Shown piece by piece: positions 1-64,000 of a stretch of DNA of 64,000 bases (position 1 is its first letter; every line of letters starts with the position of its first letter). The translations under genes were made by a program, and so were the position numbers. Source of the DNA: Daphnia pulex (taxonomy: Eukaryota > Arthropoda > Branchiopoda > Diplostraca > Daphniidae). The stretch lies in contig NC_060021.1 in assembly GCF_021134715.1 (NCBI RefSeq), positions 6,076,001 through 6,140,000 of the forward strand, given 5' to 3'. The notes beneath the pieces are model-generated. The model worked only from the letters and a program-made list of their open reading frames with translations, was not told the DNA's origin and ran no database searches.

Positions 1-3886
<3,886 letters not shown>

Positions 3887-6800
3887 TCAGTCGACCAGTT
3901 CAACCAACCTGACGGGAGTGTTGTTGGCTGACAAAGATTGATGGCGAGACAGTGTCTGGTGAGAGAATTTCTGCGGAGGCTGCGCCAGCGTCTGTTTGCG
4001 TCTCTCCGAGCCGTGACGGGCGAGCACCGGCGACGTCGGCGTCGACTCGGAGCTCTCGCAGCCGTCGACTCCGTTGCTAGACGATCCAACGTTGTTGGGC
4101 GAGCGGATGCGGAACTGCGGCAATTTCAATTGAAAAGCCGAAAAGAGAGAGGACGTGACGGCCGGCGACTGCTGCTCCAATTTGTCAGAGTTGGCTCCAC
4201 GGTACCAAGATACCTCTGACACATCGATCGTATCAAACTGGTCCGACGGGATCCTCATCTATTTCGGTTACACACACAAAAGCAAACCAACGAATTAATC
4301 TCCAGTTTCCACGTCTCAGTGCGCTTGTTTCTTTTTTACCTTGGTACAGCATTTGGTGCAGATGGTCTGTCGGCAGAGTTTGCAGTTGTGCCACCACGAG
4401 CCAAAAACGGAGAAGCGAGTCTTTCGGCACACGAAGCAAACCTATTGTTTTTTGGTTCAGGAAATGCAAAAGCAAATGGTGGATGTAAATGCATGTCGAC
4501 AGCGAGTCAAACGTGTTCACCGGCACGGAAACGCTTTCAGGTTTTTTCTCTCCTGTCGTTTCCCTGCGAATTGTGGACTAAAAAAAAAACAGTTCAAAAT
4601 CAAAAGGGTACCAACCTTTCCGTTGGTGACGTCATCCTTGATGGACGAGTCTAGTGGCAGGTTGTCGAGCGATGCGGCCGTCAAGACCCGTCTCATGTGG
4701 ACCAGCTCTTCCAACGTGACCAATTTGCCCTGGACGACTTGCTGGAATTCCTTCGAGCGGACGAAATCATCCTGAAGGTGGCCGGCGTGAGTCGGCGAGC
4801 CGGGCGGCGAGTGAAGCGACGCAGAGGACGATGAAGTCGACGAAGACGGACCCGAGCAGGGCAACGATCCCGGCTGATCGCCTGAATGACATCAGTCAAA
4901 CGAAAAAATAATTAATTTTCAGATTTAAATTTGGATTGAGTTGAAAAAAAAACAAAACAAAAAGAGTCGACATACTTGAAAGGTTGGCTGGATTCAAAGT
5001 CATTCGGGGATCGGGCCCTTTGCGGCCGTAGGAACTGATTTGTGAATGCCTCTTGAGGAAAGGATTGCTGACGGTCCTTGTGAGAGGTGGGGGCAGGACG
5101 GTGAGACTGTGCCTCCTCGACGGCGACTCGTCTCGTTCTGTTATTTTTATTTTTTTATTATTATTTTTCCAAACATTTCATTCAGTTTCTTTCCCCTTTT
5201 GAAAATAAATAAAATGTAAATGAATTCAAACTCACGATGATGGAGTGGAATGCCAGAGTGGTCTCGACGTCTACAATCCATTTTGGAGTTGAGGGGAGTC
5301 GACGATTCCGATCTGGAACACGACGTGAACGGATCCGCCATGTAGTCGTAGCGTCTGGGTGGCGACGGAGGCGGCAGTTCCAGGTCTTCATCCTCTTCCA
5401 GTTCGTCGTGCAAATGATCGGCTTTCAATAATTTCCGCTTCGTTGGCGTCAGGATCGTGGCCGTCACATTCTCTGCAAATCACAATTTAAAAAACACACA
5501 AATTTGTCAAGTCGCTGTTAAAAAATCTTGGTCGACCGAAAATCAAGACAAAAAAAAAAACCTGGAACAGTTTCCAGAGGAGGGAAATCTTCATCCATTG
5601 GCTCTCAAATTAAACTCCTTAAAAAAAAAAAACCAGTTCTCGTCACCAAAGTAAGAAGTAGGCGACCGCACTGTGTGGAGAGGAAAACGCGACTGGATTT
5701 TAAAGTAAAAAAAAAAAGCGACGACAAATTTTCGCTTTTACGTGGGAGGAGAGAAGGAAAACTTTTGCGCCTTTCCAATGGTTGAGATGATTGAACTGCA
5801 ACCTGCAACCAAAGAGACAGTCGCATTCTCACACACACACAAGAGAGTAGCTACTTTAGCGGCAGCTGTAACCTACTTTCGTGTCGCCACTCGAGAGAGA
5901 GAGAAATCCGAAAATTGTGCACAGACATCTGGAGAGAGGCAGGAGCAGGGCCCCCAAGCCACACACGGTTTCCTTTTTGTGTTGTTGTTGTTTTCGTCTT
6001 ATTCTTCTTCTTCTTCTTTTTTTACTTTATGATTACTTTTGTGTTTCATTCCACATAATTATTGTTACGACGACGGCTGATGAAAGGGCCACTTTCTCTT
6101 TGCTCTTCTCCCCCCCACCACCAGTACGCGTGTGTCTAGTTGCGTATACTACTTCACTACTATTTGGACACGGTCGAGCATCATCTTCTGTGTTGATTCA
6201 TTTGTCGAAATCCTAGCTCCCAAGGTCTCGTAATCTACTGAACATCTCGGACTAATTAACATGTCAGCCACCCACTTGTCTAGTAAAAACCAACGCAACT
6301 CTCTCGCCATGGCTGGTGCCCATTTCGATACCCTTTCACTGCCCGCGCACACAACTAGTCGCCAGCTGCGCGTGTGTGTGTGTGTGGACTCTAATAACCT
6401 TGCAGATAGATTCGGCCTTCTCTTCTTGCAACTGGACGGATGGATGGAAATACGGTCCGTCGGTTCCGGACGACTAATCTCCGAGATTACCTCGCACGTT
6501 TCGATTCGCTCTCTCGGGCGCCATTGTCGTTGTTTTTTTTATATTGCCCTGATCTGATCTGCTCTGCTCTTTGCCATGTCGTCATAAACAATGACGACAA
6601 GAATCGCCCTTCCGGCTCATCCCCTAGTCGTACGCTGGTGGTACAAAAGGGGCAGCTGGAGTCTTTCATCTGTGTCCGTGTTACTAACCTGTCAGCTAGC
6701 TATTCCCCCATCAGCTTCTGCATTCTGTATTTTTATTTATTATTTCATGATCATGATCCATTTCACCACCAGCTAGCTACCCACCTCTTCGTTTATTTAT

Positions 6801-9800
6801 TTGTTTTCGTTCGCTTGATGCTGTTGTTATTGCCATGCCCTGCGGAGAAATTTCTAAAAAAACAAAAAAATACTATTGCCCTTCTTTCTTACTTTTCTAA
6901 CATTTTTCTTTTGGTTTTCTTTTCTTTTACACCCCTCTCGTAATTTCGTGCCTTAACAAATAAAATAAAATCGATCGTTCGATCTCTCCTATTTTTGTTA
7001 TTATTGTTTTTTTTTAGACTCACCTGTTCGGTTGACCAGGAGGCATCGAGTGGGCTTCAATTCCTTGGAATCGTGCTGCCGGATCGACTCCATGAGCAAC
7101 TCGACCGGCGTAGAAACACGACGAGCCAGCGGCCTCAGCTTCCTCTCCGACGCCTACGAATTAGCAAAGGAGAGAAAAACAAAACAAAAAGAAAAAAACA
7201 AATTAGCATGAAATGTAAATGTTTGAACTTCTGTTGTTGTTGTTGTTGTGGTTGTAGCTGCGGTTACCTTGCGGAGAGGTGGGCGAGATCGGATGAATTC
7301 CAGGATGACGGCGTGTGCGTCTTTCTTGACGCGGGGCGGAATGGTCCCATCCACCATGACCTGACGCAATTTGTAGCGTCTCGATCGGATGTCATCCATC
7401 ATCATCTCGTAGGGCGTCAGTTCGTATTCGTACGGTTTGCGGGCGCTTTCGCCTCCCGACGCCGACTTCAACTTTACCCCGTTACGCAGCTGACGGATCA
7501 CCTGCACCCACAATTTCGCCTGTCGTCCCAATGACAAAGCAAAAGATTAGAACTCGGAGGCAAAAGAAACAAAACGGTCGCCCACCACCCCACCACTTTC
7601 AAAAAGTCTAAACTGGCCTCGTGTGTCGTGTGCGACGGTCTACGTGTCGGCCGTGATGTGTCTATTTGCGGCCAGTGACGTGACCGTTTCCATCCTCTCG
7701 CATTTTGTTATTCTCAATCATGACATCACCCAGCACACCGACATTTTATTTTTTTTCCAAAAAAGAGTAAAGTTCCTTTTTTCTCTCTTCTTCTTTTTCT
7801 TCTTCTCTTTGTTCGGATATACGATCGAATAAACGAGCACGTTCATGACCGGCCATTTCCACCACCTACTCGAATTTCCCACCTTTTGGACCTGCCACGG
7901 CCGCTGGACTGTGGACCGTCTGATTTCAGAAACGAACCTGTGTCACCGCCGTTTTAGTATTTTCCATTCAAAATGAACCCCACGCCGGAGATGAATCATG
8001 CGGGCGCTCGCGCCTCATTCAAATTTCTTCTTCTCGGGGAAAATAAATAGAAACACACAAATTCCGGATATGAATAATAAAATGACGAAAAATGTTCTTT
8101 TCTCTTTTCTTCTCGCCTTCTTTTCATCCCTCTGAAAATAATTCAAAAATAAAAAAAAGGTGTGCGTCATGTTCTCTCTCTCCCCCATTCCAGCACCGTT
8201 GCTTTTAGGAATCTTTTTTGCCGCGCTTCCGGTGATGGATGATGTGAGGTCTTTTATTCTCTCCTTCTTTTTTGATTATTTCTACGTGTGTGTGTGTGTG
8301 TGTGTGGCTCTCGTTTGGATAAAGGGGCGATAAAGAAAAGAAGGAAATCAAGAACAAAAGGCTGTGAGACTCTACGATGGCATCAGTTGGAAGATGCCCA
8401 GTGCGCCTAGCCAGATGCCTTTCGACTTGTTCCAGCAGCGGCTGGGGCTGCAAGCAACAAGATGGATGGGGCAGGGTGTTTTGTACGGCACCTGAGGACG
8501 ACATTCCTCCGCTTCTCGCTTCTTTTTCTTTCTTCCAGGCTGTTGCCGACATCAGACCTCCCACCCTTCCCTATTGAATATCCATTTCAATAACCATAAA
8601 AGAAGATGGCCATAAAACACCCGAAGAAAATGCGGCCCAAAGTGGGAACAAGTTAACGGCTTCGACTCCCAAAATAGTCCACAAGGCGATTTCCCGTTTA
8701 ATCTCCAATCTCCTCCAAGGAACCGACGATCGCAATTACTTTAACGGGGAAGGGGGGGATAAGCAACTCGACATTTTCATTGCTGGAAACGGACCTTCTA
8801 TTTTTATTATTTTGTCGCTCAATTGAGAGAGAGACAGCCGCAACGACGAAACAACAAAGAGAGAGGGGGCAAAAGAGTCATCACGGAACAATAACAACCC
8901 AAAAAAGAATTTTAAAAAAAAGCACACAGAGAGTTTGTGATTTAATTTTTTGTTCGTTGGTTGGCTCATTCGTTCGGATGCGATCTCGACCCCCGCGTGA
9001 CCCAACCAACTCCACCCTTTTCCGGCCATTCCGATTTTCTATTCAAAATTCCCCCCGCCGTCTCTCTCTCTCTCCCCTCTCTTTCTGTCTGCGACTGTTT
9101 AATCCTACCGACCGAAACTCTTTTTTTTTCCTATTCTATTCCCTGTTTATTTTCGGAAATTTACTCTGTGACATGATGAAAAACTGACACACAAGAGGAG
9201 AAATAGACACAGAGGAACGGTTCAACGTCCCCTGGCAACGACGAGTCCCTTTTTCTCACAACACAAACATATGGGGGACAACGACTGGAACAACAACTAC
9301 TACTGGCAATGATAATCATAATCATTATTATCCTTATGATTCCCCCCCCCCCTTTTCTTCTCTGTAGAAACGTATACTGCGACTGCCACTATTTTATCTT
9401 CCTGCCCATAAGTTCCACCCATCCACCCACCTACCCCCGGTCGCCCAAGAGAAATCTCGGGCCCAAAAAACGACGACAACGATTTCCCCTCGATTGTGAC
9501 TTGTGCACACCAGTTACACATTGTACGCAGGAGAGACACACCAAGGTTACACGTTGGTTGAGGGTTAAATGTCAAATGTCAACCGAATATTTTTCTTATT
9601 TCTCCCCCCCCCGTCACCTTTTTATTCGATTATTTCCCTTGAAAAAAAAAGGGAAAAACTGTTTCACAAGACTTGCACTGCAACATCGGCGAGGGTAAAC
9701 CTCTGGTGCTCCGCGTGCCTTTTGGCGCTGCCAAAAGGTTAACCGCATCCACACGCTCCCGCGGCGCGCGTGAGACGCTGGCAACCTTTTATTACTTTCC

Positions 9801-12800
9801 GTCTCTCTCTCTCCCCCCAATCATGTTTCTCCGTCTCTCCTTTCTTCTCCTCATTTTCCCATTTTTTTCTTTTTTGTTTTGTTTGTCGGGTCTTCGACTT
9901 AAACATGTTTGTTTTGATGTACACATTCTCCTCCTCCTCCTTTTGCATCTGCGCCATCGTCTTCGGCCACCAGTTTCTTAATAATCGCCAGAGTTACTTA
10001 CCCAGTCGGCCAGATGGAGTTCCGTCAGCTCATGCGAATGGGTTTCGGATTTGTTGTTTCTCAGTTCCCGCCAATCCTCAGGTGCTGCCGTTCCAGAAAA
10101 GTAAAAGAAAAAAGAATTAGAATTAGAAGAAAAAAGAAGAAGATTGTAGGTCAAATAATCAAAGCGGGAGCGGAACACGAGGGGCCATGAATAAAACATG
10201 AAACGAGATTATGGGAGAAGGAGGAGGATGATGATGGTGATGATACCTGATGAGACTTTGACGAGAAAGTCTGAAAACTCGAGCGTCTCGGCGACGAGGG
10301 CGCGGCAAACGGCTCGAAAATGGGCGTCCGCCTGGTTCGACGAAGCTGTGCTGCTGATTTGCATGCGACACCGCTGGGCAACGTCACATAGAAAAAAAGA
10401 TAACAAACAAACAAAAAAAGGAGTTAAAAGAAACTCAAACAAAATCAGACCGACTTTTTATGTCAATCCACACAGAGTCAGAATTTTCTCCGACAAAAAT
10501 AGAAAAAAGGTTAAAAAAAAGAAGAAACAAACATGAAAAGGTAGCCCAAATAAGTCGAGCGCGCAAGTCAAGTCGAATCTCCTCGGGTTGTGTAATTTTG
10601 TTGGTTGCCTTTCAATGCTGGACCACGTCCGGATTAGAAAGAAAAAACAGCGGGCGGTTCTATAACCCACACTCGACAGACAGAGATGGACGAGGTCCAC
10701 ATCAAAAGCCAAGCTATAACGTGCGTCGACAAAGAATGCGCGAGCAGCTGCTGCCACACGGCCGCTCTTCTTCTTCTCCTAATGCGGCAATTTTTTGTTC
10801 TTCTTTCCTTTCCATTTTTTTTTCTTTTTGCCTTCAGAAAGTTGAAGAAAGTAAATGACGGGCCGGACAGCAGTCAGAAAGAGAAGAAGAGAGCAACGCA
10901 CTTGAACCCCGAGAAACATTAACTGGCCCTGTGCTTCGTGCCATCTGGGCACCGAGGGGATATAACTTTAACTAACTATCTGGTTAGCTTGGCAAGGGCT
11001 TCTTCTTTCATCTTCTCTCTTTCCCGGATGGACAATCACTATGGCGCTTTGCCTCTTTATCTACTTCACTAGACGATTAAGATTATGGGGGAGACCTTCT
11101 ACTTCTTCTTTCTTTCTTTGAAAAAATGAGACGCACCTGTTACACTTTTGAACTTCACCTTCACGTCGCCCCCCTGGAGTTGCAGGCACACACTCACGCC
11201 GGCATTTTGAGCAGCCCATTTGAATGAAGCGAAACGGGAGATGAGGTGGGCACAGATGACATCACCCACACACACAGGAGGATCTTGTTCTCTCTCCCCT
11301 TGGGTTGTTGGTTCGTTCGTTTGATTTCTCTCGTGAGCCGAGGAAAAAATGACGCCACCACACGGATTCATTGACAAACCAAAAGGGAAAACGCGCAACG
11401 ATTTTGCGCCGCCGAAAGATGAAAAAGAAAAGAGAAAAACGTGTCGCACACGCGCGAATAAAAGTTGGGGAGAAAAGAGAAAAGTATTGTATCAGTTTCC
11501 AGCCATCTCTTCTTCGTGTCTCCACCTTTCCCCCTCCCCCCTTGTTGATTATGTAAATGCGAAATATCTCTTTGGAATATTAAACAGCGCACATTCTCTT
11601 CCTCGGTCCACCACAGGATCCATTTCCGGAATGAACGATGGATGGACCGTCGGATGGATGGATGGAGAGAAAGCAACAAACCGTCGCCCGGGAGATCAGA
11701 TAACAACAACATCAGCACACATTTCATTATTCCCCCTGCCGTCATGGCCGTTTTTGGCTATTGGCGTAGGAAAAGAAATAAAGAAAAAGAAGAAGAAAAA
11801 AAAAAAAAGACTAGTATGCAAATATCCCATCGGATTGATCCGACAGCAGCTCCAAAAATATTTTAATTTTAAAAAAGGAGAGAGAGAGAGAGAGCCAATG
11901 GCGAAATAGTTGAGGGTTTCATTCCTTGAGAAAAACCAAACCAAACAAAAAAATGATTCCATTCCCTGTTGGCGTGTTTAGTTCACCAGTGAGCCCGTTT
12001 CTACTCTCGTTTTCACGTTCCCTTCACGTATAACTAATAAGAGGAGTAATGGGGCGGCATTTCCGCGTTCGACTCGCGAGGGTCACAGCCAAGAATAAAA
12101 CATTCCTTGGAAATGATTTAAAAGGAGGAAGCCCAAAATCGGATGGAGCCTTCCATCGGAATCGGAGGAACAAAAATACCCAAGGAGAGGCGGAAGAGGC
12201 GGACGGCCAATGGATGGATCCACCGGAGAAGGTCCAAGAAAAAATGAAATAAAAAATAAAAAAAACCTGTCCCGTCCTTGCCTAAAGCTACCAACATCAT
12301 AAAAGATAATGACCACCCACCGAAAGGCTTCATCAAGTGAACGCCAAGATGAAGAAGTGGCCAGCCATCAGCGGGTGGTGGGTTTTTATACTCTGAGTCG
12401 TCTTTTCTCTTCTTCTTCTTCTTCTCTTTTTGGGACGACGATGCTTACCAATCGCAATCAAATTTTTAACTGGAAAATTTCGATATTATTCTGGTGATGA
12501 CGCCTTGAGGCTCCCCAGGTGGATAAAAAGCAACGACCAAGAAGACGGGCGACGACGACGATGACGACAATCCGTTCACGTCTATTTAGGGGGAGGGAGT
12601 TCCGGGACCATTTCCCGAGAAATTGAGAACAAATAAGAAAATGAAAAGAAAACTCGACCGACTTTGGATTGTTTGAGGAGGAGAGCCATTGTCGACATCG
12701 GTTGCCGTGTCCATTATTAATTCAACAGCACCACAATTTTCAATGGAAGGCCGTGATGGGGGTATTCTTTTACGTTTCAACGTTGCCACTTTGGGCCAGC

Positions 12801-15800
12801 CAACAAGTGAACCTAACCCTTATTAGAACGGCGGATAATTTGATTGATCTTGTTTCTTTTCTCTCTTCTCTCTTTCTTTCTTTTCACAAGGTTTTTTTCG
12901 TTTGCATTTTTGACGGTCGTTTCCTCATTGTCCGTCCGTCCGTGTCCATTCCATTCCCGCTCCGTAACGCTCCATCGTCCCTTTTATTATTTCGCCTATT
13001 TAAAAAGATGACGGTCAATTTGAACACACGGCCCCCTTCAAATTGCCTCGAGCCCAAACCAAAATCTACTCTCTCAACTCTTTTTTTTTTCCATTAAACA
13101 TTTTTCTTCTTCTTTTTTCTTATTTAGTCCTCATTTTTCTCTCTCTCTCTCTCTATCTCTCTTTAACCAAAAAAATAATAATCTCGAAGGCAACCGCCGT
13201 CAGAGTCGGTCACGATCCGTTGAACAAAATAAAACCCCCATTTTCTTTCCTTCAAATCATTTTCGAAAATGAGATTTTCGCTGCTTGTCCATTGGCACAG
13301 ACAACAAACAAGCAGGCAGCAATACACACGCACCGGCTCTGCCTGCCTGTCCCTGTGTGTGCTATGGTGGGCTACTAACGCGTGTAAGATCGATAGCCAC
13401 AGCCACCATTTTCACGCTCCTATTTCTTATTTAATGTCAGATTGACTATGCGGCAGGCCGGCCCGCGTCACTGAGCACAATCTCAAGCGCAAAATCTTGA
13501 CAAAGGGACGGCACCCAAAAAGTAAAATAAAATAAAATAGTCAAAAATGCCGTTTCACTACAAAATTCGCCCTTTCTCTCTCTCTCTTCCGCCATGACCA
13601 AAATGAAAAACAAAAATGTAGGATTCAGAAAACAAAATAAGACGCAAAAAAATGTAAGCGAAAAGCGCCCACACACGAACTCCTCTCCTTCATTCGAAAT
13701 TCTTTGCACGAAAATTTCCGTTTACTGCCCGCGCTCACATAAACATTTCATCTTTTTCCCCGATTTTGGAATCCCCACCCCCTCCTGTTTTGTTTCTTTT
13801 TTCTATCAAATAAAAATGGTGTGTGTGTGGTTAACAATCCGGTTTTTGTGATGTACTATAAAAAGGACCTGGACAAACATGGCAAAGAGAAGTAAATTGG
13901 CGAGTTTGTTTTTCTCATTGTCTCTCCATATGAAAATATGGAAACGCCTTTTTGGGCTGACAAGAAGAAGAAACAAACAAAAAAAAGTGTCAACTCGAAC
14001 AAGACGAGACAAAAGAAAAAATATTCAAATATTTAGCGAGCTGATGTCAATCTGACTCGACTACCGTCCCGAGAGTAGTCGTGTCGTCGACAAATAATAA
14101 AAGCACTTTGCCCGTTTGTGCTGTTTGCTCGTGGACGACTCGAGTCGAGTCACGCCCTTCGTGACATTTCAAAAAAATGGCAAAAACACGGGTCGATACG
14201 AATTTACACGAGAGAGAAAAGAAAAAAGAAAAAAAGGAACTTACATCCATGACGTGCGATAATGACGTCATCGCGGAGGCGGCAGCAGCAGCCGCAGCGA
14301 CGGCGGCAGAGGCGCTGGAAGAGGAAGTCGTCGATGTGGAAGAGACGGAAGCTGCTGCCGCCGCCGCTGCAGAATCTTCGGCTTCACCGGAATCCTGTTC
14401 GATGCCTTCATCCTCGGCCGACTGGCATTCACCTTCATCTACGAAAAAAGCAGAAAATGAAAGAAATGGTTAAGTTACAAGTTCAGCGTTTGTGGTCGAC
14501 ATTTATTTATCATTTCCCCGAATAGGAAACAATCGACACAATGGACACACATCAGAGTCAAGGTGGCCGGAAGTCGAAAATTGATATTACGGCCATTTGT
14601 CAATCGAGCCAAAAATTAGATAACAAGGAAAAGAAACGATATGAATTGGTTGCTGTTGTGTTACGCAGGGGGATTGGCGCGAGTAACACGATAATAATGG
14701 CGGCCAATTCCAATGACGTCAGCCAGCAGCAGTTAAAAAGGGAAAGAAAAAGCAACCAAAAAGAAAAGAGTCGAGTGGGATCGATACTGTTCTACTACAC
14801 ACGCCCCGACCACGGCCATTACAACAACAACAACAACAACAACAAGGGCCAACAATGACAACCGAACAGAACTACTACATCGCTTTCCATTCCGTGATTG
14901 TAGTTGACATGGAGAAAGAAAGAAAAAAGAAAAGAACTTTCCAAAATGTTTGTCGCGAAAATCAAATGTTTTCATTGTCCCGCGTGTGTCACGGCGCCCA
15001 CCTTCAAACGCAACAACAGAAAAAAAAATGTTTTTGGCGGACGAGGGGGAAGGAGAAAAACCCGACTTGGACAGCATCCAGTAGCAGCGTGTCCACCAGA
15101 ACCAGGTAACAACCACCACCACAAAAAAAAAGAAAAAATTCCACACGCTGCATCCTCATCATCCCACTACGCACATTACTCCCTCGGTCTCTCGGCCGTT
15201 TCATTTTTTTCTTTTTTTCTTTCTTTCTCTTTCGTGAACGAACCAACGAATTGGAGAAAGTTGCCGAGAAAATTGACCGAGAGACTTTCTCTTTTTCCAT
15301 CCCAAAAAACGAAAAGAGTCAAAAGAATAATAATCAGGGGGGGGAGAATAGAAATAGAATCTATAGCTGCGCACAATATAAAGGGATAGCAAGCAAGGGG
15401 GGTTAGAATGTTTTCAACACTTTCACACGCAAGAGAGCATGGGGCGCCGGTGGAGCGGGTCCGCTGTTGATCGCCGATCGATAACTCATTTCGACCAATC
15501 ATCCTCGCACCCGAAAAACCACACAAAACACACCATCACCACACCACCACGTGTTTTCCCCTCCCAAAACAACCAACTCCAACCATATCCGCAAACAACT
15601 TTTCTTGTCGGATGGACTTGTATTCGGCCGTGGTTCTAAATTTAGTCCAAAGATACGAGAGTCGTGATCACGGCGAAAAAAAAAATAAAAATAAAAAAAT
15701 TTGTAATTTCAGTTGTGTCCGTTGCAAGGCCGGGCAAACTGCTCTTCATCATCATCATCCAACATTCTCTCTTTTATTCTTTGAAACCTAACGGCCATTT

Positions 15801-18800
15801 GCTTATGCGCGTCCCTCTCCAGCTTCTCCCATCTACCCCGTCCCAGAACTGAACCTGAGCAACAAAAATAAAAAAGAAGAAAGAAAAAAGAATAACCTGA
15901 GACTCTTGTGAGTCTCCTCCGCTGGTCGTCCTCCCCTTCCACTCCATTGGAGAAAGAAGAAGAGGAATGTAGGTCACGCTTCCCCTCCCGGCCGGCCGGT
16001 CCACGTCTCTTTCTCTCCACTGGCCACAATGGACACGGCACAGCACAGCACATTTTCTTTCTTTCTTTCTTTTCTCCAGCATTTCTTTTTTTCTTCTTCT
16101 TCTTCTCCCCGTCGACTATTCAATACTACACACACACACCTGACACACACTCGTTTTTCTCCTCCAAAGATATTTATTTCTCCTCCCTCCTTCTTCTTCC
16201 TCCTCTTTTCTTCTTGTTTTCTTTTTTTCTCACAAATTTTTGGTTATTTTATTTATTGGTAGATATTTCCTCGGAGATAACCGACCAAACTTTTTCCTTC
16301 GGCAAAAGAAAGGGAAGAGAAGGTGAAGGGGAGAAGAAGAAGAAAAAGAAGAAGAAAAAGGAGGAGGGAATATAGCGTTTGACGTGAAAACTCATCAAAC
16401 CGTTCAAAAGATCACTATCGAACGAACGAAACCCCTGGCTCGGGCTGCTGTCCCTGTCGCTGTCCCTATGCAAATCAGTTTGAGCTGAAGGAGAGGGGCG
16501 GGAGGAGAGAGAAAAAGAAAAAAGGGCAAAAAGGAACAACAACAGGAAGGCTGATGACGGCAGCGTCGTGATGTATCGTCATGACCTTTCCAACGCATAT
16601 TAAAAAACATTTTCTTTTTCCCCCCTTTTGATTCTCCTATATGGAAACTCGTGTATATTTTTACCCCCTTTTTACCTTGGCGTCTCTCCGACATCCGGAT
16701 GGAAACGAACGGAGAGAAGCAACAGCATTTTTATTTATTATTTTTTGTTGTTGTACAAAATGTGCGTCTAGTACGGCGTCTACTTCACCTGGGAGGAGAT
16801 GAAATGCATCACGAGAGAATGTGGAAGGAGATGAGGAAGACAAAAAAAAAAAAGAGCCCAAAGACTCCACCTCCTCGGCTCCTCTTGGAACCAGCCAGGA
16901 GCCCCAACTACGCGCGACTACGACGAGGAGAGCCACCAAGTCCATATTCAGGTGCAAAACAAGGTGGGCACCTACGAACCTTATAAGGCTTTGTTCACAA
17001 CCAAATAAAAGCCCAAAGGTCCGTCCGTCCGTCCGACGGTCCGTTCCATTACAAGAAAAACACAGAGACTAAAAGGCAACACAACTACAAGGAGGAGGAA
17101 TAAGGGGGTACACACACACAGGTGGTCATTCCATCCCATTCCGGACCGTTTTGTGCCTTCACCTCCCCCTCCACCTTCTTCTTGCAAAGTTAACAAAAAA
17201 GAAAAAAGTAAAAAAAAAGATCATCACATCCAAAACTCGTAGGTTGTTCTTGTGTGGTGTGGTGAAAAATATCTATCAGTTGATTTAATCTCTCGGCTCG
17301 GTCAAAAAGAGACTCTCGACTCTCATTGTCTTTTTTTCTTTTCTCATGAAAATTTCGGTCAAAAGGTTATCCCGGAGAGACTCGTCTTTTCTCGCATAAA
17401 AATCCGTGCAGAAAACTCATCAACTCGACTCCGACATTTGCCCACGCATTTCAACTAATAAAAAAGGGGCCCTTCTTTTCTTTCTTCTTCTTTTTATCGA
17501 CAGCAAATTCTTTCGAGTACAACAACAACAACTATAATCCGTCGCCCCTTTGAGACTCTTCCTGGACTGCCATGCCGAATCGATGGATGGATAATAAACT
17601 GACCATTTGTTTTTGTTTTCTTTTGTGGTTCTTCCTGAACGAAAAAGGCGTGGACTGAGTTTAAAAAAAGAAAAAGGAGAGAGAGGAGGAAGGGGGGAGG
17701 ATTACATCGGCACGCGAAAAATATTTGACTTTTTAACGAAGATAGAAAAGGTGGAAAATTCCCCCCGCCGCGTTGATGTCGTTATCTCTCTCGTGAGCGC
17801 GTCCGTTTTATGTCAAAACGATATGACGACGATGACCTCACCGCCTTTGCTAATAAGTCTTCCTTTCCTTGTTTTGTTTATTCTTCTTCTGCTTATCAGA
17901 CTGACGTCAAATTTCAAAATATGAAAAAAAACCGACTATATAACACAACCGTCACTCCCCGTCAGGTGCCAGACTTGAAAAAACACGGAACCACTTATTT
18001 TATGATGACGAAACTGTTGTCGACTCGCTCGACTTGCGGCGGTGGATTCAAGGTAGAACAAGACAACAACAACAACAAAAGAAAAAAAGAGCCAGACTTA
18101 CCGGCCGACGTGAGGAAGTCAATCATTTGCTCCAGGTCGGGACTGAGGATGTTCTGCTCGTTTTGTTTGCAGCCGTAGTCCAGCGCCTCGTAGAGGGCCC
18201 AGCCCAGTCCCGAGACCAACTATTGAAAATAGACAAAAAGAAGAAGAAGAATTATTTCAAGGTCGCATTGGCAATGTATAAAACAAGAAAAACAAGTAGA
18301 GCAGACGGACCTGGAGGTGCCCAAAACAGAATAAAGAAGGAAAAGAAATGGAGAGATTTCAAGGTGAAAAAGTGATTCAACTGTGTAATAATGGAATCAA
18401 AAGCGCCATTTCCGACGATTCCGAGGTCACCACACAAGCGAAAAGAGAGCGAAACGACCCAAAAAATAGAAAATAAAACAAAAAGAAGAAGAAAGACACT
18501 AAACATGATTAAACTAACGTAAAAACCACCACGACGGGGCCAAGCGCGCCAACCACAGCAGCACGGGATTCTCTCCATCATTTCACGGCAACAATTCGAA
18601 AATGTTGAAATGGCTGTTGCCGTTGTTTCTTTTTTCCACGGTCTGACGATTTCACACACACACACAGGTCACGAGGTTGTGTCTATTCGACCTCAGACGC
18701 CTATCGTTTCGGGGGCCCTGGCCGGGAGGAGGTCAACGGCTAGAACGAACCATCGTACGAACGAACGAAAAAAGCTACACAGTAACAGAAAACCCACGAG

Positions 18801-19991
18801 AATTATTATCATCATCACATAATCCGTTTGCAGACTTAACTAACTGCCCATGCCCGCCTGCCCGCCCGTTCGACGTTCGGAGACGAAGAAGAAAAAACCA
18901 ACAACAACAACAAACAAACAAACAACCTTTAACCATGGAGAGGGAATGGGGAAGAAGAAACCATTCAACCATTTCACGATCTGCCCATCTCTCCTTTCGT
19001 TTCAAAGGTAAAATACCGCCTGCCTGCCTGCCCATGATACCTGTACGAAAAGGAACCCAGCAACTTGCTGTGCCATTTGCCCAACGTCGTCGTCTTGCCC
19101 GTGTGTGAATCGATTTCAGGATTGTCCAGTTTGGCGGATGAGTAAAAGACAAACAGAAAAAAAATATTTGTAAATAAAACAATACACCAAAGAAAATGGC
19201 GAAGAGATATTCCAAGGACAACATAGTGGCAGTCTTCTCTCTCTCTCTCTCATTTGCATATCTTGTGTGTGTGTGGAATGTCGGACTGGTCGGTGGGGAT
19301 CAAAGAACAAGGGAGAAGAAAAAAAAGAAGACCAAAAGACAGATGAAGGATGGAAAAAGAAAATAGAAGAGAAAGAAGAGAAGATAAGTCAACTCACCTG
19401 TGATTGACACTCGGCTACCGTCCGCCTTTCAGCTGTAAAAGGGGAACAACAGAAAAACAAAAATGAATAAATCAATTCGACAAACAAAAACCCATTTTTC
19501 TTTTTTCTTTTTTAAATAATAATATGGACGGTGTGTGGTAGGAGGAGAAGAGCAGACGACAGTTGACACTCACCTTCGATGGAATCGGCGGCCTCCTGGA
19601 ACGAGTGCGGGTGAACGTGACCGTCGCGATGAATCCAGAGGTGAGAAGTTTCACCGACGACGACGCACTTCATCACCTCGTTTTCACTTTTATCCGTTAA
19701 GTTGTGAATGTTGTTGTTGGCATGCTGTTGGTGAGACTGTTGTTGGTTGTTGTTGTTGTGACGAGAAGTCGTAGGAGGAGGAGGAGGAGGATTGGCACTG
19801 TTGAAACACTGAAGGCCCGTCTTGGCCGACTGGTAAAGAATTGCCCAGGCTCGTTCTTCAGTCACCGGACCATCAAACGCCCGGAGGATCGACAACAAGC
19901 TGAGCGATTCCTTGCTTTCGTCCAGTTTCGTGTGCTGGAATTTCTCATTCTTCGCAGACGTCGACGAAGAAGATGTCCACCGGGCGGCCAT
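3887..19991 (-). CDS. spir: Spire, actin nucleation factor (13 coding exons)
   Basis: Spire nucleates actin filaments with formins and works on vesicle membranes and in oocyte polarity. Exons, 5' to 3': 19574-19991, 19398-19432, 18102-18219, 14245-14438, 10247-10373, 10002-10084, 7268-7519, 7024-7153, 5236-5472, 4976-5137, 4616-4881, 4340-4441, 3887-4258. All junctions are GT-AG and in phase, giving 831 residues. Residues about 28-298 form the KIND domain ([48 protein letters not shown]), interrupted near 210-250 by an Ala/Ser insert. Three WH2 motifs are visible between about 359 and 440 ([43 protein letters not shown]); a fourth is not clear. The Spir-box and FYVE-like zinc finger lie at about 650-720 ([22 protein letters not shown], then MRIPSDQF). 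The start is the first ATG of the open frame, next to the KIND domain. Introns of up to 4 kb are full of microsatellites. Confidence 0.93.
8286..8307. repeat. (GT)n microsatellite in a spire intron
   Basis: About ten consecutive GT units lie in the intron between the spire exons at 7268-7519 and 10002-10084. It is one of many simple repeats that inflate the introns of this gene. Confidence 0.8.
14821..14845. repeat. (ACA)n trinucleotide repeat in a spire intron
   Basis: Eight tandem ACA units lie in the long intron between the exons at 14245-14438 and 18102-18219. A related CAA/TTG repeat codes for Asn/Gln runs in the first spire exon (about 19700-19760). Confidence 0.85.
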
Positions 19992-22900
19992 CTTTGATCC
20001 TATTTTTTCCTGCTTCCACCACCACCACCACCACGCCGCCGATCACACACACACTACACACTGTAACACACTGAATTTTCAGCCGATTCAATTTTTCCGA
20101 TAAAACCGGCACCATGCACCTACACAACACCAATCTCACACACACATAGGCACACGAAATCGATGAGAGTTGATGCCCTGTGCAGTGCAGCTGGCCTACA
20201 CAAACTGAAAGAAGAAGATGTGATGTCCTGTCAAACGTGCGGCTGCTGTAAACAGAAGCGAAAAAAGGAGTCTGCGACTGTGACTGTGAACGATGTGCTG
20301 CACCAAACGTCCAACGAGAGCCCGTCATACGCCATTTGCACTCGAAGCTAGCTCGGTATCTACTGCTCGAATTCGGCTCCAAGGCAACTGAACCGATTCA
20401 CCCACCCAGCCCCCGCACACACACACGGAGCTCCGCCCACTTATCGGCGTCTTCCTGAATTCAGCGCCATCTGTGATCCGCATTTGTCAACTCGCCTTTT
20501 TCTCATTTTTCAAAATGCCGCTTTGCGGGCTTGCGGCTACTACAGAAAGAGAAAAAAAACCACCAATACGAAAAAATTAAAATAAATAAAAAAAGAACGT
20601 GCCCTGGAAGAAAAATGAAGCAAAGAGCGAGGTTGGGGGGAGTGGGGAAGAATGGGAAAGAAACGGGTCTCGTTTAAAGCCATTGTGTAAAACCGGTCGT
20701 GATCGTGAAAATATAATAGGCCATCATTCATAGATGCAACCGGAGGCGGGCGAGAAAACTATACGGAGAGAGAGAGAGAGGCAGCAGCAGCAAAAAGGGT
20801 TGTGATGCTGTTGCTGGCCGTAAACACATAGGCTCATAGGCTAATACTCGTAAGAAACTACAACACACACACACACCTATAGCTTATTCTTATTCTTATT
20901 TAGAGAAGTTATATACTATGCGTATATATATACGCGTCTGCATGCATACGTACGCATCCATCCATCCATCGAGGGGAAGAGCAAAAGGCGGGCGGAATAT
21001 TCTAGGCAAAGGAGAAAACGTGACTCACACACAGTTCAACCCAGCGACTCCCTTTAGCTCCTCTGACTTGTCGGAATGTTGATAGCTCTTCATTTCTTTC
21101 TTTCTTCTTCTTCTTTTTATTTATTTTTTTTAGACAGTTTCTTGTGTGTGTGTATGTGTATCCGACCCGAGGTTTTTTTGGGTTGAAATTGTATTTCATC
21201 TACCAAAGGAAAAATACATCAAAGAATACCTATCGCCCATGATGAAGATGGGGCCGTTTTTTTTTTTCTTTTTTAGCGAAGAAATTCTTCTTCTTCTCAT
21301 TTTTTTACGAGACGTTGAGGCACGAAAAATCGCCTCTCACGAAACGGTGGAATAACGAAACGGGTTCGTTTTTTTTAGATTTTGTTATTTTTTATTATTT
21401 CTCGCTCGCACACATCCTATCCATCTCCATCTTTCCCCTTTTTTTTCTGCCGCGGCTCACATTTCAGTTACACATTGGTTTGCCTAACTATGTAATAGTC
21501 GATCGAGGGGGTTTGCTCGGTCACGGAACGCCGAGACTTTTCTCCCAAAAAGAAAAAAGAAAATCGTGGCGTCGGCAGTTTTTCACAGGACACACGGCGG
21601 ATGGAGGAGTTGAATCAGTTGAACACGCGCGTTTGTCGGGTCGCGCGCAAGCCGCGCTCGCCGTCGACAATGAATGCCCCCCGAAGCCGCGCTCACCGCG
21701 ATTATAAGCCGGCACACCGAATAAGACATGCAGCTCGTAAATATTTTCGAGATCAAGGAAGATGAAGAAAGAAGAAGAAGGCCCTTTTTTTTTTAACTTC
21801 TTCGATAGACCGTCACGTCATGCGTCTTATATATACACGAGGGGAAACCTGGAAAATCAGAGAGAAATGTCGACCGCGCGTCTCTATTTATATCCCCCAT
21901 TGATTCTGTTATTTCGATTTATTTCCTTTTGTGTCAATTGGAAAGGTAAAAAAAAAAAATTCCGAATTTCATGCGGGGTTCTTTTTTTATTTTTGCGGTC
22001 ATTTGGTATTTAAATTTGGTGGTGGGCAAATAATAGCTCGGCGGATAGAGAAGGATATGTCGCCGATGAAGAATGTTACTGAACTCATAAAACAAACGAC
22101 CAAACTGAGCTCTGGCATTTAATTTTATCGCTGTTGGCCAACTGCGTGTACTAAAGGATGCGGACTTGTTTCGTTAGTTCAGTCTATAGCTGTCACCAGC
22201 CCAGCCAGCACGAAAAAACAAGTTAAAAAGGAAATGATTGGCAAACTTGAATTTCCTTTGATGATTACAATAAAGAATGTTGACGGCTGACTGCATTGCT
22301 GCTGCTGCTGCCGTTATCTTATTTGATATGTGTGTGTGTGTCTGCGATTCTCTTGTCCCGCGTCCGATCATTACGCAGCAGCGGCTACTGCTGAAATTTT
22401 CATTTTCTTGCGATTATTGCCAGTGCCGGCGCAGCAGTTGGCGGTCATCGGCATCTCTAAACATGTCCAAACGTGGTTTTCTGATTTTTTCTGTTTTTCT
22501 TCTTTTGTTTTTCTTGTTATTCTTCTTGTTTTGTTTCTTCCTCGGCTTTTAATCAACAAAAGCGCGGGCTACTTGAAGCGTTTATCCCGTCATATTTCCC
22601 CGCTTTTTACTGATTACTGGACGTGCCTAATGACGGAACGAATGCAAAGAGCCGCGCCCTAAGGAAAAAAACGAAGAAGAAGATGAAGATGAGGTCATGG
22701 AACAGCGGGAGCTTTGCGTTTACAACCGACCAAAATAAAAGTCGGGGAAATGGAAATATTTTTGAAACTGAACGGGGGAGACCAGAAAATAACAAAAAAA
22801 AACAGGAAAAGGATTCAAACAACTGCACAAGTTGCAACACACAACAGGACTATTAGTTTTGATAGGTGGATGGCTGTGCTGGCTGCTGGATGGATGCTGA

Positions 22901-25307
22901 TGGTGGTGTCTCCATATGCATCTTCATCCTTCAGGAAACACATCACGGCAGCAGCAGCAACCAGGGATAGTGAGATAGCGCAGCCAGAGCGGATGATGAT
23001 GATGGCGGCGATCATCATCATTTGCCTCGATCGCTGCTGCGAGCCGCCGCTACATGATGACAGAGCTCATCTTTTGTTTTGAGGGGGAGGCGACCCCAAA
23101 ACAAAAATGGGAATTTTAATATTTCTTTTTTTTTCCTCCTTAAAAAAAAATAATAATGGAATTACAGATAAAAAACGAGGTTCTGGGTCTATGTATCTAA
23201 AATAGAAAGAGGAAATAATCCGGACACGATAATCTCCTATCTCTCTCCCTCGCTCGGCAGCTCCTCCGAGTTATTACGAAATAAATGCAATGACCTGCAT
23301 TCGCGCGGGACAAAAATGTACGAAGCCTACATATCAGCAGACAGATATGAAGGCCATCAGTGTCAGACTTTGCATTCATATTATTATTACTACACATTTG
23401 ATGGATATCCGAAAAGTTTTATTTTCATTTTCTAAAGGGCCGACATGTATATAATAACGTCTGTGTATGTGTATTTTTTACTGGTCTATGGGGGCCGAAC
23501 CCTACATTTATAGATATTAAAAATTATTACATTAGAAATGGAAATTATGCAATCGCAGCTGACGGATTAATATAACTCGCAGATCAAAAAAATAAAATAA
23601 AAAAAGAAGGTTTTGATGTATCCCCAAACGGGCTATACTTTTTTGGAGGTTGTTTGACGAGTGAGAGAATCACTTTCTGAGAAACTGGGAAAGAGAGATG
23701 CCTGGAGCTCCTGTTTCTTTTACTCTGATTTACAGCCACTTGCAGTGTTAACATTTTTTCTTTCTGGGAATCGAAATGATGCGGACTCTTCTTCTTCTTT
23801 TTTCACTTTTATATTTGGAACAAGCCGAGAGAGAAGGATCAAGTGCTGTGACCAATTCGAAACCACATGAGCAGAAATTACACAAAGAAGAAGAAGAAGG
23901 GAGGATTTTCATTGCGTTCCACAATTTAATTAAAAATAGGCAAGTAGGACACTGCACATTTCGAACGCAGAGTTGAAAGTTCTATTCTCCTCTTGCACAG
24001 CAGCAATGCGAGATTGTTTGTTGCTTTGATGATGACGATCTTACATATAAATAGTTCTGCTTGCCTGTTGGATAATTATCAAAGAATTTCGGGAATAAAA
24101 CGAGTTTCTCAGTTAAAGTATAAAGAGACGAGTCGCGTATGTATACGACAGAAAAGTTTTTCGGCATGCACTGCTGGGAAACCTTCGTTTTCGTGTCATC
24201 AATCAATAGAGCAGAGCAGCAGACCCGGAATTCACGCAAACACGTTTCTTTGGTTTTGTTTTGTTTTCCTTTAGGAAAAAAGAAACGAATCGTATAATAA
24301 TGGGAGGAGAATATGCGCATAACATTGTATATAGAGGAGTGCGATACGTAGTACTATGTCTGTGTGTGAAAGTAACCTCAAAGGTTTCTTTTCTGTTGTT
24401 GTTGATGTTGTTGTTGTTGCAGAAAAGTTACAAAAAAAGGAGGAAAAAAAACTGGTTGGAACTACTCCACTAGACCAGCCGACTTGATTATCTTGGGTCA
24501 GTTGTTGCTGCTGATAAGGCTTCGAACGTTCGCCGAGACAACAACAGATGATTCCGGTTATTTGACTTTGTTTTTGTTCCTTTTCCCAGCACTGGCCAAA
24601 ATTTGGGTTTGCTTCTACTCTAATAGGGCGGACTCGCCGTCGGCAAAGATTCATATTCATCGAATCTTTTATTAACAAAAAGGTGGGCGGACATCTGAGT
24701 CGAGTTAATGAATTTGTAGACCAGGTATGGCGATCTTTCGAATTGATTTCGCTCAATTGCGTTTCGTCATCAGAGAAAATGTGCGCAGCACCAAAGTTTG
24801 GCCACAACGCAATTCCATTCTCCTATTCTTTTTTCCATTCAGCAATTGATCCAAAGGTTTCGTCATCAACCCTGTGACATTGAACGAACTGCAATTGTTT
24901 TTTTGGTTCACGAATAGAGCTACTGTTTAATCTTTTCTTTTATTACAATTGAAAAAATAAAAAAACTAGAAAATCCCGCGGGAGGTAAGCTCTTCTGCCA
25001 TCTAACGACGATGTCAACCACTGGAGAGACCACTGAGAATTTCGTGAACGTGAGCGGGAATTTTTTCAAAAATTTAAAACACAGTTAAACATGAAAAGTT
25101 GTGTGTATTTGATCTCGTGGGTACAACCCATGTGAGATTGGAGATATTGAATTGAGACATTTAACATAATGTGAATAAAAGGTTAGTAACGCACTTGAGT
25201 TTCATACTTTTGTTATGCAACCGCCAAAACAAACTGACTTGTTTGAGGCCTTCAGCTTTGAGATAACAACACCATCACAGCTTCAAGGAGATGACACACT
25301 TTGCTCT
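19992..25307. other. Gene-poor region upstream of spire
   Basis: The first few hundred bases should hold the spire 5' UTR and promoter. Beyond that I find no exon with convincing splice sites or a recognisable protein. The region has CA, GA, CAG and poly-T tracts, including CAG/CTG-rich patches near 22295-22310 and 22950-22960. The longest minus-strand frame, at 24271-24807, is a Gln/Thr-rich reading of repeats and resembles no family I know. Confidence 0.55.
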
Positions 25308-26770
25308 TTAACGTTCATCGCTGTTGTTATTGTTACCTCCTTCTTCTTCACTATTGGCTCCGTTTTCTCCAGCTTTCGTTTCCTCTTCTTCTTTACCTTC
25401 TTTGATTTCATTCCCCTCTCCTTGTTGATCCTTTCCGCCAACTTCCGTGGCACTTTCCACCTCCCCATCAGGAGCATTGGCAATTTCTGTGGCGCTTTCA
25501 ACGATCTCAACTATCGCCTCAATCACGTCAATCTCCGGTTCATCAACTGGATGAGCAACTACTTCGGGAGCAACTTCTTCGGGAGCAACTACTTCAGGAG
25601 CAACTACTTCAGGAGCAACCACTTCAGGAGCAACTACTTCAGGAACCAGCTCTGGTTCATCCACCACCTGCGCTTCAACTTCGCCGGAAACAGGTTCGAC
25701 TTCTTCGGCAGACAGAGGCTCTGCCGCTCCATCAACAACTTCAGCCGACAGCGGTTCTTCCGCTGTAACAACTTCCGGGGCAGGTGGAGCAATAACGGCA
25801 ACGGGGGCAACGACCTCGGCAGGTGGAGCAACAATCTCGGGGGCCGGAGCCACAACGGCCGGCGTGACCAGCTCGCCACCGGTGGCAGGTTTTTCTTCTA
25901 TGGCCGGCGAACCGACAACACCTTTCTCTTCGCTTACGGGCAACGGAGTTTGACTACCTTTTCCCTTGAACGGTTTGAACGCGGTGAAAGGCTTCTTGTT
26001 GGTCAAACCGTAGGCGCTGGCCTGTCCTGTGTTAGTGCTGCTAAAGACGCCGCTGGAGACACTGTATCCGGAATGAGTAGTACCACCAGTTGTTCCCTGA
26101 CTGGACCCGTAACCGCTGCTGATGGGTGCCGTACTTACGGGATGGACGTACGCTGGTTTGACGTAGGCCGGTTTAACATAGGCGGGTTTAACGTAGGCTG
26201 GTTTAATGATGTACACAACTCCTTTGCCGTGGTGATGGTGGGGGTGGTGATGATGCCCACCTTTACCGGGATGTCCGTGTTTACCGTGATGAGCTCCTTT
26301 GCCTTTCGGACGAATAGCATCCCATCGAAATAGCGGAACTCCTTTCGGAATTCCGTAGCCTTGGCCAATGTATCCGCTGCCGTATGACTTGCTAGGGACG
26401 CCATAACTACTCTTCACTTTTCCTGAATGAACGTTTGATTACAGTTATTAGCTTATTACACGTCGGGTGAATTTGATTCAATTACCGTAAGTAACTCCGC
26501 GGGGCACAGACGACACCTGGTATTTGGCTTCAGCCAACTCCAAATCTTGCCAGGGGGCAGCCATATGATTATACTGGACGGACGACATCGCTCCGAAAAT
26601 CACGACGAGCATCGCATTCTGCGGGAGGAGGAAATTCCCAGACACAAATCAAATGGAAATTCCCAGTGGGGAAAAAAATCAATCAAATGAAAACGTGAGC
26701 GATTAGAAACAGGATGTTTTAGCAGCGCAATCAATAAATGTGTACTCTATACCCTCAAAATGATCAGCAT
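25308..26770 (-). CDS. Secreted His-rich and Ala/Pro/Val/Glu-repeat protein (3 exons)
   Basis: Function unknown; it looks like an extracellular matrix or cuticle-type structural protein. Exons are 26753-26770, 26486-26618 and 25308-26422, joining in frame to 421 residues. The first exon codes for only six residues (MLIILR); with the start of exon 2 it forms a hydrophobic signal peptide ending near residue 21. A DLELAEAKYQ stretch follows and resembles the DLNxAEHKKKK core of the small paralogues next door. Then come Gly/Tyr/Ser sequence, a His/Gly/Lys-rich block (about 91-124), four tandem PAYVK/H units (about 125-145), an acidic region of repeated APEVV units (about 244-352) and a Glu/Asn/Gly-rich tail. 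Intron phases (0, then 1 inside a Gly codon) match the four genes upstream. Family assignment rests on architecture only. Confidence 0.85.
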
Positions 26771-26903
26771 TGCTGCTATAGTTCAATCACAAGTGATGAT
26801 GTGGGAATATTTCAACTGTTTTCACGATCGAACTGAAAAAATGTGCTGCGTCCGGGACTAAGAGCTGATAAGTTATGTCAACATTTGCTCTGAGAAATTT
26901 TCC

Positions 26904-26910
26904 TTTTATA
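26904..26910 (-). promoter_or_regulatory. TATA box of the 421-residue secreted protein gene
   Basis: TATAAAA on the minus strand, about 134 bases upstream of the start codon at 26770. The other genes of this cluster have the same element at a similar distance. Confidence 0.6.
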
Positions 26911-26926
26911 AACCACTCAAGTCTAA

Positions 26927-28212
26927 AAAGCGTGATGCGGCAGCAAAAGGGGGAAAACGTTTCCTGGCAATTAATAAGGAACAAGTGAAACCAAGTCGCC
27001 ATCGGAGAAAACTTGCAAACTTGCTTACATTTGAATTGATTGAACACGCGGAAACGGAAAGTAACAGATAAGGTTTTCTAAACTGAGGAAGAAACCGGAT
27101 GACTTCCCATATCGTTTCAACTAGTTCCTGGACCGTCTCAGATGGGAAAAAGTTGGTCCGACTCCTTTCACGTTTCCTGTGTTCCCATGTAATATTGTTG
27201 ACTGGTCATTTGTGTATCTTATTATCTCCACTTATTAAATCTACAACATTATTTAAGTAACCTATTTCCATATAGCGCATCTTTCGTCTAAGGCAGAAAT
27301 AGAAAATGAAATATTGGAGTTGAAACTTTCACCCAGGCAGACTGTACACATGCGTTGAGTTAACAATTCTAATCGTGAAAAAGTGCAAGCAGTACGTTTG
27401 ACTGCTTTTACTCCTCAGCGCGATAAGCAGGTTGCGATAATAAGACCGGATAAACCCCAATTGGTTATTTGACAGTCATAATAATAATAATAATAATACG
27501 GGTTTCCCTTTCTTTTGTCTGGATTTGATATATACCTGTCTCAGATATACTCGTCTATAATTGCGGTATGTTCATGTCTGCAGCTTCTGATTGAACGACA
27601 CGTTTCCAAAGAAAAAAACCCGTTGCAATTGCATTGTTCTACTTGTGCGGACTTGTGTAACAGAAAAAACAAAACCTGACCAGTTATCTGGTCCGATTTC
27701 TCCCAACCACTCTTATTGTATTGAATGGTAATAATGGCTGCATTCTTAATAGACAGCAGGTCACTAAAAAATGAACGGTCAATCAACTTTCGATATCAAT
27801 ATTCAATAATAACCGAATACCGACTGGACAAAAGTAAAAGGCTATTCTTATCGTTGATTTGCTTCATATATAGGTTGCAGCACTCATTTTTGTTCATTCA
27901 ACTTGATTAAATCACACGGAATATTGTTTTTCGTACGGATATATCTTTTATTGAATAAATCTGATTTCATCGCAGCATGTGAAATGAGTGGATAACACGA
28001 TATAGGTATTTATGTATACGTCTAAATGATTTTTGAAAAGTAATCAAAGCGCTGTCTCTGGTGACCGCATTAGGCACTCTCCTTGAACTGGAATAGATAT
28101 TCGCAAGAATAAGTCGAATGGCCTGACGGCTAATTGTTTTCTTGTGATTTATTCTGTTATTACCTTCTGTTGCCAACGCCCTGGAATTTCCCCTTTTTTC
28201 TCCTAATTCTTA
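26927..28212. other. Spacer between the first two cluster genes
   Basis: AT-rich spacer with no supported exon. It should contain the 3' UTR of the 79-residue peptide gene; TTTATT (AATAAA on the minus strand) occurs near 27950. A short ATA run lies near 27480-27500. Confidence 0.5.
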
Positions 28213-28605
28213 TTAACGACCTTCTTCGCTGGAACCGCCACCACCTCCTCCACCTCCTAGTCGATTGAAAATAATAAAGTAGAAGATTAAGTCAGGCAAC
28301 CAGAAATACATATTCCTTTTTTACAGCGTATTAATATTTTACCTCTGTACTTCTTCTTCTTGTGCTCAGCAACATTCAAATCATGAGAGATGGCCGTCTC
28401 TACGGGGCTCGTCAGTCCGCTCATTTCGGCCGCAATTCCCAAATCCTGGGCGGTCGCAATGGGATTAGCAGCTGCCTCCATGGTGAAAGACACGGCCACC
28501 AATACCGCAAGGAGCATCGCAACCTAAGCGACAAATGCACAGCGGTAAGGAATCAAAACAAGGAGAAATGACGAAAACTTAAAAATTTACTTTGAATGAG
28601 CCCAT
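28213..28605 (-). CDS. Small secreted Gly-rich peptide, cluster paralogue 1 (3 exons)
   Basis: I do not recognise a described family. Exons are 28591-28605, 28343-28523 and 28213-28256, giving 79 residues in frame. Exon 1 encodes only MGSFK; joined to VAMLLAVLVAVSFT it makes a signal peptide ending near the AAA preceding residue 25. The mature part contains HDLNVAEHKKKKYRG, then a run of eight glycines and the end SSEEGR. The basic core followed by a glycine tail and an acidic/basic end is shared with the two genes upstream, so these three are paralogues. A secreted matrix peptide, antimicrobial Gly-rich peptide or peptide precursor are all possible; the sequence does not decide. Confidence 0.85.
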
Positions 28606-28718
28606 CGTTGTTACAGCGAATCCAGAGTCCTTTTTCTTCTTTACTGGGAATACAGCGGATTATTGTTACTTGTAAAACAATCGTTGGTGATGTGACGAAT
28701 CGAATAAATGTGTCTCCG

Positions 28719-28725
28719 TTTTATA
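28719..28725 (-). promoter_or_regulatory. TATA box of paralogue 1
   Basis: TATAAAA on the minus strand, about 114 bases upstream of the start codon at 28605. Confidence 0.6.
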
Positions 28726-28739
28726 CGTCAACAACTTTA

Positions 28740-29824
28740 GCCCATAGGCAATATTTATTGGTGAAATGCTGATTGACAAGTGAGTTTGAGTTGTCTGGGG
28801 CAGTTATTCGTTTATTCCAAGGACAAGTGAAAGGCAAGCAATAAATTCTACCGTTGTTTTCGAAACAAGAAAATGTGGGCTCGAGTCAATGAAAGGGTCA
28901 TACTTTACTATCACAAGAGAAATCATGGCTCGTAAGTCGTAATAAGACAGAAAAATCCATGAATTGAAAAACAATAATAGTTTATGAATGTACCATTTAA
29001 AATAATTTCCATTTGCATGTATACTGTTGACACCCCTCTGAACGTCAAAATGTCTTTTGTTTTATTCGTCCGACGACTTTTTTCCTCACCCGTTCCCTTG
29101 TTTCAATTTTTACTTTTTACTTTTTTAGCCGCCATTATGGATTTCCATAGCGCGGATTTCGAAGAAAGACTTTGGTTTAGAGATTCATTCTCTTCCTGTC
29201 GCTAAAAGGTTTACACAATCTAATTTGCATATTTACATGTTTTTGGTCCCAAAAAGAATGTAGTCAGTTTCGCGCAGACCACACCTGCACACAGCATACA
29301 TCCGCCGTGCTGTTGCCTGTTGAATAGTTTAGTTTGACTAGTTGTTAGTGATCTGACAGCTGTTTTCTAACAGAGGTATTCAAAAGGCAACGTGCAAGGC
29401 CGTGACACAGTGAGAAACGTTTTTTTCAAAATATCCACGAAAAAGGAAAGAAAATTCCGTTCAAATTTTCCCATGTTTAATGAACAGTGGCGATTTTGGA
29501 ACTCGTTTTGCAACTCTTTTTCGGTTGAGTGAGTGGGACGATTTCTAGAAAGTAGGTGGCCTGTCATTTGGAAAAGCGACAAACAACTATAACCAGCATA
29601 GAGAAACACCGACGAAAGTGAATTTCAATTATATAGTCTCTGTTTATTTGTTTTCAAAAATACAAATGCCAATTGTGGATCGCACATCGATAAAATGTCC
29701 AGCTGTAATAATTGCGAGCTGGAAACGACGTTTAGAAGAGAAAATCAAGAACGAAAGGGCTACAGAAATAGAGCATATGATATGGATAGTAAATGCGGAT
29801 GCATGTTTTATGCAAACACATTCT
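28740..29824. other. Spacer between paralogues 1 and 2
   Basis: No supported exon in this AT-rich spacer. It should hold the paralogue 1 upstream region and the paralogue 2 3' UTR. Confidence 0.5.
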
Positions 29825-30221
29825 TCAGCGGCGTTCCTCGCTGGATCCACCGCCGCCGCCACCGCTGCTGTGTCCGTAACTTTGTCCGTGTCCTGTAATT
29901 GGCGAACGACGATTCAAGAATCAGAAGCTAGTTCAGGAGAAAATGAATTTGAATTTTTACCTCTGTATTTCTTCTTCTTGTGCTCGGCTGCGTTCAAGTC
30001 AGGTAAGACGGCCTCTGGTATGGTGCTGCCAGCCACTCCCAAGTCTTGGTTATCGACGATGGGAATACTGGCCGTCTCCAAGGTGTAAGCCACTGCCACT
30101 AAAATCGCAAGGATCAAAACAATCTGCGTTTTCAGATAATAACACAAATTAAACATTTAAATTATACAAATGGCTATATCGCAATTTTGACGAGAAATTC
30201 AATTACTTTGATGGAACCCAT
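29825..30221 (-). CDS. Small secreted Gly-rich peptide, cluster paralogue 2 (3 exons)
   Basis: Exons are 30207-30221, 29961-30123 and 29825-29892, giving 81 residues. The order is the same as in paralogue 1: a five-codon first exon (MGSIK), a hydrophobic signal segment (IVLILAILVAVAYT), a short variable region, the core LPDLNAAEHKKKKYRG, then HGQSYGHSS, six glycines and the end SSEERR. The phase-0 and phase-1 introns are at equivalent codons. The core is nearly identical to paralogue 1 while the region between signal and core differs, so the core appears to be under constraint. Function is unknown. Confidence 0.85.
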
Positions 30222-30356
30222 TGTTGCTGGCAGAGAGTTAAATAACTAAAGCGAAATTTTGCGAATTCAGTTGGACTGGGTAGAGCGAATAATTGGTGTC
30301 CCGATAGAACAAACTGTTGGTGTTGATTTGATGATCCAGTTTGGGGACGGCTGTCC

Positions 30357-30363
30357 TTTTTAT
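30357..30363 (-). promoter_or_regulatory. TATA box of paralogue 2
   Basis: TATAAAA on the minus strand, about 136 bases upstream of the start codon at 30221. Confidence 0.6.
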
Positions 30364-30379
30364 ATTAGATTCATCTGAC

Positions 30380-31021
30380 GGTTGCATCATAATGTCTCGA
30401 TTTCACGCTTGAATAGTTGCTAATGAGCTGGACATAAACGAACGATTTTTTCGTATTCAAATATGTTTCGAGTCTAAGAGTGAAAGTCATTCCTTTTTTT
30501 GTGTTGTAGAAAAAAAAACTTGATCGATCATTCAACGTCTTTATTCGTCCAGTATACATTGATTTCTAAACCCGTCACATTCTCTACTGATGAATTTTTC
30601 AAGGGAAAATCCAAGGGAAATCTATTCGTGAAAAAGTTCACAATTCATTCCCTTTCGCCCATAAGAAATTTGACGAAAAGGGAATAACTTAAATTTCGTG
30701 ATTTCTTATCTCTCTAATAACGATTGATTTATCTAGACTCTGCACCTTTATACTAAACTTGCAGTGTAAATACCTATCTGTTGTTTTCGTTTATTTCTTG
30801 TTTGTATAATCACGCACGTATACAAAGCACTGAAACGGATGCAGAAATAGAACATTATGAAATGTTACTCATTAGTTTTGTTTGATAAAATATGAAAGTC
30901 GAGTTTCTCTTTCGTTTGCTAAATTATATAAATAATTTTTTTTTATTTAAAAATTTTGTAGATCACCAATAATAATTTCACTGGTCCTTGTTAAAGGTCT
31001 TTAAGCAAATTTGCAAGTGGT
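30380..31021. other. Spacer between paralogues 2 and 3
   Basis: AT-rich spacer without a supported exon. It contains the expected 3' UTR of paralogue 3. Confidence 0.5.
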
Positions 31022-31521
31022 TCAACGTCCTTCTTCACTTGATCCACCGCCTCCACCACCTCCACCCCCGCCTCCTCCTCCATATCCACCTCCCCCTCCC
31101 CCATATCCATATCCATGACCATATCCATATCCCCCATATCCACCACCTCCTCCATATCCTAGGGAATATCACAAGAATATCACAAGAGCGATTTTTAATA
31201 AGATGTACACACGCAAACGTTTGTGTCAATTTCTGACGTTTTAACATCTTATTACCTCTGAACTTCTTCATTTTGTGCTCGTCCGCATTCAAATCTTGAA
31301 TGTAGATGGGGGAAACGAGATCACTCTTCACTTTTGCCATTTCACCATCACTCTTTGCCATTTCGGCGTTGGCCTTGCCGGGTAGTACAAAGTAAGCCAG
31401 TGTCGTGAAAATCACGAGGATTAACGCAACCTGTTCAAAATCGCAATATAATAATTAAGTAACAATAAAAAAGATAATATAGAAATGAAAGCAATAAATA
31501 CGTTACTTTTATCAAACCCAT
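31022..31521 (-). CDS. Small secreted Gly/Tyr-rich peptide, cluster paralogue 3 (3 exons)
   Basis: Exons are 31507-31521, 31256-31430 and 31022-31158, giving 108 residues. Exon 1 encodes MGLIK, followed by a hydrophobic segment (VALILVIFTTLAYFVL) and a small internal near-repeat (EMAKSDGEMAKVKSD). The core is QDLNADEHKMKKFRG, a slightly diverged form of the core in paralogues 1 and 2. The tail is the longest of the three: alternating Gly and Tyr with one His, then an unbroken run of about 13 glycines and the end SSEEGR. Gly/Tyr tails are typical of cuticle and adhesive proteins, but this is only a compositional hint. Confidence 0.85.
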
Positions 31522-31635
31522 TTGTACTTTTGGATTAGGAATAAAGACTTGAACAACTCAAACGCGGAGATGGATGATGCTGCTGAAAGAGCAAACAATC
31601 TCAGATGTGATGTGGGGATTTACTTGCAGTCGACT

Positions 31636-31644
31636 CTTTTTATG
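31636..31644 (-). promoter_or_regulatory. Possible TATA-like box of paralogue 3
   Basis: CATAAAAAG on the minus strand, about 115-120 bases upstream of the start codon at 31521. It is weaker than the TATAAAA of the sister genes. Confidence 0.4.
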
Positions 31645-31951
31645 CTGTCGCCATTTCGCTCCAATTGCGACGTGTGACATATGTCATGATAATCAGCCAA
31701 ACGATCTTTTGTGTCGTTTGACCTTGCAGTGTGCGAGTGAATGTGAAAGGAATGTAACTGACAGCTAAAAACTGACCGAATTATTTTTAGCGAAAAATTC
31801 TAAGAACATTGCGAAAAAATTTCAAAAAACTTAATCGGTGTATTGATTGTAAAGCACACAGCACCGTACAATTGAACTCAACAAACAGTTATGATTCGAT
31901 AAAATGAAAGATCTCTGTAACGATGAACAAATTGGATGAGAATAAATGGCA

Positions 31952-34882
31952 TCACGTCACAACTGGTTTTTTGTGTCCCCTCGTTAATCGGCGAAGTGGA
32001 ATGTAGTACGTATCGATTGGTAAATATGGAACTAGCATTGGTAGTGTAGCGAAGGGATCGCTGCCGTCTTTCCCGGAGGATCCTTTAACATCTTTCCCAA
32101 CAACGGCAGAGTCGTTGGAAAACAAATGAGTAATACCTTCCGTCGTAGTTTGAGGTTTGTATCTGGGCAAATATCGGACAGCCGTATTATGAGCGTTGCT
32201 GGATCCACTGCTTCCAGCACTCGTTTGTTGCTTATTTAATTCTCTTTGGCTTCTTCCACCAGATCCGTCGCTTCCAGAAAATAAAGTATCTTCCGGTTTA
32301 GATGTGGGTCTGAGTCTTGGGATACGTGTTTCATTAGCGTTACTACGTTTTCCGTCATCAATATTTTTCACATTTTTAGAAACCTCGCCGACATTCCCAC
32401 TAAACCCGAATAGAGAAATAACGGCAGGTTCCATCCATGGCAATGGTCTGTACCTTGGAGTATGACGGGTGTGATTCCCTTCAGTCAGATTGACTGCTGT
32501 TACTTCAACTCTCTCGGAAGTTGTTTTTTCAGTTAATGGCGTAGGTCTTGGTCTGGCAGGACGGCGAGTGCTACTATTACCAACTGATCCTCCGCCACTG
32601 TTTCCCAATGTGCTGCCTTTCGTCACGACTCCAGAAGTCGTATTTCTAGATGCACTACTAGCCGCACCGGATCTTCCACGTTCGCTATCGACAGAACCTT
32701 TATTACCAACACTTGCTCTGTTGCTATTCACTTTTCTGTCATTTCCAGGTCTTCCAGGGGAAACCGAACTGCTCACGATGTGCGATGCGCTGGCCTTTCC
32801 GCTGCTGTTGGATTCGATTAGAGGTGTGATGCTGAAGCATCCGCCAACGCAATCAGGGTTGCTATTCTTTTCTTGACTTGTCCCAGGTGTACTCCTGACG
32901 GATGGTGAGGTTGTATTCCTAGTAGATCGATTTTCATCTTTCCCCTTGTTTGCATTGGTCCTTTGCTCGCCATCGCTCTTCGTTCCTGACGACGAGCTGT
33001 TAGTTTTCCCACTGTTGTTGCTAACCGGTGGTCTATTAGTGGATCCATTGTTTCCATTTCCGGAATCCTTATTGGCTGCTACTACATTTGCCGGACCGTT
33101 TTCGTTGCTGACATTCAAAATGCTCCTTTTACCGCCAGAAGAAACTGTTGCGCTGCTACCATCAGTCCCGGCTTCTGATGCTTTGCCACTGTTCGGAACA
33201 TCAGCACCTGTGGCTGAGCTTTGAGGTGATGCTTTTTCACTGTTTTGACCTTTTTCATTATTGGCGGTTGAAAAGTGGACGCTGACGGAAAATGCTTTTT
33301 CGCCACTGTCATTGCCGTCAGTTTGGAAATCTACTCTGACAGTATTGTTTCCATTTTCGTTGTTCGAGCTGCCACCTTTTGTATTGATGGAGACGTTGAT
33401 GGTTTTCCCATTTCTTCCGCTTCCGCTAGTTGGAGCTGCAGTACTACTTGTTGCAGGTGTAACTGGTGTAGTACTTCCCTCGACTTCGCTATCGGATAAT
33501 GTTTCGTCAATTTCACTAGTGCTCCGCTTTTTCCCGCTGGCCTCGGATGCACCGGTAGCACTGCTTCCAGATCCGCCGTCTCCTGCAAGGCTGCTTCCGG
33601 ATTCACTCCCTCCATCTGCAATACTTCCAGATTCGCTGCCTTCGTTTACGTTGCTTCTGATGGCACCTTCGGATTGATTTTCGCCTGTTCCGACACTTTC
33701 GTCTCCGCCTGCATTGCTTCCGGAATCGTTGTTGCCCTCTAAAATACTGCCGATGGGTAAATTCTCCCATGTTCCACTGCTGTCTCCATTTCCGTTGTTT
33801 TCAGATGAGCCACCTCCACCTCCATTAAAGCTGCTTCCGTACGAATCGTATCCAACTCCGCTGATTCCATATGAAGTGTCTACATGTCCGTACGAGTTAC
33901 CCACATATCCGTACGAGGTTCCTACTGCTCCGTACGAGGTACCTACTGTTCCGTAGGACTCTATAACGGCTCCGTATGAATTGCCTCCGTTGCCATTGCC
34001 GTGGCTTTCAGACGAGCCACCGCCATGGTTGTTGTTGCCGCCCCCGTATGAGTAGCTGTATCCACCGCTTCCATAAGGAATGCCTCCTTTGCCTTTTCCG
34101 TAAGATCCTCCTTTTCCTTTGCTTCCGTAACTTTTTACTTTGCCATAAGAGCCTCCCTTTCCTTTTCCTTTGCTTCCGTAGCTGCCCCCTTTTCCTTTGC
34201 CATACGATCCTCCTTTTGCTTTTCCGTAGCCTTTTCCTTTGCCGTAAGATCCTTTGCCTTTGGCTTTACCCCCGTAAGAGCCGCCTTCGTGTTCGTATGA
34301 GCTGTATCCGTCGTCGTATCCGCTGCCATAACCGCCTCCTACTCACAAGCAATTAAGAATAGTCAAATTAACATTTTCTTAAACAGAGTACAGAGATGAA
34401 GACGGGGGTAGATTAGCTTAAAATGAATATGCATTTACCTCCTTTTCCTTTGCCTCCTTTCCCCTTTCCTTTTTCTTTTTCGTGAGAGATCACAACGTAT
34501 CCTGAACGGATCGAAACATTAGGATTGAAAAACGATGTTCGATAATTTATTATGACGTATTGACGAAAATTGAGTTAATTACCTCCATTTCCCTTGTCAC
34601 TTTCACCGTAGTAATCACTGCTGTCAAGAACAGATGGCCTATGATATTGTAGACTACCAGCATAAGGTTGAACGTAATGGACGGGACTAATGTGTCTTTT
34701 TCCATGGGTCGCTGCTATCGGTTCCAAATCGCCTTTAGTATTCTTTTTTGCACAACCCACCGCTGTCACTAATGCAGCAGCAATCAGAGCAATCTGTTTC
34801 AAGAGAACAAGATCTATATTTGATACTGACCCATTTGATACTTAACAATTGGCTGAAAAATAATTACTTTTAAAATCGCCAT
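31952..34882 (-). CDS. Large secreted Ser/Asn/Gly-rich protein (4 exons, 891 residues)
   Basis: Function unknown; composition suggests an extracellular matrix, mucin-like or adhesive protein. Exons are 34868-34882, 34583-34793, 34439-34501 and 31952-34338, in frame throughout. Exon 1 is five codons (MAILK) with a phase-0 intron, and exon 2 completes a signal peptide (IALIAAALVTAVG), as in the small peptides beside it. A GKR dibasic site follows near residue 35. Residues about 77-175 alternate Gly/Lys with SYG. About 215-265 holds tandem TSYG/NSYG units spaced six to seven residues apart. From about 265 to 860 the protein is dominated by Ser, Asn, Gly and Thr, with many potential O- and N-glycosylation sites. 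The C-terminus (LVPYLPIDTYYIPLRRLTRG) is not low-complexity and may be a folded or binding end. The last exon alone is 2.4 kb, unusual for this gene-dense stretch. Confidence 0.85.
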
Positions 34883-34992
34883 GGCTGCCGGAGAACGATT
34901 TCACAGTTGCAGTTCACGAGGGAATCTTTAATGCGTCCTAGTAGAGGAAGAGTTGTCGGGAGTGTAAAGTTTTGGTGTAGCAGCGGTCTCAC

Positions 34993-34999
34993 TTTTATA
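34993..34999 (-). promoter_or_regulatory. TATA box of the 891-residue secreted protein gene
   Basis: TATAAAA on the minus strand, about 111 bases upstream of the start codon at 34882. Confidence 0.6.
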
Positions 35000-37072
35000 A
35001 CCTAACAATGCTTTCCATAAATGGCTTGAATGAAAAAAATCGAATTTGAATCGAAATTTGAATTGTTGACACTATTATTACCAATCAAGGAGAGAGTGAA
35101 AAGAAGTTGCTAGAGAAAATACTGGAAAAACGCGCGAGACCAACACGTTGTGGAGTCGAATGAGGTTACTTTGAACTGAGAGTGAATTTAAAAAACTGAA
35201 AAAACCGCGTAAAAAAACAGGCAGTTTTGAACTTATTTGTTGTCGCATAATCTACGAAGTGAAAGGAAGCAGCTGGAGAAAGCAAATTAACTTTTACTCG
35301 GCAATAGAAACCTGATCAACTTGTTTGATTTCTCCTGGTCGATTCACCACTCCCATATTCGTTTAATAAACAGTAACAATACTTCGTAATGCGAACTAAA
35401 TTTGTCAAGGAATTTGTTTTCCACCGGTTCACTAGGAGTATAACCAACTTTCCTCTGGGTTAGCAGCTCTAGTAAAATATTGTGTTTGCCTTCACTGTGA
35501 CAGATGACGCTTTTCTGAAAGAGTAATGTTAGTGAAATTTCAGTTTCAACGGCGAACACACCCAGAAAAAAGTTTCTCCAACAAGAATCTGCTAATCTCA
35601 GAAGAATCTTCTTCCTTTTTCTATTTATGCGTCTAACCAGTCGGTTTTCTAGAACAGGTTCTTGACAAAATCGAACGCGAATGAAAAGAAACTTGTCTTA
35701 TTACTATTACCATTCAAGAAATCAGATTAATAACTAGAGAACATATATGCATCATCCGTCTAAGCCGGTCTAAGAAAAATTGTCAAAATGACTTGACTCA
35801 CTTAATTGTGTACGTCCGTAATTAATTTAGAAAGGGATTTGAGGAATTTAAATCAAAAGCGTTTTTTTTTCGTTTACTGGGGAGGAATAATAATAATTAT
35901 CATGTGGACCCTGCTGTCAGACACTATGCGGAAGTCAAAACAAATTTGCAAACTGTAGGTACCTTAAAATTCTACTGTGCGTTCTGTGTAAAAGATCGTA
36001 TTCTATAGGAATATCTTAGTGACATTTTTGGGTAATGAATATCTAATCAATTTCCAAACATTTTGGCTGCTGTAGTTGAATTTTAAATGTTGTTGTAGAT
36101 TACTCTGAAATATTTGATTAAATAGGAACTAGGAAATGTCGGAGATTGCTTTTGTAAATCACCCCTTCATGAAGAAAAATTTAATTGATTTACCTTATTA
36201 GTTCTGCTCCGTGGAGTTGAAAATAACTGAAATCAGCCAAAGAATCAGCAGACAAACTACTTCACCTGAAACTATCGCACGCGCTTCTGTCAAATCAATA
36301 GTCGATGAAGTGCGGTGAACTAGCTAGTGAAACCAGATGCCCATCAAACTTTCATTTCTTGTGTCGCGATCGCTTGCGGTCATTCTAATAGTTGCAGGAA
36401 AAGCAGAGCCAGTTTTTTGTTTTATTCTCAGTTTCTGAGCGTGTTCCTGTCATCACGTCACTTGACATTCCGGAAGCTGGTTATACTTCTCTTGTAGTAT
36501 CTATACTGAAGTTGGGATACGTTCGTAAAGCTGCGAATTTTTGCGCAAAAACGCGCCTCTTATTCTAATTGGCTGAACTAATAAGTTCCGCATCTGTGAC
36601 TGTGACTTGTCTCCCGTCCTGCAGTGCACAAAATAAACGGCAACTTTAATTGCTGCATTGCACAATCTAAAAACGGTAAAAAACTTAGGTCGGATTAGGC
36701 GGATGAGCCCTATGTGACTTCCATTGATAATAGAGTGGAGAAAAAGAAAACACTATTATACGGTACATCGGCTTGATGAAATTTATTCTGACTGACTAAA
36801 CCATCACCCAGAAAGTAAGAGAATAACAGTTAATATTAAAAACCTACACCATCAACAGAGAAGGTTAGATTGGTTAGTTGAATACAGTAATAACGAGAGT
36901 GTTTGTTAGTTTTTAAATTGCAATGAAAAAGGGTTGTAAAGTGCAGGTTAAAGCAAAAAGTTACTTGACTAATTTGCAACAATGTTCAATGGGCAAGTCC
37001 AAAGTCGTTTCAAGGTCCAGATCGCAATGTCTAAGGAGTTCCATAGTCCGGTTTTGCAGAAGGATTTGCCTT
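35000..37072. other. Gene-poor spacer between the secreted cluster and transglutaminase
   Basis: No supported coding exon. The part near 37072 should be the transglutaminase 3' UTR. A minus-strand frame at 35344-35559 has no signal peptide or recognisable domain, and I do not count it as a gene. Confidence 0.5.
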
Positions 37073-40000
37073 TTAATCGCGGACATGGATCGGACGGGAA
37101 CCAATAATGTCGCCCAACTCGCGGGAGTTGAAAGTAGCAACAAGTTTACGCTCACCATTGAAGCGAGGCATAAACTTCTGAACGAAGCTGATCATCTCTC
37201 CAGGTTTCACGTCACTGGAGGATTTGAGTTAAATCATTACTATCGTATTCGTTATCTGTTATTTTGCTACACATTTTCGTCCAACTTACCGGTATTTAAT
37301 AGTCTGGGCACGTACCAGACCAGGTCCTTCGAAAGTGAACTCGCACTCAGTCAGAGTAACTGAGATGGGGTTCATAAAACTGAATGTGACGAAGCAATCC
37401 TGGCCAACTTGAGGATTTCCACGGATCTAAATAAATGTGTTATCAAAGGCATTAAGTGTTAGTGATTTTATTTGTGGAAAGCTCAATTTGAATCAAATAG
37501 ATTTCTATTACGGAAAATTACCTGAACATCCAGCTTGGGTTTCTCAAGCTGGAAGTCATCTTCTTCGCTCCAACACTGCTTGGTTTCTTGTACGGATGCC
37601 ATGGCGTAAATCTTAATGTGACCATAGTCGACAATTTTGTCGCGGTACTCATCCCAGCTGACGCGCATTTGCAGAGTTTCACCTAAAATGAAAAAAAAAT
37701 AAAAAAAAATATGCTAGAAATACTTTGCACCAAAAGGTCATGTAAAATTTGTTAGTGGAAAGAGTAACGTACGGCCTCCAGGTTGAAGGACAAACTGGCG
37801 GTCGTTGCGGCCAAGGCGGCGAGCGGTAACTCCTGTGTAATAGACGGAGTTAGCGGACAGGATTGTCGTGATGGTCCTCATTTCTTGGGAACGGTTCTGT
37901 AAATTATTCATTTGAGAAATTAGCAAATAAAATTCTAAAAAAGCAAGAAAATATTGGAGTGTAATATAGAACCTGAATGTGGACTTGAAGGTTGAACGGC
38001 TGTCCCCAGGCAACTTTGTCTTGCTCGATCAAATCGAAATAAACGTCATCGCTAATTGGTCGGTTGTCAAACATGGGTTGTGATCGCTCTACGCTGCGAG
38101 CTGCGTTCATGGATGACATACGCTCAGCTGCTGATCCTGGGTCAACTGCATGTCGGGATTCATCATACCAGGGCTTGCGGGCGATGTCGACAATACTTAG
38201 ACGGCGAACTGAGGTTCCTGGGTAATGCATCATATCCCTATCCCTATCTCTTCTTTCTAGGTAAGGAGATGACATTCCTTGGTCTAGAGTATAAAGTCAG
38301 AATTAGGTTGATAATAAAAATAGTGATATGAAATTAAAATACTGAAGTGAGAGTTGAAGCATCCATCTCCGTGTTTCTGGTAACGGGACATGCCATCGGG
38401 ATTCTTGTACAGACTAGTGATATCTTCAGCATCGGCATCACTGACATCATCATCAGCTCCTGGTCGCTTGGTCAAGATCATGCGGCCAACACTGGGAAAA
38501 TAAATTGGGTTTTAGCAGATTTAATTAAAAATATAATTCTTCCTCAGTTACTGATAGTTGTTGACGTGAATCTTTCTGAATCCCCAATGAGAAGTCTCAT
38601 CCTCTTGGAAGTGGCTAACTTCGGCGTTGACTTCAGCAAACAACTAAAATATTTATTGTTAATATCATGTCTAATGACTGTTTCGAGAAGATTTTGGTTA
38701 TGTTCAGTAGCCTATTAATTACGTAGGGGGTATCGTAAGCGAACCCAACTTCGCCACGACGAACAGACTCGACGGAAGATGGGCCTCGACGGAAAGATTC
38801 AACAGCCCATGGTCCTCGATTCTTTTGATCTGATGGATAATACACAAAAATGAAACCACTTAACAGTTGTTGGCCGTATTATGAATAGAACCTCCAGAGT
38901 TGTTCTGCCAGAACTGGGGAGGAGGAGTGGGGTCAATAGCCTGCCAGCCGTTGAATCCAGCTTGGAGATCGGGACGTGACATCCATACCTCAGTCCTATC
39001 CAAATCAATCACCAAATGTTATTCTCAGCGAATGAAAAAAAAGTAGTCGAAAAACATTACCAAGCATGGAAGTTCCACAAGGCATCCTGATTGTCACCAT
39101 CTGGGCCACCTTTCATCTCATCGCCAAAGACATCAAAGTACTTGTCGACCGACAAGGTGTGGTTGGTGTCGCGTGCGGAAACGAAATTGGTCACGGGACG
39201 AGATGGGATACCCAAAGCGCGGAAGACTGCAAGGTGAAAAATAGTTAGTGCTGTAGAACGTCTAATCTAAATTCTGGGATTTAAGTCCAGGTAATTACTG
39301 GAAGTAGCCACAGCGGCGAACACCCAGCATTGGCCGTATTTGACTGGTTTGGATCCGTTGCGCAGGTAGTGCTCGAAGATTTTGGAGCTTCCGGTCCATA
39401 CCCATGGGCAAACACCGTCTTCGAATGAGCCTTCCCATTTGCCTTCCAACAAACCAAAACCATCGTTTGCGTTGATCTGTTGATTTACATAAACAAATTT
39501 GTGATAATCAGATAGAAAAGAAACGCTTCATGTTCATATTACGATTGAGGCAATGGCGCGGACAACTTGGACAGGGTTGCCTCTTTCAGTTGGATTGAGT
39601 CCAGATTGTTCCAACAAAAGCTGGGCAGCTGGCAGAGCAACATCAGAGAACTGTCCGTAGACCCAACGACGGCCCTTGGGGCGGTGATGGGTGCCAACGA
39701 ACACCTTGCCTGTTTCGTTCATCAAATACTCCCGGCGCAGATCCTCGCTATCCAAGTACACGGGATCGTCTATTGATATGGAATAGAAACATTATGATTG
39801 AACAATCAAATTTTAAAAACGCACAAACCTCGACAGAAGGGGTTGAACAAGATGTAAATGTCATCCTTGAAACGGAATTCGTCGACACGGGCGCCTGGAG
39901 TCGTGGTGGTGGTTTCAATGGTCACACGCCAAAGTCCGACTAGTGCGTTGGCAGGGATATGGACCTACACAATTGATGAAAATCAATCATTAATTTGCTG

Positions 40001-41321
40001 AATAATATCCATTCTCAAAAGGGTAATTTTTTGAAAATATAACATACTTGGAAAGTGATGTTGAAACCCTCCTGTTGATGAAGTCGCATGTCCCACTTTT
40101 GCGGGGCTCGGTTAAATTCACGTTGGTTCATGCGGAAAGGCAAAACAACTTTGGTTCCCTTGGTAACCTGAGGATTCGGGCCTGGCAAAAACAAAATAAA
40201 TAAATAAACAATAAGCGTTTAGACTCTTTTAAATTTCGACAAATACCAAAGCTGAAGGATGCTCGGAGGATATCGCGACGAGGATCAAAGTTGCGTTCCT
40301 TCATGCGCACAGCCATGAAGAAAGGCTGGCCACGACGAAGAACAGTAGTGGACGACGAAGAAGATGAACGGTAGTCCATCGATGACAATGAAGACATGTT
40401 AGTCATCGACATAGACATAGCCAAGGACGACGACGATCCAATGTCCTATTGTATTGCAAAAAAAAGTATTGTTAAAAAAGGCGAAATCTTGAAACAAAAT
40501 TCATGAAAATTTTAATTATACTCGGCCAGTGTCACGAACTAATTCGTAGCGGTCAGTGCGATGTTCGCGGGCGTTATCACGCGAGTACAACTCAACAGAA
40601 TCGATCTTCAAATTGTCCGAAGACACTAAATTAAAAAAAGAGTGAAGGAAATGTGTAAATATTCCATTTAGAGAATGAATAGAACATGTATTGTTGTATT
40701 ACTTCCATCGGTGCGGATGTCTTCGACGGCTCGTTCAGCGCGACGACGCCTATCCAAATCTTCGGCGTAGTGCGAGACCAGTGAGGCGCGGTAGGCAGCG
40801 TTGCTGCCTCCGGGACTGACTCCAACATTGTTTCCCATGACATCGCGGTCGTTATTACGACGGATGAAACTCGATGACTTGGCCAAGTTGTTCAATCCTG
40901 AGCTACCGCTCACTGAGCGACGCAACATGCCTGGAGAATTAGTAAGATAAAGATTATTAATGAGCTGGCCTTGCCCAAAAATCTAGTAAGATCATTTCTA
41001 AATTACCTGGAGATCCTTGTTGAGTCATTGGAGAACTCATTGTGCCTATAGTTTGAAAGAAAACATATTTTTGTGAATCACAATGTAGATAACATTATAA
41101 AGTTAAAAATATGATAGGGATGTAGGGTGCAGTGTGAACGCCCAAAATTCATTCACCCTAGGACTAATTTGATTTTGGAAAAGGGAACTAGAATGTTCCG
41201 CGTGTGTGCAAATAGAAGATACAAGTGCAATAAATTACTTAAAATTGTTATTCCTCGATTGCTTTCTTAAAAGTGGAAATGAATTGTGCGCGCTGTTACC
41301 TGACTGCCCGTTTCGACGCAT
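37073..41321 (-). CDS. Transglutaminase, protein-glutamine gamma-glutamyltransferase (19 exons)
   Basis: The enzyme cross-links glutamine and lysine side chains with calcium; in crustaceans this family acts in haemolymph clotting and cuticle or matrix cross-linking. Exons: 41300-41321, 41007-41045, 40703-40930, 40522-40625, 40247-40445, 40048-40181, 39829-39964, 39543-39769, 39299-39476, 39061-39226, 38892-38995, 38723-38829, 38552-38643, 38343-38491, 37973-38283, 37773-37896, 37522-37682, 37290-37426, 37073-37214. They sum to exactly 920 codons (919 residues). The active-site motif YGQCWVFA puts the nucleophile at about Cys413. His476 ([16 protein letters not shown]) and Asp499 ([10 protein letters not shown]) complete the triad. 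The two C-terminal beta-barrel regions follow. The N-terminal 100 or more residues are Ser/Arg-rich and absent from short family members. There is no signal peptide, as is usual for the family. A downstream ATG in exon 2 (41040) is an alternative start. Confidence 0.95.
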
Positions 41322-43517
41322 TGTCTCTGCAACACCGGATTTAAAATAAAGTTTTATTCAAAAGGGGATAAAATACTCCGATGTTAGAGAAGATTAGGGA
41401 AATCGAAGACGAGAATAATATTATAAAAATAGAACTGAAATTTCCCTTCACTAAAGTGTTACAAGTGGTCGAACAAAACAAAAAAGGTGTTTACCCGCAG
41501 GGAAATATTGCCAGAAAATAGCCTAAAACCTACCCAGTTCAAAGTTGTTTCTTTGGTCGAAATCGGAGAGGACACAGCAAGAGAGATCGGAGCCCGTGGT
41601 TTAACAAACTTGTCTACCTTTATGGGGAAGACAGGTCAGCGCGACGACTCTAAAGAGACGAATAAGCTGAATTGGTTTATCTCAACGCTCCCGCCTACCA
41701 GCGACGTGTTCACGCAGCTACTGCAGAACCAACACGAATTCAACTTGGGATTTCTTCCGCCTTATGTAGTTGCTATATGCCTCGTTGATTTCGAACTCAG
41801 ATATGGACTATAAGATGTACAGCTGGAACAAAAGCGGATGAAATTTCTGAAGCCAAAACTCGTGCGCTTCTTCTGATACAATTATATCAAATGAAATTTA
41901 ATATCGTAGGTGTCTTCGAGTCGTACTATTTTCTATCCTTGACGCAGTTTTTGATCATGCTCGACAGTGCCGAACGAAAAGCGCAAACAAAACTAAACAA
42001 CTATTTTTTAGCATTAGAAATAATCTCTGTCTGGACGTATACTACACGTGCGAATTACAATAAGCTTACCAAAAAATTAACATTTTAAAATTGTCAGTGA
42101 TCGTTCAGATATTAGTTAGACAAATTCAAAAGGACAGCAAATAATTATGAAAAATAACTAGAGGTGGTAGTGTAAACCGGAGATATAGAACGAGATCTAG
42201 TTACCTGAAGAGCAACGCCAACTCACTGGAATATGAAGCTTTTGTCCAAGATTTTGTGGAAGGTGTAACTGCCGTCTCAAATGACCAGCTGGACTATTTA
42301 AAAACCAGCTCGTTTATCCAACGCCAACGTCGTGTGTAACGGAAACGGCTCAAATTCAAGCCGCTTCATAATTTCACATAAATGTTCGACTTTAACAGTG
42401 TGACAACCAAGTTTTGACTTTTTCTCAAATGAAACTTTGAAGGAATTATTCTTGGATAACTTTTGTTTACCTTTATTGGTATTCCCATTAATGTATACAC
42501 ATCAGTTTTGAGACAACAGAATTTTTGCATCTTTTTTAAGTTTAAAGGTATTTTTGCCTTGATAGAGAGTAACAGTCCTAGAAAAGAAAACGCTAGCAAC
42601 AGAAAAATTGGGTATTCTATAATATGAACGCGTCGAATGCACTGCTGTTAATATCTAAATTGATCTCGCATTAAACAGTTTACAATTTCTCTCGAAATTC
42701 GTAACACAAGGGAGAACCTAAGAAGTGAGACGAGGATAAAGAATTAACACGAAAAGAAAGATTTTTCTCTCAATTGAAAACAGCACAGCTCAGAATGAAA
42801 ACCTTTGAACAGTAAAACAATGAATCATGATTTGCTGTCTGCCTGTCGGTCGATGGGCAAAAGAAAATGTGGACGAAAGTAGATACAGCATTTGGTGAAC
42901 GCTCGCGGAGTAATATTGAGGTGGGGTAGAGTACAATCGGTTGTCACGGAATATGACATGGTTTGTAGGTGTGTGTGATCGGAAAGGCGACTGATTGATC
43001 GACCTGAGTGGCTCTCGGTTATTTTTTTGGTAGTGGACTACGTCGAGCAACGCGAAACGCAGCTAGCGAGGTAGTTTGGGCTATGGGAAATATTAAATGC
43101 TTTAGGCTGGGAATCGTACGGCAGCAAAGGAGCGGGCTATGTTGCTTCGTCTGACTGAATCGACTATTGCACATCCGAGTGGAATAATGAATGGATAATG
43201 AGCGTATCAGGAAAAAGTAAGGGATAGGGAACAAACGGCAAGAAAAAGGGAGTGAAAGAAATAGCAAAAAGGAGAACGACTCACCAATATTGCAAGTGAG
43301 CATAATTGGGGTAAAGGGGTAATTGAAAATAAGAATTAATCGGCGCAAGCAGGTTTGCGAAACTATTATTTCATCTGCGTTTCCCAAACGCTAGTATGGA
43401 TAAATGTCAATAGAAAACAATTGAGTGACCTAATTCATTCGGCAATGAAGCATCTTCGATTAGGAAGATACTGCTGATCCGGAAGGTGTGTTAATCACTT
43501 CAATGGTTGTTCCATTA
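41322..43517. other. Gene-poor region between transglutaminase and Smad2/3
   Basis: It should hold the transglutaminase promoter on the left and the Smad2/3 3' UTR on the right. A plus-strand frame at 41487-41813 reads as ordinary-looking protein, but it has no ATG near its start, no splice partners I can find and no known domain, so I leave it uncalled. Confidence 0.45.
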
Positions 43518-46189
<2,672 letters not shown>

Positions 46190-47356
46190 ATTATAAGCAA
46201 TACTTCACCATCACAAACTAGCCGAAACACGCATAAGCACAAAAGTCACAAAAAATCACTCGGCCAAAAGTAAACTTGAAATTCGATCTAACGAGTCACA
46301 ATCATCATTGGGAGGTCAAAATCAAAATGATCGGACACGACACTCACGTTGCTGTGCTGTTGCTCTGCTAGTGCTAAGACTTCGTCAGAGAAGAAACCAA
46401 AACTACAACTTGACGGCACCCTAAGTTAATATTTGGGATCTGTTTCTCGAACATGAACGATAGGTGGCAGCACACCACATACTAACAGTGAAATATAAAG
46501 TTCGTTTCAATTTGAAATCTCATAAGAATATTTTCATTGTTACGTTATCGTTCGATTTGATATACCGTAATGACTCGGTTAGAGAAAATTAGAATGGTCC
46601 TTTATTGATTCTTCATTAAGTTGTTAGCATTAAAAGTCTAATACGTACATTTATCGCCATCTGCAGGAGGGGTTTCTAAATAAGCATTACCAAGGGCCTT
46701 TTTCATATAATGAACTAACAATTTCTTCCGTGTGCCATTCGTGTATCCATCCACAGACGTTTTCCTACGCAGACAAACTAGTTCTTAAGGATTGATCTCA
46801 TGACAACAAACAGATTTAGATGCGACTGTGCTTTAAAGCGAATCAGAAACTTGCTTTTCGAATCATTTGCATACGAAAAAACAAACACAAATATTTAACA
46901 ATTCGGAAAACTACGAATGAATGAATGGGAAAATACCTTAGCCGCGAGCGTGTCGACCTGAATAGCGGATTTCGGACGACGAGCCATTCAGAGTTGCAAA
47001 CCAAATTTTTCACGCAAAATCGAATACCTTTATTCGACTTTGATTTTCTACTATGATGAGCAGTCGATGTAGACTGTCTAGTTAATAAAACCTATTCTAA
47101 CGGTAATACACTTACCAATTCAACTAATGATTTTGTTATGTAAGTTGTTTTCATTTTAAAAAGGCGGATCCCGGTTAGTATGACATCATCGGAATACTAT
47201 CCGTCGATTTCTCCGTTCTCATTACGTCAGCGATGATATAACGGGTTAAATAACAAACTAATTTTACGAATTCTTGAAGCATACATTACTTCGACCAGGA
47301 AATCACATTTAAGATTTTACATTCTTGGTTCACAACATTGAAAACTTAACGTTAAT
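46190..47356. other. Spacer between Smad2/3 and Translin
   Basis: Holds the Smad2/3 5' UTR and promoter and the Translin 3' UTR. A possible two-exon minus-strand microprotein gene lies within it (see the separate entry); otherwise nothing is supported. Confidence 0.45.
46690..46986 (-). CDS. Possible small gene (doubtful)
   Basis: An ATG at 46986 opens 17 codons (MARRPKSAIQVDTLAAK) ending at a GT donor near 46936. About 150 bases further along the minus strand, an AG acceptor near 46770 opens a frame with reasonable protein character. The natural phase-0 join gives a product of about 42 residues. A different frame of the second block (TSVDGYTNGTRKKLLVHYM and onward) is longer and looks more protein-like, but it does not match the splice phase. 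I do not recognise either product, and the model may be wrong. Confidence 0.2.
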
Positions 47357-48395
47357 TCACTTGGTAATAGTAAGCGATCGACATCGAAGGCCACGAATGG
47401 AGAGATCATAAACCACTTCCTCGATTTTCTTCACATCATATTTAAGAGCATCAAATCTTTTGCGCAGTGAATCATTCTTCAGATTTAAGAGACGGAATCC
47501 ACCTATAAAGTCGAAAAGAAAAAGTAGTAAAAGTTTATGAATCGTGGAGCGAGCAAATTATATGGTACCATTCAACTCGGAGACGAATCGCGAGATACGA
47601 ATGGGCAAATCATAGTTTCCAGCAGTCACGCTATTTACTGCCAACCTAGACTGTGGAATAAATCAGAAATGAAATAAACTAATTCAAGTAATAGATTAAA
47701 AACAAGTTCAAACCAGTTCTGAAGCCAACTGTAAAAGTCCAGACAGATAATCTTCAACATCCAAATGGAAACCATCTTCCTCTTTTATGGATACTAAAAG
47801 ACAAGAATAAATGCATTAAATTTGTAAATGATAAGCAATGTAGATTATTACCTTCAAGCAATTTCCCAACATCTGAGTGAAGAGCAAGCTTTTCTGACTC
47901 AAGGAAGAATATCAATGCACAAAGGAAAGAGTAGCGCTGCATAACATATCTCCAGTGATCGTTAAATCTGAAATATTGATTAGGAGGGATCTTGGAAGCA
48001 AGTTTTGAGAATTGTTCATTTGCTTTAGCAAGTGTAAGTTTTGCTCTGGTACAGAGTTCTCCAACTGAAAAAGAGTTTCATTTACAAAATTGAATAATAA
48101 ATGTTTAAATCTCAAAATTTATAAATTGTAACAATCCAGGATAGAACAATGATGAGCCAAAAAAAAAAGTTTTTACTTTGATTCAACCCATCTTCTTGGT
48201 GGATTTGCTGCAGAATCAAAGAGACCTCTCGTCCAGTTGTGTCTAACTCACGAACAATGAGCCGAATTTCCTTAAAAGTTAACATTTTCTTAAATAACAT
48301 GTCTTTCAAAATTTTTTGCATTCTATTACTTCTCTAAGATCTTGATCCGCATCAAGCAAATTCTGATATTGGGCAAAAACGGTAGCGAGATCCAT
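47357..48395 (-). CDS. tsn: Translin, RNA/DNA-binding C3PO subunit (6 exons)
   Basis: Translin forms an octameric ring with Translin-associated factor X (C3PO), which removes passenger strands in RNA interference and processes tRNA fragments. Exons are 48330-48395, 48177-48270, 47852-48064, 47714-47793, 47569-47650 and 47357-47502, in frame to 226 residues (the human protein has 228). Diagnostic stretches are DLREEIRLIVRELDTTGRE, FRFNDHWRYVMQR, GFHLDVEDYLSG, SELSRLAVNSVTAGNYD and GFRLLNLKNDSLRKRFD. The end VYDLSIRGLRCRSLTITK is close to other animal Translins. Introns are 58-66 bases except for two longer ones. It shares an intergenic region of about 400 bases with a divergent plus-strand gene. 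Confidence 0.96.
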
Positions 48396-48792
48396 CTTGA
48401 TTCGAGTTTTTGTTGTTTTCTTGAGTTCTTCACGTTTTCTTGTCGAACAGAACTCGAAAAGTCAAATGGCAAAATGATGTTGCCAAGTTTAACAATGTTT
48501 CTATGATTTCTACGTTGATGAAGATACAAATGAATAAATATCAAATTACATATTTTATTATTATTAAATTTATGAATAAAATTTTTTTCTTAACTAAAAC
48601 TGTTTTTATCTGAAAAATTTCGAGATGATCGAGAATGTAAACATTATTTCATATTTTTGTTTATTTTGTGATTTATTGTCGTCTGCATCCTCTATTTTGA
48701 ACTTGTCTTCCTATTTTGGGAGTTCTTGAAGACTTGAACCGAGGGTGTTGCTTCAGATATTACTATAGTTAACGAGTTGTAACTGGTTGGAA
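48396..48792. promoter_or_regulatory. Bidirectional promoter region between Translin and the TMEM69-like gene
   Basis: The start codons of two divergent genes, at 48395 (minus) and 48793 (plus), are only about 400 bases apart, so both promoters and 5' UTRs must lie here. The sequence is AT-rich and shows no obvious TATA box. Confidence 0.5.
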
Positions 48793-49476
48793 ATGCTCTT
48801 AATTCAAAAACTTGTAAATCCTCTTGGGAATTCAAGCAGATATCTGAGATGGAATTCTGTTTGCCTGGCAGTTAGTACTTCAACAAGAAACCTTCATTTG
48901 TCTCGGCCTAATGAATCAGCTTTCGGCGAAGATGCCAAAAATGCCCTCCGTAATTTTGGTGATATCAAGCACGCTCCTATCCCAGCATTAACATATGGAA
49001 TTGGAGGACTTTTCCCTTTCACTGCCATCCCAGTGTATATGTTGTCATCAGGAGTGTACATCCCGGAAATGGCTTTCACTTCAATGGCCTACAGTGCTGT
49101 TATTTTGTCATTCATTGGTGGAGTACGATGGGGATCAGCTGTATCAAACCCTGAGGTAAGCTCACAAAAAATTCTCCTTTTTCACCAGTTAATCTTTTCT
49201 TTTCTCTTGCAGATAATGAATCCCAACTGGAAGAATTTCACTACCTCTATTGCACCCTCTATTGTCGGATGGATGTCACTACTAGTCAGTAATCCTATTG
49301 GCACCTTACTGTCCATTTCTGGGTTCTCCCTGTGCCTCTTGCAAGACATGACATCAAGCCAGTTCCCTTCTTGGTACAAATCTTTGAGAATTTTGCTTAG
49401 CACAGTTGCAATTTGTGCTTTGCTAACCACTTTCATGTGCCAATTCTTGCTTCCTCTGGAGCCCAAAAAAGAATAG
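48793..49476 (+). CDS. TMEM69-like (DUF3429) membrane protein, probably mitochondrial (2 exons)
   Basis: Exons are 48793-49155 and 49213-49476, joining in frame to 208 residues. The start is the ATG at 48793. The N-terminal 50 residues are rich in Arg, Ser and Asn with almost no acids (SSRYLRWNSVCLAVSTSTRN), like a mitochondrial import signal. About five membrane helices follow: TYGIGGLFPFTAIPVYML, AYSAVILSFIGGVRWG, the SIVGWMSLLV region, the LSISGFSLCLLQ region and LLSTVAICALLTTFM. Motifs GGVRWG and FPSWYKSLR are characteristic of the family and recur in the adjacent paralogue. The biochemical role of the family is not established. Confidence 0.85.
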   Translation: MLLIQKLVNPLGNSSRYLRWNSVCLAVSTSTRNLHLSRPNESAFGEDAKNALRNFGDIKHAPIPALTYGIGGLFPFTAIPVYMLSSGVYIPEMAFTSMAYSAVILSFIGGVRWGSAVSNPEVSSQKILLFHQLIFSFLLQIMNPNWKNFTTSIAPSIVGWMSLLVSNPIGTLLSISGFSLCLLQDMTSSQFPSWYKSLRILLSTVAICALLTTFMCQFLLPLEPKKE

Positions 49477-49872
49477 TCTATTCTTTTAACCTAACTTGCA
49501 ATATTTCTTAAAAAGTCTTACAAGTTACCATCGCAATATAGAAATATATATAAATGTTTCCACAATTTTTCAAAAGATATGCGCTTTTTACCCTGTTAGT
49601 CTAGTAAAACGATATTAGGCGCACTTCTTTATTACCACATTGATGAATTGATAAATGTCAAAAAAGAAACGAAGAAATTCATTTAAAAACTAATTAGATT
49701 ACGTCGAGAGGAACTGCTGATGCAACCTGAAGCCGAGCGACATCCCTGTAGTGCTCCAACAAGGATCCAGTTTCTATATAAATACGTCCGGCTGTTGATT
49801 TGATCGTCCGTTGACGATTTCTTCTTGGTCAGAGTTGTTCGACATCGGTAGCAAGCGGTAATAATCTGCGAG

Positions 49873-50436
49873 ATGGTTTCAAAGGCAAATAATGTCGGTT
49901 TGATTGCTGCGTTTCGAAGCTTGGGAAACGTTGTAACAGGACCAAGTGCCGCCTTGTTTTACGGAGCATGGGGAGTTTTACCGTTTATTTCCATCCCAAT
50001 TTATATGGGAATGACTGGTAAATACATTCCACAGTTGATTTATGCTGATTTGACCTATGGTGGTGGCATTGTCTCTTTCCTTGGAGCTGTGAGGTGGGGC
50101 TTTGCAATCAACAATTTTAAAGTAAGTTAAATCACATAACATGCATTTCTCTATTTTGAATACTAACAAAATTGTACCCAGGACAAAACCCTTAAACCAA
50201 GTTTCACAACTCTTGGATGGGCTGTGACTCCTGTTAGCATTGCTTGGCTAGCTCTTCTAACTTCTCAAACTAATGGAAGCCTTATGATAATTGGGACATT
50301 TCTTGCCTGTATTATTCAAGATGCTTACGCCACCGAATATCCTTCGTGGTATAAATCTTATAGGTTGATTTTTGCTTCTTCTGCTGTTCTTTCTCTGGGA
50401 GCAAATCTAATCATGTATAATTCCATAATGAATTAG
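49873..50436 (+). CDS. Second TMEM69-like (DUF3429) membrane protein, tandem paralogue (2 exons)
   Basis: Exons are 49873-50121 and 50182-50436, giving 167 residues. It parallels the gene 400 bases upstream over all the membrane segments: WGVLPFISIPIYMGMTGKYI, GIVSFLGAVRWGFA, and a penultimate ATEYPSWYKSYRL. The intron lies at the equivalent place just after the RWG motif, also in phase 0. It lacks the long basic leader and starts only about 25 residues before the first helix, so targeting may differ. A tandem duplication is the simplest origin. Divergence between the copies is substantial, so the duplication is not recent. Its 3' end converges with that of DCAF6. Confidence 0.85.
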
Positions 50437-50779
50437 TTTTCACTAGAGTTCACCTTGGTCATGCAATTGATTTTAAAATACTCATATTTAGATTGAAACA
50501 TATCCATTTCAATGATTAGTGCCAATGTAATGCATAACCCATTCTTATAGTGTGTAAAAAAAATGAGCTTTGTGCAAAATCCCTGTTACATTTTAGCAGG
50601 TTTTTATAATACACAATAAATGACCAAATCTTTGTTAATACATCAACTGTATGTTCTTTAGACAAAACCAATGACTTCTAACAATTTATACAGACTAGAT
50701 TATAGGACATCTATGATCATCGCAGGGAAAACGTATGCAAATACTGTGGTGGATTAAAAGTTTTCATGATACCCGATTG

Positions 50780-53405
50780 TTAATCGGAATTTGTTCGATT
50801 GTTTCCTGTAAGAGCACCATATCGTCAGTTGCATGACTGTAGGCAATTAATACAAAAATATGTTTTACCTTGTCGAAATCGAGTCATTGAAGCCAACATT
50901 CGAATCATATACGAAGCGGGGATCGTAATTGTGTCTCGCGTTTCCTCCAGCATGCGCGCGTTACGGGCTACCAACTAAAAAGATACCAAAACGCAATAAA
51001 TAGTAATGATTTCTAACAACTGATATTTATAAATTTAATTATAAATACCTCTTCAATATTTATGTTATTTTCTGAGTCAGAAGACGGAGTCCATAGTTTG
51101 ATATCATAATCGATACCGGAAGTGGCCAAAATAGGCTCATAAGGATGAGGTCGAACTCGATTGACCACACGAGTATCAGCCTGCAGAACCGAGACGACTT
51201 TACCAGTTTGACGGTTCCAAATGAAAACGTGGCCACAATCTGAACCCGACATGACGTGACACCTCCCCCAAAAACAGGCTTCATTTATAGCAGTCCTATT
51301 TTTAAAATAAGCAAATATTATAAACGTTTGAACTGCAAAATAATTTCAAAAATCCAAATTACCGAGAATTTCTATGTCCAACAAATTTCATCTTTGAAAT
51401 CGGTTGGTAAAGCATTTCACAAGCGTTATGCTCATCTTCATCGTCCTGGACACACATCATTTCATCGCCTCCCAAAGGATCCCTTATAAAATTAATCAAT
51501 TTAACAATAGCGAAAGTAAGACTTCGTGAAAAAGTACCTTAGAACGGGATATCCATTGGAACTTTGTTCGGAATCTTGTCGATTTCGGAAAGGAGGAAAC
51601 GATTCATTTCTGTCATCTGAATAGTTTGTGGAACTATCGTCCATACCACCATCCATGTTCTCCGGCTGATTCTCCGGATTATTTTCTGATCTTCCAAGTG
51701 ATTCATATGTTACAAAATCAATTTCATCTCTGCTGTTCACATCATCGCGAACATTGGAATTAGCCAGGGAAACATTGGCTTCAGCAACGGGAAAAGAGGG
51801 ATCTTCTGTTGGGTTTTCGAAAGGGCTCGATGGGGAGGCGACACTCGGCGAATTTAGGCTTGTCATGGACCTCAAAACATCCGCCATACGTTGCATGAAA
51901 CCTTCGTGAACTGTAGGTCGTGCTTGTCCAATATCTGCGAAATACGAAAGAATACTTCTATAACTGAATAGAGGTTTGAAACGCAATAAGGCATTACCAG
52001 GAGCAGCTCTACTCATTCCGGCGGAAGGCCCAGTATCAGACCAATCGCCCCGCAAACGAACACGTTTAAAACTATTGCCTTGACGAGCACGTCGCCGAGA
52101 CAAGGAGTTTGTGTCTGCATTTCCACTGAATTGCTCATCCAATTCGAATTTAGGAATACTTAAAGGTAAATACGAAGACGGATCCTAAATTAATGAAGAA
52201 AATAATGAAACCTTGAGCAGTGAATATTTAATTAGTATTTTACCTTGACGTCAAAAAGGTAAACACCTTCGCCCGAGAAACTCGCAAGGACTTGATCACC
52301 TTCTGGGCTAAACTGGACGGATGTAGTTCGATATGAATGGCTCGACAATGAGGGCACTCTCATACTAGACACGATCGATTGTGTTGGTGAACCTAAAGAG
52401 CCAACGTTGAGTTTCCGACGATCCATGACATAAACTTGACTGTCGGATGTTCCTATTGCAAATTCATGTGGAAGGACGGGATTAATGGCTGCAGATGATA
52501 ATGACGATTGACAGATGAAAAGTATATTCTAAAACGAGAAAACGTTAGAATAAACAGGCGAGTGATTGATCAATCTCATACCTCTTTGCAACGTAAAGTT
52601 GGGCAAGTTTTGGTTGCCCTCAAATCAAACCATCTAGCAGTTCCATCTTCTCCTACACTTAAAAAAGTGTTTGGCTCACTTTCCACTGTGATAACTTCAT
52701 AAACAGGACCCTGATGACATCTGAAAACATCCTGTAAGCTGCCATCCTCCTTTTCCAAATCTGGAATTGTGATGTTTTTGTTTTTTAATAGTTGATTGAT
52801 GCATGTGAATTGAAAATATTACCTGAAACCATTACGACCCCATCACCTGAACATGAAACGGCTTGTCTGTCCCCCGTCTGGGGTAAAAACTTTGCACTCA
52901 TGATGTTAGTTTTGTGAAGGCCCTTGACTTGCATGGTCATCTATCAGAAGCAAAATTTGTATTCAGGCGTAATTATAAAACACTGTGATGTGTTTAAAGT
53001 GGTTCATTACAATAAATTATTATACACTTACTTGGCCATCAATCCATCTAGTTACAGCTAGTTTTCTGTCATCTGATCCTGAAAGAATCAGATCTCCTGA
53101 CAGATTCCATTGGATGGTATTGACACATCCTGAGAAACCAATGATCAAGCAACATCTTAACTTGAACAAATGTTACAATTTTCTTTACCAGAATGTACTG
53201 CAAGAGTCTTGAACTTTGTTAAATGGCGAATAGTCCATTGGCTGTCTAGAATAATGTACAACAAAAAAATTATTTTATGGTCTTTAAAGTGTTTTGTTTG
53301 AAAATTAAAATGGCAATTATTGATCACTCCATTACCTGTTACTGCTCGGTGGAGATCAAAACGCGTATCCAGATTAAACTGGGCACTTAAAATCGACCTA
53401 AACAT
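50780..53405 (-). CDS. DCAF6: DCAF6, WD40 substrate receptor for CUL4-DDB1 ubiquitin ligase (12 exons)
   Basis: DCAF6 (NRIP/IQWD1 in vertebrates) links substrates to the CUL4-DDB1 E3 ligase. Exons: 53336-53405, 53189-53245, 53032-53129, 52823-52940, 52582-52760, 52244-52528, 51998-52184, 51538-51934, 51363-51482, 51049-51295, 50869-50974 and a short last exon near 50780-50805. The total is about 629 residues. WD repeats are visible as [74 protein letters not shown] and, after the insert, [19 protein letters not shown] and [28 protein letters not shown] and [20 protein letters not shown] are family hallmarks. The acidic, Ser-rich region between the repeats is shorter than in vertebrates. The last exon is the least certain: reading through its intron gives an alternative stop at 50825. 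Confidence 0.9.
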
Positions 53406-53594
53406 GGTCACCGTATGACAATAATTTACGAAAACATAACGGTAACAAACTGAAATATGACTCGACGTTTGGTAGATATCAGCTGTTCTAGCAGACGAAA
53501 ATGTACCTTGGTCACTCTCTCATTGGCTGATTTTCACTCACGATTTTCGTGTTGCCTCTTGCTTGTTATTTCTTCATCTCGTCAGCACAACTAA

Positions 53595-53693
53595 GGGTGT
53601 CCCTAAACTATGGACTTGGACAGTCCATTTTGGACTACTAAACTATGGACTTCGATCGAAAACTATGGACTTCACCAGATGGCGCTGCCTGTC
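53595..53693 (+). repeat. Left terminal inverted repeat of the transposon
   Basis: Matches 55331-55429 in reverse complement with no mismatch seen over 99 bases. AAACTATGGAC occurs at 53605, 53640 and 53660. Confidence 0.92.
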
Positions 53694-54881
53694 AAAGTCC
53701 ATATTTTAGAACCTGAACGCTCCACCAATGGCCATACTAAACTATGGACTTTTCCTGAAAAGTATGGACTTTATCCAAATTCAACATAAAACATAAACTA
53801 CGAATCGTTCTATCATTTTTTTGTTTTAAATATTTAACGTCCGTTCAATAAACTACAAGAAGCCACGAGCTTTCTAGAGCTGGCGGGACACTTACTTTTT
53901 TAAAGCCAAAATTTGTTTGGTTCATAGTTTTTTATTATAATAATAGTATCAAATGCCAGAACACTGCTTGGTAGAATTCCGTCGGCGGTAGGATATATTT
54001 TTGTAAAATATTCTATTTTTTTGTTAATTTCTTCTAAAGTATTATTTTTTATTAATTCGCTGTCTTGCTTTATCCGATCTATAAAACGATTTAAATACAA
54101 GATGTTTTTCCGTGTTAATTAAAGGCAAAATCTCTTATATATTTTTAAGCTTCTATTTGCGAATTTAACTAATATTCCTTCCTCCTATATCCACATTACT
54201 CTCACTAAGTTTACCCGGTTCTAAAGATAAAATTGAAAATTCGGGTTGTCCAAGTAAAGCACCAATTGCAAGAGAAGCATGAGCTACATATCTTTTTTGC
54301 TTAATTAATAGGTTTAAGCTTTCTATCAGATGATGAGCTATGCTTTTTATATCTTCGATTCATACTTAAGATCTCATTTTTTTTTAAATTGACTTTTGCT
54401 TTTATATAAAACAACGTATAGGGCAAGAACAGTCTTTAGAGACATAAGCGGTTCTGCAGCACATTTAAAATTAATTCCCTCTTTTGAGAAATGTGTTCAT
54501 ACTGTGTACCTAAAAGATCAATAGCTCCATTATTAACAAAACCACTACCATATCTTAAAAAAATAAAGGGATAAACATAATGGGTATAATGGGTAATGCG
54601 AAAGCCAAAAAGAAAGCGGAAGTTGCGGATTATATGCCATCGCATTTGCGACAGCCTGGGCATTTTCATTTAATCCATCTGAATTGAGGTTTGATGGGTC
54701 AAAAATGCGCTCCCATCTAATGAAATGCATTTCCGACGGCGCAATCATTCCTTTTCCAACCGAAGGACTCCGAACGCGTTCAAATTGGAGACCAAAGAAA
54801 CAAATTTCCATTCCCCTCTTCTGTGTGTGTCGGATGCCCGACTTTTGATTTCATAAACTCCTTCCTAAAAAATTTCACGTT

Positions 54882-54992
54882 ATGGTACAGTGCAACATTT
54901 GCAAAGAATATTTCCATCCGGAATGCGAGAACATACCTGAATCTGCCATCAAGTGCAAAAAAGTGCTCTGGTATTGCTCATCTTGCATTTAA
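54882..54992 (+). pseudogene. PHD-finger-like fragment inside the transposon
   Basis: A short plus-strand frame of 36 residues reads CNICKEYFHPEC, then a WYCSSC ending. This is the C-terminal half of a PHD-type zinc finger pattern (C-x2-C, H-x2-C, W-x-C-x2-C). The first zinc-binding pairs expected upstream are not in frame; a TGA/TAA-broken stretch precedes it. It may be a remnant of an element-encoded protein or a terminal exon whose upstream part is lost. Confidence 0.5.
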
Positions 54993-55330
54993 ACGTTAAA
55001 TGACTTTGTTTTATTTCTTTTCTCAAATGTCAAATCAAGAATAATAAAACCTTTTTTGAAATGTTCAAAATGTACCTTGTAAATCGTGTATTAATATTCG
55101 CAATACACCATTCGGAATGAATTTGTGGTTTGCTTAAATTTAATTAAAAGATATATTCATTTAACCTTTTAAAACTTAAGCGAAAATATTCGGATCTAAG
55201 CCAAGTTTATACATTTAAAGTCCATACTTTAGACGCCAAGTCCAGTGTTTCGGATATAACGCCATCTGATGGAGTCCATAGTTTCTGCAGGTTAAAGTCC
55301 ATATTTTAGGTCCCCAAGTCCATAGTTTCG

Positions 55331-55429
55331 GACAGGCAGCGCCATCTGGTGAAGTCCATAGTTTTCGATCGAAGTCCATAGTTTAGTAGTCCAAAATGGA
55401 CTGTCCAAGTCCATAGTTTAGGGACACCC
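55331..55429 (-). repeat. Right terminal inverted repeat of the transposon
   Basis: Exact inverted partner of the left repeat. Diverged copies of the subterminal motif (AGTCCATAGTTT on the plus strand) continue inwards to about 55215. Confidence 0.92.
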
Positions 55430-55433
55430 CTAA

Positions 55434-56106
55434 TTGTGTAAACATCCACATATTTGTATTCTGCTCCAAAGCCAACTGGGTTATTTTTAACATGAAAACA
55501 AAAGTTCTTTGGGAAACTGACGAAGAATAAGGTGTATTGCAACAAAAACACGACAATGACCAGCCTAAAATTATCAATATCAGGAGAATGGCATATTATA
55601 TTTACAGCCAGTTAGCAAGTCTGTGTAAGTTTGTTAATATTGTGATTGCGGATATTTACAGCAGATGAAATGTTGCAGTCCGTGTGATATCCAAATGTGT
55701 TTGTCTGCAATTGAAATTCAAGATCAAAAGATAAAGAAAAGAGAACAAGGTTAACAAACTTATTTAGACATGACCGAATATTACAGAGGGTCGACGGAAA
55801 CAAAACGGTTGTATTTTAAACCCTCACTTTCATTCTCCAGACAAAGATAATAATGAAGCGGAATATTTCTACACGTTCACATTATTAGATACACAATCTC
55901 GTAATAACATGGACAACAATAGGGTCAATTTAGTTGCAAAAATCGTCAACCCAGAGTCGAAACTCGCACGACCCAACAAAAAAATCAAAGCTCTTCTTCA
56001 TCAATTTATCTAGAATAATTTCATCTTTAGCTTTAACAACATCAATCTCAAAAGAGATTGAACTGTCAACACACCAGATCTCGAGGGGCACCAAAGTGAT
56101 TTTCTT
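55434..56106. other. Spacer downstream of the 316-residue gene
   Basis: No supported exon. It should hold the 3' UTR of the minus-strand gene ending at 56107, close to the transposon's right end. Confidence 0.5.
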
Positions 56107-57057
56107 CTACCAGCACCAATTGGTCAACGAAGAAGCTCCTGACGATGTCAAACTATTGTAAAAATAGAAACGCATTGGACCAGCAAAAACGTGACATCCC
56201 TGCCCAACCAAGTCGGGAGCTGCTAATTGTTTCTGAATGATCATGTCTGCTCGCTGACCCCAAAAAGATCGTTCAGTCACGAAACAGAGTTGTTTGTTCC
56301 GCAGCGTCAGAGTGTTTCCTTTGCGGCCGGACACGCTGCGAATGCAATGTTGGGATCCTTCTTCCAAATCAGAAACGGTGACGTCAAACACTACGGAAAC
56401 GGTGTCCACGTTCATCTGTGAGCGGCTGCCACTTCGGCTGCGGAAGGGAGACATTGGCGACGCGTTGTTGTAGTCGGATGGAAATGAATTGACGGTGCAG
56501 ACCGTGGGGCTCGAAATAAGCAAATTGTCTAGTGCTCGAACGATCTGTTGTGTCGAGGGAGGTGATCCTGGTCGTGAAACTGGCTCTGATTGGCTGTAAG
56601 GCGCAGGCGGACTAATGTCACGTTTCGTATTGGGCAATTCTTCCAGAATGAATTGAAGTTCACGCTCCGTCCGGCTATCGATCGAGTCTTGGCGGCTAAC
56701 GCAGCCAGAAGTGATGCTGTTAAATTCCGGCGACCTCATTTCCACCGATCCGGAATTCGGTGTACGCAGTGGCGACGGGAAATCGCGGATAACATCGGGA
56801 GCACCTCCGTCAGCGACGTCACTCATTTCTTCGGTCATCGTGAGCTGTGTTCTTTTTCCCGACAAGTTGTACGATGATTGGCCGTCGGGTGTGGACAGAA
56901 TTCCGCGAAACCAAAGCCCGAGCTCATCGAAGCAGATGTGAGCGTAACCTTCGATCAATTCCGGTTTGGCAGGTTTCTCCATCGCCAATTGTTCTTTGAA
57001 AGAACCGAAACTGCCAAAACTTTGGCTGCGTCTTCTCCGAGTGTAGAGTAAAGACAT
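56107..57057 (-). CDS. Unrecognised 316-residue protein, single coding exon
   Basis: An uninterrupted frame starts at the ATG at 57057. I cannot name its family. The N-terminus is basic (MSLLYTRRRRSQSFGSFGSF), followed by a compact-looking part (ELIEGYAHICFDELGLWFRG). The middle is a Ser/Pro-rich region with many SP sites and an Arg/Ser patch (SPFRSRSGSRSQMN). The C-terminal 100 residues (about 220-310) look like a folded beta-rich domain (VSVVFDVTVSDLEEGS, GNTLTLRNKQLCFVTERSF, GCHVFAGPMRFYFYN). There is no signal peptide or membrane segment, so it is probably cytosolic or nuclear. A likely 5' UTR intron (57065-57349) ends 7 bases upstream of the start codon. The length, balanced composition and single clean frame argue that it is real. 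Confidence 0.8.
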   Translation of the reverse strand: MSLLYTRRRRSQSFGSFGSFKEQLAMEKPAKPELIEGYAHICFDELGLWFRGILSTPDGQSSYNLSGKRTQLTMTEEMSDVADGGAPDVIRDFPSPLRTPNSGSVEMRSPEFNSITSGCVSRQDSIDSRTERELQFILEELPNTKRDISPPAPYSQSEPVSRPGSPPSTQQIVRALDNLLISSPTVCTVNSFPSDYNNASPMSPFRSRSGSRSQMNVDTVSVVFDVTVSDLEEGSQHCIRSVSGRKGNTLTLRNKQLCFVTERSFWGQRADMIIQKQLAAPDLVGQGCHVFAGPMRFYFYNSLTSSGASSLTNWCW

Positions 57058-57063
57058 TTTCCA

Positions 57064-60000
57064 CCTAGTTAAGAAAAATACTCAATTATTATTCTAATTT
57101 TCAAGGATTCACGATTAAAAATAGATAGCGACAGATGGTAGGATTGCACGAAAACATGACCTTGAATTGGGTACTATAGGGAAACAAACTCCATAGAAAA
57201 TGTTGTTTAAACGAAAGATAAGCAAAATCATTTCCTCCCTATGCTGACTCCACATTTTTGTTATTTTTTCCAAAAGAAACGAAGGTCACGGGACAGACTT
57301 GACACGAAAAAAAGAAACGAAAAATCTTTTGCTTAGCAAAGTCTCTTACCCGATTTGGCAACAAGGTCACGACGTCTATACTCCTCTCTAATTTCCAAGT
57401 GATTTAAAAAAAAAAAACCAAAACCCAGGCAGCAGACTCTCTTTGGATGAAACGAATATTACCACACACGGTTGAAATGTTCACACACTTGCGTCAACGC
57501 GCTGAATATTTCGTTTCGTTCGCCGTTGACTGCCAGTTCACGTCTGGCAGTGTCATGTTGTTTGCACGCGGGACTCTCAACGTCGCCATCGGTCCGCTAT
57601 TGGCCGAACGAGCAATCGACACGCCTCCGTGATAAAAATGCGGCTTCGTCCTTGAGCGGTTATTCTCTCTCCAGCAGAGGAAGTATTTTAGCACAAAACC
57701 CGTATCCCTCATCGTCGTTTGAATGTTTTTGAAGGTCTCGTTCAGTTTTAACTCGTTCCACCAAGCTATATGCTACGACGACTACTACTAGCCTAGTATA
57801 TACTTGCAGACTCTCACAGTGCAGCTGAACTGAGTCGAGAAAACAAGAAACTTAACAACGCAATGACCTCGTTGGGTTCGCCAAAGAATTCGCCATTTGC
57901 ACACCACGGAATTTTATGCAATCAGCCGGCGCCCAACAGTCAGACACATCAATATATAGTCATAGCAAAGCCAAATAACTAACCGTCGACTCTCACGAAC
58001 AGTACGTTAAATAAACAACACACATCGAGTGTAGTAAGTACTGGGCTGGGGGGGGGGTTGAGCAATTTAGACATTTTGGACGAGAAAGTATCTTAATTTC
58101 TATTGTATTTTTACCTTGAATGACTCTGAATTGATGAACGGATAGTGTAGGCTGAAATCAAGGCTTTGAAATCTCCATCAAACACAAACAAATAGTCACG
58201 TTTTTTCCAAAACAATTTCCATACGGAAACTGTGGGGGGATTTCGACCAGCACATGGCGGACGGTAGCGACGCCTAGCGGCCAACTCATCAACTCGGTGT
58301 ATAGATTTCAAACAAAGCACTTTGTTTCTTTCTTTTTTTCCAACGAAAATTACACGCATACACACACTATAGGAAAAAAAAGAAAAAAGAAATTGAGTTC
58401 TTTTTATGGGTAGTGCCCCCGAGGTTTTACTAGAGGGAGACAACAACAAAGTAGTAGTAGTGTACGTGAAGAAAAGAGAGGGGAGAGAAAAAGGAAGTCA
58501 ATGATAATGGAACATAATCACGATAATCGCGAGAGGGGGAAAGGGCCGCCACAGAAAAAACTAGGTAAGCGATTTCTCGTTGAAAAAGAAACAAAGAGGT
58601 TACAGAGAAGCCCAGCTCGTAAGAGAAGAGAAAGATATTTATGACCGCAAAGATGAAGTTCCATGTTGGTAATAACATGCCATCAGAGCAGTAGTAGCTT
58701 TAGCTTAGTAGTAGCACGTGAGATATTTCGACAAAGTAGCGAAATCAATACTTGGCAGCAGACAAAACAAGAAAGGAAAATGCGAAACACGAACACTTTT
58801 GGGCTTTAATCACGTAATACCTGGACTATACTACCCGACACAATAACCAGTCTGAACCATTCTTCACATTTTATTTCGCAACAAACAAATATATAATAAA
58901 CTCTGGCTGTGCTGCTGCTGACGACGACACAAATGAAATTTCTAGGAATATCCAACCGTTGGCGTGGCGGGTCAGCGATAAAATAAAACCCAGCTGCTAT
59001 ACGACAACAAAATAATATGCCACTTTTGTGTAACACTCGGATCAATACACCACAGTATGTGTGTGTCTACACCTTTAAATTTGAGTACCAACCAAATTTT
59101 CGTTGGAGTTTTTAATCATGAAATTATGGTCACGGTCTACTTTTGTGCGTAACGCAATTTATTATTAGGGAAAAAAATAAACGACTTTGGCGTGACTAGG
59201 AGCCGTGTCATCAGGTGACCCTCTAGTAAAAAGCAGAGAGGTGAGGACTAATGGCCAAAACGACTTGGAGAGAGTTTGGCGCCAACCGAAAAGTAACTTT
59301 AGGGCATTGTTGTTTTTTATTTAAAAAGAAGAAACAAAAAGAAAATTATCGACTTTTGATTGGGGGGGCCTGGAACCGTTCCAATAAACTTTGTCCTTCG
59401 ACCAACAAATGTGAATTTCTTTTTTCAATAATAACATGGACTTATCATCGGTTGCAATCGTTCTTGGATGGTAGTAAATATCGATCGATAATAAATCAGC
59501 AAATGGAATAGAGCCGTGATTAACCGGCACATCAAAATGATGGAGCAATTGATGATTGCAACTAAAAAATCACGCAATTCTGCCAAAATAATCGCCAGAC
59601 GCCAGTCGTTGCTATCGATCGAAAATGGGAATTTGCGTGATGCATTCAATCCATTTAACTTTGACGGGAGAAAAATCCTTGAAAAATAAAAAAGAAAGAT
59701 TGTGATTTCACGGCCTCTCTTATTCTTTTCTCTTCCGGGCTCATCCGTGCACGGAAGTGCACACGTAAACAAGGTTATTTTCCCCGGCATCCATCGATTT
59801 CCGACGACGGCGACGGCGGCTGCTTCCGTCGTCAGCTGTTGAACAACGCCCACACACACACACATTTTCGGATCGATTATTCGGCGGGTCCCAACAAAAA
59901 GATGTTCATCGTGACAATTCGTTTATTTGAATTGAATCAACACACAACAACATTCCATCGAAAAAAAAATTCTTCGTGTTGTAGGTAATGTGGTAATTAT

Positions 60001-61697
60001 ATAAGTATACACACACAGGTGACATTCAACAACAACAAAGAAAAAAAGTCCAAAAAAGAAATCAAAACGAGACACACCAAGGCATTTGGAACTGGTGAAA
60101 AACAGAAAAAGACGCACTTATTATTATATTTAGTATATAAGTTTATAGAATAATAATCAAATGTGTTTCCTGCTTTACTGTACAACACACACCCGCACAC
60201 ACACGCACACGCATTTGAAAAAAGACTAAATAATTGACTTTGTCGCGCAGACAAAGATATTCTTTCCAATCCAAATATGACATAATTATGTATAAAGTTA
60301 TATGTAATATTTATAATAGCGTCTTTCCTTATCAAATACAACACGTTTCTATTTCAATGTGCGCGCCATCTTCCACCTAAAGCCGTTAAACGAAAAAAAA
60401 GGGGGGGGGGAGGAGAGAATAATATTTCAAAAAAGAGATCGAAAAAAGAGAGAATTTTTTGTTAAATCAGTGTGGCCTTTCAAGCACTTTTTCTTTTACT
60501 TTGTCACCGCCAGGTTAACCACGGATTTTTAAAATAGAAAAAAAAAATTATTATTATTATTATATTTGTACTTGGATTGGTTTCGAGTCGTGTGTGTGGA
60601 AGTCTCTCTCTCTCGATCATTTTACAGATTTCCCCAGACCATCCAGAGGTCTCATTTAACAATCTCCCTGAATTCATATTTGTTTTTTCTATGTTTTCTT
60701 TATTTTTTTTTTGAACCCGTAAACCCAGAAAATCAATAATAAAATAAAAAATTGGCTTGAGAATTCACGACATTAAAATATTCACACTTTTTTTTTCGTT
60801 TTTTTTTTCTTCTTCTTATTGGACCCTTCCAGCTTTCGTCTTGCAAAGTGAAAGACTGTCAAAATCACGATACATGGATAATCAAAATTGACTCCCGTGC
60901 ATCGGCGACTGTGTTTGGGGTCTTTCCAATTTTTTTCCTTTTTACGAATTTTAATATTATATTTTTTGTTTTTAAATGGAGTAGTATACAAGCGAAATAT
61001 TTGTATAGAAATAATAATATCGCGCCCGCAAAGTGTGTGAGGGATCGGGAACGTTAAAAAAAGAAAACACAACAACGAAAAAAAAAAAGTTTTTCTTCTC
61101 TTCAGGGCGCTGCGAGATGCACGAATAGAGCGCGTGATTTTTCCTTCTTTTCTTTTTCTAATAAGGTAGTGGTGATGGGTGAGAGCCACCCGGGGCAGTA
61201 AACGAGCGTTCAAAATATTTTTCTTCTTTCTTTCTTTTTAGTTTTTTCTTTAAACGCCAAATTCTTTCGAGAGAGAAAAAAACGAAACATTTTCACCAGC
61301 AGAAGAGGGAGAGTTCGCCGTCGTGACGCCAGGTCGATACGGATCGGTTCTTCATCTAAATTCGGGAAAAGAATACAATATTTATATACAGTGGGCGAAT
61401 ATCGGATCGATCCAACACACACACAAATAAACAAATAAAAACGCAAATCGACTTTCAAAGTCGTTTACTATTTCAGTTGTCTGGGAGATGACAGACAAGG
61501 AGTTTCCCATCATTGAAACTCTTTGAAAACCCACCAGAGACACATCTTAGAAATCCCCTGATGAATCGATTCACGAAGAAAAAGTCTTTTCCGATTGGTA
61601 AAAAGTTTAACCCATTTGATATCCTGGGGCAATTCCATGGCTTCACTCTGATAAATGTCAACCAGGATTTAAAAGAAAAATCAATAGACATTGATTT
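57064..61697. other. Gene-poor region with UTR sequence
   Basis: The left part holds the probable 5' UTR intron and promoter of the 316-residue gene (GT donor at 57349, AG acceptor at 57065). The right part, upstream of 61697, should be the 3' UTR of the minus-strand gene ending there. Poly-purine, CA and AT repeats are common (58040-58050, 59850-59865, 60184-60212). I found no supported exon between about 57.4 and 61.7 kb. Confidence 0.5.
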
Positions 61698-64000
61698 TTA
61701 TTCTACGGAATCAGGAAGCACTCTGGGATGATTGAATCCAATATCGTGTAAATACTGGACGCCATCATAGTCTCCTCTTTCCAGGGATACCACACACACT
61801 ATTATCTCATCGATTTTTTCACGCTTTGTCAATGCCAACTACAAACAAAAGAGAGAAAAAACCGGTTGGCTACCACCACCACCAACAAAACAAAAAACCG
61901 GTCGTTATTTTTTCGAAAATCGCAAATCAACAGGTGAAGACTTATAGGTTAAGAATTATTATTTTTTTGTTGTTCCAGCCGATGGCCACAAGCCAAAAGT
62001 AAAAAGGTAAAAAAAAGAGGCACGTGACGTGAATGCCGAATGAGCCAATCGACTTCATTGATCATTCCAGTACAAATGTAACAACCGACACACACACACA
62101 CACTGCGGCTTAACCTTCCAGTCACCTTCGCCGGTCCTCAATGAAGTCCCCCCCCTCCTTCCCTCCACATATAAACAGAGCCGGATGAGTAAAATTGTTT
62201 ACACAAGGTCGGATATACAACCGCTGTTTGAAAATGGCGGCGGAGGAGTTAATAGAAAATTTGGTAAACTGACCTGCTGCATCTTTTCGAAATCCAGGCA
62301 AGGACGCTGGATGTGGTGATGGGAGCGATGGGCGTGACGGTGGCGTTTGCGGGGCGATCCGATATTGTTGCCGTTGGCGACGGACAGAGCAGCCGGTTCC
62401 GCGTGCAACGACAACATGGCTGCTGCGCTCAAGGGAGAGGCCATATCTTCACGATCGGCCAGGAAGAATTTCGGCGGTGGGGAGAGAGAGCGTGTCGGCC
62501 GGTGAGCACCCTCCGGTGGCGACGTGCGGAACTCGAGCGGCAGAGGCGAGTCCTGAGGACCTCCGACCAGCGACTGAACCTCGTCGTCCGATGAGGCCGA
62601 ACAGTCGAACGCAGCCCCGACGCTGCTGATGCTCCGTTCCATCGGCTCATTTTCAATCATCAAGCCGTGATGCAATAAAACGGCCGAACGCGGACGACTT
62701 TTCATCCGCTCGCTCAAACGCCGGTGGTTCACTTGGCCCCACTTTCGCTTCTCGGGACCCTACACAAAATTTATAAAGGCGTTTCTTTTGTTTAGAAAAA
62801 AAAAAAGGTTTTCTTCTCTCCCATTGAATTTCTCTACTAACCTGCGGCTGAACAACTTTTCGAGGTTGTTGTTGATTGTTGTTGTTGTGCTGATTCGGGC
62901 AGAAACGGGGTGGACCGAAGGCACTGGGACCAAAACGTAGAGCCGTTCCAGAAGAAGATGCCGCCGGTGTCGTGAGTAAATCGTGAGCCATCGATTCCTC
63001 CTCGGCACCATTGATGCATTCGAGTTCTTCTTCGGAACTGTGTTGATCGCCCCAAGGGCCGTGATCTGAATCCGATGGCAGAGCAGAGTCCGTGACTGTG
63101 CAGAATTCGATTGGACTTTCTGTCGTCGATTGGCGATCGTCGCCGCCGTCATCACCAGAGGCCGAAAGGGCCGCAACGGCCGCCAACGTGGTGGCCATTA
63201 CAGCGTCAGTGTAGCGCTCACGCAGCAGAGTTCTTTCGCTGCGGCGTTGCCGTTGTGGCACCACCGGCCGAATCGAATTCTCCTTGCCACTTTCAGACCG
63301 GGTCCTTTCCCGAACGGCACGTCGTGGCGTCAAATTGTCCATCAACTCCTCACGCTCCATGTTGTTGTAAACTGAAATAAAAACAGGAATCCAAATCCAA
63401 GAGTTGGTTAGCAAAATAAAACAGAAATGGACCGTGAACACACATAGAGTAGGTTAATAATCGATCAAGTATTATCTCTCTATCGATGACGAAATACCCC
63501 CACAGGGCTTTCCAATCTGGGGTCCTCGGGTCCAAAATGTTTCTTGTAAAAAAGGCCCAAAAATGTAAGTCAGTCACTAGCCCCATCACAGATTTCTTTC
63601 TCTTTAAGGGGGGGCCAGCCATATTGGACTTTTTTTTCTTTTAAATAAATAAAATAAAATAGTTTTTTTCTCCGTTGGGGGCAGCACACAAAGGCCATTT
63701 CAAATGAGGAGAAAAAAGAAGTTGGAAAGCTGCCCATCTCAATTGCGCAAAGACTTTCATCGTGCACAGCTCTCTCTCTCTCTCTTCAGGTGACACTTTC
63801 CCAATCGACGCCTCTATAGTTGAACGAACTCTTCTTTTATAATTCCTTAAATTATTCCCTCATCAGAGAGAAAGTTTCCCCAAGGTCAATTCATGTCAAA
63901 ATAATAAAATATAAGAAAAACAAAACTTACTGGCTGGCTGGTGGTGGTCACCAAGTTCGTCGTCCGATTCCGTTCCCGAATCCCGATCGAGCTCCGACTA
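61698..64000 (-). CDS. Unrecognised Ser/Pro-rich protein, 3' part only (4 exons; 5' end beyond the window)
   Basis: Exons are 63931-64000 (cut by the window edge), 62842-63371, 62274-62759 and 61698-61838, all in phase, giving about 408 residues of C-terminal sequence. The first exon is acidic (SELDRDSGTESDDELGD). The second has Arg-rich (RRAVRERTRSESGKE; QRQRRSERTLLRERYTD), acidic and Gln/Asn-rich parts. The third has KRKWGQVNHRRLSERMKSR, an RSLSPPPKF site, a His-rich run and RPCLDFEKMQQ. The last exon encodes 46 residues that look folded and conserved (REKIDEIIVCVVSLERGDYD, GVQYLHDIGFNHPRVL). The composition suggests a nuclear or cytoplasmic regulatory protein with many phosphosites. RPCLDFEKM is faintly like FAM53-type proteins, but I do not rely on that. 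Confidence 0.75.

Follow-up and report, generated by a model that had tools for sequence, protein, structure and literature searches.

PMC2932725 describes clustered secreted proteins, rich in Gly or Pro, that are nearly cysteine-free, lack a Pfam domain and carry non-aligning tails; its section 9 sees no recognisable homology in such low-complexity clusters and presents their origin as a puzzle. Other described systems share parts of this design. For example, according to portions of PMC2259329, cuticular proteins with the R&R consensus (CPR; PF00379, Chitin_bind_4) are secreted, clustered, and encoded with a very short exon 1 and a phase-0 intron within the signal peptide. Excerpts of PMC10835880 describe a signal-peptide intron (phase 1, at residue 10), conserved ends (C-terminus IRXC[L/V]C) and repeats of widely differing length in the Drosophila glue genes Sgs1, Sgs3, Sgs7 and Sgs8. 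Insect CPG proteins such as the Bombyx GRPs (PMC4171585) combine a signal peptide with Gly-rich repeats containing Tyr/His and are dispersed over chromosomes, while barnacle cement, in an extract of PMC5099703, contains low-complexity proteins rich in Gly/Ser, with charged stretches in between.

The window analysed here, a stretch of 64,000 nucleotides of the Daphnia pulex genome (contig NC_060021.1), contains five minus-strand genes, A to E (Table 1), whose products resemble the PMC2932725 clusters in composition, scarce cysteine, lack of a Pfam domain and non-aligning tails but differ from them in a detectable shared leader motif, DLxxAE. We estimate a probability of about 0.6 that these genes belong to one secreted family with a kept leader and charged module, freely diverged low-complexity tails, and products deposited in matrix or cuticle.

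Table 1. Genes and upstream elements in the window (positions counted from its first nucleotide).
Feature	Position	Strand	Description
Gene A	31952..34882	-	4 coding exons (34882-34868, 34793-34583, 34501-34439, 34338-31952); 891 aa; leader, GDLEPIAATHGKRH, YVVIS..KGKGKGG module, Ser/Asn/Gly tail
Gene B	31022..31521	-	3 exons (31521-31507, 31430-31256, 31158-31022); 108 aa; leader, DLNADEHKMKKFRG, Gly/Tyr tail, C-terminus GGGSSEEGR
Gene C	29825..30221	-	3 exons (30221-30207, 30123-29961, 29892-29825); 81 aa; leader, DLNAAEHKKKKYRG, short Gly tail, SSEERR
Gene D	28213..28605	-	3 exons (28605-28591, 28523-28343, 28256-28213); 79 aa; leader, DLNVAEHKKKKYRG, poly-Gly tail, SSEEGR
Gene E	25308..26770	-	3 exons (26770-26753, 26618-26486, 26422-25308); 421 aa; leader, QDLELAEAKYQ, His-rich stretch, PAYVK and APEVV repeats
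TATA box of gene A	34993..34999	-	TATAAAA
TTTCACT element, gene A	35095..35101	-	
TTTCACT element, gene C	30479..30485	-	
TTTCACT element, gene D	28826..28832	-	CCTTTCACTTGTCCTTGG
TTTCACT element, gene E	26984..26990	-	TTTCACTTGTTCCTT

Gene models were obtained by hand splicing and then checked by script. All 11 introns have GT-AG borders. Exon 1 comprises 5, 5, 5, 5 and 6 codons in A to E and is followed in each gene by a phase-0 intron, and the remaining six introns (two of them in A) are phase 1, each splitting a Gly codon. The exon structure proposed in a first-pass annotation of this DNA, with a 5-6 codon exon 1, a phase-0 intron interrupting the signal peptide and glycine-splitting phase-1 introns, is thus borne out by the splice models. 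The least certain first exon is that of gene E (donor GTATAG), since the start of its exon 2 offers another ATG in frame. The glycine split alone is weak evidence of kinship because phase-1 introns generally favour G|GN codons, owing to the splice consensus. Gene A is unusual in having four exons, of which exon 3 encodes a distinct module and the last a Ser/Asn/Gly stretch of about 795 residues. The tails are as first described: poly-Gly (B, D), Gly/Tyr (B), His with PAYVK and APEVV repeats (E) and Ser/Asn/Gly (A). However, the claim that only the 3' part differs did not hold, as the post-signal exon 2 varies in length and sequence among the five genes, and B, C and D have a common C-terminus, GGGSSEE(G/R)R.

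Intron 1 was initially taken as the mark of a special cassette, but the same design was found in 27/30 CPR loci, against 3/30 on the reverse strand. A 4-6 codon exon 1 with a phase-0 intron, although a feature of the family, is therefore not diagnostic for it, and shared descent has to be argued from the post-signal motif instead. Differences from CPR genes are also apparent. Exon 1 has mostly 5 codons in the DLxxAE family, whereas 24 of the 27 CPR matches have one of 3 codons, and no match to Chitin_bind_4 at E<=1 was obtained in the five window proteins or in 12 related proteins from outside it.

The motif past the signal peptide consists of DLxxAE followed by Lys/Arg and Tyr/His, with the general form D-L-x-x-[AS]-E-x-[KR]-x-K-K-[YH]. 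It was characterised with 15 further members of the family, P1 to P15, of which nine lie on the contig of the window and six on others. Their structures cover 13 genes (leader exons only for P7-P12, partial for P3), P14, which was read by eye, and P15. DL occupies the aligned position in 19/19 genes, and in a hand alignment of 19 (P5 left out, P15 included) Glu occupies the sixth motif position in 18, gene A having Ala instead. A dibasic [KR][KR][HYF] past the motif occurs in 14/18 genes (0/20000 shuffles); E, P10, P11 and P12 lack this exact form, and E has no dibasic pair. Among 26 CPR leaders, neither DLxxAE nor DLxx(x)E combined with [KR][KR][HYF] was found, and exact motif strings gave no match in the PubMed Central texts searched.

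When 4399 ORFs were ranked with a full profile built only from genes outside the window (P1-P13), the exon-2 frames of C (1.2e-11), D (7.7e-9), A (2.2e-4) and E (0.012) were the best four, although this test is not wholly independent because the family was gathered by chained searches seeded with the window genes. Rows behind these four had E-values of 0.1 and above and were mostly frames of CPR loci. A profile restricted to the post-signal part of outside genes, with the closest relative P1 omitted, was again led by C (2e-5), D (2.4e-5) and E (0.003) among the 4399 reading frames. The same three came first when P2, P3 and P13 were also removed (C 0.0017, E 0.0042, D 0.0046). Of 2000 shuffles, the real mature-part score was matched by none for C, D and E, by one for B and by 17 for A. 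Jackknives and shuffles thus rule out the motif as chance, and the exon 1-2 cassettes are alike beyond generic signal peptides. In addition, the leader exons of gene B are 36% identical to those of C and D (blastp 9e-6 and 8e-6), and the three genes can be aligned over their length.

These results also bear on whether unrelated secreted low-complexity genes have come to look alike through a cuticle-type short exon 1 and a hydrophobic leader. The equal intron-1 design of the CPR loci and the position of their frames right after the family in the full-profile ranking are what such convergence would produce. Nevertheless, it is highly improbable given the lead of C, D and E in the mature-only rankings, the absence of the motif from CPR leaders and the alignment of B, C and D, and for B, C, D and E it is already largely refuted.

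Gene A appears to be the weakest member. Its mature part is missing from the first mature-only hits (E-value 15 in the profile without P1). Its membership is favoured by an exon-3 module similar to that of P3 on contig C5 (1/2000 shuffles). A tree of 19 leaders, itself weak, places A with P8/P9 (0.903) rather than with P3, and B with E (0.707) rather than with C/D; its groups at or above 0.9 are C/D/P1 (0.916), P3/P14 (0.905), A/P8/P9 and one large group (0.920). In searches with individual queries, P1 recovered C and D weakly (0.02 and 0.09), P2, P3, P5 and a consensus recovered no window gene at E<=10, and A and E found only themselves, plus one weak match of E to L014 (E 0.13).

The locus had been regarded as an isolated five-gene array. 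With 15 members located elsewhere, it is better seen, on balance, as a single cluster within a multigene family that is dispersed and has at least 20 genes in this genome. L083 on contig C2 looks like a weaker relative and was left out of this count. Other candidates rejected on reading were L006, L008 and L017, put down to low complexity or chance, L019, which is collagen-like, and L021, L058 and L066. None of the 17 members scanned (the five window genes with P1-P4, P6-P8, P10-P13 and P15) reached a curated Pfam cut-off. The family resembles Pfam GRP (PF07172) in its leader and Gly-rich composition, but no window gene matched it at E<=1, and P10, P12 and P13 scored 19.7-22.2 bits, below its 30-bit cut-off. 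GYR/YLP (PF02756, PF02757) were unlisted at E<=1 in the 17 members, though these are very short motifs that HMMER filters may drop. An Rfam scan of the window gave no match, and nothing relevant was found among solved structures.

Two outside genes carry repeated motifs: P15, on contig C6, has seven copies with six RKGR sites between them, and in P13 RKRR separates two units. Together with the dibasic site found in most members and the very short tails past it in C (24 residues) and D (16), this invites a rather unlikely alternative, in which the genes encode prepropeptides. A leader and a short propeptide with a dibasic end would be removed by convertases, freeing glycine-rich antimicrobial or signalling peptides, with P15 as a multi-copy precursor. 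Against this, the sites counted from the sequence are mostly KK, which is no furin consensus, and four genes lack the exact site form. The stretch before the site ranges in net charge from -7 to +3 instead of being uniformly acidic, some 850 residues follow it in gene A, and P15 amplifies the motif itself, which is a poor fit to a discarded propeptide.

A TATA-like box is present in all five window genes, 120-143 nt upstream of the ATG in B (CATAAAA), C, D and E. TTTCACT occurs in forward orientation in 12/18 family upstreams (shuffle mean 1.6, maximum 6) and in 14/230 background tiles of the window, and was not found upstream of gene B. CPR genes again show a likeness, with a TATA box in 20/21 upstreams and TTTCACT in 6/21. 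The first-pass proposal of an ancestral gene duplicated with diversified tails and a kept cassette and promoter is supported for common descent and tail divergence and in part for the promoter, whose TATA-like box is present in all five genes while TTTCACT is absent at B; a special intron-1 cassette is not supported. The gene D promoter contains the sequence CCTTTCACTTGTCC. The reverse complement of CTTTCACT contains GAAAG, which an extract of PMC6448932 gives as the BLIMP1 core; a Blimp-1 site is a lead only.

The products are probably matrix or cuticle proteins. This reading draws on the CPR-like leader intron, the TATA box, TTTCACT, scarce cysteine (absent from the mature part in 8/10 genes checked, with two in A and P2) and a composition biased towards Gly/Tyr/His, with 32% Gly in gene B. 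In composition, by which the CPG class is defined, gene B would also fit that class. Mucus, adhesive or gut-lining secretions, as in a glue-gene-like set, could instead account for the long Ser/Thr/Asn tail of gene A, and find parallels in the signal-peptide intron and length-variable repeat tails of Sgs genes and in barnacle cement. This seems decidedly unlikely, as intron 1 in the window genes is phase 0 after codon 5-6, the Sgs C-terminus is absent, and TTTCACT is raised in CPR genes too.

Tandem and dispersed duplication probably retained promoter, leader and charged module. The protein plan runs from a short exon 1 and phase-0 intron through signal peptide and charged module to a low-complexity tail, usually behind phase-1 introns, that has freely diverged into poly-Gly, Gly/Tyr, KGKGK, Ser/Asn/Gly or His/Pro/Val. 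Exons between phase-1 introns could grow, be gained or be lost with the frame intact. The products may be laid down outside the epidermal or another lining epithelium. There the charged module could provide an acid/base contact or be a site of processing, and material properties would depend on the tails. More tentatively, an ancestral promoter, signal peptide and DLxxAE module may have been repeatedly fused to new low-complexity exons via symmetric, glycine-splitting phase-1 introns. If true, this would account for the apparent non-homology of arthropod secreted low-complexity gene arrays, and the module itself would be what stays constant in function, either as a contact for assembly or as a peptide released by convertases. 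The gene on C6 with its seven copies points this way.

Such clusters have been regarded as "non-homologous", but here homology is legible in a short motif of the leader, which is overlooked when tails dominate the comparison. Since the motif carries the homology, the origin puzzle becomes testable by a motif profile search across arthropods. With one leader and many tails (poly-Gly, Gly/Tyr, KGKGK, His/Pro and Ser/Asn types), the family also offers a natural series for matrix design.

According to part of PMC7772340, the carapace of D. magna contains calcium carbonate in amorphous form as well as phosphates, which are possibly phosphoproteins, and members of this family are candidates for such Daphnia phosphoproteins. 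C-termini of the window genes read SSEEGR or SSEERR, NNNNSDER and HKKPVVT, and GGGSSEE is shared at this end by B, C and D with a single gene from outside the window. In this B/C/D/P1 subfamily the terminal SSEE comprises two overlapping copies of S-x-E, the site motif of secretory kinases, and may be a target of phosphorylation and a binding site for calcium mineral. S-x-E is weakly raised over shuffles in B (P 0.02), C (0.06) and D (0.05); enrichment in A (0.59) and E (0.12) was rejected for want of any excess. Two GGGSSE copies resembling the ends of B-D also lie within gene A (0/20000 global and 1/20000 local shuffles, for a motif picked post hoc).

Splice models for A to E, the five adjacent minus-strand genes, were built by hand, script-checked and based on splice consensus and comparison. 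In these predicted models, the first coding exon measures 5, 5, 5, 5 and 6 codons, intron 1 lies in phase 0 within the signal peptide (5/5), and the later introns are in phase 1 and split a glycine codon (6/6). All five genes therefore carry the architecture described in the first-pass annotation.

Part of this design is generic. Chitin-binding cuticle (CPR) genes, defined by the Pfam domain Chitin_bind_4, are abundant in the 133.19 Mb assembly surveyed (13 contigs), in which the window occupies bases 6076001-6140000 of contig C5: 331 candidates were found, and 150/150 of those scored were above cut-off. The 30 loci with the best scores, which include close paralogs, were scanned upstream of the CPR domain for a start codon with a few codons after it, then a short intron and a phase-0 exon coding a hydrophobic stretch; 27/30 matched, versus 3/30 on the reverse strand. 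Similarly, PMC2259329 reports a like intron-1 design in 86% of intron-bearing Anopheles CPR genes, and describes short first introns as 'not unique to CPR genes'. CPR genes of both animals thus resemble A–E in their short exon 1 and early intron, so intron 1 by itself is no proof of common descent.

Relatives outside the window (P1–P15) were gathered by chained searches. Query C led to P1 on contig C5 at 11.80 Mb (E 0.005), which matches C in intron phases and in a GGGSSEE C-terminus. Query B gave P1's neighbour P2 (E 0.40), and P3 was found by reading onward. P3 in turn found P4, P5 and P6 at 7.17-7.25 Mb, P2 found P13, and P5 found P7–P12. A consensus query recovered P3–P13 and added P15 as well as P14, which is gene four in the cluster at 11.80 Mb. 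With the window genes, the family comprises at least 20 genes (14 on C5, two each on C7 and C6, one each on C8 and C12), a lower bound because the searches score best candidates only. Other searches count against the grouping: P1 returned C at 0.02 and D at 0.09, queries with P2, P3, P5 and the consensus brought up none of the window genes at E<=10, and genome searches with A and E returned only themselves and one weak match.

Similarity beyond the signal peptide was assessed with a profile of the first 44 residues of P1–P13, window genes excluded, against a set of 4399 reading frames (>=25 residues) drawn from the window, the 30 CPR loci and locus L060. Four frames led the ranking, C (1.2e-11), D (7.7e-9), A (2.2e-4) and E (0.012), ahead of the remainder, which came mostly from CPR loci and began at 0.1; B was at 4.4. 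Without leader columns and P1, the values were C 2e-5, D 2.4e-5 and E 0.003, followed by 0.37, B 1.3 and A 15. Without leader columns and P1, P2, P3 and P13, they were C 0.0017, E 0.0042, D 0.0046 and A 1.7, then 4.7, with B unlisted. As the family was gathered starting from window genes, the profile partly depends on them, a dependence that these jackknives reduce without abolishing. When post-signal parts were shuffled, the real score was reached 0 times in 2000 for C, D and E, once for B and 17 times for A. B also shares 36% identity with C and D (blastp 9e-6 and 8e-6, leader included). Membership of A rests on the full profile and on the likeness of its exon 3 (YVVISHEKEKGKGKGG) to that of P3 (YIIISYGGRLGKGKKG; 1/2000 shuffles). 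A tree of 19 leaders places A with P8/P9 (0.903), apart from P3, and B with E (0.707), apart from C/D, and receives little weight because its columns are so few. Intron 1 is not supported as the mark of a special cassette; common descent is supported by the post-signal similarity, strongest in C, D and E.

This similarity centres on a motif, DLxxAE followed by Lys/Arg and Tyr/His. Among 19 distinct hand-aligned genes (P15 included; P5, near-identical to P4, left out), D1 and L2 are conserved in 19, A/S at place 5 in 15, E6 in 18, K/R at place 8 in 16 and Y/H/F at place 12 in 17. In 14/18 genes (P5 and P15 uncounted) two basic residues and then H, Y or F come after the motif, a count reached in 0/20000 shuffles, which ignore relatedness; DLxx(x)E with this dibasic pattern occurred in 0/26 CPR leaders. 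The two-exon gene P15 carries seven motif units (DLEAAEHGHKKYKG and variants), six of them followed by RKGR, before a Gly/His/Tyr tail, and appears to be a repeat precursor built from the motif. P13 has two units with RKRR between them. In at least one gene, therefore, the module is not just a remnant of a leader.

A shared promoter had also been proposed, and this held in part. A TATA-like box lies 74-150 nt before the ATG in 19/19 family upstreams, window genes included, and is also present in P15, where TTTCACT was not found. Forward TTTCACT occurs in 12/18 non-redundant family upstreams and 14/230 background window tiles; in 300 dinucleotide shuffles the mean count was 1.6 and the highest 6 (11 when all non-simple 7-mers are considered). 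These figures, like the CPR comparisons that follow, are descriptive because the motif was found by looking. TTTCACT also occurs in 6/21 CPR upstreams (non-redundant, from 26 with a defined start among the 30 loci; family excess, Fisher 0.019) and could be part of a broader cuticle-gene programme. A longer element, TTTCACTTGT, is found in 5/18 family versus 0/21 CPR upstreams.

Taken together, the sequences suggest that the five genes belong to a real family with hidden homology, of a general kind already known. PMC2932725 (section 9) describes low-complexity secreted genes in Drosophila that lie in clusters of 3, 4, 5 and 10, show no evident homology and have an origin that the paper terms a puzzle. 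Related literature covers Drosophila Sgs glue genes (PMC10835880), barnacle cement (PMC5099703) and insect glycine-rich cuticular proteins in Bombyx (PMC4171585); the word glycine is absent from the main text of PMC13322756. None of the 17/20 members scanned (five window genes and 12 others, some partial; P5, P9 and P14 left out) reached a Pfam cut-off, with sub-threshold rows for B (Ebp2, 18.6 vs 28.8 bits) and for P10, P12 and P13 (GRP). Family motif strings were not found in the PubMed Central text searched; subscription journals or databases could still describe the family. As far as shown, it is new relative to Pfam and the PubMed Central literature searched.

Gene structure (as predicted models), motif, family and promoter elements are the observed basis of a working model in which duplication would keep promoter, leader and charged module, leaving exons behind phase-1 introns free to change. 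The phase-1 rule is not universal, since the second intron of P12 looks like phase 2 by eye and the P13 and P15 models have none. A KGKGK module recurs, within an exon of its own, in A, P3, P4, P5 and P6, and by eye in P7 and P14. Composition, lack of cysteine in the mature part (8/10 genes checked) and likeness to CPR genes point to a possible matrix-protein role. SSEE C-termini occur in B, C, D and P1 and, more speculatively, could be kinase targets; PMC7772340 describes amorphous calcium carbonate in the D. magna carapace, along with phosphate bands that may be phosphoproteins.

Further features of the window and genome are listed below.

Coordinates of features in the window and elsewhere in the genome (G000)
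Feature	Location	Strand	Remarks
P15	G000:C6:3599076-3599876 (L084, L082)		
P4 and P5	G000:C5:7166395-7168307 (L065, L068)	divergent	near-identical copies with near-identical TATA regions; probably produced recently by inverted duplication or gene conversion
Putative serine protease gene (GDSGGP)	G000:C5:11805236-11812000 (L060)		gene read by eye, with a clip-like region; directly upstream of the 11.80 Mb cluster
L083	G000:C2:9622301-9623100	-	DQDVADWRHYGYFGGHGG, RGRR site, Gly/Tyr-rich; possible distant relative, outside the family count
MH2 (Smad) domain open frame	window 43790-44257	-	Pfam E 2e-43
DUF3429 open frame	window 48769-49473	+	Pfam E 1e-31
Tandem repeat, two copies of ~77-80 bases	window 55215-55386		its AAGTCCATAGTTT stretch, reverse-complemented, matches a piece that is repeated at window 53603-53671
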